From positions 30,071,985 to 30,135,984 of the forward strand of contig CAIIXF020000004.1 in NCBI GenBank assembly GCA_903813345.2: DNA of 64,000 bases. Direction: 5' to 3'. The position numbers and the translations under genes were made by a program. The notes under the pieces are model-generated. The model did not search any database. It was not told the origin of the DNA and saw only the letters and a list, made by a program, of their open reading frames with translations. This document shows, piece by piece, positions 1-64,000 of this stretch. The number at the start of each line of letters is the position of its first letter. The stretch's first letter is position 1. The stretch comes from Owenia fusiformis (lineage: Eukaryota; Annelida; Polychaeta; Sabellida; Oweniidae).

Positions 1-639
1 TGACACTTTTGGTAGAGGGCGGTCATTTTTCAAAATGGCCGCCATTTTAACGTATTTTACTATAACTCGAAAAGTAGTGGAGCGATTTTGTTCATATTCG
101 GTATGTGAATACTGTAAGCATGGCACACTGTCTAATGACACTTTTGGTAGAAGGTGGCCATTTTGAAAAATGGCGGACATTTTGAAAAATGGCTGCCATT
201 TTAACTTATTTTACTATAACTCGAAAAGTAGTGAAGCGATTTTGTTCATATTTGGAACGTGAATACGTATAAGCATGGCACACTGTCCATTGACACTTAT
301 GGTAGGAGGCGGCCATTTTTCAAAATGGCCGCCATTTTAACGTATTTTACTATAACTCGAAAAGTAGTGGAGCGATTTTGTTCATATTTGGTATGTGAAT
401 ACTATAAGCATGGCACACTGTCTAATGAGACTTTTAGTAGAAGGCGGCCATTTTTCAAAATGGCCACCATTTTAATGTATTTTACTACAACTCGAAAAGT
501 AGTAGAGCGATTTTGTTCATATTTGGTATGTGAATATTATAAGCATGGCACACTGTCTAATGACACTTTTGGTAGAAGGTGCCCCTTTTGAAAAATGTTC
601 GATGGGATTCGCTACGCTTTGGCGTTGCCGTTGTTCTGG
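1..639 (+). repeat. 135-bp tandem array ending in a Helentron-like 3' terminus (5' end outside window)
   Basis: Four units of about 135 bp begin near 1, 136, 291 and 426, with a partial fifth at 561. The second is 155 bp because it carries an extra copy of a 20-bp piece. Each unit contains an imperfect palindrome around GGCCGCCATTTT and the phrase TAACTCGAAAAGTAGTGGAG. The array stops at 597, where a 43-bp end motif begins (GTTCGATGGGAT, then the hairpin ACGC-TTTG-GCGT, then CTGG followed by TT). The same end motif closes the element at 2637. Open frames through this array are by-products of the repeat and not genes. The Helitron/Helentron assignment is an inference from the hairpin-CTRR-T ending. 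Confidence 0.6.
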
Positions 640-730
640 TTACCTTTGTTTTCTTTTATGTCAAGTGCAGTTATAAGGCGATCGAAATTGTTTTGGAGTT
701 CGTCTTTTTCGGACAATATAACTTTCATAA

Positions 731-1127
731 ATATATAAGCACTAGTGCCAAAAGGGAAAGGACCAAAAGTTGTAATGGAACTTAACAAGAAAAAGCAAAC
801 TCTAAGTGCATACCAGTTAAGAAAAACAAACCCCATATAGCCCAAAACCATGATCTAACGTGAAAAGAAACAATGTCTAATACCCCCTTTCCCCCACCAT
901 TCAAGTACCGATATCACAATCACATTTCATTCATACTGAAGTCATTACAATACATGTTGAAGAAAAAATTAGAAATTGATAGCCAATACTCATAACCTCA
1001 AAAATTGTTGTAGATACAAGTACTCATAAAAGATAGAGCATTCAGTCTCAAATGATGTGGGATAGATTAAATCCAGTCTCCAAGTCCATAGGCATTTCAA
1101 AGGGTCAACATCCATTCACAAAAGCCG
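731..1127 (+). repeat. Dispersed ~400-bp repeat, copy 1 of 3
   Basis: This stretch is similar, in reverse orientation, to 14871-15290, and its second half is similar in the same orientation to 51150-51270. Shared landmarks are ATATATAAGCA at one end, TTCATACTGAAGTCATT in the middle and GGGTCAACATCC at the other end. No terminal inverted repeat or coding frame is obvious. The copy at 14871-15290 interrupts a tandem array, which shows that the unit moves. Confidence 0.6.
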
Positions 1128-1580
1128 TCGCCATAATCCATAAAACACAATAATTCACAATGGTCATTAGGAGAAAACTATGGCTGGTTTCGATCCCTAT
1201 TTCTCAACCATTAATGCCATAGACGGGATCCACCTAAAAAGGTGCCAAGTGAAAGTATTGTGAGTTCATTGCCAAAGTCTTAAACAATTCCCACATCCTT
1301 CAGCATCTCAAGTGGTAAAACTTAAAGATGTTCATAAAGATGTTCATAAAGATGTTCATATCTTTCATTTTTTTCTTTTCATTGACTATTTCACTATAAA
1401 GCTCTGCGATATTCTCGAATTCCGAATCAAAGACGATAATTTCTTTAACTTTCCTGCTAATGGCATATTTTCCTCTTCCAGAGGATTTGCGTATTTCTGA
1501 CTTCGCAACCATTGCCCGTAATCTAAGATTAGCCAGGAGTCTTTCCGACATGGGGTTGATTTTAACTCATGATTTTGGGA
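1128..1580. other. No gene seen; short 12-bp tandem repeat
   Basis: Nothing coding is recognised. Three copies of a 12-bp unit (AAAGATGTTCAT) lie at about 1325-1360. Confidence 0.4.
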
Positions 1581-2637
1581 GATTATTATTATCCCATCGA
1601 ACAAAGTTCGGAGGGATATAGGGAACGCCTCAGTCCGTCCGTACGTATGTCCATCCTTACGTACGTAGGTCCGTCCTTACGTACGTCCGGTTGTCCGGGC
1701 AATAACTCAAATACCGTTGGCCCGATTTTGTTCATATTTTGTACACATATACCCTATGGGGGTAGAAGTTCTGCTCGAGAGCCGATTTTCAAAATGGCCG
1801 CTCATTTCAAAATGGCGGCCATTTTAGTGCCGATTTTACAGTAATTTAGGTACAATATGTAAAACTGTAATAGCACTGTAATATGTTTTTAGTGTAAAAA
1901 AATTATAAAGGACATTAATAAAGCTACAAATGTAGATATTAAAAAAGCACATGGCAGCCATCTTGAAAAATGGCGGCCTTTACTCGTTATTTTACGATTT
2001 TTGCTGTAACTCGAAAAGTAGTGGAGCGATTTCGTTCATATTTGGTATGTGAATACTATAAACATTGCACACTGTCTAAAGACACTTTTGGTAGAAGGTG
2101 GCCATTTTGAAAAATGGCCGCCATTTTGACATATTTTACTATAACTCGAAAAGTAGTGGAGCGATTTTGTTCATATTTGGTATGTTAATACTATAAGCAT
2201 GGCACACTGTCCTATGACACTTTTGGTAGAAGGTGGCCATTTTGAAAAATTTTGAAAAATGGCCGCCATTTTAACGTAGTTTACTATAACTCGAAAAGTA
2301 GTGGAGCGATTTTGTTCATATTTGATATGTGAATACTCTAAGCAAGGCACATTGTCTAATAAAACTTTGGGGAGTAGTCGGCCATTTTGAAAAATGGCCA
2401 CCATTTTTATGTGTGTTATTTTACAAGTACATGTGTGCGATTTTTCAAAAATTTTATAGGTGGCTACTTAAAAGCATATTATTTCTTCTGATGACAACTT
2501 GGCTAGTGAGCAACCATTTTGAAAATGGTGGCCTTTCTGGTGTGTTTTATGATATTTGCTATATATTTAGTTTGTAAAAATGCCAGCCATTTCTGTTCGA
2601 TGGGATTCGCTACGCTTTGGCGTTGCCGTTGTTCTGG
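1580..2637 (+). mobile_element. Non-autonomous Helentron-like element with 135-bp internal repeats
   Basis: A short motif ATCCCATCGAAC at 1591-1602 recurs inverted as GTTCGATGGGAT at 2595-2606, so the element has subterminal inverted repeats. The 5' copy is followed at once by GTTCGGAGGG, making a small hairpin (CGAAC-AAA-GTTCG). The 3' copy is followed by a 4-bp hairpin (ACGC/GCGT) and then CTGG with TT outside. Inside are CCGTCCGT-rich DNA (1630-1700) and two to three units of the 135-bp repeat (about 1940-2410). Subterminal inverted repeats plus a 3' hairpin and CTRR are features reported for Helentron-type elements. No Rep/helicase is encoded, so it would be non-autonomous. The exact 5' end is uncertain by tens of bases. 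Confidence 0.5.
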
Positions 2638-2841
2638 TTTATTATGTCAATCATATTGAGTTTTTCGTTTGAATCTTCTTCCATTTTTATTTGGCACAGC
2701 TCAAAGTTTGTTAGAAGAAAACTTGACTGGCCCTTGCCATGTATAACCTCAACTGTGACCATAATTAAAATTAGCGTTTGAGTTTGAGATAATAATGACA
2801 ACTGTGCTGGATTCATAATTCTCTACTGATAAACTTGTAAA

Positions 2842-5031
2842 CTAGATAGTAGAAAATCTTTCTGTGACGAATTCAATGTCAATTGCTTCATATGGCATAG
2901 GATGTCCCTTACAAAATTTCACTTTTAAAGTCATTCTCATTGGAAAGCTAATCTTGCGTCTGGACCGTTCACCTTTAAACTGGTCCCAGCAATCTGGGAA
3001 GTTCAAATGTTCAAAATCCTCTCTGCTGAACAGCCTGGTTTTCTCCACTGGAATTAAAACAAAATTGGTTTTAATATACATTACACTTTAGTATGTTATA
3101 TAGATAGGTGAATATGATGTTAACATGGAGATCCATTGTTATATATATGATGTTAACACAAAGATCAATGCCATATTGATGATGTTAACATAGAGATCAA
3201 TTTGACATACTGTAGGTAATGTCAAGACAGAGTTCAATATCTTATAGGTTGTGTGGCCCTCAGTTGTATTGGGCAAACTGACTGTATACTTTTTTATTAA
3301 GCTGATGATCCATAAATGTAATGCCTATGATTGCCATACTATTCAAAAATAGGCAAGGGTTTCGAAGAATAAAATTCATTTAAGAAGGGTACTTATGTCC
3401 TGGATGAATTCATGGCCAGGGACTGTCCAATGTACTGAATAATGTGACGAACACGATGAGATATACTAGTATGTTGCATTATACAATTAATATGAATATT
3501 GTACAAAGAATATATGTAATTATCTGGGTGGTCAGTATTATTAATTACAGCCGTCTAGTTCTAAATTATAAAAGAATTGAGTTGATTCCCAATTAGCTAT
3601 TCCCAATACTGTATGTTTCGTTTCTGGGTTTACAGTATATTGTATCCGTACACTTCTATATTTTGATCTTTACTTACGTCCAAACAAATGACGAAACACA
3701 TCGTGTCGAAATGCCACAAGGCCACACCTCCCCATCCTTTTGCCAAGCCTCTCCCTTATAACAAAAAGTAGGTTGTCTGTGTTTGATTGGATAAGTTCGT
3801 TGTTTACAACTGGGTATCTGAAACATATCGAACGTAAGATTCACATATATCGATAGAGTAAACTTTGACATGTATATCTTCGATCAACGCTCGGAGAACC
3901 TGTACCAATCACCTGACATTAAAAAAAATTTAGCTATCTGAGGCTGTTTTCTTTGGTAGGCACTTAATTAATCAATTATTAATTCATTAAAGTTTTCAAT
4001 TAGACATCTCAACTGAAGGCCTAATTCATTTGGATCATTACAAACATTAACAAAGTTGCTTTTTGAAAATATTGCTTCCAAACAATTTCAAGTCTGATTT
4101 GATGCCACTGGATGGGCACTGGACAAACAACTTGACTCTATGACAGTGGCTATTGGCTATGCAATAGGCCTATGTATGCGAGGCAACTGGCTCGCCAAAA
4201 CTTTGCAGAAAAATATTAATTCAGACTGAATTGAAACTGTTAAAAAGTCTCATAATGGGCTTTGACATTGTTTATGTAAAATCATATGGAGGTCGAATGT
4301 ATACCTGTATATGTATTCAAATGTGCTGGAGCATCTGCTGTTTAAGGGCTCCCACGTACTATCCCAAAGGCTGAATCCCTTCCACTTTACTAGTTGACTG
4401 AAAAAGGAAAACCAGACTATTTGTCAAAGGTGGGCTACACGATTTCATTGATGAATGCTAAGCTAAATGAACAATGCACAGATTCCTGGGGCGCCAATCT
4501 ACCTATATAGAATCTAGTATAGTTCGAACGATAAATAATAAATTGTGGATTTGCTGAAGTAAGGATTTCACATGTTAAAAATAATTGGGAATTTTCACTG
4601 AAGAGGCCAACCATACATCAATAGCCTAGATGAGAGTATACAAAATGTAAAATATACAAATTTTAGTGGATAGCCAGACGTAGATGATTGCAAACTATAG
4701 ACTTTCAAACCACCATCCATTGTTTATCATTTATTTATCGTCCAAACTGTATGCGGCTAAATCTAATTCTATTTTATCAACTGTCAAATTATGATTTGAA
4801 TGATTTCTGCATCATTTCAACTTCAAGTCCAATTCTGTGTTTGATTTCAATCTCATAAATCTGAATGAAATGTACCATTCATCAAAGAAACGTGACATAA
4901 CTTACCTTTGTTATGATATGATCTACATCGTACTCATCAGAGTAGGATAATAATTTAATTTTACTGGGCCTAAGATCCGCTTTGTTTTGAAAATAAGACA
5001 GGAAATCTACTCGCACTCCTCTTGTTTTCAT
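2842..5031 (-). CDS. Unrecognised protein gene, three exons (5' to 3': 5031-4906, 3817-3678, 3047-2842)
   Basis: Exon 1 starts at ATG 5031 and reads 42 codons (MKTRGVRVDFLSYF...) to a perfect GTAAGT donor at 4905. Exon 2 follows a TTTCAG acceptor, ends at a GTAAGT donor, and in one phase reads an uninterrupted YPVVNNELIQSN...RHDVFRHLFG. Exon 3 follows ATTCCAG, continues in phase (the split codon CTG joins exons 2 and 3) through LFSREDFEHLNF and PMPYEAIDIEFV, and ends at a TAG. The exon 1 to exon 2 phases do not match, so an internal exon between 4905 and 3818 is probably missing from this model. I do not recognise the family. Upstream of exon 1 is a convincing promoter, which suggests a host gene rather than a transposon. 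Introns hold no clear gene; three ~45-bp GATGTTAACA repeats lie at 3112-3205. Confidence 0.5.
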
Positions 5032-5039
5032 GATCTGGT

Positions 5040-5140
5040 TTACACTGTAAACAAGATTTGGCGCGACTTATAAAACCTCGCGCTGACGTTTTAGTACTCG
5101 ATTACTGTAACGCTATTGGATCAGCGGAATCACGTGACAA
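5040..5140 (-). promoter_or_regulatory. Promoter of the 2842-5031 gene
   Basis: Read on the minus strand, the order is CACGTG (5131-5136), CCAAT (5115-5119), a CGTCA half CRE, a TATA box (TTTTATAAG, about 5068-5074), an E2F-like GCGCCAAA, then the start codon at 5031. The CCAAT box is in its usual orientation and at a normal distance from the TATA box. The predicted start lies only about 10 bases from the ATG, so the 5' UTR would be very short, or a different start is used. Confidence 0.5.
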
Positions 5141-5410
5141 TAACAATAGGTTTAAAAGCACGTGGTAAAATGACGCTAAACTCTCGATATGCTTTATTTC
5201 CACTTGACAATGTGCTGTGTTACTTTTTATTGCATTTAGTTGTACCTTACTATTTAATTGACATTTTGTAATGTTTATTTTATTGAATAAATGGTTCCTC
5301 TAATTGATAATTTTGTGCAAAAAATTTCACTGCAATTTCCACAGGAAAGTAGTACATCATAACAGACTGACTTCTAGTCAGTCTGTTGGATACATACTAG
5401 AGTCCATTTC

Positions 5411-5851
5411 ATTAGCCCAATGAGTCTTTAGCCTAGAGTCCATTTCACTGCTTCATTTCGTCAGTAGAACGGCAAAAATAAGAAATTGGGAGACCATTGT
5501 GCAATAATATATGGAAAAGTATATTCATAATGTACATGAATGACATTTGTATATCTTGGATTGCTTCTAGTTTGGCTTATAAAGTGTGTGGCCTCTTATA
5601 TTTGGATGTTTCTCTGCCATGTTATTTTCAATAAGATTAACATGGCTGAAATTCTTCAAATTACAAGACGGCACAGGCTTATTGCACAAAAAACTAAAAA
5701 ATCTGAAATATACAAATGTCATTCATGTACATTATGAATATACTTTTCCATATATTATTGCACAATGATCTCCCAATTTCTTATTTTTGCCGTTCTACTG
5801 ACGAAATGAAGCAGTGAAATGGACTCTAGGCTATAGACTCATTGGGCTAAT
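5411..5851. mobile_element. Foldback (long inverted repeat) element
   Basis: Two nearly identical inverted arms of about 144 bp (5411-5554 and 5708-5851) enclose a loop of about 153 bp. The arms start with ATTAGCCCAATGAG and end with ATTGGGCTAAT. No transposase frame is present. A foldback MITE is the simplest reading; the target-site duplication was not resolved. Confidence 0.7.
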
Positions 5852-5859
5852 ACTCGGAC

Positions 5860-7600
5860 AGGTTCATGAACTACACACCTATCAGTTACAAAACATCATA
5901 TTTTTCGTTATCTTTATCATAAAATAAGTAAATCTAACCTTTTTTCTTGAAAATGATATCTTTCTTCACGGATGTAATTAATTCTGCTCCACAGGTGGCG
6001 ATGTTGAAATTTGAAGGCCCCTTGTACTATTGTAATGACCTTGCTATGATTTTATGGATAATATATATGGGCGTAAACAAGTCTGATTACATTTAATAAA
6101 ATAGATTGAGTTTGAATCGCAACTTCAAGTTACTATTGTACTTGGATATATAAAAGTGGCCAAATCAAAGAAAGATGGCAGCACAGTATGTCACTGAAGT
6201 GACATAAAATGTCGGGGATCTGCTACTATCTCTCAATTACCCAAATAATTGCACATAAAACAAGCATGTAAAGTTCTGTATATCAAAATGTGTAAAAAGG
6301 TTTATTGCTTTAAAGTACAAAAATATCAAACTATTTTACCCGATTGTTACTTGAGATAAATTATGCATGTTAAGACTAGTCAATATCTCTTTGTTATGGC
6401 TGTGCTATGATTGACTAATACTGACCGTGATCAAGTTATATGAAACACTGAATAATACAGAAAATACTGTATCAATGAGGAATGCTATAGAAGCATAACT
6501 TGAGCAATCTCTCTTTAACTTATAAAATTGACTTTGAATCTTTCTATGAAATGAAATGACAATTCTCTAACACTGTCATGTCACTTTGAAGTGACTAGAA
6601 AGTGTCACTCAGCAATAAAAATGAAAAACTACTTTTACCAGTTTCGTGCAGAATCTGGTTCTAAGGTGACTACAAAAATATAAAGACTGGAATCTCAATC
6701 ACAGCACCAGCCAAGTTTAATTGGTAAAAATCACAAGTATTTACACTGATCACAATTATATCACCATTATTTGGTGTTTAAGCATTTGGCTCTGCGATTT
6801 GACGGAGTCTTGGCAAGAAAAATAACACAAAATTTTATGTACACTGACTACTCCCGGGTGACTAGAACTACTGAATATGTACACACAGCGGATACAAATG
6901 AAAATAAAGTATCGAAAATATTAGGTTTGCAAGTATCGACCCCGGACAACCGACCAGCTGACTGTATGTGTACAAAAACTAGATGGCAGTTATCCAAATA
7001 CACAGCAAACTAATATTCTAGACACTAAAATTGAGCAATATCACTTAACATGTGGTAATGTGATTCCAACATGTAGTGAAATGAAATCTATAAAAATCCG
7101 CAAAGTATCAAAATTTGTCAAATATCGGTACTTCAGTAATGAGATTCTTTTTATGGCAAGTATCGATATAATATATACAACTGTAATAAAAGATGCAAAA
7201 TGTTAATGCAATCTCCTGTTACAGAACAAACCCCAATCTGGGCAAATAGCTCAAATGTCAGACTCCATGCAGATGATTATTGAACTTGTGATCAGGGTCA
7301 ACTAAAATATCTCCATATAGGAGTAATATTGCAGAGTATTCAATAATAAATATCTAAACAAATTGTCAAATTGCACCTTGATATTGCTAGATGGACTGAG
7401 TTCAAAATTCCCCAAAACTGGCCAACCTCATGTGAAAAGTAGGTCAAATGTTGGTCTCAAATAACAAGAAAAATAACCGATCAAAATATGTATGAATTCC
7501 ACACAAGCGATTCAACGATGTAAACCACAATTTAGCGCTTACAATAAATATCAATATATAAATGAATGGCAATGAAAAGATAAGATGAACTGATCAAAAC
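5860..7600. other. No gene recognised
   Basis: AT-rich sequence without a credible ORF, splice-bounded exon, RNA gene or clear repeat. The open frame at 6771-7013 has no coding character I can support. Confidence 0.4.
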
Positions 7601-7606
7601 TCAAAA

Positions 7607-7673
7607 ATGGCGGCTATTTCCTTAAACAGAACAAGTTTTCTTGATGAAAATATCCCGAAAATAAACGGCGAAG
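7607..7673 (+). CDS. Possible first coding exon of an unknown plus-strand gene
   Basis: An ATG in a good context (AAAATGGCGG) opens 22 codons (MAAISLNRTSFLDE...) that end at a consensus GTGAGC donor at 7674. The start codon sits inside an AANATGGCGGC-type YY1 motif, a common arrangement in TATA-less animal promoters. No TATA box is seen upstream. I could not find the next exon in the window, so the gene's identity is unknown. The call rests on the start context, codon content and donor only. Confidence 0.35.
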
Positions 7674-7679
7674 GTGAGC

Positions 7680-8690
7680 GGCTTTTTCACAAATTCGGGA
7701 GAATGTTACCCGGAATCGAATAATTATGATTGCAAGCACCTATAGCTAAAGGAATTCAGAGAAAAAGTTTCAGAGATTCTGACAACTTTTTCCAGATTTG
7801 AGTAAATAACGCAAGTCTAAAAAGTGGAATTTCTCGTAAAATAATGAACCAAAGTGTGCGGGTGTTTCCCAGCACTGTGAAAAAACTATAATGAATCGAT
7901 TGAAGCTAGAATGAACGCTCCAGGAGGAACGAATAAGTGAATAATGTGATAGAAAAAGTTGGAAATTTCTCCAAACTCTTTCCAAAGATTGCGGAAAAAA
8001 TAGCTCACTCGACAAAGTTTTGGACAGATTCCGAGACCAAATAACTATGTCAAATGTGTTACACTCACCATAGATAATAACAGCAGTTGTTCACGTTCTC
8101 ATTGAAAATCGAAATGACGTCTCGGCGAATTGGAAATTGTTAAAATATCGCTCTGAAGGCAGCTTCTGATTTTGGCATTCGCACAATCAGTGGTTTCGAA
8201 GGTATGAAGAGCTCTTTACAAAATTTAGCTAGCGTTGGAGCAAAATGACCGAGCAATCTGATTGGTTATAAATGAACTCATCCAAAAAGTCTTAAAACAA
8301 GTTAAAAACTTCACGTAAGTGTTTAAAAATACAATAATTGTGCTCTAAATAAAATACATGAGATATATTTGCAATAGCACCACAAAATAATAAAAGGAAC
8401 GTACCCTGAACACTTCTCAGTACATCGTGGTTGAAAAATAGGCTTACACCCCCATCCATTCAGGAACCCGGATGTTGTAAACATAAACAATATGGCAGCA
8501 CTCAAACAAGGAAGTAAAAGTTTTATGCATTAAAAAGTGGTTTCATCTCGCAAACTAATAGAAATCTACAGAAAGTATTGAGGTGCCAAGTAGGTAAGAT
8601 AATATGACAACACCCAGACCAGTCAAAAAGAAATGTCATTCACTAAAATCGGTAAAAAACTGACTGGCCTGATTGGTTGTCACACTACCC
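7680..8690. other. No gene recognised; possible minus-strand 5' exon end near 8071
   Basis: No supported ORF. On the minus strand the bases CTATG are followed by a GTGAGTG donor at about 8070, which could be the end of a 5' untranslated exon whose last codon is ATG. This is weak evidence. The 7770-8015 frame looks like chance. Confidence 0.25.
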
Positions 8691-8759
8691 CCCTTTGAAT
8701 GAGTGTCCTTCCACGGACATACAAAAAATAAAATGGATTCCCACATGAGATTTTTATCT

Positions 8760-9698
8760 GTTGCAACACTTTGTCACAACTACATGTTGTTGCTTGTTGG
8801 TTATTGTTTATGTCTTGGTGATTGTTTACGATATTCCCAAGTTTCTTCTGCTGTACTGCTTTTACGGAAGCCATGTCTTTTGGTTTTTCAGTCTTATCAA
8901 GAGGTGAGCTGGCTGGAGAACTAGCGTCCTTTACACGTTCTTTTGGTTTTACGGCCTCAACACAAGTCTGAAGATTTAGTGTTCTGATTTATCTCGGGAT
9001 TTGATTTTGGTTTAATTGGTACATCTTGATTTACTTGGGCCACAGTTGCTACTGAAGTCTGTGCAACTGGAGAACATGTTATGGTCAGCTTAGGCTTGTC
9101 TTTTTTAGGGATCACCACTTTTCTAGTGTATTTTGCTTTGGATTCTGTTTTACTACTTGGTAGTTTTACCGGCTGTGTCCTTGGTTTTAGATGTTCAACG
9201 ATTGGCTTGTCCAAGCCCACAATGTGTTGGTACTTAGAAATCAAGGCATCCAGTTTCTCCTCTGTGTTTGGCTTCTTGGTATATTTGTTTGGTTCACTAT
9301 TAATGATCGAATCAGGTAAACTGTCAAAGGTGAGGTATTGCATTGGATCGTACACCAATGTGCTGTCAGAATCATCATCGAAGATGTCAGGTGGACAATC
9401 AATTGGCAAATTGTCCTTTGTCCAAGGCTGTAACGGGACAATGGGCGCTACTGCAGTAGATACTGTACTGGTTAGACATTCCGCAGGAAGAGATGTTTTA
9501 GGTGTGGTAGTGGTAGGAATATAGGTGATAATAGGGCTTGCTGCTGGAGTTTGTTTGGCGTGATTCTCCTTATGACGTTGTATTTTGCCGGGATTAGACT
9601 TCAGTATACGCATCTTGCAGCCTTGCACCTCACAGGAAATATAGGAATGAAAAAGCTCGCAATGAACTTTCAGTTGATCTTCCAGTGTACACCAAGGA
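8760..9698 (-). pseudogene. Zinc-finger-type protein ORF, probably degenerate
   Basis: A 240-codon minus-strand frame runs from about 9698 to 8957. Near its N-terminus is a finger of the form C-x4-C-x14-H-x3-H (CEVQGCK...RHKENH), preceded by another Cys/His-rich stretch (CTLEDQLKVHCELFH). The rest is low-complexity, rich in Pro, Thr and Lys, with an acidic patch DIFDDDSDS. After the stop at 8957 the adjacent frame carries on with the same character (AVKPKERVKDASSPASS...NNHQDINNNQQ) to about 8760, so a one-base frameshift or a small intron is likely. It may begin at an acceptor (TTTGAAG) rather than at its first internal Met. It is unlike any transposase in the window; its function is not known. 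Confidence 0.45.
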
Positions 9699-9754
9699 CT
9701 TCAAACACAAGGACTTCAATTACTGCTGCAAACACTTCAGGTATAGCGCAACAA

Positions 9755-10040
9755 CATTGGATCCTGTCACCCCTGCATATCAAGATTTCAAAACTAACCT
9801 CCCTAAAAATATTGAGCAAACAACATTGGATCCTGTCACCCCCGCATATCAAGAACTAATAGTGACATCTATTGTGTGGGATTTAAAAACTGACCTTCCT
9901 AAAAATATTGAGCAATAATATTGGATCCTGTCACCCCTGCATATCAAGAAGTACATGTAATTGATTTTTAAAAGTGACATCTATTAATATTGTGTAGGAT
10001 TTAAAAAATGACCTCCCTACTAATATTGAGCAAACAAGAG
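9755..10040. repeat. Imperfect tandem repeat around TTGGATCCTGTCACCCC
   Basis: Three units start near 9757, 9827 and 9918. Each carries TTGGATCCTGTCACCCC and GCATATCAAGA, and most end in AATATTGAGCAA. They grow longer down the array because of extra internal sequence. The apparent ORFs across them are products of the repetition. Confidence 0.6.
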
Positions 10041-11030
10041 ATCTAATCATTGTTCATGAGGATGCATGACATAACATATATATTAAGTTCGACAAATAAT
10101 GATTTATTAATTTTGCACAACATGCAACTCCAATCATATAGCCAAGTGTTTACAGTACATGTAGCATATATGTACTATTCAATTATATCATTCTGTTTTT
10201 ACAGCAATTTGTCTTACTTTATAGTTTATATATTAGAACATTGATTGTAAGCTTTAATTGACAGATCTAGCAGTTGATTAATGTCTTGCCACATGTTATT
10301 GGTAAACATGGAACATTCAATACATCATCTACATTTATGTTTCACAGAAAATATACCTAAGTTAAAACTCCAGTAGTCTGTGAAGACCCTTTAGAAAATC
10401 CAGTGATCTACATTTAGTAGAATTATGTCATTACATCAGAAAACATCCATTCAAAATGAAATGGTCAGTATTTTCATCATGTAAACATATGAACAAACAA
10501 TAAAACACATAGAGAGGCTGATATAAACATGGCAACAGTTCTAGAATTAATATAATTCATAATTCTACAAATTGCTGCCATCTTCATATATGGCCTGAAG
10601 ACTGGTAAACAACTTACAGTACATGTATTTACAATGGACAGGGTTGCCATAAAATGTTCAAATTTCAATCCCCTGGTTTTTCTCTCAAGCATTGAATTAT
10701 TTTGCATTGATGCACTGACTTTGTATATGATTTTATTGATATCCCTTTTCTCATTTTAAGGTATATAGCCTACATTATTTACAGTTTGTGGTCTAGTTTT
10801 CAACTTTTCAATCATTCTCTCAATTAACATTCCATGACTTTATATTATAATCTTCTGACAATGATTTAGTGAAAGTATTTTTATTTTATTTTTCTAACTT
10901 TTCCTTGACTTTGGCAATTGGCAACTTGTTACCAAATGTTAAAATTTTATATATAGCCTAAATCACATTTGTGACAAATAAATTTTGTTGCCTGTTTTTT
11001 TAACTTTTCCCCATCTAGGCAAGTAGCAAC
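10041..11030. other. No gene recognised
   Basis: AT-rich DNA between the tandem repeat and the pogo-like transposase. No feature supported. Confidence 0.4.
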
Positions 11031-12363
11031 CTGCTTTACGGACACAAAATACATGCAATCCAGAAATATGCCTCCTTGTGGCTCCTATCACGGAAGTCAC
11101 TGTTCTGGCAAAGGATACAATCTGCATCCTCTTCATATTTAGAATCAGAATCATCTTCTGAAACATCACGATCTGATTCATTATCACATGTAGGCCTATC
11201 ATTTTCCTTTGCTTGACATTTTGATTTTTCTTTTATCTTTCTCTTCTTTTCTTTCATTATTTTCCTCTCTTCTTTTTCTTTCTCTAATCTTTCTTTTTCC
11301 TCACGCTTCTGTCTCTTTTCATTTAATATTTCAGGTGATGTAAGTATTCTGTGGGAATTCAATCTCCTTTTGTTAGATGATCCTGGGGTCTTGGGTTCAA
11401 CAGGAGGGATGTAAAATTCTTTATGTACAGCATCGATCGGAGAACATGAAGACACAAGGGATGAAGGAACTGGAGTGGAATTTGACATTGGAAGGGAGAT
11501 GCGGAGACAGTTGTTGTAGAGGGTCCAGGTATTGGTGACGGCATAGACATGGTTGATGTAGAGGGCCCAGGTGATGGCATAGAGGCTGCAGTTGTGGGGA
11601 CGTTACCAAATGGTGTCACACTGGAAACGTATATTCCTGCCTGCTTCAAAACATCGGTCCAGGATTTCACCATATCCTCTGAGGCATTGGGATCAGACAC
11701 TGATATTGTTCCTGAATCTTGGTCATAGATAAAAGGTAGAACATAGTCTACTTCACTGCTGATGTCGGCTGTGTTATTACTGGCCTCATTTTCTTCACCT
11801 TGACCTTGTTCATCTGCCACCCCCTCTATCACTTGGACATCAATATAATTATTGAGCTGGAAGGGTGCAGCAGCTTTGTATGCCCTGTCTGGAATGGCCG
11901 CCTGGCTGACTGGCCATAATCCAGTGCATTTGAACGATGCTTTCCAGTTAGCAATTGTAGCTTTCTTCCATACTGTTGAGAAAAGCTTTGGAAAGCTTTG
12001 TTTGTTTATTTCATGGTTTGGGTTCGCCGACATATATTTGGTACTTTCAATATCCCACTCTCTTTCAAATACACTGAAAATACCATTGTCACATGGTTGG
12101 AGATGGTGAGTGCAATGGGGGGTAGAGCTAACAGAATTATGTTTTGGGCCGCAGCATTTTCAATGAGCTCAAGGACCTCATGGCTCCCATGGCTGTCCAA
12201 GACTAGCAGTTGTGGTCTCTTGGGGCCTATATTTGGTATAAATACTGTCTTGAACCATTCCTCACAGAGCATTTCAGTCATCCATGCTCGAGCCTGATAG
12301 GTCCACACTGCTGTTGGGGGGCCTTGTTCTGAAATATATAAAAATATAAGTATCTTTCACCTG

Positions 12364-12478
12364 TCAAGTTCTGACTTAAATCAAGAGAAATCTTGATTTT
12401 TAGTCAAAACCCTAATTTTTAGAAACTCAAACTTCCTAAAAATAAGTCAAGATTTTTCTTTTAAGTTGAGAACTTTTG
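12364..12478. repeat. Small inverted repeat in a pogo copy A intron
   Basis: Arms at about 12364-12402 and 12440-12478 are inverted and similar (CAAGTTCTGACTTAAAT against AAGTTCTCAACTTAAAA on the other strand). It is probably a short MITE inserted in the intron. Confidence 0.4.
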
Positions 12479-13237
12479 GTATTTTGAAACTCCCATTAAT
12501 ACCATTGGAATAATTTGAAATGCCTGTGTTAACTCAAATTAAATCTAATTTTTAGGTGTAAATATCTTTTTATGGTAAGTTTATTTCATATTGTAAACAT
12601 TTTATATACTTTACATACATATACATACATAACACATATCTAGATACACAGATGAATATATTGTATTGAGAATATGTTGATTATATTTTACCTGTTCTCC
12701 AGTTGTAGAGAGAAGCTCTCTTCTTCCCTCGTACGACAAGCAATGGAGGTAGTGTTGTACCCGCTGCACTACCACCAGCCACACACGTCACGGACTCACG
12801 GCTGTTCGAAACACGCCCTGGTACACTACTCATCCTACTTGCAACAATTCTTGCAGGGGAGTGCTGGAACTGGATGCCCTTTTCATCCATGTTCCAGATC
12901 ATGTCCGCAGTCAGATTGTTGGTAGAGACTACATTCTCTAGGTCCTTGAAGTATTTTGACACGATGTCCTTGTCCATAAGGCGGGATCTACTTGTTGACA
13001 GCGCTTGAGGCTTTCTTAGCCTAAGTTCAGCGTGTCTACCCTTCAACCCTAGCCACCATCTCTGGAAATGTAATGATGTGAAACATTAAATGTCATCAAT
13101 TTAAAATTATTACTTGTGTTTCAAGTACATTGTACATCTGTGACCAGTGAACAATTTTTGTTGGAATTTATTTGTATTCATTTTGCTATAGCCTTAATTT
13201 TTATATCATGTTCAACTATCATCAAAAGCAAAATAGG

Positions 13238-13305
13238 GGTCCCTGTTGGAGTTGAACCAACAATACCTTGTCATGTATTACCATGAAAGATATCCCTTTG
13301 GGAGT
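13238..13305 (-). ncRNA. tRNA-like relic in the intron of pogo copy A
   Basis: A perfect T-arm lies at 13245-13261 (stem GTTGG/CCAAC, loop TTCAACT, matching the B box GGTTCAACTCC). The acceptor and D-arm halves do not pair well (at most four of seven pairs). It sits between the DNA-binding exon and the first catalytic exon, the same place as in the other pogo copies. Read on its own it is weak; its position makes it meaningful. Confidence 0.4.
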
Positions 13306-13784
13306 TAGTAACTTTGCTAAGATAATAGTCAAACAAAACATGAACAATTAGTGGTAAATTGAATCAAATGTAACTGGTCAAAGATGTAATGAATGCAACT
13401 GGAAACACAAGTAATTGGATGTGGGCGTATTAGTACGTACTTCTCCAGCCCGGCCATTTTTAAATGGATGCTCTATCTTCATTGCCTCAGCAATACGAAA
13501 TGCTTTCATGCAGATCTGGCGCTTGGTCACTCCAAATCCCTTTTCCGCTGCCAGAATAGTTTTTGATACGATAGAATCCTCAACCGCAGCTGGCAAAATT
13601 GTGGCTCTGCCACATTTATCCCCAGGTTGACAATGTCCAACCTGAAACAGTGAAACACATTTATATCACGAAAAAGTGTACCTGCACACAATGCTTGCAT
13701 ATTTTGAAATGTAACTATCTACTCTGCCTGCAGAGTCTAGTTAAATTACACTCTGCCTAAAAGAGACCATATTGCAGTTTAGTA

Positions 13785-13940
13785 GCCCCGCCCCCACGAC
13801 GGGTACCAGTGACAGTTTGGGTAATAAATCACACATAAATAAACATACGCCAAATGCGTTCTAATTAAATGTTCACATGTCATTGGTCAATTCCGGGCTC
13901 AACGATGACGTCAGAAGGAATGGCCATATATAGAATGTCG
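13785..13940 (+). promoter_or_regulatory. Promoter-like cluster upstream of pogo copy A
   Basis: A GC box (CCCCGCCCCC, about 13785), a CCAAT-type ATTGGTCAAT (about 13883), a full CRE (TGACGTCA, about 13905) and TATATAGA (about 13928) follow one another within 150 bp. The order would suit plus-strand transcription from about 13960, but no plus-strand gene follows. It may be bidirectional and serve the transposase on the minus strand. Motif evidence only. Confidence 0.35.
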
Positions 13941-14255
13941 GTCAAATTTGGCCGACGAACACTGATTGGCGCAGTGAGTTCACAGGTTTATTTTAGTTTG
14001 AAAGAGTGAAGATGAAGCTCTCTTTTAAGAAGTGAAGTCAAAAGAATGCAAAGGGTAGTAACTATCGCATATATTGTCTAAAATGTATAAAATTTACTCC
14101 AATTTGAGTGGCAATTTTCTCAAAAACCGGAGAAAACCGGAGCTTAATATCTTACAAAACCACATTTTAGGGTGTGTTTATTCAGACAAATGTGTAAAAT
14201 TAAAAAATTAAAAAAAATTAAAAATTACAAAAAATGCCAGCCATATCTTTATGTA
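13941..14255. other. No gene recognised
   Basis: Short AT-rich interval between the promoter-like cluster and the 162-bp array; nothing supported. Confidence 0.4.
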
Positions 14256-15640
14256 CCCACCACATAGTGTGGGGCCATATTGTCAGCCTAGGCGCGTCTG
14301 TCCGTCTGTCTGTCTGTCCGTCCATCCGTCGTTTTTGAGTTTTCATACTTTAACTATTTAGAAGCTTTATAAATAATTTCAGGTGTACTTTGTTGTAAAA
14401 GCCTTTGTTATTGTTAATGGTGGTTATATGTGATAATTTTGTAAAAAGAAATCAGCAAAAACTCATAATCACTTTTTTATTTTCGGCCATTTTGGATTTT
14501 TCCATACTAAAATCTTGTTTGTAAAGTCTTGTCTACATGTTTTCAGGTGAACTGTTTGGTAGATCAATTTCAAATTTTCAGGGATGATTCCTAGTATGAA
14601 AATCTAGATCTCATTAGTTTTTTGGCATTCTGGGTAAATGTCAAGGCAGCCATTTTGGATTTTCCGTCCTAAAATCTTGTCAGTTAAGTCTTGTCTACGC
14701 GTTTTCAGGTGAACCGTTTGGTAGATCAATTTCATATTTTCAGGGATGATTCTTAGTATGAAAATCTAGATCTCATCAGTTTTTTGGCATTCTTGGTAAA
14801 TGTCAAGGCAGCCATTTTGGATTTTTTGTTCTAAAATCTTGTAAGTAAAGTCTTGTCTTCGCGTTTTCTTCGGCTTTGCGAACGGATGTTGACCCTTTGA
14901 ATTGCCTATGGACTTCGAGACTGGATTTTATCTATCCCACATCATTTGAGACTGAATACTCTATCTTTTATGAGTACTAGTATCTACAACTATTTTTGAT
15001 GTAATGAGTATTGGCTATCACTTTTTTCAATTTTTCTTCAACATGTATTGTAATGACTTCAGTATGAATGAAATGTTCCTTGGTATTCTGGTCCTGGATT
15101 GTGATATTGGTTCTCGATTGGAGGGGGGAGGGGGATGTTAGAAATTGTTTCTTTTCATGTTAGATTATGGTTTTGGGATATATAGGGTCTACTTTTCTTA
15201 TGACAGATTTACACTTACAGTTTGCTTTTCTTGTTGGGGTTCTTTAAAGTTTTAAGTCACCCTTCCCTTTGGCATTCGTGCTTATATATTCAGGTGAACC
15301 GTTTGGTAGATCAATTTCAAATTTTCATGGATGATTCTTAGTATGAAAATCTTGAACTGAATAGTTTTTTGACATTCTGGGTAAATGTCAAGGCGACCAT
15401 TTTGGATTTTCCATCCTAAAATCTTGTCTGTAAAGTCTTGTTTACGTGTTTTGTGGTGAACTGTTTGACGGATCAATTTCAAATTAGAACTTACTAATTT
15501 TATGGCATTCTGGGTGCCCATTTTGTCCTCAGATAGTGTCGGTAAAGTCTTGTCTTCTCATTTTCTGGATAACCATTTGATGGGATCACCCATTGGTGGG
15601 GACATTTTGTACACATTTGTGTTCTTGTTTGATAAAGTCA
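14256..15640 (+). repeat. 162-bp tandem array element, interrupted by an insertion
   Basis: The element opens with CCCACCACATAGTGTGGGG (a hairpin) and a CCGTC-rich tract, then runs in units of 162 bp whose GCCATTTTGGAT landmarks lie at 14484, 14646 and 14808. Units contain TTTGGTAGATCAATTTCA and CTAAAATCTTGT. The array resumes after 15290 for about two further units and ends near TTGGTGGGGACATTTTGT at 15590. The inverted CCCACCA/TGGTGGG pair near the ends resembles the subterminal repeats of the element at 1580-2637. The 14871-15290 piece is a separate insertion. Confidence 0.55.
14871..15290 (-). repeat. Dispersed ~400-bp repeat, copy 2, inserted in the 162-bp array
   Basis: Reverse-orientation copy of 731-1127. 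It starts with CGGCTTTGCGAACGG and ends with GCTTATATATT. It splits a repeat unit of the surrounding array, so it inserted after the array formed. Confidence 0.6.
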
Positions 15641-16061
15641 CACAATTTTGTATCTGTTTTCCTTATATGTGAATGCATTTCCTGACTAAAGGGACATGTC
15701 AAAGAAAACTTCACATTTAAACGCATTCTTCATAACTATGAGTTGGAGGTGCATGGGTCCCTAAACAAAGCATGGAGACAGTGAAGTGAGGAAAACTTTT
15801 TAAAAATTCAAGGAGTAGGATTGCAACAGAGACACATTTTTAAGACTCCAAAATTTCCACAAATCATCTTACCTTACCAAGGAACATCAAAGGAGCATGA
15901 AAATATGTACTTCTTGCATTGTTAGAGTATGATAAAGCTCAAACCAATGTGAATTCTAAATATTTCATGTCTACCATTTTCTTTGCTGGGACTATTTTCT
16001 AGTCCAAAGTAATCATCACTGATGTATCCATTGTTTATCATTTATAAAGCCTCAATCATGT
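15641..16061. other. No gene; contains a fragment shared with 19733-19815
   Basis: The only recognisable piece is about 15719-15800 (CATAACTATGAGTTGGAGGTGCATGG...), which recurs at 19733-19815 as an insertion inside the second copy of the neighbouring duplication. Confidence 0.4.
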
Positions 16062-16193
16062 ATCTATCATGATTATTATACTGTTATAGATAAAAATATA
16101 CTAGTGATAATCCATTGTAAATAGTTAATGTTGAATTTTATAAGTTTAGACTAGAAGTTATGTTTGCAGAATATACTTAACAAAACATATAAG

Positions 16194-16260
16194 CACTTCC
16201 GTTGGAATCGAACCAACTCCTCTTGAGTTAACAAGTAATGCACCAATACACCAAGAAGTG
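16194..16260 (-). ncRNA. tRNA-like cloverleaf, pogo copy B (unit 1)
   Basis: 67 nt. The acceptor stem CACTTCT/GGAAGTG pairs over all 7 positions with one T-G wobble. The D stem is GTGT/GCAT and the T-arm is GTTGG-TTCGATT-CCAAC. The B box GGTTCGATTCC is perfect; the A box TGGTGTATTGG has one mismatch. The anticodon arm is short (CTTG-TTAACT-CAAG) and unlike a normal 7-nt anticodon loop. It lies 124 nt downstream of the DNA-binding exon. A functional tRNA is unlikely because of that arm. Confidence 0.65.
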
Positions 16261-16383
16261 GTAACTCATAACTTTGCAAATATAATCAACAAACAATAAT
16301 CAATTCAATCAAAAAAACTGCTTAGTCAATGAATCAAACCAAAAACTGAAATCCAAGTGACATCATTCTTGTGTTTAACATAC

Positions 16384-16640
16384 ATTTCCAGCCTTGCCAG
16401 TTTTCTTCCAGGATGGCAGCATGGTTATTCTCAGCCTTGAAGCTATGCGATATGCCTTCATACATAGGCCATTTACAGATATTCTGAAACCTCGTTGTGA
16501 TGCACTAGTCATCTTACCAACAATTGATGCCTTGACATCAGAAGGCACTACTGTTTTCCTCCCCCTTACATCACCAATGTTGAACTTCCCGCCACATGAT
16601 TTTGTAGCGTAGTTTTGGCATGTTAAATTGCTTTGAGGCG
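16384..16640 (-). pseudogene. Pogo-like transposase DNA-binding exon, copy B (unit 1)
   Basis: Sister of the exon at 18197-18484. It ends at a GTATGT donor just below 16384. The frame (VRGRKTVVPSDVKASIVG...) matches the second helix-turn-helix region of pogo-type transposases. It is damaged at the 5' side: GCCGCC of unit 2 is GTCGCC here, and one base is missing near 16604, which breaks the N-terminal frame. No catalytic exon follows in this unit. Confidence 0.6.
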
Positions 16641-18007
16641 ACCCTCAGACTTGACCCCATTTGACGCTGTCAACTGCTGGTGAATAACTTCTTTATTTGT
16701 ACTATTTACCACCAACTGCATATTATTGTCACTTTATTTTTGGAAAATACAAATAATGATAAATTTATTCTGCAATTCAAGTTTGTTGTGGATCCCCAAT
16801 TATATTCACCGTCCTTCCATAAAGATTCCTCAGCCTGTTTGCTGGACAGGAATCCATTTGTACCTAAAATAATACAACCGTATTGAATGATTTATGCATA
16901 ACAAATGAAAACCATCTATCATTATTTATCATCAATTATCATTGATAGAGCTGGTAGGATAAATGTTGAAATCTATAAAACAGATTATATTATTCTGTGA
17001 AGTAAATTAAATCTAATGACTGTATATCAAATGAAATATGTTTATCATTGTCTTTACATATTAGATACCCTCTATATAATTTACATGTCATTATGAAATA
17101 AAATTAAACATACATGCAAGAAATCTGAGAGCAATGTCAAAATAAGTTGTGTGGTGCTCTCTCTTGAAATCCAGGATATCAATCTTCCAGTTGTCACGCA
17201 TACCAATGTCATTATTGGTCCTCACTGCATTTTATCTGCTTTTCCATTGATGACAAACGGTGAAATATGATTAGCTGGGTGGGATTGAGTTTTCTGTCGA
17301 ATGGTCTGGCCCTTAATCTTAGTTTTTTTGCTGAGTTTGAAACTCATCAGGTTGAGATCGCCTTCATCCCACTTGCTATTGCGTTCATGTTGTTTCCTAA
17401 GAAAAGCATCATTATAACCACATACATGATGCCTTAGTGTTCGTTGGGTGTGGTCTCAGATGTGGATCATATGTTAGATCTACGCTTTAATTTCAGTCAT
17501 TGTGGCACTCTTTTGAATCGTTTGCTGTCTTATATAGCCAGATGCACTTGTCAACTGCAGGAGTGTGATCTTTTCTACTCTGGGTTTTACTTTTGATCTA
17601 TAAAACATGTTCCCCCAAGATTTATCTCATCCTGGCTACCCTTTGACGTATGGGCGTGTATATTGCTAGTCACATCCCCCGATACAGCAAGCTTATTGAC
17701 TAACTCTACCAACAGTTTATTCTTTGACAGTTCAGTTGTAGTAACTGGATTTTCCTGCATGGCTGGAGGTTTTAAAGCCCCTGAATTGTCCACAGTAGAT
17801 CTCAATAAGGTCAGGGCCGCCTCCAAGGCTCTCGTATGGCCTTTTAAAGTTTGAAATCTGACAGATCCTCAGATCCTCATGATTATTATACTGTTATAGA
17901 TAAAATATACTAGTGATAATCCATTGTAAATAGTTAATGTTGAATTTTATAAGTTTAGACTAGAAGTTATGTTTGCAGAATATACTTAACAAAACGTATA
18001 TTATAAG

Positions 18008-18074
18008 CACTTCTGTTGGAATCGAACCAACTCATCTTGAGTTAACAAGTAATGCACCAATACACCAAGAAGTG
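18008..18074 (-). ncRNA. tRNA-like cloverleaf, pogo copy B (unit 2)
   Basis: 67 nt, sister of 16194-16260. The acceptor stem is CACTTCT/AGAAGTG, fully Watson-Crick; the one base that differs from unit 1 changes a T-G pair into T-A, so pairing is kept. T-arm GTTGG-TTCGATT-CCAAC and B box GGTTCGATTCC are intact. A run of four T follows about 20 nt after the 3' end. It lies 123 nt downstream of the DNA-binding exon. Confidence 0.7.
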
Positions 18075-18196
18075 GTAACTCATAACTTTGCAAATATAAT
18101 CAACAAACAATAATCAATTCAATCAAAAAACTGCTTAGTCAATGAATCAAACCAAAAACTGAAATCCAAGTAACATCATTCTTGTGCTTAACATAC

Positions 18197-18484
18197 ATTT
18201 CCAGCCTTGCCAGTTTTCTTCCAGGATGGCAGCATGGTTATTTTCAGCCTTGAAGCTATGCAATATGCCTTCATACATAGGCCATTTACAGATATTCCAA
18301 AACCTCGTTGTGATGCACTAATCATCTTACAAACAATTGATGCATCGACATCAGAAGGCAATACAGTTTTCCTCCCCCTTACATCACCAATGTTGAACTT
18401 GCCCGCCACATGATTTTGTAGGGTAGTTTTTGGCATGTTAAATTGCTTTGAGGCGGCCCCCAGACTTGACCCCATTTGACGCTG
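18197..18484 (-). pseudogene. Pogo-like transposase DNA-binding exon, copy B (unit 2)
   Basis: A psq-type helix-turn-helix is visible (SLGAASKQFNMPKTTLQNHV), followed by GRKTVLPSDVDASIVCKM and CMKAYCIASRLKI, the usual order at the N-terminus of pogo/Tigger transposases. The exon ends at a GTATGT donor at 18196. The catalytic exons expected further along the minus strand are absent, so this is a 5' fragment. It shares about the same domain with copy A but differs in sequence, so it is a different subfamily. Confidence 0.75.
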
Positions 18485-18803
18485 TCAACTGCTGGTGAAT
18501 AACTTCTTTATTTGTACTATTTACCATCAACTGCATATTATTGTCACTTTATTTTTGGAAAATATAAAAAATGATAAATCTATTCTGCAATTCAAGTTTG
18601 TTGTGGATCCCCAATTATATTCACTGTCCTTCCATAAAGATTCCTCAGCCTGTTTGCTTGACAGGAATCCATTTGTACCTAAAAATAATACAACACCATT
18701 GAATGATTTATGCATAACAAATGAAAAACATCTATCATTATTTATCATCAATTATCATTGATAGAGCTGGTAGGATAAATGGTGAAATCTATAAAAGAGA
18801 TTA

Positions 18804-18964
18804 CAGTAAAACTTGTGTATAGTGAACATTTTTTTGCCAAGAAAAAACGTTCACTGTAGGTAGGTGTTCACTAGAGAGAGGGTAATTTATACAGAAGTCA
18901 GTGGACTATGTGCGTAGGAAGGGTGTCCACTAGGGACAGGTGTTCACTAAGACAGGTTTTACTG
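18804..18964. mobile_element. Pogo/Tigger-type MITE with TA target duplication
   Basis: A 161-bp element with inverted ends CAGTAAAACTTGTGTATAGT and CAGTAAAACCTGTCTTAGT (outer strand), flanked by TA on each side. CAGT-AAACC ends and TA duplication are typical of pogo-type MITEs. It is missing from unit 1 of the duplication, where the empty site (GATTATATTATTCTG) can be read. Confidence 0.75.
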
Positions 18965-19089
18965 TACATAATTCTTTGAAGTAAATTAAATCAAGTTAAT
19001 TAATGACTGTTTTAGTAAAAGTTTCATGTTTGAAATGTGGATATTTTTTATATCATATGAAATATGTTTATCATTGTCTTTACATATTA

Positions 19090-19960
19090 GATATCCTGTA
19101 TATAATTTACATGTCATTATGAAATAAAATTAAACATACAAGCAAGAAATCTGAGAGCAATGTCAAAATAAGTTGTGTGGTGCTCTCTCTTGAAATCCAG
19201 GATATCTATCTTCCAGTTGTCACGCATACCAATGTCATTATTGGTCCTCACTGCATTTTATCTGCTTTTCCATTGATGACAAATGGTGCAATATGATTAG
19301 CTGGATGGGATTTTTCTGTCGAAGGGTCTGGCCCTTAATCTTAGTTTTTTTGCTGAGTTTGAAACTCATCAGGTTGATATCGCCTTCATCCCACTTGCTA
19401 TTGCGTTCATGTTGTTTCCTTCGAAGAGCATCATTATAACCACATACATGATGCCTTAGTGTTTGTTTGGGTGTGGTCTCCGATGTCATATCTTAGATCT
19501 ACACATTAATTTCAGTCATTGTGGCACTCTTTTGAATCATTTGCTGTAGTATACGGCCAGATGCACTTGTCAACTGCAGGAGTGTGATCTTTTCTACTCT
19601 GGGTTTTACTTTTGATCTATAAAACATGTTCCCCCCAAGATTTATCTCATCCTGGCTATCCTTTGACGCAGGGGCACGTATATTGCTAGTCACATCTCCA
19701 GATGAAGCAAGCTTATTGACTAACTCTACCAACGCATTTCTCATAACTATGAATTGGAGGTGCATGGATCCCCAAACCTAGCATGAAGAGTGTGAAGTGA
19801 GGCTACTTTTTAACAGTTTAGTTCAGTTGTCGTAACTGGATTGTCCTGCATGACTGGAGGTTGTAAAGCCCCTGGGTTGTCCACAGTAGATCTCAATTGG
19901 GTCAGGGCCGCCTCCAAGGCTCTAGTATGGCCTTTTAAAGTTTTAAATCTGCCAGATCCT
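19090..19960 (-). pseudogene. 3' exons of the homeodomain/HMG gene, degenerate (copied at 17100-17870)
   Basis: Minus-strand coding-like segments in order: TLKGHTRALEAALTQLRSTV, then LVELVNKLASSGDVTSN...DEINLGG, then RVEKITLLQLTSASG, then CGYNDALRRKQHERNSKWDE, then DNWKIDILDFKREHHTTYF ending at a GTATGT donor near 19140. The pieces lie in more than one frame, so frameshifts have accumulated. The same segments recur with changes in unit 1. I do not recognise these domains. They are assigned to the upstream gene only by strand, order and spacing. Confidence 0.4.
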
Positions 19961-20047
19961 CAGAGGTCATTAGCAATAATGCTGCTTTAATGTATAAACC
20001 CTCACTGACAAGAGCTGTCTAATGTCCTCATGAAGCTCATTTAATTC

Positions 20048-20220
20048 TCCCCACTTAGATAAGGCCATAAAAGTAAGATTCTTTGGTTTGCGTCCCCTTG
20101 CTTGTACAATTTTGAGTAAATCAAAAAAAGCAAACACATCCAAATAGCTATCACAATGGTCTGAAAGTATACCATCGCATTTCCTTCAATTAGAATCAGA
20201 CGAAATGGCGAATAATTTAA
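20048..20220 (+). repeat. Half copy of the 29383-29828 TIR element
   Basis: Starts near AAGGCCATAA and matches the left 170 bp of the element at 29383, including TTCTTTG and GTCCCCTTGCTTG. It lies in the last intron of the homeodomain/HMG gene. The right half and right terminal repeat are absent. Confidence 0.55.
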
Positions 20221-21103
20221 GTTAATGGAACTTAAAATCTTACATCTGTACTTACCTCCATCAACCATGCCTTTCAAGGCCTGCCTTACTTCTCCAACTA
20301 TGGTCTTTCTGTCAGTCCCACTATCACTGGAGTTTGGAGCTGGATGTTCCCCTTTTACTACAAAACAATTTGACAACATACAAATATTTGAGAAAATTAC
20401 TTCATAAAACAAGTAAGAAGATAATATGAACTACTACTGCACATTTTCCTAAGGATAATATAAATTACAGACGAATATTTTCTATATTTTGCATTTCCCA
20501 AGTTTTGGATAATTCCCGAAATATAATAAGCATGCAATATCAATATCCTAGTTCTTCTAAATTATAGCCAATAAATAACTGCAACATTTCAAGATCGCAA
20601 AAATGTCATAGGTATACTTACTAATGTTGAGGGAAAATGCATCTTTTAGTGGCTCAATGCCCAGCGTCCCATTGCTTGTGCCAAATGATGTGAAATTGTT
20701 TCCAAATATGGAAAAAACCCCGATTTCACCTCCAAACTGTTGTATTAAATCACACTGAAACAATACAAGAAATGTGAGATAAATATGTCTTCATTAAATA
20801 GAGAATAAGGTAAAGAAGTTTATTACAAAATTTCTTAGTTAGATTTTTGAATGCTTGGCTCAGTCTGGCACTGTATTAATATTCTATAAATACTGATCCG
20901 GACAGTATCAAAGTAAAATTTAGTATCAAAGCACAGGGCCATCACAGTATCAAAGTAATATTTAGTATCAAAGCACAGGGAGCGTAACAGTAAAATAATA
21001 AATTCAAACTAACAGCACTGCAAACTTTTCCATTCACAATTTCAAGGGGGAAAATTGTAATGAATTGTATGATGAAATGTTTAAAAACAATCATACGATG
21101 AAA

Positions 21104-21621
21104 TCTTTGGGTTAATGTTGGAAAGATTTTAAAATGTAATATTCAATGGAAAAATATGATATTAGGGTTTTATATGAAGGAAGGAAATATTCAAGAATTT
21201 AGAAATATTGTCACAACTGTGGTCAGCTATAGCATTTATGTAAATTGGATTAAACACTCTGAGGATTATGAAGAACTTAAGGATGTAAATTTTAAAAATC
21301 AAGCCTTTATATATTTATCCAAGTATGTTGAAAATATGAATCATATGAAGAAGAAAAATAATGAAATGTTGCACCTTTTAGAGGATTGCATTAATAATTT
21401 TGAACTTGTTTTAATAGAGTAGATGTAGATCATAGTATATGTAGATATATTTTTTTGACATCTTTACAGACATGTACTTGCTGCGTTTCTTTTTCACATC
21501 TTAATAAGTTTATTTTATGTTCTTACTGTAGCCTTATATTTTATATTATCACACCTTACTTAACTTTTGTAATCTTGATTAAATTTATATGTAAATATGT
21601 TTTGATTTTGGAAAAAAAAAA
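21104..21621 (+). mobile_element. 5'-truncated LINE with poly-A tail and 11-bp target duplication
   Basis: The insert ends in A11 at 21611-21621 and is flanked by ATACGATGAAA at 21093-21103 and 21622-21632. Its plus-strand frame (21156-21422) encodes the last ~88 residues of a protein (GFYMKEGNIQEFRNIVTTVV...), followed by a 3' UTR of about 190 bp. Poly-A tail, 5' truncation and variable target duplication are the marks of target-primed reverse transcription. The C-terminus recalls L1/Tx1-type ORF2 ends but is too short to classify. It sits in an intron of the homeodomain/HMG gene, opposite in strand. Confidence 0.8.
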
Positions 21622-22358
21622 ATACGATGAAAAAAGCATCTTTTCCTGAGTGTCTTCCTAATATTCTTTTCATAATCTTTCTTTCAAATGATTCTCACAG
21701 ACCCACCCATTAGTTAATAACAATGAAATACTGAGGATCCTGGGACATATATTTCATAAATCTAATAAAACGTACTTGTTTTCTGATGATTTTCATAGCA
21801 TTACGGAATACTTTTTTCCTTTGAGACTCATTGTAGGAGCTCTTTTTTGCTTCTTCTTCTTCTTTTGCCTCATTGTTAAAGGCAACCTTGTCAGCTTGTG
21901 TCATATCTTTCCATACCTTGACTGCTTCCTTGAAAGCCATCGTTCCTTAAAAATAGAAAATTAAATAAGTCATGGCCTAATAGAGGTAGCTGCTTAATAC
22001 ATGTGGATTTGTGCAACTGATGTCAACAAAATTTGATCTACTGGTTACTTTTATTGTCACCTTAAAATTATTTGGTTGTTTTCATTATTCATTATATAAT
22101 AATAATATATTATATAATAATGAAAAAATCGACTCTAACAATGGCATATTATAACAACTTTGTCAAAACCATGTCTAGAATACTATTTCACAAAATTATG
22201 AAATATAATACCTGGGGATGCCTTCTCTTTCTTTAAAAAGAGAGTGTATCCATTCATGCGACCAGGAACCTTATGTTAGGTCCTCCCTGCAGACTTGGCA
22301 TTCAGATTGTTTATTATATTCTGCAAACACAATATCGTAACTGTTATTATAATACAAA

Positions 22359-22400
22359 CTAGAAAACGGCAACTACACAGAGTAGCAAATCCCAACGAAC
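22359..22400 (-). repeat. Helentron-like 3' terminus, divergent copy
   Basis: On the minus strand: GTTCGTTGGGAT, GCTACTCTGTGTAGT, then CTAG followed by TT. It aligns base for base with the ends at 639 and 2637. The hairpin pair G-C of those copies is T-A here, a compensating change. The element body above 22400 (to about 22900, with GGCGGCCATTTTGAAT) is too diverged to bound. Confidence 0.5.
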
Positions 22401-23169
22401 ACTATATAAATCATGAATCTGTACAGTCACAATGTAATATTTACCATCTACCCTTCCCTTCAATAAATATTTGAGATCATCGTAGTGTCATTTTACCATA
22501 TTTCCTGCTCTAGGCAACCATTTTGAATTTTCTCAGGCATAAATTAGAAAAACAATACCATAATTGTGATCTACTCCGAAATTCCTTCAATTTGAGTATA
22601 ATATAGCCATACTTTAAGAGATCAAAAAATAATTGCGAAATCCCACATTAGGCGGCCATTTTGAATTTTACGAGGCCCGAATCAAAAAAACGATACAAAA
22701 TTTGCAATCTACTCTAAATTGCCTTTCATTTGAGTATAGTAAAGCTATACTTCAAAAACATCTCAAAATTAATGCAAATTCCTGCTTTTCAAACCCCCCA
22801 TTCACAGCATTTGAGTATAATAAAGCTATACTTCAAAAACGGACGGAGCCATTATCTTTCGTTTTATGGGATGATAAAAATTATAACTGTTGAAAGTGTA
22901 AAAAAGTATGGGTACATGTGTTAAGACAAAAATATGTACCCATATCTTGTACTTACCCTTACAACTGATTTATCCAAATGTAGATTCTCTGCTAGAATTT
23001 GTATTCTTTCCATATTTTCTTTATTTATACTTTTTAGACCTCCCTGCCAGGCTTCACGGATGGCACTCTCCTGCACTGCTGTCAGGGTTGTTCTTTGTTT
23101 CCTGGTCTGAAATCATAATTTGATAAATATGATTACTGAAAATGGTTATGTCAAATTTTCAGAAAATAA

Positions 23170-23480
23170 CTAAACAACAGCAAAGCCAAAGCATAGCAAA
23201 TCCCATTGAACAGCCATGGCTGGCACTTTTACAAAAGAAGTATAAAGCAAAAATGATGAAATTGTCATCAGAGAGTGTAATATGTTTCTAAGAAGGCATA
23301 TATTGAATTTCACAAAATGGCACACATAAACATGTAATGATGGCCTTTTTTGGCCACCAAATAGCAAAAATGACATACATGTTTATGAAAGTGTGCAGTG
23401 CTTAGGAGTATTCTCCAAACAAATATGACCAAAATCGCTATACTATTTTTTGAGTTATAGTATACATTTATTGACCTCTC
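23170..23480 (-). repeat. Helentron-like 3' terminus with relics of the 135-bp repeat
   Basis: The minus strand ends GTTCAATGGGAT...GCTTTGGCTTTGC...TTAG-TT at 23170. Above it, 23215-23480 holds decayed pieces of the 135-bp unit (AAAATGGCACAC, AAACAAATATGACCAAAATCG). Boundaries are approximate. Confidence 0.45.
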
Positions 23481-23586
23481 CAGAGGTTTACTGTCAAAAT
23501 TATATCCCGAGACTGTAAACCGAGACCGTAGGTCGAGGTTTACAGTCGAGGGATATAATTTTGACAGTAAACTGAATGGAGAGGTC
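23473..23586. repeat. 114-bp inverted repeat
   Basis: GACCTCTCCA and TGGAGAGGTC bound it; inside, GTTTACTGTCAAAATTATA pairs with its complement near 23552-23570, with a loop around GAGACCGTAGGTC. A strong hairpin in single strands, probably a MITE. Confidence 0.65.
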
Positions 23587-24540
23587 TATAATTGTTTTGT
23601 TAGTCCGAAGAATATCTTAGATTTTTCTGACCCTTGAAGTTGACTTGAAGTTGGATCCAGACCCTCGAGACGTTCATGTTGTATTTCAAACACAATATGC
23701 TATTTTGATATTATGATTAAGAAATAATTTATTTCATGTAAATAACATTTAATGTATATAATATAAGGTGGAATTAAAAATAAATATCAATGTTTTAAAA
23801 TAAAACAGTAGTAAAATAATTAACACTTATATCAGTATCACTTCATTTAACTTTTGGTAGTGATAATGATTATAAATATGAACTTCACAGTTCTTGATAG
23901 TAAAACGATAGCATCTGAGCATAGTTCTAAAGTCTGGAGTTAACTGCTCATTTGTGCATCTACTAGGCTCTTACAAAGAATACTGGTGACTGAGTTTTAC
24001 TTGTGGTAGTGATTATGGATATAAACTTGACAGTTTGTAATAGTAAAACTGCTGGCATGGCTCTGAAGTGAAAGTCCAGGGTTATCTGAGTTGAGTATGG
24101 GTACAGAAACTGGGTTTTCACTTGTATCTACTTCGCTTTCACTAAGAACATTGTTTATTGCTACTGGGGAATTGAACGTTTCAGGTACAGCCAGTGTTCT
24201 TTCTCCATCTTCTGGAAACATAAAAATTCAACCACTGAATTGAAAAATGTGAAATTGAATTTTCAGCAAAAAATAAACTAAACTTGAATTCATTTTCTGT
24301 ACAATACTTCAAGCTGATTGAACTATACATGTAATATTAGGAAAAGTAAAATACAGTTAATCTTGCTCCAGACTACTGATCCGTTTGCTCCTATTCAGCT
24401 TGTAGTAGAGGTGATCTAGATTGAGTGGGGAAGGTGCAATGGCTTTACAAAGACGAAGTTCAGGGAATATTGTCATATGGAATACCACAATAAGGTCTGA
24501 AGCAATGTATTTGTTAACTGATGTAAGGAATAATTGTTAC

Positions 24541-24702
24541 CTTTGTGTGACTTCTCCAGGCTAAGGGGATCTTTGTTCTCAATTGGTTCATCAACTACAT
24601 CAGCACACATATTACTAGAGAGTGTAGATGTGTAGGTATCGACCCTCTCTCTGACCAGTTTAGTTACTGTTCCAGGGGAGCGGAGATTCTTTGAAATTTT
24701 CT
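24541..24702 (-). CDS. Repeated 54-codon exon, copy 2 (recombinase gene)
   Basis: 162 nt, acceptor TTTCAG, donor GTAACA. It encodes EKISKNLRSPGTVTKLV...SSNMCADVVDEP. The length is a multiple of three, so it can be added or skipped without breaking the frame. Its twin is at 25041-25202. Confidence 0.6.
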
Positions 24703-25040
24703 CTGAAAGAAAATTGAATTTGAACTCATTTTTTGCAAGTGTACAATACATTAAAATGATTAAACTTCACTTCATATAGGGGGTGAAGAAACTGCAAGCA
24801 ATATTAACAAAAAATGATCCAGATGTGTTCTTTGTCATCCTAAATATAATATCTCTAAATGGCACATGATGAAGTTCTCTCTATATCAAAGTACAGAAAT
24901 ATGTGTAAACTATCCCAAATTATAGAGTGGCATATTGATATTAAACACATTAGCCTAATGTGGAAAATCTTTCATTTTTCCTGAAATAAATAATGAACTT
25001 TGAGGATATCCTTTTGATTTATGTAAGGAACACTTGTTAC

Positions 25041-25202
25041 CTTTGCGTGGCTTCCCTAGGCTACGCGGCTCCTCGTTTTCAGATGGTTTATCAACTACAT
25101 CAGCACACATATTACTAGAGAGTGTAGATGTGTAGGTATCGACCCTCTCTCTGACCAGTTTAGTTAATGTTCCAGGGGAGCGGAGATTCTTGGAAATTTT
25201 CT
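25041..25202 (-). CDS. Repeated 54-codon exon, copy 1 (recombinase gene)
   Basis: 162 nt, same splice sites as the copy at 24541. The protein differs at only a few residues (VDKPSENEEPRSLGK against VDEPIENKDPLSLEK). Intron sequence just outside also matches (TTTCTTTCAG), which points to a recent local duplication of the exon with its borders. Confidence 0.6.
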
Positions 25203-25209
25203 CTGAAAG

Positions 25210-25925
25210 AAAATTGAAGGAAATATAGGTTAAACTATAAAATGATTAAACTTTATTATCCCATGGTTAGGATAAAAGTTATAGTGTACCTCATGTTGAT
25301 ATTTCACTCATTTTTAAATGAAATCTCAGAAACATCTGGCATCCACAATCCATTTCCAATGGTACAAAATGACAATCCTACGGATTTTCTCGAAATATCA
25401 TTTATATCCATTTGTGAATCTCCAAAGGGAAATATCAATTCAGGCACAAAGACTCTTCCACTTACACAGGTTTTAATGTATTTCTTACTTGTTAACTGAT
25501 ATTAGGCCATTCAAAGTTAATTTATGTTTAACATCCACCTGAGGTTTCATAGGAGGGTGGGAGGTTAAAAAAGTTTTAAAAACAGAACTTGATCATGATG
25601 GATTTTTATATGCTTTTTCATTTCAAAAGTACAAGAAAACATAGGAAGTACATGTAACTGATTTCTAAAGAGACTTCACCATTAGGATGTTTACCTTTTA
25701 ACTCAGACAAAATTGGACCAAAAGTACATGTAATTTTCAATTATGGCATCCCTTTCACTCTGATATGATCTGTGATTACACTTTCCAGGTTTCACTAGTC
25801 ATTTGGATTTACAAGTTAATGGCACCTAGCATTTTTGATTTGTTGTATCTAAATTTTCTCAAATCTTTTGCGCGGGGATGTTAAACATATAATCAGTTTT
25901 TAATGGCTTAGGAAGCAAATGTAAT
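25210..25925. other. Intron of the recombinase gene; no separate gene
   Basis: The plus-strand open frame 25242-25499 has no recognisable domain and lies in an intron; not called. Confidence 0.4.
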
Positions 25926-26329
25926 TGTTACCTTTTTGTAACTTCTTCCAGCTACAAGGATTCTGGAATTCATTTTCGGATGACTCATCGACTGCAGAGC
26001 ACAGACTATCTGACAGAGTAGAGGAAATCTGTCTCTTCTTGTTTGAGGTTAACCTGTGTGCGTATGAGCTGATGGATGTCTCGGACTTGTGTCCAGAAAT
26101 TTTCCTAACTTCGCCCCGGTCATATCCTGAAAGCACAATCACAAACTAATTAGTGAAAACATGTGTCAATAGACATATGCAAAGTGTAGGGTGTACATAT
26201 ACGTAAATTTGTTCACAGTAAAATAAGACAAAATGGAAAAAGAAGACAAAAATGTTATAATGAATTTATGAGCGTATAACTAGTGCTCCATGAATATTGT
26301 TCTGTTAATGTTTAAAACTATCATACAAA

Positions 26330-27975
26330 TAACTAGACATGTAAATTGAACAAGTTCAATTTAAGACTCCAGATTTCAAACTTTTTTTGAGCTCAGTCAT
26401 TCAGATACTTGTAAGCTGAGTCATTCAGAATAAGCTGAGTCAGCTAGAATATAGACATTTAGACAACTCTTAAGTAGGTTATCTTCGACTCCATTGACTT
26501 AACATGGGGATATCATCATATCAACTTTTGGAGACTTCAAACCGCTATAACTATCTAACCGGAAGTTGGATCGAAATTTGGTTTAAAGATTCGGATTCCT
26601 GAGAAAATTCTACCCCTAATACATAACTCATACGTTTAATTTGGAGAAGTTTTTATTTTGACCTTCTTTTCTGACACCATCTCAAAAGTGGGTCAAAATA
26701 CTTTTTGACGGCAAAAGGCTGACACTATTAACACACTCTTCGCTACCTGTATACAAAATTTCGTAGCAAATCATTAAAGTGTAATGTCGGAATCGCAAAA
26801 ATAAGGAAAAACTATGAATTTGACCTAGATTTTGACCTGGGCATTTTGGTGTCCAAATTTTAAAGCTAGATAGCCCTCGAAGTCCCCTTCTTTTATAGGC
26901 TTTCAGAATGTTAAGCTGTACTCAGTCTATATCTGGTATTTTACACATCAAAAAATCTTTTTTCTCATTGACATAACATGGGGCACCAAATTTAGCGATT
27001 TTTGAGCTTTCAAAACGTCATAACTTCCGATCCAGAAGTCGGATCAAAATTTGGTTTGCAGATTCGGATTCCTGGGAAAATTCTATCCTTAATTCATAAC
27101 TCATATGTTGAGTTTGGAGAATTTTTTATTTTGACCTACTTTTCGGACACCATATCTCAAAAGTGGGTCAAAATACTTTCTGACGGCAAAAGGCTAACAC
27201 TATTAGCACACTCTTGGCTACATGTATACAAAATTTCGAAGAATATTATTAATCTGTAGTGTCAGAATCCTAAAAATAAGGAAAAACTTTGAATTTGACC
27301 TAGATTTTGACCTAGGCATTTTGGTGTCCAAATTTTGAAGCTAGATGGCTTTTGAGGTCCCATTCTTTTAAAAGCTTTCATTGCATTTAGCTGAACTCGG
27401 TCTATATTTCGTATTTTTCACTTCAAAAAAATCTTCTTTCCCATTGACTGAACATGGGCACACAATTTAGCGATTTTTGAGCTTTCAAAACGCCATAACT
27501 TCCGAACCGGAAGTTCGATCTGAATTTGATTTTCAGATTTGGAATCCTGAGAAAATTTCCTATAAGACTAATATCTTGGACATTTGATTCGGAGAATTTT
27601 TTTTTGGACCTCGTTTTCGGACACTGATATCTCGAAATCGGTTCGAGATATCAAAAATCTAAATCGTATTGCGGTTTTCTACTTTTTCATGAGGAACACA
27701 ATGAAAAAAAACCGGATCAAAAATATTGAAGGACGACCGAGATAATTAGAAAAAGTGACAAAGTACTGGATTTGACCTAGTTCTTGACCTTTGACCTAGA
27801 TAAAAAATTGACCTAATTTCCCAGAAAGCCAGATACATTCCCTAGTCAACCATGTAGGTTGGATTAAGTAAGATCTTATAGTTGGAGAGAAAATCTGTTA
27901 GGAGGAAGAAAGAAAGAAGAATAATAAGAAAACAGGCAAAAACAATAGACTACAGATTTTCAATCTGGAGTCTAA
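26330..27975 (+). mobile_element. Helitron-like element, TAACTAGAC family, copy 1
   Basis: The 5' end reads TAACTAGACAT, then a hairpin (TTGAAC-AAGTTCAA), then GACTCCAGAT. The 3' end is a hairpin around GATTTTCAATC, then GGAGTCTAA followed by T. Inside are repeats of GCCATAACTTCCGAACCGGAAGT-type sequence (about 26540, 27010, 27490) and AGGTCA-rich pieces. It has no coding frame. It lies inside the recombinase gene, between its N- and C-terminal exons. Other copies are at 47964-49312 and 61231-62712. Confidence 0.6.
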
Positions 27976-28857
27976 TAAATTGAAAATTGTCAATGAACAC
28001 ACTATTTATACAAAAACTATGTATTTTAAATAATGAAAAAATGAACTTACCATGGTCAATTAACATTTGAATTGAAAAAATGTTCGTATTTATGCAGATT
28101 TTGAGCTCAGGACGCGAATATTTTAGACCCATTGCGTCCCGGGACTCATTCGCTATGATGCTCACACCTGTGATAACTAACCTTTTATTTCATACATCCG
28201 CCCTTCATTCAAGTCACATTTCACGTCTCTATGGTTTTTATCCATTTCGCCAGCCATCTGCTCTACATATTTTGCACCAGTGCCATCATGACTCAACATG
28301 AATGTGTTTGTTCGGTTCATGACAAGTAAATTTTCTCTTCCACGTCGACAAAGATGTATCATAATGTCTATGAATACCTTAAACTGTAATCCTTTTGGAG
28401 ATTCAAGATCGATTCTTGAGTATATCTTTTTAAGATCCTCTGGCTCCAACACAGGTTTGTGGGTGATTTTACCTTTTCCTGACTTCTGCAGTTCCACAAC
28501 CATCGCTTTGAAAACATCGTTTGATGCCTTGAATTCAGACTTGGTAATGTCCATCTTAAGTGTCTCTCTGATGTATCGTGCCACTCCCCATTTAAGAAGC
28601 TGAAATGATTTCAACTTATAAAGTCCACCGTCTTTTTTTCTAATACCAACGTAAAACTTTTTCAAAAAATTATCTACATCTGGCACGGCAGTAAGTTCAC
28701 TCAATGGAGTCAAATTACTCTCCTTGGCGAAGTCCACTAAAAGCTTTGTACAAAGTTTTAGATTTTTCTTCGTATTTTGACTGCCTTTACTCTCTAAGAG
28801 ACTAATAATATCCTCATCTTCAACATTTTTGAAATGGCTAGTGCTAGCGGCGGCCAT

Positions 28858-28990
28858 TTTATTGTCTGATAATGACGTCATTTTAGTGAAATGCTGGGAA
28901 TATTATTCACCGACAATGCATTGCGCGGTGTACAGTTAAAATTATTCACCGCTCGTTGACCAATCAAAATCGAGTATTTCAACTGAGGTA
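28858..28990 (-). promoter_or_regulatory. Start region of the recombinase gene with a CRE over the first ATG
   Basis: The palindrome TGACGTCA (28873-28880) overlaps the first ATG (28881). The second ATG (28857) lies in AAAATGGCCGCC, a strong initiation context and a YY1-like motif. No TATA box is evident upstream. If the CRE is a real promoter element, transcription would start below it and the protein would begin at 28857. Confidence 0.35.
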
Positions 28991-29029
28991 CTAACAATAT
29001 AAAATGTAAAATTACACATGTTGAGATCG

Positions 29030-29380
29030 TGTATGACATACATGTATATGAAAGTGTGCCGTGCTTAATATGCTTATGAGTATTCTCCAAACAAATAGGA
29101 ACAAAATCACTATTCTACTTTTTGAGTTCTCGTATAAAATGTAAAATAACACATGTTGAGATGGTTGCCATTATTCAAAATTATTAGACAGTGTACCATG
29201 CTTATATGCTTACAGTATTCACATATCAAAAATGAACAAAATTGCTCCACTACCTACCTTAAAATAACACACTTAAAGATGGTGGCCAATTTTCAAAATG
29301 GCCACCTAGTGTCCCCAAAGTGTCATTAGACAGTGTACCAAATATACAATATATGAAGCAAATTGTTCCACTACTTTTCA
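29030..29380 (-). repeat. Decayed 135-bp repeat array in reverse orientation
   Basis: Two to three units related to 1-597 in inverted orientation: GACAGTGTACCATGCTTA, GAACAAAATTGCTCCACTAC, AAGATGGTGGCCA. Diverged and partly deleted. Confidence 0.5.
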
Positions 29381-29382
29381 AG

Positions 29383-29828
29383 TTAGGCCATAAGACGTAT
29401 ATTCTTTGTTTTGGGTCCCCTTGCTTGCACGATTTTGAGTAAAGCAGAAAAAAAACACATCCAAATAGCAATCACAAGGGTCTGAAAGTATACCATTGCA
29501 TTTCGTTCAATCAGAATCAGATGAAATGGCGGATAGTTTGATGTGCGTCAAAATTGACAGTATTATTATTGATTACTTTGGCATATGGTCTAATACATTG
29601 GGGTTTTCTTATTTTTTTACCCTTGAATATTAGCTATGTTTAAATATATTGTATAAAATGTATAGATATGTGTTTGTAACCACTGCAAAATTGGTATGTC
29701 ATCCCTTTTATGCCCCTAAAATGTATACATTTCTCAGCAAACAAGTTTGTGTTTGTTTTCCTTGTACCCTTGGATGATTTGGATTTTGCCAGGACGCAAA
29801 ACAAAGAACCTACTTCTTATGGCCTAAA
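29383..29828. mobile_element. 446-bp terminal-inverted-repeat element
   Basis: Left end TTAGGCCATAAGACGTATA, right end (inverted) TTAGGCCATAAGAAGTAGG; the match extends to about 40 bp including TTCTTTGTTTTG. No transposase frame. A partial copy lies at 20048-20220. Superfamily unassigned. Confidence 0.65.
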
Positions 29829-32800
29829 TTGAATACAGCCATGATATACTAGTAATAGTCCACATATTTGTGCACAATCGTTTGCAAACTTGCTCTATCC
29901 CACAATCCCACAATAACAGTGCCATCTATCTTACTAACTAAAATCAAATAACTTCATTATTTATCAAATATTGTTCATATATTTTCTTGTCATCTCACTA
30001 AATTTCACCCCTGTTATGGTTGAAGCTATAAAAACAAATCATCTTTTGAGTTTCATATTATTCACAAGTGATAAATTGACTTTTCATTATGACTGTTAGC
30101 TTTGTTAAATTCCTTTTCTTGCTGTAAAAGATTGCCGATGCGAGAAGATGTGAATGTAAGGGGCACACTGGGTTCCCATACAGTATTATTAAAGTATAGC
30201 TAGGTCTTTCCAATCCTTGAAGGGAGAGCAAAATGCTTTCCTGAAAAATCCCAGAGTTTTTTATTCATTTATTTTATAAATTAAGTTCATTGCAAGTAAT
30301 ACATATTTTACTGCCTAGAGTCATGCCTACTTCCTTCTAGTGGACCATACAAGGCAACAATAAGTCCATTTTGGTATTACTATACTTTGAAATTTTAAAG
30401 CATGTACATGTTTATGCCCACTAAAGAAGTAGTGCTGGCCTACCCCTGGCCATGTGATGGGTCGGGCAGTCCCATCAATGAACCCCCAACAATTTTTAAG
30501 AGAAGCCCCCTTCTCAAATATTGCTTCGCAATAAGTCTTAAGTGAAGGGATGTCTAACTATGGTTTATTTAAATTGGTCAATTTAAAGAGGGTGCTGAAA
30601 TTTCCACGTGTTGTGGACTGTCTTACATACTGAATTGAATGTCTTTATAAAGTACACTGGTGAAACTGGGGTCAACCATGCATTCATATAAATTGAAATG
30701 ATGCCAAATACACTACCCGCAAAAGGATTAGAAAACCTGGAAACTATCCAAAAGATAAATGGACAAACAATTACATGATAAATATATGGCATTCAGATTC
30801 ATTAAAAACATTATTCCGAATGGAATAAACTTCATATTTAAATTGGTCAGCAGATGTGCAAAGTTGTCATAGAGGTGTTCCAATATTTTGTTTGTAGGGT
30901 GCATGCTGAGGTCAAATTGTGTAGCCAATTTGAAAAGTCTGTTAGGATAAGACATTTGCTTATAGAAAAGGCATAAACCGTCTTAAGTCTATAATTATGG
31001 ATCTATTGAATCCTTGAAAATGTTATTGAAAATTCAGCAGATATTTCAACAGGACTATATGATCTTCAAGAGCCATAGCTAATAGTTTTCTTCAATTATG
31101 CTTGGACATTTTCCACAAGGCGAAGTTGGGCTTGCAATAACATTGCAGAGAGCCAGTTGCTTGTCAGACCTTGGACCTACTCCTTTAGCCTCTTGTTAAT
31201 CCTGTTAATATTAATTTGATTTGTATTGCCTCTAAATATGTCAATTAGTATAATTTAGAATAAATGTAGTGGTGTATGAAGTAAAAAATTATTGAATGTA
31301 AATGAAAATGTAACTGTTTCAGGGGAATTCTGCTTATCACCAACCCTACAACTAAACATCTTGGTCTTCTCACCATACTGCTGCTGAACTACTAGTTTTT
31401 ATCATTTGTATTCATGAGGCACATATAAAAACAATGCTGTCAATAAATGTAAATAACAATAGATGTACAAGAAATTTCAATAACTTCCGAATAAGTGATA
31501 ATATAGTCATTATCTATAGCAGAATCAGTCACCAGTATCACAGACACCATCTCCAGTGCTAGTAAAATAAGTGAAGGATTATAAAAGGCCTACCACAAAT
31601 AACTACCAGGTCCTTGAAGCTGAGAGGGGTTTGCTTTCATCACATGAAGTATTTGATCTCGTGTTAATTTTGCAAAGGAATAGATTTTAAACAACAGTTC
31701 TTTCAGGAATAGTTAGATACTGTGGTATCTGATGAAGGTAAACTAAGGTTAATATCATTTTTGACATCTCTATTTATACACATTTCATGACATTAATCTA
31801 GCATCAATTGGTGCTTGTCACAACAGGATGAGTGTCACAACAGAATGAGTGTCACAACAGGCACTGGGGGTAACATTTGGGATAAAACCATAGAAGCTTT
31901 CACATTTTTAGGGAGTGGTTGATGCACTCTATTTTCTTGACACCTTCTGCCCATTGTGGACCATCATGCCGAAGAGTAGCCAACATGCTACTATCCCCAT
32001 CTCCAATTATATTTGTGTACCTCAAGCCCCCTATCTTGTTGATTCCATTGAATGCAACAAGAGCTCTTCTCTCTCCATAAACTCAGCTGATCCCTCATGG
32101 TCACACAGAACAGATTTTACAATACAAATGGAGGACTTAGATAAGTTGAACTTTCAAAGTTTTGAACTATATTAAATTATATTAAATTAAATCCTCTCAT
32201 CATATAATTGTGATGAAGTTTTCTTGTTTTCTATCGTTAATTTCATGTGGAGAAATGTTGCTTCATTGTTGTTTGCATTTTTTTTGTTTAGTTTGAGTTC
32301 AGGATGGTATATATCAGATTTTGGTAACAATGCTGCTGCTGTTAGCATCAATTTTTTTCAATTTTAAAGTAATTTTGTTTTCATTTTTCATACAATAATA
32401 ATACTTGGAATATACAGGCTACAGCACCCATTTCAACTTAGCTGTTTTTGTGTTTTACTTAAAAATGCTGGCATATGACATTTGTATGAATGTATTCTCT
32501 ACCACCCTGCATGCTCCTGAGAGTCTGTAGCTACACTCAATAGCAAATGCAATCCCAGAATCATGTCCGTCTGTGATAAAGGAGGAAAAGAAATCAGAAA
32601 GACCTAAGGAGGCACAAAGTGTCACTGGAAAGTGCTAACAAAGATAACATCCAGGAAATTACAGTCTGCTATACAATGTACATTTTTTTTCAAAATGCAG
32701 TACTTATTGCATGTCAAGTGTGGTTCCTTGTTGGGAAAGCTTGCACTTTTATTACAATTCATCATCTCTACCCTTTCCATGTAATTCAGTGTTTCTGTTA

Positions 32801-34548
32801 AGATGATATATACTTTTTTTATTTTATAAAGAAGTATTCACAATTTTTTTCTAAGGAGTATTTGCAATGGAAATGAATTGCAGTTTCTGATGGGCGCACA
32901 TAGACATCAGCTTCTTTCTAGCAATTTAAGGTTCTTCCTTCCTCAAAAATCTTCATCGCCATTTCCAGAAACTTGTACAACTTCACTTTTAGCATCATTC
33001 AAAACATGGACTTTCAATAGATGGAAATGTGCTGCTAGCAAGTGGAGCTTTAAGTTTGGCAGTTGAAATTTACTGCACAAACTCATGCTCTGCTTGACCA
33101 ATACAGCTCATTGTCACTTTGCCTATTAGAAAATGCTGCATGTATATTTGATGAATGTTGCTAATTATAAAATGTGTTATAGAAGCAGGCTAAGCAGTGA
33201 CAAAAAAGTGTCAAAGTGACAGTATTTGAAACAAACTACCTATGCCAAGAATATTTTTTTAGTAAAAGTACAACTGTAGTCTAATTTATCACCAGCATTT
33301 CCAGAAAAATGGCCCCACTGGAACAGTTGTTCAGACATTCTGGACCAAGGTCCTTGCTGATTTTAAAAACAATCCTTTAATCACAGCACCCAGAGGAAAT
33401 AAAAATTCAAAGTTGATTTCCTTGATATATAATTCAACTCTTTATACAACTAAGTAGAGCAACAAAGCCCACCAAACAAAACATTGTTTATAAATTCACT
33501 CGACATGCAATTGCCATCAATTTTCTCAGGAGTTGTTTCAGCTGCTGGTTGTCCAGATATGCGGCTTTGAGGTGTTCTAATTTGATACTTCTCCAAATAG
33601 TCTTGCAAAAGTGGAAAAATGATCAAAATGATATTTTTTTTCAAAATTTTAAAGCAATATATAACTTGTTCTAGCCAAATCAAGCTTCTTGAGTGGACTT
33701 TGAATCCTTGAAGCTTATGGTTCACTCTATTAGGTACATCATAGTAGAACAATCTGGACTTCCAATGACTCTTGGATTGTCATAAATATTTGTGGAATAT
33801 CATTAACATTATTGGATTAACATCATTGATTGTCATCATTGATTTGATACAAGAATTACAACATATTTTTTTGTATATTATTATCTCATTTAGTATTTTT
33901 AAAATATAGTACTGTACATAGTTATATTTTAATTGCTGTTTTAACCTTCTGTTATCATTGAACGCAACAGTTGGCAAGATGAATTTTCTTACACGATAAC
34001 GTTTGGGATAAAATTGTGTCCAAAAATAGTCTTATCTATAATCCTATATCCATCCTTTTCCTCCTTTTTCTCCAGTTTTATGGTTACCTTCGGGTACTTC
34101 AGGTAATTCACCTGTTATGTTTTCACTAGATCTAATGGAAGCCTTGTATTGTTGGTAATGACATTTTGTAATTCAAGTACGATATTGTTTTTTTCTGAAC
34201 TTCACGGGTTTCCATTCATTGAACGCTTTAAATCAAGGCATATTTGCAGATAAAATTAAGAACTTGTTAAAGTTTTAATATTTGCTGCCAATGCAGTGCT
34301 GGCAGTCAGGACACATTTTTGGCCATTTTTACGCAATGTTTTTCAAATTTTTTTAAATGTTGTTTAGCCAGTTCGTGTCTGTCATGTAAATTAATTTACA
34401 TCATTGTAATATACTTATTTTTTAATATATTTCTTGTATATTTCAAAACTTCATGAAGGTAAAAACAATATCAAAATTTCCAAGCCTTTTGAACTTGGTG
34501 CAGATCATTGTAAAGCTGATATCACATTTCATTCTCGTTTATTTATAC
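29829..34548. other. Gene-poor interval
   Basis: No supported gene. Hydrophobic or AT-rich open frames (30583-30955, 31915-32175, 33450-33752) show no domain or convincing splice set. Three copies of a 17-18-bp unit (AGTGTCACAACAG) lie at about 31818-31860. Confidence 0.35.
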
Positions 34549-35431
34549 CTCTTTGAGCTATAACCTTTACAAGTTTATGCTGAAGCATAAGCCCCTTCTC
34601 ATCTAGATTCCAGATTACTCTATCTGTCAGATTATTTTGGTTTATGATATCTTCCAGATTTGCAAAGTAATGTCTCATGGCCTCATTGCTTATTGCTGCT
34701 CTATTTGCAGTTAGGGCCTCTGGTCTTCTGATTGTGATTCCGAGATGATGTCTTTTGAAACCATTGAACCAATCCTGGTTAGATTTTATATAAAATAATT
34801 TACCAAACATTTTTTCACAGACATTTTAGTTTTTTACTTTGGCTTTATATCTATATTGTTTAGTTTTGAGAACACTTGATGTTGTATTTTTTAGATTAAA
34901 TATACAGGTATCTAATAAAATTTATTCCAGTTTTGCTATTTAGTATATTATGTTGCAATTCTGTCTCTTGTTGGACTTGAACCAACACCTTTTATCCAGG
35001 TACGGTTGAATATGCTACCATTACACTAAAAAGACCTGATATTTACAACCATAAATAAAAAGAACAAAACTGTTACATCAATTGAAATTTTAAGCACCAA
35101 GTTGGAATCGAAAAACACCAAGTTGAAATCAAAACTCAACAATGTAATATAGGAGGATAATACAGGAGTATTATCTTAGCATCCTTCTGAAAACAATTAT
35201 ATGAGATTTGAAGTATGTATTTTCCCTGCATGTACTTATACTAAATACCTACCTCTCAGCAACATAGTCAGTTAAAGTAGCACATGGTATATTATGCCGC
35301 CTCGCTGCCTGGGCCACCTCGCTGCCGTTGCCACCTTGGCCATATCATCGATTGGTGTTCTGCATATCATCCTCTTTATAAGTGGACCTGAAGGCCCCTT
35401 TCTATTTATATATTTGCGAGGCATTCTGTAC
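34549..35431 (-). mobile_element. Pogo-like transposase, copy C1 (5' half)
   Basis: The first exon starts at ATG 35431 (MPRKYINRKGPSGP), shifts frame near 35320, and continues as a psq helix-turn-helix (EVAQAARRHNIPCATLTDYV) to a GTAGGT donor at about 35252. The second recognised exon, 34774-34549, reads DWFNGFKRHHLGITIRRPEA and the first catalytic Asp in VIWNLDEKGLMLQHK, and ends at GTATAA. The other catalytic exons were not found in the next kilobase. It is closely related to copy C2 at 55528-59209. A tRNA-like sequence lies between its two exons. Confidence 0.7.
34963..35035 (-). ncRNA. tRNA-like cloverleaf, pogo copy C1
   Basis: 73 nt. The acceptor stem GTCTTTT/AAGAGAC pairs at all seven positions (one T-G). 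D stem GTGT/GCAT, T-arm GTTGG-TTCAAGT-CCAAC. The A box TAGTGTAATGG and B box GGTTCAAGTCC both match the pol III consensus. The anticodon arm pairs ATTCA/TGGAT with an 8-nt loop lacking the usual T33, so decoding function is doubtful. It lies in the intron between the helix-turn-helix and first catalytic exons. Confidence 0.75.
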
Positions 35432-35572
35432 TAAAACTATAGGCCTACATCGTATTTAAGGGAAATTGTTGGAATTTGAGTAGTCTATAAGAGGATTGTC
35501 TCATGAAACAACAATTCAAGAGGGGCTGGAGGATAAAATAGGTAATGAAATAGTCTTGTAACCCTTTACAGA

Positions 35573-36290
35573 ATTCAACAAATTTTGAGAAGGATGTAAT
35601 GTAGTTTCAAATAGTCTGTGCTTTGATATTTTTGTCTGTTTGTAGGTGATCTAAATAGTTTGGTATGACATGAAAGGTTTCCTCCTTGCAAAGTAATTTA
35701 ATATCAATTTTTTAGATCTTAAGTGATGTAATAAAGTGTCATCGTGACTTGAGACATTATTTTCCTTGTAGAATTCACTGTCTCACACCCTCCTTTTAAA
35801 GTAATGAGCCATGTCCTTGAATTTCTTAACCACTTGGGTTATTTCTTTTCTGACAGAGGATTTTGCACTCACAGGTGGCTGTCACTTTGTGATATATATT
35901 ACATTTCTTCTAGTGAAATTTTGGTAGATTTCTGAGTCTTTTTGAAATTTGTGGTATGTTGACAAATGCTTGTTTACTCTTGTGATCATTCTGGAGCACT
36001 ATTCGACAGGGCATTCTTTAAAATGCCTAATATCTCTGTTGCCTCTGTTCTCATTCTTTCGCCGAAGCAAATTGTCATTTTCAAATGTATGTTTAAATTC
36101 TTCCGTGTGGTTTTGGCAGAAATGTCTCTTTTTTTGGATTTTTTTCATTAATTCACTGTTCATCACTAAATATGTCACTTCAGAGATCTTTTTCTTGTCC
36201 ACAAGAACCTGAAATGACAGTGGTATACATATTGTCTATTATCCCAATGCAAGGCTTCCTTGTTAGGGATATATTACACGGTGAACTACA
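35573..36290 (-). pseudogene. Degenerate finger-like ORF, copy 1 (also 59611-60400, part at 60853-61040)
   Basis: The minus-strand frame holds KECPVEYCSRMITRVNKHLSTYH, here cited as C-x4-C-x9-H-x4-H, a finger-like motif, then QKDSEIYQNF, VKKFKDMAHYFKRR and HHLRSKKLILNYF. Several stops break it. A second copy with parallel content lies at 59611-60400 and the 3' part recurs at 60853-61040. I do not recognise the family. In both full copies it lies directly upstream (minus-strand sense) of a pogo-like copy. Confidence 0.35.
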
Positions 36291-36360
36291 CAAGGGCTTG
36301 ATGCAAGACTACATTGTTTATTTTTTAATGTGTTGTGATTGTGTGAGAGACTACAATGTA

Positions 36361-36958
36361 CAGGGTGGGCCAAAAAATATGCCACTTTTTTTTTCAAAAT
36401 GCTTTAACTTTTTTAATTTTTGATACAAAATCATAATTTGCATACCAAATGAAACTTGAGGTTGTTATCTAGCCATGGATCATTAATTATACAGTTTTAC
36501 TTGAATTAAATATGTCACCAGCGTATCACTTAAACATATGTGTGCCATGAGAAATAAGCATTATTTGAAAAATGTTCCTGAACTGATACGGCCTGATGAT
36601 CGCCAAGCTAATAGCCCTGATACAAACCCCAGTGAGTATAGGGTATGGGAAGGTCTACAGGAGATTGTATAATGTCACCCAATCTAAATTAAGACAGGTT
36701 GAAAAAACTTAGCTAACATTTCATTGATACTGCAATATTAGCAAGGCGACTAAAACTAAAATATATCATTAATTAGGGTGGCAGACCAATTGAACTCCCC
36801 TTTTAGATCAAATATAATCCAAGTTGAAGGATTTGTTGCATTGTATTATTACTAAGAACCCCTGACACTATATAACTGCAAAATTTGGGGTATGTAGGTT
36901 GGAAAATAAAAAAGTTGTAGTGTCTTGAAAAAAAGTGGCATTTTTTTGGCCCACCCCG
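36361..36958 (+). mobile_element. Mariner-like element with transposase C-terminal relic
   Basis: 598 bp, flanked by TA. Left end CAGGGTGGGCCAAAAAATAT, right end (inverted) CGGGGTGGGCCAAAAAAAT; the terminal repeats extend about 32 bp. The plus-strand relic at about 36588-36665 reads RPDDRQANSPDTNPSEYRVW followed by EGLQEIV, the region around the third catalytic acid of Tc1/mariner transposases. The rest of the enzyme is deleted. Confidence 0.8.
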
Positions 36959-39070
36959 TATAATGTGTTGTGAGAGGGGTATACAAGGACATGGTGTGAG
37001 GTTAGGTTGTTTTGTTGTTAGTGGAGTAATTGATGCAATATTTCCTGTTTCAGAATATATTTGCATATATTTACATAACATTTAAACACAATATAGTAAG
37101 TCAATTACCTTTTCACTACTTCAATGAGTGTAATATGATGCCATCCTAAAATATATATAAATGAATAAACGGGTATTAAAATAGACTTTTTCATACATGA
37201 ATACTAGTAAATTCAATTAAAATTCATTGATGTTTTAAAATTCATTAAGCACAACTCTGCAAACATAAAGGTCTTCACTGAATATTACAATTGTAAAAAT
37301 GAGTAAATGTATAGTTTGTATCAATCTTAAATTATATGTCGACAGGATTTAAATTAATATGATATTCTTATTTCCACTGAACAATAACTGTCCACTGTCC
37401 AGCACAAGATATGTCTATTGAGACCTCTTGTGAACTGGTAGAAAAAGTAAAGACTTGTTAATTTCACATAATATCGAAATCTCATCAAATCTGAAGTGTA
37501 GTTGATTTATATACAACAATTAAAACCAAATTCCCTTAAAAAAGTCTCTATCACTCTCCTTAATCAAGTGAATTACACATTGAAAATGATAAGGTTTGAA
37601 ACAATTTAGACAAAATACATATTCAACATTGTCTACTGTGTGGAACAAAAAATGACTGTCCATAGTAAGTTCCCATAAATGTTCAGCAACATAGAGAGAG
37701 ATTTTTGAATCAAACAAATTAATCAATTGTTAATGAATTGGTGAACACTTGTATCATCCTCAGGTGAACTTGAGTCACTCATCTGTTAAAATGAATATAA
37801 CACATTTAAAAAAAGAAGTTATAACTGTACAAGATAAGTCCTTGTGACCTCTTGTAAACAGAACTAAGATCACATTACACAAATTATCATCATCTCTCAA
37901 TATATGCAAAAGAACTGACGGGTTGTCACAACAATTGAAACCAAATTGAATGAAGAACTTGGGAGATAAATCAGATTCTGGAATGAAATGTCCAACACAA
38001 GTTAAATGAAAAAATGTTAAAACAATTTGGACATAAAACAAAGGCGATCCCCGAAATAACATGGTACATATTGTCACTGTACGATTCCTCTGATAACCGG
38101 ATTGCAATTTCAAGTTCATTGTTTATGTTACATGTTATACAAGAATATTGACTAATAAAGTCGAATCCACCAACTGCACTCTCATTGTCACTTTCATCAT
38201 GATCAAACGAAACAGAATTAAAAATGCCTGAATATCAAATTATAAACATTGCTTTCATTTACTACACAAAACATATAAATTAAATGATGAAATAGAAGTA
38301 ATAGACAGACATATTTACCTTACAGCTCAATGTACATATACTTCTAGTATGTGTTTCTATTCTTCTGGAATTCTGTCAACCTGAAGATCAAAGTATAGTA
38401 TGGTTAATACAGTTCCCATCAGCTCTGAATGACTGTTTTAATAAATCTAATAATCAAAAAGTTAACAAAACATACCTTTAATTTGAGAAGTTTCAAATAA
38501 ATGAGCCCTAGTTGGACTCAACCACTCTTATACTGTAAGTTGTAAAGGCTGAACACAATAGGAAATGCACTTAGAAATTCAAGTTATTTACTTTTAAATT
38601 TATTATTATTCATTATCATTATTCAGTGTTTTCATAAGGTCTTAAAAAAGTGGGTCCGTTGGACCCCACTTTTTAAAAAATCTGGGTCCAGGATGGAAAA
38701 AGTGGGTCCCAAAAAATGCTAAAAATACAGTTTCGCTTTTAGTTCACTTTAATTCGCTACAAAGTGAAATTTCAATTTACTTGCTTTGTTTTATTTGTAT
38801 TTCATTAATCCCTCTAAAGGTCATATACAAAGCATAAAATTTTGTAATGAATTGTAGTATCCACTAACAACATAACTATAATATCTAGTATCTACCACAT
38901 TGTAATTTTGCTGCATTGCAAACTATATATCAAAGATATAATAAACCATGTCTTTACTTCTGCACCTTCATAGGAACTTGAAGTATGCTAAAAGTCTGTG
39001 CTTCAGCTATAAAACACGTTCTCTCGGCATTGCAAATGAAATATTTCCCTCCTTTTTTAGTGACCTTGAC
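36959..39070. other. No gene recognised; two related AT-rich segments
   Basis: Segments at about 37390-37750 and 37790-38120 are diverged copies of each other (minus-strand phrases HLIKESDRDFF and HFIPESDLSPKFF). Neither has clear exon borders. A short hairpin (AAGTGGGTCC-GTT-GGACCCCACTT) is at 38648-38674. Confidence 0.35.
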
Positions 39071-39080
39071 CGTGACCATG

Positions 39081-39135
39081 CTTCTCTCGCGAAATCTCCT
39101 CTCGCGAAATTTCCTCTCACGAAATTTCCTTTTGC
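39081..39135 (+). promoter_or_regulatory. Repeated CTCGCGAAAT motifs before a start codon
   Basis: Three to four copies of a 15-bp unit, CTCTCGCGAAATTTC, lie immediately upstream of the ATG at 39146. CGCGA-containing repeats of this kind occur in TATA-less CpG promoters (TCTCGCGAGA-type). The minus-strand ORF across it (RGNFARGDFA) is a by-product. Confidence 0.35.
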
Positions 39136-39145
39136 GTGATCCAAG

Positions 39146-39246
39146 ATGGCGGCGTCCACCAGTAAATTATTTTTCTTTTTCTCCATATTCATAGTTCTAG
39201 ACAGCCTATATGTTGTAGCTCAAACTATATCTGCGTCGCAAAAGAC
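39146..39246 (+). CDS. Possible first exon encoding a signal peptide
   Basis: The ATG lies in CAAGATGGCGGC, a perfect YY1 site and a good initiation context. It opens MAASTSKL followed by a hydrophobic core (FFFFSIFIVL) and a plausible cleavage point after VVA (then QTISASQ), the layout of a secretory signal peptide. Coding stops at a TAA three bases after a potential GTAAAT donor at 39247, so the frame would continue in a second exon. None was found downstream before the repeat at 39810. The product would be secreted or membrane-bound; identity unknown. Confidence 0.4.
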
Positions 39247-39624
39247 GTAAATTCAAATATTTTTTGTGTCCAAGGGTCAATATTCTGTCTTATATCGCGT
39301 TAAAAAGGCGTAAATGAAAGCTAAGTTATTATATATTGCACATAAATTGAATGGTAATTAATCATGGATGCTATGAGTTTTTTTTTAGCAAAACGAAAGA
39401 CCTTTAGGGGATGCATCAAAAGTTCAATGTCTGATAGAAAACTAAATAAATCTAATTTCGGGTTAGACCCGACCCCTCTCCCCCTAAAAACTAAATACCA
39501 TGAAAGTTGATCTCGGACTTTTCGAATCTTTTCATAAACTTGTATGTCAAATTCTTTTAACATGTGAAAACAACAGTAGGCATAATATTCCAAGTTGCAT
39601 GCATATACTGTACTGTAGGTATAT

Positions 39625-39708
39625 CAGGCCCGTAGCCAGGATTTGCCAAGGGGGTTCAGTTTCAGTTCGTCCAAACTCTGCGAACCCCCCCCCCTGGCTA
39701 CGGGCCTG
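39625..39708. mobile_element. 84-bp MITE with 16-bp perfect inverted ends
   Basis: CAGGCCCGTAGCCAGG at one end and its exact complement at the other, with a C-run in between. No target duplication was settled. Short palindromic MITEs with this kind of end are frequent in invertebrate genomes. Confidence 0.7.
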
Positions 39709-39809
39709 GTTTATTCAAGTTTGTAATCCATTTTATTCCATGTATTATGGCTTACTGTATATGCCAAATAGAGCTATATAATTCCATTTCATTTTAGTCA
39801 TTATAATTA

Positions 39810-41731
39810 TTAGGAGGCCCTCCTGAAAGGGCCTCCTATAGCTTTTGTAGCTTTTCTTTCTTTATTTATTCTTTATTTATTATTATTCTTCCAAAGCATT
39901 TTTCTCCTACTTCCAACTAGCTTTCGACTACCTATTATATGCTCCTTCTAGAAACCTGGGCTGGAATAGGAGGGAAAATATTTTTTATCTAGGTCAAGGT
40001 CAAAGGTCAAAATCTAGGTCAAATCTAAGTTTTTTTTCAAGTTTCTCAAGGTTGTCATTATACTTCATTATTTCTTGCGATGAATTAAACTGAAACTACA
40101 TTTAAGTATTCTCTACAAATTGTTCACTATATGTCAGCATTAAATTTTTACCATTTTTGAGATATTTGACGTCAAAAAATGGTAAAAAGAGGTCATTTTT
40201 CAACTTGCTTCAATCTGACCAAATTTTTTTAAAAATCATCTACAAGTTCCCAGGAGTCCAAATCCGACTTCAGATTTGACCTCTGACCTTTAGTTGACCT
40301 TCAGTGACCTTCGAAAGGTCAGAAAAGTTGATTTTTCAAATTGAGTCTTTGGATTCAAAGTTAGGTCAACCTAATTACAAAAGACCTACTGAGGTCTAAA
40401 AAAGTAAAAATTTCAAGGTCAAAGGTCAAGGTCATCAAATTAGGTCACAAACTGTGCTATCTAAGTTTCTCATAGTTCGAGACTACAAATCAACATTCTT
40501 AATTGAAAGTCAAGATATACATTCCTCTAAGGGTTCTACACATATTAGCTATTGACTATTTATTAAAATTTTGTCCTAGTTTTGAGATATAAGAGCTCAA
40601 AAACTGAAAAAGGTCAATTTTTCAAAGTTTATAAGGTCAAATTTTAACTTGCTTAAAATTCACCACACTTTTTTTTAAAAATCATCTACAACTTCTCAGG
40701 AGTTCATATTTAACCTCAGATTTGACATTTGACCTTTAGTTGACCTTCAGTGACCTTCGAAAGGTCAGAAAAGTTGATTTTTCAAAATTGAGTTTTTGGA
40801 ATCAAATTTAGGGTTAGCCTAATCATAAAAGACCTACTGAGCTCTAAAGCAGTAAAATTTTCAAGGTCAAGGGTCACGGTCATCAAATTAGGTCAAAGGT
40901 CAAAATCTAGGTCAAATCTAAATTTTTTTCAAGTTTCTCAAGTTTGTCCTTATACTTCATTATTTCTTGCGATGAATGAAACTGGAACTACATTTTAGTA
41001 TTCTCTACAAATTGTTCACAATATGTCAGCGTTAAATTTTTACCATTTTTGAGATATTTGACGTCAAAAACGGTCAAAAAAGGTCATTTTTCAACTTGCT
41101 TCAATCTGGCCAATTTTTTTTTTAAAAATCATCTACAAGTTCCTAGGAGTCCAAATCTGACCTCAGATTTAACCTTTGACCTTTAGTTGGCCTTCGAAAG
41201 GTAAAAAAAGTTGATTTTTCAAATTGAGTCTTTGGATTCAAATTTAGGTCAGCCTAATTACAAAAGACCTACTGAGGTCTAAAAAAGTAAAACTTTTCAG
41301 GGTCAAAGGTCAAGATCATGAAATTAGGTCACAAACTGTGCTATCTAAGTTTCGCAAAGTTCGAGACTACAAACCAATAATTTTAATCGAAATATACACA
41401 TTCCTCTAAGGGTTCTACACATATTAGCAATTGACTATCTAATGGAATTTTGTCCCAGTTTGAGATACAAGAGTTCAAAAGCTGAAAAAGGTCAATTTCG
41501 AAATTTTTCAAGGTCAAATTTAAACTCGCTTCAAATTGACAAAATCTTTTTTTGAAAATCATCTACAAGTTCTCAGGAGTTCACATCTGACCTCAGATTT
41601 GATATTTGTCCTTTAGTTGACCTCCAAATTGTCAAAAATGCTTGATATTTGTCCTTTAGTTGACCTCCAAATTGTCAAAAATGCCTAAGAGGGCCTCCGT
41701 GAGATTGCTTGCAATCTTCAAAAGTCTAGTT
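39810..41731 (-). mobile_element. Helitron-like element with the TAACTAGAC terminus but a different interior
   Basis: On the minus strand the 5' end is TAACTAGACTTTTGAA, then a hairpin (AGATTGC-AAGCAATCT), then GGAGGCCCTC. The 3' end is a 10-bp hairpin (AGGAGGCCCT/AGGGCCTCCT), then CTAA followed by T. The interior is a direct repeat of about 920 bp (40008-40920 and 40915-41700), full of AGGTCA/TGACCT motifs. No coding frame. The same ends occur on the GACTCCAGAT family at 26330, 47964 and 61231. Confidence 0.55.
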
Positions 41732-42223
41732 ATTATTATGTGTTCTTATCCATTTGTATTATTATCCAACTGTATATTCCAAATATTGTACTAGTATTCC
41801 ATGTGTATTAAAACTGTATGTTCCATGTATTGATTATTGTTCAGTCATACGATCTAGTCTCTGACTCACGCTCTGACCTGAAAATATTTTTCCTGGAACA
41901 ACATACCCCCATTCGCGCACATATGTTTGGGAACCATTATACTCAAATCAATAAAACACTAAAATTGATATGCAGACGATCAGGGGCGTGTTGTTCCACA
42001 GACAATAACTAAATTTGGACTGTATATTCCACAAATATGACAAACTTTTGAAATTTTATTTTTTCGAACAAACGTGTGTCTACCAGATTACGCTATTATG
42101 CACAGAACGAAAACGTAATAGCTTTTGAAGGTGTATACATGCATTTTTAATCAATCATATCTCAGTCAATTTTCATAATTTTATTATAAATTTGATAATT
42201 AATGGACGTTTATATCAAGGGCA

Positions 42224-43170
42224 TTATGTATTTGAATTTATTATTTTAATCCGATATAATACCATCCAGCTACAATTGTTTTTTCTGAAACCCCTGAAGA
42301 CAAATTTCTGCCAACTTTCTGTAACGATGAGTGAAAAATTATGATTTTTCCCGCAAACCAATGACGTCGTATTTCTCGATTGTTGGCCAGCATTCATTAC
42401 ATACATAATTCTCACACCAATGGTTGAAATTCTGAGAAAGCACATTCTGATGCTTTCTCTTGAAAGATGATGTTTAGCCAATTTCATCTGACCCTCTCAG
42501 AAGCTGATGTTTAGCCAATTTCATCTGACCCTCTCAGAAGCTGAGAAGCCAGATATAAGTATCAGCAGTGAAGGATTTAATGACAGGGCATAGGATATAG
42601 CATCCTCCATATCCCCACATATAGTTGATTCAAGATCAGACATGATGGAATAAGAGGGGGAAAAGGGCATCGAGGGTCTAATAGCTGTACCCTAGAAATC
42701 TGTTCCCAAGCAGGCTTGAGAAAATTAAAATGTACATCTTATTTGGGTAATTGTTTGACCCGAGAATGAAATTGGAGGTGCACCTGACAGTCTGGTAAAA
42801 GTGCAGTTTTATTTCTGTCTAAAAGACGACGTTCTAAAGAAATATAAAAGGTGGGCAATTTTTCCACAGCAGGGGATATTACAGATAATTTATACTTTCA
42901 TATTTTCACCTTTTTTATTATTTATTTATTTAACCAGTCTTGTTGTTTTGACAGAAATAAATAAAGTAAAAATTTATTAATCTGATATCATGCTGAATCT
43001 GTCTGAAACTAAAAATTGATTAAAAAGGACCTCAAGTTAATAAACAGTAAGATTTGATTAACACATTGTCATCTTTCTCCTCATTTGAAACCTTGAAGGA
43101 TTTGGATGTAAATACCATTTAAACCAATTTTCACCTGGTTGATATTAGAAGAAGGAATCTATTAGGCTCC
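42224..43170. repeat. Dispersed repeat block (copies at 44030, 46283 and 47515)
   Basis: The left part (42270-42700) matches 44054-44400 and 46283-46620. The right part (42710-43080) matches 47520-47870 (GCAGGCTTGAGAAAATT ... GGAGGTGCA ... CTGGTAAAAGT). A 60-bp direct repeat (GATGTTTAGCCAATTTCATC) is at 42470-42550. Frames retained in the copies differ mostly at amino-acid-changing sites, so no gene is called. Confidence 0.5.
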
Positions 43171-44029
43171 ATGGCATTCTCTCACAGCTGCTTTTATTCT
43201 TAGGAATTATGAAAGCCATCTTTAAGAGAGATTTTGGCCTCTTCTCTCAAGGCTTTCCATTGCTTTCAATGATGTAGAAACAAAAGTTATTGGGTCGGAA
43301 CCCTTTTATCCCTTTTATCACAGTGTTACCATTATAGTGTTGACAACATATGCCTTGTTTCGATTTCCTAGTTCTGTTCTTTGTTCCTGCAGTTTTGCTA
43401 AGTCACCCAAAAATCATTGAAGTTCCTTTGGCTTGGTATTGGTAGATACCCAGGAGACAAGCATCAAGCGACAAGTTTTTTTTTTTTTTCAAATACATAC
43501 ATATACAGTAGAGCAACAAGAGTTAATATCACCTCTCCCAGTTAAAATAATATGTGCTCCACTTTCAGGTAAATTAAGGAGATAATCTTGGAGATGAAGT
43601 GTTGTTGGCATCCTACAATGAAGATTTCTGGTACGAACAAACTAGCGAATGATTGGAATAAATTTTGTCTTTAATTCCTTCTTCACTTATTTCTGGATCA
43701 AAATGTTTAAGATAAACATTGTTGAGCTTTATCAGTTTTTTCCATGTTTGTTTTTAAAGTTAATTCCATTCCCATTCTTTTTAAATTTATAGTCAGCTTT
43801 TATATGATGTAGTTTTATTTTATTATTTGCTTTGCAAAGCCCTTGGGAGTTGTGATAGGAGATCCAAGATGTCATTTCCATTGTTCTTTCAGCAAAATAC
43901 CACCCAGCTAAAAATGCTAATGTGTTGACATAGTTTTCATTAAAAAAGCAGAAATGTGTATCATTTTCGCACATTAAATAGGCTATTATAGCTAGTTGGG
44001 TTAAAAAATGTTCTTCACTTATCATTTAG
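43171..44029. other. No gene recognised
   Basis: AT-rich; a T13 tract at about 43478-43490. Nothing supported. Confidence 0.35.
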
Positions 44030-44628
44030 CCCACATTTAGCTCTTTCCAATGGATCAATTTGTTTTTTCTGAAACCCCTGAAGACAAATTTTTGTAACAA
44101 CAAGTGAAAAATCATGGTTTTTCAGACCAATGGTTGAAATTCTGAGAAAGCGCATTCTGATGCATTCTCTTGGAAGATGATGTGAAACAAAATTTATCTG
44201 ACCCTCTTGGAAGATGGCCAAATATAAGTATGAGCAGTGAAGGATTAATTGACAGGGCATAGGATATAGTATCCTCAATATCCTCACATATAGTTGATTC
44301 AAGATCAGACATGATGGAATAAGAGGGGGAAGAGGGCAACAGAGGGTCTAATGGCTGTCCCCTAGAAATCATTTCCCAAACAGGCTTGTGTTCAACACAA
44401 ATGTTAAATTGATTAACGTTTAATTTTCATTGTATGATAATATAATTTGTTATAATATATGAACTTGAAATAAATATGATTAATAAAAAAGAGAAGGCTT
44501 GAGAAAATTCTAATGTACATCTTATTTTGGTAATAGTTTGCCCCAGGAATGAAATTGGAGGTGCACCGTGACAGTCTGGTAAAAGTTTGACCTAACTGTA
44601 ACCAATAATGTTTATATGGGCACACTTA
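44030..44628. repeat. Dispersed repeat block, copy left of the Tc1-like element
   Basis: About 600 bp that recurs at 46283-46862 on the other side of the Tc1-like element, in the same orientation, with about 5% differences. Confidence 0.6.
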
Positions 44629-46272
44629 CACTGTTGCTCATAAATATGGAATATTAGATTTGGCAGCTCAAAATTCAAATTTTGGAGCAAGAGAATATTT
44701 ATTTGGAGTCGATTCAGACATTTATTTTCTAGGCAAATTATAACCACATATTTCATCTACAAATCAACATTTTTTAGAGAAAAAATATTCACATTTAAAT
44801 TTAGAAAATTACTCTTATTTAAACAGGGGTAAGCTGAGACTTTTTGCATTTTCAAAACACCCCGATCCAAATCGTCATGTAAAACAGATCAAACAAAATA
44901 AACATCTGGTCATGAAGATTGAAGTGTCCTCTATCCAATGATAGCACTTATATGCGGGATGTCCTCTTTGTGCTGCAATCAGAGCATCAACCCTACGGGA
45001 CCAGCATTGAATGAAACATCTGACCTTTCTAAGTGAAATAAGGCCCCATTCCTCAATTTGAAAAGTACGTAACGTGTCTAAATTTTGAGGTTGGGGTCAA
45101 AGTCACGCATCTCATTACCAAGGTCGTCCCACATTTGCTCTGCATTAGCCTGATTGGCTGACTTTTGTGCCTATGGTAGCTGGTCCACATTGCCTGCCCT
45201 GATGTAATCCAACACAATGCCACTGGCATATGCAACAGCATGATCATTCTGCAGATGAATGTTGCCGCCAAAACACTCTGTTTACATATGGTACTTGATG
45301 GAGGTCCAAAAGGTCAATTTACTCTGAAATTATGTTTGGGAATCACCAAGGGGGTGCACTTTTTGTAGTATTGCTCCAAACAACCTCTGTAATACTGCTT
45401 CAAACATAAATAGGGTCACCTTCGTGGACTGCCACATCATTAAGTGTCCTTATTGTCTCTTTCCTCTGGTCTACGACAGAAACGAACACACTTATCAACT
45501 TTTTGGAGGACACATCTTATTTCTTCACATACTGTCATATGACACAAAAGATTAGGTACAACGTTTTCGTGCTTTCCTGCCCATTGAACGCACCTTTCTT
45601 TGTTATGATCTGTCAGCTGTGGTTTCTTTAAAGGTCTCATGGCCTTGCATCCATTCTAAAGAAATCACTGGTTGTCTATAGCTCTGGAACACAGGTTTTG
45701 AGGTGACACAGCCATTCATCTCATAGACTACTGGTTGACTTAAAGCGATTTTGATGACATTAATGCAGCAGGTGGTGGTCTTTTCTTACATTATTCTCCC
45801 TAGGGTTACTATTGCTGTGACCTGGAGTCATATTCCAATGCCTTTGGTACCACTGCAGAATTTTAGAGACTGTTCCTGACACACCCCTAGGGTCCTGGCA
45901 ATGGCAGTTTGTTTCATGCCAGAGAACGCCATCCCTATGACCTGCCATGCTCTTTTTCGCTTATTTTATGGGACATGCCTTCTAAAAACTCTTCCAACTC
46001 TAAATAAAGTTTTATAAAATGTGCACAATGGTTACAACTAAGATTTGGACACCTCTTTCAAGTTACCAATATCACGAGGTCATGGGGTCACCTGAGTGAA
46101 TACACGTTTAATCAACCATAAATATTTTAACTTTTCATACCAATCAGTTTTATATGCAAAACTGATGAGGGAATGAGAACACATTACACATTTTCACCAA
46201 AATGTTATCATTTTGTAGAAATTCCATCAAACAGAACATCTATAAAATATTCCATATTTATGAGCAACAGTG
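44629..46272 (-). mobile_element. Tc1-like transposon, degenerate transposase
   Basis: 1644 bp flanked by TA. Terminal inverted repeats start CACTGTTGCTCATAAATATG at both ends (about 27 bp). On the minus strand the N-terminal helix-turn-helix is at about 45960-45840 (MAFSGMKQTAIARTLGVS), and the C-terminus is at about 45030-44960 (RRVDALIAAQRGHPAY), a pattern typical of Tc1-type enzymes. Between them the frame is broken many times. Full length but inactive. Confidence 0.85.
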
Positions 46273-46282
46273 TAATGTCTAG

Positions 46283-46862
46283 TGATCAATTTGTTTTTTC
46301 TGAAACCCCTGAAGACAAATTTTTGTAACGACGAGTGAAAAATCATGGTTTTTCACACCAATGGTTGAAATTCTGAGAAAGCGCATTCTGATGCCTTCTA
46401 TTGGAAGATGACATGAAGCCAAATTTATCTGACCCTCTTGGAAGATGGCCAAATATAAGAATGAGCAGTGAAGGATTAATTGACAGGGCATAGGATATAG
46501 TATCCTCCATATCCCCACATATAGTTGATTCAAGATCAGACGTGATGGAATAAGAGGGGGCAGAGGGCAACAGAGGGTCTAATGGCTGTTCCCTAGAAAT
46601 CATTTCCCAAACAGGCTTGTGTTCAACAAATGTTCAACAAATGTTAAATTGATTAACATTTAATTTTCATTGTATAACAATATATGTTATAATATATGAT
46701 CTTGAAATAAATATGATTAATAAAAAAGAGAAGGCTTGAGAAAATTCTAATGTACATCTTATTTTGGTGATAGTTTGTCCCAGGAATGAAATTGGAGATG
46801 CACCGTGACAGTCTGGTAAAAGTTTGACCTAACTGTAACCAATAATGTTTATATGGGCACAT
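46283..46862. repeat. Dispersed repeat block, copy right of the Tc1-like element
   Basis: Same-orientation copy of 44054-44628. The pair looks like a tandem duplication with the transposon between the units. Confidence 0.6.
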
Positions 46863-47514
46863 TTAGAAATTTCTGTCATAATTTTTGAACCATTTCCTAT
46901 GTTGACATGGAAAGACATGTTTGATAAAAGAAGAGATAGAAATGTTGATATTGCAAGACTAGAGATAAAAGAATACTAGAAAATTCTATTCTCGAATCAA
47001 AATTGTCAAATCAGATCAGATCTCCTGGAGTGGTTAGCCCTTGTTTGCAAGATGAAGGAATATAGACTATCACACTATGATGGAATACTTATGTACAGAA
47101 ATGTATGACAAGGTATAGGCAAAACTTATATCAATTTCAGTCAACAGTTGATCAAAATAATCAAGAAAACACAGAGAAAGAAATAGCCTGCTCAGCTTCC
47201 CTATGTCTGACCTCCTCTCTTGTCCTAATAATTTATATTTCCCTGCTGAGTTTGACCTCCCTTTCCCTATTCTCCCACACTTTCTTGGTCCCCATCCACT
47301 TTAGCTGATCCCCCTTAACAGTATCCCTTAATCCCTTCCCCCTAATAAATTTCTTCCTCTTCAACTTTTTATCTTCTTTTTTCTTTTTCTCTTCTCCTCA
47401 TGTTCTTTTTTCAACATCTCCTCTGCCCTTCTCCTGGCCTACTAAATTAGCAACTTTTGCTTCATTTGTGCATTCCATCCTTACTTTTTCCCATGGCTAG
47501 ATGTTGCCATGTAC
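46863..47514. other. No gene recognised
   Basis: Contains a pyrimidine-rich tract (47200-47420). The end, ATGGCTAGATGTTGCCATGT at about 47494, recurs at 61046. Confidence 0.35.
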
Positions 47515-47950
47515 AGCTCTCAGAGCAGGCTTGAGAAAATTCTAAAGTACATCTTATTTGGCTAATTGTTTGCCCCGAGAATGAAATTGGAGGTGCATGG
47601 TGGCAGTCTGGTAAAAGTTTAGTTTATTTCTGACTAAAGGCGGCGTTCTAAAGAAAGAAAGGGTGGGAGATTTTTCCACATCAGGGGAAATTGCACATAA
47701 TGGATACTTTCATATTTTTATTTAACCAGTCTTATTGATTTGATGAAAGTAATTAAATTAAAAATTTATTAATCTGATTTCATGCTGAATGTGTCTGAAA
47801 CTAGAAAGTTATTTTAGAGGACCTCAAGTTACGAAACAGTAAGATTGGATTAACACACATTGTCATCTTTCTCCTCATTTGAATCCTTGAAGGATCTGGA
47901 TGTAAATATCATCTTCCACAAATCTGCCTTGTCCCAGTTACTGTGATATT
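47515..47950. repeat. Dispersed repeat block (copy of 42710-43080)
   Basis: Same-orientation copy with small indels. Confidence 0.5.
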
Positions 47951-47963
47951 GTTTTTTTTATTA

Positions 47964-49312
47964 TTAGACTCCAGATGTCAATTCTAGGTCAAAGGTCAAG
48001 AACTAGGTCAAATCTTACATTTTCAGTCTTCTGTCTATTATCTTCGTCGTTATTTCTCGAAACGTCTTCTTCTTTTTTTCATCCTGTAGCTTACAAACAG
48101 CCCTTTCATAAGTGTGCCATCCGTTTTTTGATTACTCTTACCGATTTTGAAATATGGCGCCCGGAAAGTAGGTCACACCAAAACGTGCTCCAAATTCAAT
48201 GTATGAGTTATGAATTAGGAGTAGAATTTTGTCAGGAATCCGAATCTGCAAACCAAATTTCGATCAGATTTCCGGTTCGGAAGTTATGGCGTTTTAAAAG
48301 CTCAAAATTTGGTGCCCATGTTAAGTCAATGGGAAAAAAGATTTTTTTGAAGTGAAAAATTCGAAATATAGACTGAGTTCAGCTTAATTTAATGAAAGCC
48401 CTCAAAAGAAAGGGACTTCAAAAGCCATCTAGCTTCAAAATTTGGACACCAAAATGCCTAGGTCAAAATCTAGGTCAAATTCAAAGTTTTTCCTTATTTT
48501 GGCGATTCTGACACTACACTTCAATTATATTCTTCGAAATTGTGTATACATGTAGCCAAGAGTGTGCTAATAGTGTTAGCCTTTTGCCGTCAGAAAGTAA
48601 TTTGACCCACTTTTGAGATATGGTGTCCGAAAAGTAGGTCAAAATAAAAAATTCTCAAAATTAAATGTATGAGTTATGAATTAGGAGTAGAATTTTGTCA
48701 GGAATCCGAATCTGCAAACCAAATTTCGATCCGATTTCCGGTTGGGAAGTTATGGCGCGTCCATAAAGTAGGTCAAAATAAAAAGTTTCCAAATTTAATG
48801 TATGAGTTATGAATTAGGGGTAGAATTTTGTCAGGAATCCGAATCTGCAAACCAAATTTCGATCTGACTTCCGGTTCGGAAATTATGGCGTTTTGAAATT
48901 TCGAGAAAAATCGATCTGATGATATCCTGATAGAAAGTCAAGGATAGCAAAGAAAATATTGAAAAATCCATCCATCCTTCCATCCATCATTCCTACCCTA
49001 TCTGATCCTATCCTATCCTTCCTATCTATCCTTCTTTCATATTTTTTACTTCCTATCCTCCATATCCTATCCTTTGTTCCTATTCTATTCTATCCTATCC
49101 TTCTTTTCTATTCTATCCTATCGTTCCTTCCTATTCTATCCTATTCTTCCTTCCTATTCAATCCGCCCATCAATCTTTTTCTGGATGACTCAGCTTATTT
49201 TTGATGACTCAGCTTATTCTGGATGACTCGGCTTATTCTGGATGACTGGGCTTAAAAAAGTCTAGATCTGGAGTCTGAAATTGAACTTCGTTCAATTTCC
49301 AAAGTCTAGTTA
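47964..49312 (-). mobile_element. Helitron-like element, TAACTAGAC family, copy 2
   Basis: On the minus strand the 5' end at 49312 reads TAACTAGACTTTGGAA, hairpin TTGAACGAAGTTCAA, then GACTCCAGATC. The 3' end at 47964 is ATCTGGAGTCTAA. Inside are the repeated ACTTCCGGTTCGGAAGT blocks and a TCCTATCC simple-sequence tract at 48960-49160. A DR1 motif (AGGTCAAAGGTCA) is at about 47983. No coding frame. Confidence 0.6.
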
Positions 49313-49535
49313 TCTTAGTAATTTATTTTACAAAGATTTTTCAAGAAGTTGCCGAAGCAAACATTATTGGCAACTATACATATAAACATTCTACAATAAA
49401 ATTATTACAAAAATAAACAGATTTTGACAATACAAAAATGGGCTGCTGGTGGTTGGTTGGTAGTTTGGTTGGTAGTTTGGTTGGAGTAGGTGAAAAGAAT
49501 AGGTAGCATGATCTTGTTTGACAAGTTTGATAGAT
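49313..49535. other. Short unassigned interval
   Basis: Contains a GGTTGGTAGTTT tandem at 49453-49485; otherwise nothing. Confidence 0.3.
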
Positions 49536-49865
49536 CTAGTCCCCGATCTGATTTCCAAAAGGGCTCTAGAAAAGGGGTTTTGTTGTCCGGTACTTTCCTA
49601 CATAAAATGATCGTACCGTTTGAAAGAACAGACTTCCCTCTTAAAGAAAACACCTCCCTCTTAAAGAAAACACCTCCCTCTTAAAGAAAACACCTCTTCT
49701 ATTGATGTAAACAGGGGCAAAAGGCCCCAAATAGGGTTAGACAAGGTGGCATTCTGAAGTCTCACTTTCTTGTCATCACGATTCCAGGTAAACCATTAGA
49801 TGGATTTACTTCAAATTTTCACACATGTTACATGGTAAGAAGTTCTAGAGCTGATTAACTTTGCG

Positions 49866-50030
49866 GTGGCCATCTTGCATTCTGGCGGCCATCTTGCATT
49901 CTGGCGGCCATCTTGCATTCTGGCGGCCATCTTGCATTCTGGCGGCCATCTTGCATTCTGGTGGCCATCTTGCATTCTGGCGGCCATCTTGCATTCTGGC
50001 GGCCATCTTGCATTCTGGCGGCCATCTTGG
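49866..50030 (+). repeat. 19-bp minisatellite, eight full units
   Basis: CGGCCATCTTGCATTCTGG is repeated eight times with one change, plus a partial ninth. The other arm of the foldback has only one to two units at the same place, so the array grew in the left arm. Since 19 is not a multiple of three, all frames stay open; the ORFs here are artefacts. Confidence 0.85.
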
Positions 50031-51149
50031 AATTTTTTTCAGATAAATATTGTCATCGCGATTCCACAAAAACCACTTAACGGATGTACTTCAAATGTTC
50101 ACACATGTAACATGGTAAAAAGTCCTAGACCTCATTATTTTTTCGGTGGCCATCTTGCATTCTGGCAGCCATCTTGGAAGTTTAAAGATAAATCTTGTCA
50201 TCACGATTTCAGGAAAACCAAACGGATTTACTTCAAATTTTCACACATATTACATGGTAAGAAGTTCTAGAGCTAATTAACCTTTCGGTGGCCATCTTGC
50301 ATTCTGGCGGCCATCTTGGAAGTTTTTTTGGATAAATCTTGTCATTATGATTCCAGGAAAACCACTTTACTGATTTTCTTGAAACTTTTACACATGTTAC
50401 AAGGAAGGTTACATGCTACCTTTTATATTGATATAAACAGGGGTTACACAAGGTGGTATTCTAAGGAGAATGTTATCTATTTTTCTGTATTTAAACCACA
50501 TAATTTGACATAAATGCATATTTGGTGTATGATATCATGTTTTATATTGATAGAAACATGGGCAAGAGGCACTACAATGGGGTAACACATGGTGATATTC
50601 TAAAATACATATCTTTACTCTGCTTCTGTACTTTATACCACTTAAATGCATTTTGTGTATGACATCGATTGATTTTTAGAATAAATAACTACATTTCATC
50701 AAAAAGAAAAAAGATTATTGAAAATGTCAAACATGTCTTTGAAATCCATTATTGCACAGCGATTTTTGAGAGCGAAATGTATGCTAAATTGGCCTTGATC
50801 TGAGTCTATAACAGAATTAAAGCTCTTTTAAACGAAAATGTAAATGTGTGGAAAACCTTTCACTGTGCATCATGTCAACGAAATGTTCTTCATGCAGTTG
50901 AATTATCTTCTGGACAGGTGATCACACAGAAGGAGAGACCTGCGTATCATATCCTTACTAAATATAAACAAAAATGACAAATGAGAAAGAAAAAAATTGT
51001 AAAGCAACCTAGTGGGGAAAGCAAACTGTAAAGTGTAAAACTGGCAAACAAAAATCAAACCTGAATATCCCAAGACAATAATCTAATATGGGAATAAACA
51101 GCATCCACACCGTTCAATGACCAATTCCTCATCAACGACCACAACCCCG

Positions 51150-51270
51150 AGGGACATTCCATTCATACTGAAGTCATTAAAATACATGTTGAAGAAAAAT
51201 TGAAAATAATGATATCCAATACTCATAAGATCAAAAATAGTTGTAGATACTATAGTACTCATAAAAGCTG
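51150..51270 (+). repeat. Dispersed repeat, copy 3 (partial)
   Basis: Matches 940-1050 (TTCATACTGAAGTCATT, TACATGTTGAAGAAAAA, ACTCATAAAAG). A weaker match extends down to about 50985. Confidence 0.5.
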
Positions 51271-51326
51271 TAGATAACGTTTCTTCATCAGGAAAGCAAG
51301 CTGTCTCTTAGTCAGATAATAACTAA

Positions 51327-51412
51327 CGAGCTGGTTCAGAGCACCAGCATGTCATACTATGTGAATGGGCTCTGTATCCACAATGTTGCGAGTTCGAGAC
51401 ACATGTGCTCTT
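51327..51412 (+). repeat. tRNA-derived SINE-like sequence
   Basis: An A-box-like TGGTTCAGAGC (51344) is followed 55 nt later by GAGTTCGAGACA, a near match to the B box. Spacing suits a pol III promoter. No acceptor-stem pairing, so it is tRNA-derived rather than a tRNA. Confidence 0.35.
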
Positions 51413-53049
51413 TGCGTTTAATAATCAACAAAAATCACATAAACCTGCACTAAAACTGTGTGTCATATCGATATAAGTATAGGGTTTGGAAACTAATTGT
51501 ACCAACAAAAAGAACTTAATAAAAAACACTGCTACAATATCAACATAAGCTTTCAATAGTAGTGACGATGCAGAAACATGCACAATGTCACCACACCTTG
51601 TTAAGTATACAGTACACATTAACTACTGAACAGTGTCAAGATAAACGTTGAAGCTATTACAATATGTCACCCAATCACTAGTGGTGGTGACATAAAAATA
51701 ATGTATAGAAAAATCTACTTGTGATTTGTGATAGAAGAACTGATTGTTTACTCTAAGTTTTCAACTAAATATATTTCTAATAAGCAATGTTTTATCGAAA
51801 AGAAAAAATAATTACATGTTATATAAAATCAAATAAATTAATTATATTTTTTTTCGTTATGTTAGTTACACCAGTAATAATAAACCTGTTTATAAAGTGG
51901 TGTTAACTAGACTATAGAATTTAACAGTCATAAAACCTAAAAAAATATACCAGGAAGGGACCATTGTGAATATAAATGTATAAAGTGTGAAAATTTGAAG
52001 CAAATCTGTAAAGTGGCTTTTCTGGAATCGTGATGACAAGATTTATCTACAAACTTCCAAGATGGCCGCCAAAATGCAAGATGGCTATCGGAAAGTTAAT
52101 CAGCTCTATAACTTCTTACCATGTAACATGTGTGAAAATTTGAAGTAAAACTGTTACGTGGTTTTCATGGAATCGTGATGACAAGATTTATCTAAAAACT
52201 TCCAAGATGGCCGACGGAATGCAACATGGCCGACGGAATGCAACATGGCCACCGAAAAGTTAGTCAGCTCTAGAACTTCATACCATGTAACATGTGTGAA
52301 AATTTGAAGTAAAACTGTGAAGTGGTTTTTCTGGAATCGCGATTACAAGATTTATCTATAAACCTTCCAAAATGGCTGCCAGAATGCAAGATGGCCACTG
52401 AAAAGTTAATCAGCTTTAGAACTTCATACCATGTAACATGTGTGAAAATTTGAAGTTAATCTGTTAGGTTGTTTTCCTGGAATCACGATGACAAGATTTA
52501 TCCCAAAATTTCCAAGATGGCCACCAGAATGCAATATGGCTGCCGAAAAGTTATTCACCTCTTTGAAGTACATCTGTTATGTGGTTTTTGTGGAATCGCG
52601 ATGACAATATTTATCTGAATAAAATTTCAAGATGGCCGCCAGAATGCAAGATGGCCGCCGCAAAGTTAATCAGCTCTAGAACTTCTTACCATGTAACATG
52701 TGTGAAAATTTGAAGTAAATCCGTCTGATGGTTTACCTGGAATCGTGATGAAAAGAAAGTGAGACTTCAGAATGCCTTTTTGTCTAACCCCGTTTTGGTG
52801 CCTTTTGCCCCTGTTTACATCAATATAAGAGGTGTTTTCTTTAAGAGGGAAGTCTGTTCTTTCAAACGGTACAATCATTTTATGTGGGAAAGTACCGGAC
52901 AACAAAACTTTTTTTCAGAGGGTCCAGATCAGGGACTAATCATTAATAAAGGTACTTGTAATAGACAAAACTTCTCCATTTGTTTCAATATTTAAGAAGT
53001 TAATTCCATACAAAAGAGTTTCAATTTTATAATCTTGTTTCAAATTGTT

Positions 53050-53690
53050 AAAGGAGAAATTTGTCATGCATGGTGAATATTCCATTTAGCCTGTCAAGCA
53101 TTTGACGTCTTATATCATTGTTGAGGCAACAGTGTAAGAGGAAATGCTTTGTGGTTTGTTTTAAACCACATCTGCATACATCAGAATCGATAGTTTTAAA
53201 AGAGTGGGCCATTTTATGTGCATTTAACTAGAGGCCAACACATAATTGGTTCAGTTTGATTTCTAAATTATGAGGAAGAGTTTTGTGAATTTGTCTGAAT
53301 ATTTTGAAAATTGTGGAAGTGCTTTTTAATTTGGTATTTGAAAGAAGAGATAGTAGGCACCTGCCTAAGCTGTAGTGGTAAAGAGTCCCAAATTTTAGAA
53401 AAAAGGATAGCTCTACTATCCTTGAACCTGGTAGAAATATGTAATGGGATGTGATTAGTTGGCCTATCCCTTAACTCTATTGTTATTGGTACAGGTGTCA
53501 ACTAAGATTGCAGCTCTATAGTGCAAGGTATCTAGCAATATTAATGTTGTTTTGTTGCTGCCATGGTATAAAATATATAAAATGTCACAGTAATTTAAGT
53601 ACGTAGAAAGATAAGGATTGTAAATAAGATCCAGGTGAGCTGATTGTACTTTAGTACAGCAAGATGATTCAAGAAAGTTCCAACCTTTGA
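53050..53690 (-). mobile_element. LINE 3' end (reverse transcriptase C-terminal region)
   Basis: The minus strand reads YLSTYLNYCDILYILYHGSN and YRAAILVDTC, then STRFKDSRAILFSKIWDSLP followed by LQLRQVPTISSFKYQIKKHF, the pattern found after the polymerase domain of many LINEs. After a stop and frame change a Cys/His motif follows (CRCGLKQTTKHFLLHC). 5' truncated and frameshifted. Clade not assigned. Confidence 0.65.
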
Positions 53691-54560
53691 TCGTTCCAAT
53701 AATCTATAATTCTTCTCCAATGAGATTGTGAATAATTAATTGTCCCACTGTTTGTTTTATTTATATGTCCATATAATGTTCCAGTCCTCAAATAAAGTCA
53801 GATGATCATTACGATGTATATCATATTTCTGACTAATTTTTCTACTGTTCATTGTTTATTTAGTATTATAATTAACTGATCTTCTTTGAGAGTTACAGAA
53901 ATGTGCTCTAATAGATAGGTTGTGCTTAGTTGAGTCAAAGATGATTCTCCCCTTTAACTTGAATATTCATCAGTTTCAGTGGATCAACTTTTATATTACC
54001 CTTATGTATCTAATAGTTATGCAAAATAAAGTACCTCAATTAAAAGAAAATATCACTTGTCCAATTGATGATTTGCAATCACCGGATAGATTTTACCTTG
54101 TAGTGACGTCACAATAAGGCCACACTGATGTAGCTGTTTGATTTTTAGAGATTTTGTCATGTATTTAGTACTTTATTGATTTATTTTTTTCACGAAAGTA
54201 GTCGATTTGACTCGATCAACATTCATTCTAATCACATGTCAAGTCTAAGATCTTACTGACATGATTATAGGTTTCCATGTTCAGTATGAATTCCATCAAA
54301 AACTTCACACATATAATAATATACTCCTTATCTTGTCAAATCCGACATACCTGGTAAAAATTCCAACCATTGTTGGTTTATAAGAAACGATAATTGTTTC
54401 AGCTCAAAACTGCCATTTGTCCACCATTTCGTCTCTATATCATGTCTTATAGTTTCTTTCTATATGAAGTCATACTTATGAGACGAAATACATGACAACA
54501 GTATGAGGTCTATGGTCCTTTAAAAAAAAAAATTTACAAAGTTAATAAACAATTTTTGAA
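53691..54560. other. No gene recognised
   Basis: AT-rich interval. The minus strand could hold further eroded helicase sequence below 54575 but I see no motif. Confidence 0.35.
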
Positions 54561-54574
54561 ACCACAATTCTCCT

Positions 54575-55206
54575 TTTACATATAGATTTCACATAATGAA
54601 CTGTGGTTGATCTCCTGTACAGAATTGTTACAGAATATGCTTGCTCCACATCTCGGCCTGATCAGCCAGTCTCTTGATCCAGGGTGAACGACTTGACCAC
54701 CTTTCATGTCGATGCCCATGGAGAAAAATGTCGAACATATTATTGCTCTACTTGTACCACTGACTGTCATTACATACTTTTTAATACTTTCTAATAGTTT
54801 CTTTTGTTGCATCATCAGTTGACATGTGGTACATATCCACTAATGCTTCATTATTGTTCAAATTGTTCAATCCTAGTTGATAGGTTAAATATTCCCAGAT
54901 AGTACTGAATCTTTCTTCAGTTCATCGACTAACCACTGGAACATAGAACCAATAGATCCCGTGTTTACATCATGTCCAATGGCAGTCTGCAATACACTAT
55001 GCATGATGTTTTTCCTGAACACTGGCAACAGAATCTTGCAGTATTTTAATCCAAACAGATTTTGCGATGCTGTCGATCATTGTTGCTGTTGCAGTCATGC
55101 TGATAGTTGTGCAGTTCCCACACATTGCCTTAATATGGCATATCTTATTGTACAATGGTCTGTATGATGTTTTCTTCCCTGATTTTTTCTTAGTGACTTT
55201 ACCACT
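54575..55206 (-). pseudogene. RecQ-type DNA helicase fragment, frameshifted
   Basis: An exon begins at 55206 after a TTTCAG acceptor: YRPLYNKICHIKAMCGNC, then helicase motif III ISMTATAT. After a frameshift it continues ILLPVFRKNIMHSV and MFQWLVDELKKDS. A further shift leads to EALVDMYHMSTDDATKETI, then SRAIICSTFFSMGIDMKG (motif V), and in another frame SGRDVEQAYSV (motif VI, with QETG before it). Motif order and spacing match the helicase core of RecQ proteins. Motifs I and II (Walker A and B) are not present above 55206. A broken copy, whether of a host gene or of a gene carried by an element is unclear. Confidence 0.65.
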
Positions 55207-55756
55207 GAAAGCAGAGAAACACAATTTTAAGACATGTATGTAACTTTCGAAAGTTATATTCCCTCAAATTTAAAAATCAGTAATATGCATTTGAACTATT
55301 GCCCACTGATGTCACAATTTCAACTTCTATTACCCTTGGAAATCTCTGCCTATAGATAAGCTAAATATGTCTGTGTAATTTCAAGTGTTATGATAATCTA
55401 ATTCATGTGTTGAAGAAATGGGATTGAATTTATCAAGCGAGTCTCAGAAATATCTGAGGAAAAACTTTCTGTTGAGCATATGATGCACCTGGAAGGGGGC
55501 TGGAAGTTGACAGCATCTATGGGATGCTTAATGGGCAACTGACTGGTCAGCTTTCTTAATTTCAACATTTAATCCAACTTGTTTCAGCTTTTCCTCTACA
55601 TATTGGGTCGTCTCTCCATCTATTTTCAATATCACATTCTCAAAAGTGAAATTGATGGGTTCAAGGGGTTCTATGAAAGCAAAAAAGCTCAGTTTCCTCA
55701 ATGAGATTGCTCCCATATGTAGAGCATCAGGGGTAAGTGTTGGGTCATTATAGGGA

Positions 55757-56448
55757 TCATGAGTGATTGAGGCACGTGTTCGGTCACTACAGGGCTCACA
55801 GATGATTGTGGCAGGTGTTGGGTGATTGAGGCACATGTTGGGTGATTGAGGCAGGTGTTGGGTGATTGAGGCAGGTGTCAGATCATTGCAAGGCTGATGG
55901 GTGATTAAGCCAGGTGTTGGATGGCATGGAGAGTCAGGCAGTTTTAAATGCTGGGGATTAAGGGATTAAAGGAACAAATACCAGTGGTACGAAAACCTGC
56001 CCTGATTTTGGCACAGGTCATTGCCTCTACCCATGCTTCTTTAAACAATTTACAAAAGGACCTTGTGTTCACGGAACTGGTCCCATCTGCCATATGAAGG
56101 CTGATCATGAGTGATTGAGGCACATGTTCGGTCACTACAGGGCTCACAGATGATTGTGGCAGGTGTTGGGTGATTGAGGCACATGTTGGGTGATTGAGGC
56201 AGGTGTTGGGTGATTGAGGCAGGTGTCAGATCATTGCAAGGCTGATGGGTGATTAAGCCAGGTGTTGGATGGCATGGAGAGTCAGGCAGTTTTAAATGCT
56301 GGGGATTAAGGGATTAAAGGAACAAATACCAGTGGTACGAAAACCTGCCCTGATTTTGGCACAGGTCATTGCCTCTACCAATGCTTCTTTAAACAATTTA
56401 CAAAAGGACCTTGTGTTCACGGAACTGGTCCCATCTGCCATATGAAGG
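55757..56448. repeat. 346-bp tandem duplication inside pogo copy C2
   Basis: Units 55757-56102 and 56103-56448 differ at very few positions (for example CACGTG against CACATG, ACCCATG against ACCAATG). Each holds one copy of the KLFKEA...GFRTTGICSFNP segment and several GGCAGGTGTTGGGTGATTGA repeats. The junction, GGCTGATCATGAG, differs from the single-copy flank GGCTACAAGCC. Confidence 0.85.
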
Positions 56449-56761
56449 CTACAAGCCATGGACCAGAACTGCAACAAGGGTTCTAAACAAGACTTATCAA
56501 GTGGCTGTACTAAATGGGTACTGTATTAACGAAAGCTAATATAAAAATGTTCTGCTCCCTTGCTAATTCTAGCAAGTCTAGTGTCTCATGATAGCAATGG
56601 CTGTCTAACAGCAGTAGCTGGGGCCTTGCAGGTCCGCAATACCTAAGAAAGACTTCCCAAAACCACTGTAATCCCAGGGCTTCTATCATAAAGGTTTTCT
56701 CAGTATATGGGAACACAGTTCCATTTGGGGCATCCTCTGGAAGGAAAATAATATACAATTA

Positions 56762-57676
56762 CAGGGTGTTCAAAAAAAGACGCAACCCAAAGAAATCGCT
56801 ATATCTTGGAAAATACTAATCCAACTATGTTCATATTTTCAGGAAAGAAAGAAGAGACTGTGTGTGTATAGCCCCTGTTGTTAGTTAGTTGTAAAACATG
56901 ATATCTTGGACACTTGCTCAAAAGACAGTTGTACTAGCAAAATACGAAAAACGTGAATGGAAAATCACTATATCTTGGAAAATACTAATTCAATTATGTT
57001 TATTTTTTCAGGAAAAGAAAGAAGAGACTGTGTTTGTATAGCTTCTGTTGTTAGTAATTTGTAAAACATGATGCCTTGGACACTTGCTCAAATGACAGTT
57101 GTACTAGGAAAATATGAAAATGCAGTCAGAGGTGACTGCCACGGCAATAAAACCAAATAACCTTCTAACCATGGTGTTTTGGCACTTCAGATTTGGCACA
57201 AATTATTTTCATTCAATGTGTGGTGAATTTGTGGAGTTTCATTAAAATCACTCCAGGGACTACAGTCATGGTCAAAATGGCTCCTTAAGTCTCCCTGAAT
57301 CAGGGCGTTTGACTGCGATTTGAAAGCATTTCAACCATAACTGTAAAGTCCCTGAAGTGATTTTAATTTTACTCTACAGATTTACCATACAGTGAATGAA
57401 GATGATTTGTGCCAAATTTGGAGAGCCAAAACACTATGGTTAGGAAGTTATTTATAAAAGTTTTTTGCGGTTGCAGTCACCCCTGACTGCATTTTTCATA
57501 TTTTCCTAGTACAAATGTCTTTTGAGCAGGTGTCCAAGGCATCATGTTTTACAACTACCATTTACAGGAGCTGTTCATACACAGTCTTTTCTTTATTTCC
57601 TGAAATATGAACATAATTGAACCAGTATTTTTCAAGATATAGCGATTTCTTCGGGTTGCGTTTTTTTTGAACACTG
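56762..57676. mobile_element. Palindromic mariner-type element, TA-flanked
   Basis: 915 bp with ends CAGGGTGTTCAAAAAAAGAC and (inverted) CAGTGTTCAAAAAAAACGC, TA on both sides. The inverted similarity runs almost to the centre (GCAGTCAGAGGTGACTGC against GCAGTCACCCCTGACTGC), so the whole unit can fold. An internal direct repeat of about 180 bp is at 56795-57110. No transposase. It lies in the intron before exon 3 of pogo copy C2. Confidence 0.75.
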
Positions 57677-57679
57677 TAC

Positions 57680-58360
57680 ATAGTTTGACATACATTTAAA
57701 AAATATTGATTTATTTGACATTTAAAATTTAAATTGTTTCTACTTTCCAGGTTGGCCCTTTGTGTTTTATTTTACTACTACTGGGGGGGGTAGGTTTTTC
57801 GAACAGAATGCGTGACATACACGTAATTCGCGTGAAAAGTCCGAACGAAATGACTACGTTTTTTTTCGGCGTTCGTACTTTTGCTGTGTAGATGAACTTT
57901 TTTAGAAATTTTTCTACTGGTACATTAACAATAAATGAATAATTCTAATTCTAATCAATTAAGGATTCACATTTTATGATTAAAAACATAATATTCTTGT
58001 TAAATTTCTTAACTACCTTTAAATGTTGTCCTTGCACTATATTAGTAAGTCCAGTGTATGCTTACCTTATTTTAACTTACGGTATGGGGACACTGCTAAA
58101 CTACTCACACTTGTATGTCCCAAGCAACCAATTTTAGTCTTCAAATTATATTAATCATCTGAATATGAATGTTGCATCATTAAATCCTCATAATTGGTCC
58201 TTTGGAATAAGGGAAATATGTTTTTTACATATATTCTTATTTTCATATTTTTCGTAAAGCAGCCCCATACTGTTCGAGTACAGATGATCATGGGCCTGTA
58301 AAATGGGAACAAAAATTAATCAATACGAAAGAATAAACTAATGACCAGGCTTAAAAGTTG
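57680..58360. other. Intron of pogo copy C2; nothing else seen
   Basis: No ORF or repeat supported. A G8 run is at 57784-57791. Confidence 0.35.
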
Positions 58361-58679
58361 ATAGACAGTTATCCGTGTTGCACTGGCACTTTGGCACTGA
58401 TCATTGGCGGCATCTTGTCGCCATGTGCATTGACTCTTCCGAGAACAGACACAGATTCATGACTATTGCCAACTCTGGCCTGCAGTGCCCTACTTCCTGT
58501 ATAATAATCACAAAATGGGAAGAAGTAAGATTTAGGTATTAACAATTGAAGTCAAGTAATCTGAAATATAAAAGACATATTTTTGGGGTACACAGCTATA
58601 CTAATCTATTTTTAGTGTTAAAACTCATATTGCAATATTAAATAATTTCTACATTTAGGAAATCACAATATAAATGAAT

Positions 58680-58870
58680 AAATAAGAGGCCGTTCGCAAA
58701 GTTACGAAAGGATCAGAGGTGGTATTTAATCTACGAACGAAAACAGGCATGACGTCACTATTTTCGTAAATTTACGAATCATTCGTAACTTACGAAATCT
58801 TACGAAAATGCATCTTTGTTAAATTCGCAAATTAAACAATGGTTAAAAAAAAAAAAAACATTTAGGAAGT
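58680..58870. repeat. TACGAA-rich short inverted repeats
   Basis: Several CGTAA/TTACG pairs, including TTCGTAAATTTACGAA and TTCGTAACTTACGAA, followed by an A12 run. May be a decayed MITE in a pogo intron; similar AATTCGCG/ACGAAATGACTACG sequence is at 57810-57870. Confidence 0.3.
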
Positions 58871-59094
58871 AGTAACTTTAGTGATTCTAGACATGGCAGA
58901 CAAGCTTAGTACTGTAGTAAGGTATCTGAAAAGAAACAATGTATGAATTTGTTTATCATTTATTTATACCTCTTTGAGCTATAACCTTTACAAGTTTGTG
59001 CTGAAGCATAAGCTCCTTCTCATCTAGATTCCAGATTACTCTATCCGTTAGATTATTTTGGATTATTTTCAGATTTGCAAAGTAGTCTCTCATT

Positions 59095-59160
59095 TGTCGC
59101 TCTATTTGTCACTCTATTTGTCGCTCTATTTGCCGCTCTATTTGCCGCTCTATTTGCAGT
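59095..59160 (-). repeat. In-frame 12-bp expansion in pogo copy C2 exon 1
   Basis: About five to six copies of ATTTGYCGCTCT. On the minus strand each unit is four codons (N-R-A-A/T). Copy C1 has a single unit at this place (34694-34716), so the expansion is specific to C2. It replaces part of the segment that reads AISNEAMRHYFANL in C1. Confidence 0.7.
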
Positions 59161-59397
59161 TAGGGCCTCTGGTCTTCTGATTGTGTCTTTTAAAACCATT
59201 GAACCAATCCTGTTTAGATTTTATATAAAATAATTTACCAAACATTTTTCAGACATTTTTTTTTTTTTTTTTTTTTTACTTTGGCTTATATCTATATTGT
59301 TTAATTTCGAGAACACTTGATGTTATATTTTTTAGATTAAACAGGTATCTAATAAAAAATTAGTCCAGTTTTGCTATTTTTTATGTGTTGCAATGCT

Positions 59398-59467
59398 GTC
59401 TCTTGTTGGACTTGAACCAACACCTTTCATCCAGTTACGGTTGAATATGCTACCAATTACACTAAAG
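59398..59467 (-). ncRNA. tRNA-like sequence, pogo copy C2 (eroded)
   Basis: Sister of 34963-35035. T-arm GTTGG-TTCAAGT-CCAAC and B box are intact, and the A box TAGTGTAATTGG has one extra T. The 5' acceptor strand has lost two T and changed one base (GGCCTTTAG against GGTCTTTTTAG), so the stem no longer pairs. It lies upstream of the first catalytic exon. Confidence 0.55.
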
Positions 59468-59610
59468 GCCTGATATTTACAACTCTAAATAAAAATAACA
59501 AAACTGTGACACCAATTGAAATTTTAAGCAGCAAGTTGAAATCAGAAAACACCATTAAAAATGCAGAAATGTGTATCATATTTCGGGCATTAACGATGAG
59601 TGAAAAATTA

Positions 59611-60400
59611 CAGAATTCAATGAATTTTGAGAAGGATGTAATGTAGTTTTGTATAGTCTGTGCTTTGATATTTTTGTCTGTTTGTAGGTGATCTAAATAA
59701 TTTGGTATGACATGAAAGGTTTCCTCCTGGCAAAGTGATTTTATATCAATTTTTTTATATCTTTAGTGATGTAATCAAGTGTCATCGTGACTTGAGACGT
59801 TATTTTCCTTGTAGAATTCACTGTCTCACGCCCTCCTTTTAAAGTAATGAGCCATGTCCTTGAATTTCTTGACAATTTGGGTTATTTCTTTTCTGACAGA
59901 GCTATTGTGAACTCACAGGTGGCTGTCTCTTTGTGATAGATATTATGGAAACATTTCTTGTAATTAAATTTTGGTAGATTTCTGAGTCTTTTTGACATTT
60001 GTGGTATGTTGACAAATGCTTGTCTACTCTTGTGATAATTCAGGAGCACCATTTGACAGGGCATTCTTTAAAATACCTGATATCTCTGTTGCTCCTCTTC
60101 TCATTCTTTCGCTGAAACAAATTGTCATTTTCAAATGTATGTTTAAATTCTTCTATGTGCTTTTGGTGGTAATGTCTCTTTAAACTAGTCCTAAACTCCC
60201 CTTATTTTGGGCATTGTTTTGGAAATTTTTCGTTAATTATTGTTCATTACTAAAGACATCACTTCAGAGATCTTTTTCTTCTTCACGGGGACCTGAAATG
60301 ACAGTGGTATACATATCGTTTATTATCCCAATGCAAGACTTCGTTGTTAAGAATATGTTTCAGAGTGAACTACACATGGGCTTTCAAATGAATCCATCAA
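59611..60400 (-). pseudogene. Degenerate finger-like ORF, copy 2
   Basis: Parallel to 35573-36290 with about the same order of segments (HKSRQAFVNIPQMSKRLRN in one frame). The 3' part occurs a third time at 60853-61040. Frames are broken; no function assigned. Confidence 0.35.
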
Positions 60401-61230
60401 ATGGTTTGTAAGATTTGGGATTTTTCATTTTTTTGGGATGTTTTGTTACAATGCAGAACAGAAAAAATATAAGCTAGGCTACTGAATGGTTTCATTTTGA
60501 AAACAGAAAAGTACTATAGTAATATGATATGTACTTACTCTTGTTTTGTTAGATACATGATTGATCTTTGTTCGTAACATTTTTTAAAGACAAGAATGCA
60601 TCCTTTTTAAATAGATCTTTGTCATGGAAGACTGTATTATCTTTTCTACTGTTGGTGTTTTTGTTGAGTCCAATATTGTGCAGAAATTCTGGACATCTTT
60701 TTGTAGTTCTTTTCTCAACTTCCAAGACCAATAGTTTCATATTGTGCAAAGAATAAGTTATTTAAAGAATGTCACTCTACTTTAATTAACATTGTTAAAT
60801 GTTTTCATTAAATCAATCATTCTTACAGTGAAACACTTGTAACTTATTTACAGAATTCAACGAATTTCGAGAAGGATATAATGTAACTTCAAATAGTCTG
60901 TGCTTTGATATTTTTGTCTGTTTGTAGGTGATCTAAATAATTTGGTATGACATGAAAGGTTTCCTTCTTGCAAAGTAATTTAATATCAATTTTTTGATCT
61001 TTAGTGATGTAATCAAGTGTCATCGTGACTTGAGACGTTGCAACTATGGCTAGATGTTGCCATGTACAGCTCTCAGATCCTCACCAAAGGTCTTCCAGAA
61101 CCTATCCTTAATATATTTTGTGTTCTCCTTAATGAAAGATCCTCTTACTATATCCTTGTCTTTCAAGGCCCTGTCTACCAGGAGCCTCGACTCTTGTGGG
61201 GTAAAATTAGGTGCCCTGGAAGGCTAAAAA
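60401..61230. other. No intact gene; third partial copy of the finger-like repeat
   Basis: 60853-61040 matches 59611-59800 and 35573-35760. The minus-strand frame at 60549-60749 ends near a GTAAGT but contains stops in the alternatives; not called. 61046-61080 matches 47494-47525. Confidence 0.4.
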
Positions 61231-62712
61231 TAACTAGATTTTGGAAATTGAACAAAGTTCAATTTCAGACTCCAGATCTAGACTTTTTTTTAGCCGAGTC
61301 ATCCAGAATAAGCCGAGTCATCCAGAATAAGCTGAGTCATCTAGAAAGAGATGGATAAATAAAATAGGAAGGTAGGATAGGATAGAATAGGAAAGAACGA
61401 AAGAATAGAATAAGAAAGAAGGATAGGATAGAATAGAATAGGAAGAAAGGATAGGATAGGATAGGATAGGAAGGAAAAGATATGAAGGAAGGATAGATAG
61501 GAAGGATAGGGTAGGATGAGATAGGAAGGATGGATGAATTTTTCAATATTTTCTTCTCTACTTTTGACTTTCTATCAGGATACCATCAGATCGATTTTTC
61601 TCGAAATTTCAAAACGCTATCCCTTCCGAACCGGAAGTTGGATCGAAATTTGGTTTTCAGATACGGATTCCTGACAAAATTCTACCCCTAATTCATAACT
61701 CATACGTTAAATTTGGAGATTTTTTATTTTGACCTACTTTTCGGACACGCCATAACTTCCGAACCGGAAGTCGGATTGAAATTTGGTTTGCAGATTCGGA
61801 TTCCTGACAGAATTCTACCCTTAATTCATAACTCATATATTCAATTTGGAGAACTTTTTATTTTGACCTACTTTTCGGACACCATATCTCAAAAGTGGGT
61901 CAAAATACTTTCTGACGGCAAAAGGCTAACACTATTAGCATATTCTTGGCTACATGTATACAGAATTTCGAAGAATATAATTAAAGTGTAGTGTCAGAAT
62001 CGAAAAAATAAGGAAAACCTATATATTTGACCTAGATTTTGACCTAGGCATTTCGGTGTCCAAATTGTGAAGCTAGATGGCTTTTGAGGTCCCCTTCTTT
62101 TAAAGGCTTTGATAATATGAAGCTGAACTCAGTCTATATTCCGTATTTTTCACTTCAAAAAAATATTTTTTCCCATTGACTTAACATGGGCACCAAATTT
62201 AGCGATTTTTGAGTTTTCAAAACGCCATAACTTCCGAACTGGAAGTCAGATCCAAATTTCGTTTTCAGATTCGGAATTCTGAGAAAATTTCCTATAAGAC
62301 TGATATCCTGGACATTTGATTCGGAGAACTTTGTTTTGGACCTCGTTTTCGGACACTGATATCTCGAAATTGGTTTGAGATATCAAAAAACTAAATCGAC
62401 CCTAGGTTTCCTACTTTTTTATAAGGAACACAATGAAAAAAAACCGGATCAAAAATATTGAAGGACGACCGAGAAAATCGAAAAAAGTGACAAAGTACTG
62501 GATTTGACCTAGTTCTTGACCTTTGACCTAGATAAAAATTTGACCCAATTTCCGAGGAACTAGATTCTGAACCTAAATTGACCAAATGACTGACTTTACT
62601 GAAAACCTTATGGTTATTGAGAAAACTGGGTTAGAATAATAATAATAATAAGAATAATAAGAATAAGAAAACTGACGAAAACAATAGACTCCAGATTTCA
62701 TCTGGAGTCTAA
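61231..62712 (+). mobile_element. Helitron-like element, TAACTAGAC family, copy 3
   Basis: 5' end TAACTAGATTTTGGAA, hairpin TTGAAC-AAAG-TTCAA, GACTCCAGATC. 3' end: GACTCCAGAT-TTC-ATCTGGAGTC hairpin, CTAA, then T. Inside: AAGCCGAGTCATCCAGAAT repeats, a GGATAGGAAG simple-sequence tract (61360-61530), three CCGAACCGGAAGT blocks, and an inverted DR1 (TGACCTTTGACCT) at about 62518. No coding frame. Confidence 0.6.
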
Positions 62713-62875
62713 TAACAGATATATTCTGGTCAGACTGTATACACAAGTATATATTAGGAAGTCTACTACATGTTTACCCCGTATCTAGTAATATGTAATG
62801 TAAACAGAGTTGTTATAATTTTTATTGCATCAATGTAATAATTAAAATTCATTATAGCTTTATATATTTATTGTA

Positions 62876-63868
62876 CAGGGTGTCCAAAAAAAACAGGACC
62901 GTAAGAAAGTTGAATAACTTGGTCAATTTTGCATATTTTGTCTTGAAATTTCAAAATTATTTAGTTCAATCAATATGAATTTAGTTTTGAAGGTTTGATA
63001 ATAATCTATTAATTGAGTCAAAAACTACAGCTCCTTACAAAACATGCCCCAAATGTGCACCTCTCCTCTCTATGCACAATTCAATCCGGCGAACAAAGTT
63101 GTTGATGATCCTCCTATACACATGTCTTTCTGAATGGACAAGTTTGTTCCAAGAACAATTGCTACTGGGGCTTACATCCTCCTGATGAAGTGTTACAGCA
63201 TCCATTGCATTCTGAACAATGCACTTCCTGGGTGGCAATGAGGAAACATGGAATCATCTGTCCTTTTTGGTTCGAATGTGACTGGGGACGTGCAATCATC
63301 ATGAACAAGGACCAGTAAGTTCTCACTAAGTTTTGTAGGACACTAAGTACCAGAAGGGACATCTAATAAGGAGATAAGCAGTTGTTTCAACAAGCCAATA
63401 CCACCCCAACACTGCAAATGATATGCTGAAATGGTTTAGGCAATGCTTTCGTGGTCAGCTCATCAGTTGCAGAACGCAAACCATGGGCAGCTCCTTCGCC
63501 AGATCTAAATCCCCCAAATTTTTATCTTTGAGGATTTCTCAAAGCCAATGTGTATACTGACAGGCCCCTAACAATCTTAAGAGGGCAATAACTACCCCAA
63601 TATTTACCATCCACATTAATGTGTATAGGTCAGGGTCATTAACCACTTTGTTCGCAGGATTCGTTTGTGCATAGAGAGGAGAAGTGCCCAATTTGAGCAT
63701 GTTTTGTAAAGTACTGTAGTTTTTGACATAATAAACAGATTACCGTCAAACTTCCAGAACAAAATTCACATTGAATGAACTAAATGATTCTAAAATTTCA
63801 AGGCAAAATATGCAACATTGACAGAGTTATTCAACTTTCTTACGGTCCTGTTTTTTTTGGACACCCTG
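62876..63868. mobile_element. Mariner derivative made of two opposed 3' halves
   Basis: 993 bp, TA on both sides, ends CAGGGTGTCCAAAAAAAACA. The arms are similar for about 245 bp. On the minus strand of the left half the frame ends NNFVRRIELCIERR...HVL-stop (63110-63035), preceded by LPPRKCIVQNAMDAVTL. On the plus strand of the right half are PWAAPSPDLNPPNFYL (about 63483) and NHFVRRIRLCIERR...HVL-stop (about 63641-63706). Both halves are therefore transposase C-termini pointing outward. SPDLNP marks the third catalytic acid. N-terminal and central parts are absent. Confidence 0.8.
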
Positions 63869-63870
63869 TA

Positions 63871-64000
63871 TGTTGGTTCTTCATTGATTTTTCACCCATA
63901 GCTTCTCCTTTAGGCTTTGATTGTTCATGGTCAAAGCCATTGTCAGACTTATTTCAAAAACCTTGCCAGCTGATCTACCCTTGATTGACCCTCATTTTTC
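63871..64000. other. Window end; nothing seen
   Basis: Short flank beyond the mariner derivative with no supported feature. Confidence 0.4.

Follow-up and report, generated by a model that had tools for sequence, protein, structure and literature searches.

A tRNA-like cloverleaf with covarying stems in an intron of pogo-type transposase genes

A tRNA-like cloverleaf was found on the sense strand of pogo-type transposase genes, in the intron between the helix-turn-helix (HTH) exon and the first catalytic (D1) exon, in 20 copies belonging to seven subfamilies; the proposal of such an element in the initial annotation of this DNA holds, with a stronger case than was made there. Its place and strand are constant, the cloverleaf covaries, the A box and the B-box core are nearly constant, and the element changes more slowly than the intron flanks and the coding exon. 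We regard it, with a probability of about 0.58, as an inherited and selected tRNA mimic that resides in an intron of a pogo-type transposase lineage. A single gain, predating the split of at least seven subfamilies, is probable, with the element then passed on at the same site and on the sense strand.

We analyzed a stretch of 64 kb (C4:30071985-30135984; hereafter, the window) within a genome of 498 Mb. The following transposase exons were located in the window:

13438..13665, minus strand, copy A HTH exon
12690..13061, minus strand, copy A first catalytic (D1) exon
12054..12329, minus strand, copy A second catalytic exon, Pfam DDE_1
16384..16669, minus strand, copy B1 HTH exon, disrupted
18197..18484, minus strand, copy B2 HTH exon
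34538..34777, minus strand, copy C1 D1 exon
58959..59212, minus strand, copy C2 D1 exon, disrupted

Window copy A matched DDE_1 with 55.3 bits (cut-off 22), and a fuller relative, L017 at C10:31.9 Mb, matched HTH_psq with 22.5 bits (cut-off 20.4) and DDE_1 with 66.1 bits; Pfam gave no match for the other four window exons submitted or for the D1 exon of L017. Judging by the predicted HTH_psq/CENP-B-type N part and DDE_1 catalytic domain, the bearer genes belong to the pogo superfamily. The locus L017:5842-7386 (minus strand) encodes a pogo-type protein in which a repeat-rich linker is followed by a C-terminal PHD-like finger (just under the Pfam cut-off); the same domain pair was present in protein P0006. 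The joint across the intron in L017 would read KAGN-DWWLG. The element-bearing intron is very likely real, because the predicted Patella and Mytilus proteins P0003 and P0001 continue through the same joint (PGN-DWW, PGD-DWW). The search for terminal inverted repeats gave nothing above shuffles near A or C23, and only a 29-bp match without TA for B10. Repeated units spaced by 162 and 585 bp (TTTTGGATTTTCC..CTAAAATCTTG) were observed at window positions 14491-15600, and two T-arm-like repeats (L057:1003 and 1374) were found ahead of a D2 exon in another pogo intron.

The Rfam tRNA model RF00005 had two matches in the window, one of 47.5 bits at 34962-35035 and one of 33 bits at 59402-59467, both on the minus strand, which is that of the transposase. 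No other Rfam family exceeded its own cut-off in the 64 kb. ARAGORN predicted tRNAs at 16193-16260, 18007-18074, and 34962-35035. The tRNA-like elements of the window are as follows:

34963..35035, minus strand, copy C1 element with acceptor stem GTCTTTT/AAGAGAC, A box, and T-arm GTTGG/CCAAC (Rfam 47.5 bits, ARAGORN, genome copies)
59402..59467, minus strand, copy C2 element with degenerate acceptor stem (Rfam 33 bits, alignment)
16194..16260, minus strand, copy B1 element (ARAGORN, A/B-box pattern match)
18008..18074, minus strand, copy B2 element (ARAGORN, A/B-box pattern match)
13236..13303, minus strand, copy A degenerate element: T-arm at 13245-13261 and one further arm, no D-arm or A box

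Several details of the initial annotation had to be revised. Of the tRNA-like part placed at 13245-13261 in copy A, the T-arm is present and the full cloverleaf is not: the D-arm with the A box was lost in all three subfamily A copies found, while the T-arm and another arm were retained. The cloverleaf of C2 has a degenerate acceptor stem in the alignment. The element of copy C1 had been placed between HTH and D1 exons; no HTH exon was detected upstream of this copy within the window, and the order of HTH exon, tRNA-like part, and D1 exon is seen in its fuller relative L023. Among the copies scanned, the gathering cut-off of RF00005 (29 bits) was passed by C, D, E (L064, L068), F, and J copies and was not reached by A or B copies, E_L066 (24.6 bits), or L080 (23.8 bits).

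Protein searches with the HTH exon of L017 (17 matches) and with the E exon (24 rows) resulted in 24 distinct HTH-exon loci. The objection that most other family copies might lack the element was not borne out: a tRNA-like element was present downstream in 14 loci (B 3, A 2, both degenerate, C 1, E 3, F 3, J 2) and absent from 7 loci of other subfamilies, and 3 loci (L073, L075, L089) were broken off before it. The loci without the element comprised subfamily G (L070 and L071, with D1 directly after HTH and no intron there, and their relative L074), H (L072, with a 690-nt intron), K (L084 and L085, with an intron of ~265 nt by eye), and L088, with a weak D1. No tRNA-like part was found in the D1-only fragments L078, L079, L086, and L087; L079 retained only a piece resembling, by eye, the 3' end of the A intron, and the other three had no matching intron.

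With the copies found by DNA and pattern searches added, 20 bearers in pogo context were counted (A 3, B 3, C 4, D 2, E 3, F 3, J 2), five of them degenerate (A 3, C2, E_L066). Strand and order were consistent in 20/20. Both flanking exons were detected in nine bearers (A_win, A_L015, B_L017, C_L002/L023, C_L003, E_L064, E_L068, F_L065, J_L076), the HTH exon only in seven, and the D1 exon only in four. The D1 exon was not found in L067 or L069, whose homology with L065 stops at the 3' end of the intron.

A strict A-box/B-box pattern had 15 matches in the whole genome and none with the reversed-pattern control; 10 were located in the HTH–D1 intron, two were solo units (L005 and L080), and three belonged to another tRNA-like family (L081-L083). 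A looser pattern gave 28 matches in 498 Mb (control 0): 15 in the HTH–D1 intron, one solo (L005), none to L006 or L080, and 12 others resembling ordinary tRNAs or two further tRNA-like families, of which L081-L083 were inspected together with their surroundings. The exact T-arm occurred 17 times: 11 times in the HTH–D1 intron, once before a D2 exon (L057), once in the vault-like L059, and four times in an unrelated repeat; with one mismatch allowed, it had 31 genome matches, of which four were inspected.

Covariation was analyzed for the acceptor, D, and T stems in 13 distinct sequences of six subfamilies, leaving out the three A copies, C2 (L004), E_L066, L080, and identical rows. The covarying stems claimed initially were confirmed: standard pairs occupied 99.0% of 208 cells (41–56% with partners slid by 1–3 columns), and two-sided changes occurred in 9/16 pairs and 28 cells (shuffle means of 5.3 and 9.0), all these figures being inflated by kinship among rows. 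The number of pair types did not exceed that in shuffles (17 vs. 16.8; 312/500 shuffles). Variation affected every one of the seven acceptor pairs and, in the T stem, the three outer pairs; none was seen in D pairs 2–4 or in the two T pairs that belong to the B box. Between C and B, only 3/7 acceptor pairs differ on both sides, fewer than the seven claimed at first, and the pair-preserving difference between B1 and B2 is indeed present as one T-G/T-A change. The T-arm GTTGG/CCAAC, shared by all five window elements in the initial annotation, is not general, being replaced by ATCGG/CCGGT in E and ACTGG/CCAGT in F. Among cloverleaf copies, the A box and the B-box core hardly vary, the A box being GTGTAATGG except in subfamily B (GTGTATTGG); the T-loop deviates in C_L006.

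Since MAFFT misaligned the anticodon arm in A3, this arm was omitted from the covariation count and scored in hand-set blocks of six representatives. It had 28/30 standard pairs, a score that none of 720 permutations other than the true pairing attained; in the same blocks, the acceptor stem had 41/42 (4/720 permutations as good) and the T stem 30/30 (24/720). The "anticodon" given by ARAGORN had two letters (6-nt loop) in B, D, E, F, and J and four letters (8-nt loop) in C1; the loop was of 6 nt in C by the hand-set blocks and in A by eye. A 7-nt anticodon loop with U33, as required for decoding, was not found; therefore, the element does not decode, a point missed in the initial annotation, and a decoding tRNA gene is ruled out by the loop size. 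A chance tRNA-like sequence is ruled out by the empty controls of both patterns together with the stem covariation. Folded alone, the tRNA-like parts had z values from -1.2 to -4.2. The preservation of shape while the letters change suggests a job as RNA or as a promoter.

Divergence was calculated for one pair each of B, E, F, J, and C, with A and D left out. Divergent sites numbered 4/347 in the tRNA-like part, 73/1271 in the intron flanks, and 121/1136 in the HTH exon; without CpG sites, these values were 1/331 (0.3%), 71/1266 (5.6%), and 92/1064, respectively. The difference between the tRNA-like part and the intron had p values of 5.8e-5 for all sites and 7.4e-7 for the CpG-free counts. 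In 19 within-subfamily pairs, which are non-independent and do not include A, C2, and E_L066, 54/1346 sites (4.0%) diverged in the tRNA-like part, 253/2250 upstream, and 265/2285 downstream. Relative to the HTH exon, divergence is faster in the flanks of subfamily C and about equally fast in the downstream flank of B and J. Stops were present in the HTH exon of several compared copies; therefore, the tRNA-like element outlasts the code. Gene conversion among copies could be an alternative source of the slow change.

The distance from the splice donor to the element was 122–123 nt in B, 115–117 in C, 122–124 in E, 136 in F_L065 (from which the donor positions of F_L067 and F_L069 were set), and 81 in J, with subfamily D (~424 nt) as an outlier. 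In a tree of HTH and D1 exons, a branch (70/70; 78% of bootstraps, 0/500 shuffles) separated the seven bearer subfamilies from the rest, with several rows short and only 1/11 inner branches well supported. These distances and the clustering of bearers fit one gain followed by inheritance. Independent SINE insertions at differing positions, named in the initial annotation as what would overturn its claim, were not borne out by the data: B, C, E, and F keep the distance within 115–136 nt, J (81) and D (~424) being the exceptions, and target duplications, sought by eye in the solo copies L005 and L006, were not seen in these two. Separate SINE insertions were not adopted as the main reading, since the copies agree in strand and order and, for the most part, in donor distance. 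The three solo units speak for mobility: L006 (C4:24.004 Mb) is a C-type arm-to-arm unit lying, by eye, within an AAGTACAAGTGAAATATTTAG-like minisatellite, L005 is the inner unit alone, and L080 consists of arms and cloverleaf with no exons detected. Neither L006 nor L005 had exon homology above shuffles.

Pairing between the two flanks of the element can form a hairpin that carries the cloverleaf at the tip, a structure missed in the initial annotation. Two such structures were delimited in the window:

13109..13415, minus strand, copy A intron hairpin with arms at ~13373-13415 and 13109-13157 and the tRNA-like part at the tip (repeat search, self-alignment, fold z -8.2, duplex z -7.8)
34845..35151, minus strand, copy C1 intron inverted repeat enclosing the tRNA-like part, with outer arms and inner CAGTTTTG/CAAAACTG

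Pairing of 120 nt on each side of the cloverleaf was compared with that of shuffled flanks (200 shuffles). It beat the shuffles in 7/7 subfamily representatives, with z values of -7.8 (A), -3.1 (B), -5.0 (C), -3.5 (D), -2.3 (E), -4.5 (F), and -2.7 (J); shuffles as low were found for E (5/200) and B (1/200) and for none of the others. The solo units L006 and L080 had z values of -4.4 and -2.0, respectively. Folding of the whole intron or a stretch of ~390 nt gave z values of -8.2 (A), -2.5 (B), -2.0 (C), and -1.9 (D). Shorter whole stretches were unexceptional, shuffles being as low in 24/100 cases for D, 60/100 for J, and 21/100 for L080. Arms of different subfamilies did not align above shuffles, except A-left with B-left.

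Regarding pol III features, A and B boxes at tRNA spacing were present in the elements except for the A copies, C2, and E_L066; E_L066, like the A copies, has lost the A box. The first TTTT downstream was near in A (+5), B (+14), D (+30), and J (+36) and distant in C_L002 (+164), F (+171), and E (+172); thus, not all subfamilies fit the picture of a self-contained pol III gene.

It is possible, at slightly less than even odds, that the built-in intron tRNA mimic is an RNA regulatory domain, under stronger selection than the protein code and acting via the tRNA-processing or pol III machinery. RNA of the element would be made as part of the transposase pre-mRNA, perhaps with additional transcription from the element's own putative pol III type-2 promoter, and would fold into a tRNA-like L. 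The most likely role might be that of a cis-acting brake or switch on the transposase, a suggestion which is itself doubtful. Splicing across the intron would face competition from bound TFIIIC and pol III, or from tRNA-end enzymes that cut the intron before it is spliced, and such competition would hold the transposase output low or restrict it to certain cells.

It is unlikely that a self-mobile tRNA-bearing foldback element (MITE- or SINE-like) settled in the intron, with the transposase family as its vehicle and the stems kept for the needs of the mobile unit. The flank pairing in all seven subfamilies agrees with such an origin, as do the arm-to-arm unit L006 and the inner unit L005, both lacking exon homology above shuffles, and L080, with its arms and cloverleaf outside any detected exons. 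However, 15 of the 16 pogo-type matches to the looser pattern, which misses L006 and L080, are located in the intron and only L005 outside it; neither strand nor order differs among the seven subfamilies; the donor distance is similar in B, C, E, and F, with J and D deviating; and the bearers cluster in the tree. The same flank pairing in 7/7 representatives is consistent with a hairpin serving splicing only, with the intron looped out by the pairing of its flanks and the cloverleaf acting as a stable cap, and the pairing is strongest in A, where the A box was lost. This explanation is very unlikely, as a plain stem would not need a near-constant D-stem, T-loop, and box sequences.

The chances are slimmer still for a host-tRNA-derived insertion captured once in the ancestral intron and now drifting without function. 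Parts of the element have been lost in A, C2, and E_L066, and its A box, which we take to resemble that of an ordinary tRNA, also counts for this origin; against it stand the two-sided changes in 9/16 pairs at 99% pairing and the divergence of 0.3% vs. 5.6% outside CpG sites. We retain the inherited and selected tRNA mimic as the main reading. If the element acts as RNA, it would represent a new route of self-control for a transposase of the cut-and-paste type and a natural tRNA mimic evolving under selection outside translation. The 20 copies in seven subfamilies are a ready comparative set for the meeting of TFIIIC, RNase P/Z, and splicing in one intron.

Among the matches listed in full-text literature (subscription papers and Repbase being outside this scope), an element of this kind was found neither in a pogo transposon nor in any other DNA transposon. 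The tRNA-like ends of MALAT1 and NEAT1 (mascRNA, menRNA) are non-decoding tRNA mimics inside a longer pol II RNA and form the 3' ends of their host lncRNAs. The pogo-type element resembles them as a non-decoding tRNA mimic, here predicted within a longer RNA, but sits in a transposase intron, at the tip of a hairpin. SINEs derived from tRNA have A and B boxes in a tRNA-like body, as does the pogo-type element; unlike them, the latter is nearly confined to one intron, no tail was noticed, and the whole cloverleaf covaries. Vault RNA genes also share internal A/B boxes and the lack of decoding. The vault RNA model RF00006 matched L059 only and none of the pogo copies scanned, so vault RNA was rejected; L059 (C7, ~2.369 Mb) contains two inverted vault-RNA-like stretches, at 269-385 (minus strand) and 978-1095 (plus strand), with 42 and 38.2 bits, respectively.

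Other tRNA-like families were also present in the genome. One of them, GGTGTAATGGATAGCACTTCGGACTCGTGTCCG-like, includes L081-L083 and C9:14640140; the flanks of L081-L083 are similar by eye, with T-runs near in two. A third family was found among the looser-pattern matches at C1:9078417, C2:5946272, C8:32664951, and C12:11919968, 3/4 of them with a longer middle part. Finally, a repeat with a tRNA-like part and a Helenus-like look was observed at L051-L055 (C11, C7, C10, C5), and in L053 two ~235-bp copies (TGTAACG..ATTACA) enclose what by eye are PBS- and PPT-like stretches.

Helenus TRIMs are LTR elements with a tRNA-like, pol III-type promoter sequence, PBS, and PPT (Kojima 2024, PMC10886601), and, among the matches listed, they are the closest system in print, being mobile elements with a tRNA-like, pol III-type sequence. 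The pogo-type bearers differ in having an intron and a gene for a DDE transposase. In window positions 9500-21000, none of the 20 largest of 51 direct-repeat families was an LTR pair that frames A or B, and a Helenus-like LTR identity fits L051-L055. With pogo superfamily transposases, L017 shares the HTH_psq and DDE_1 domains and window copy A the DDE_1 domain; the bearers differ from them in the intron element and in the PHD-like finger at the C end of L017.
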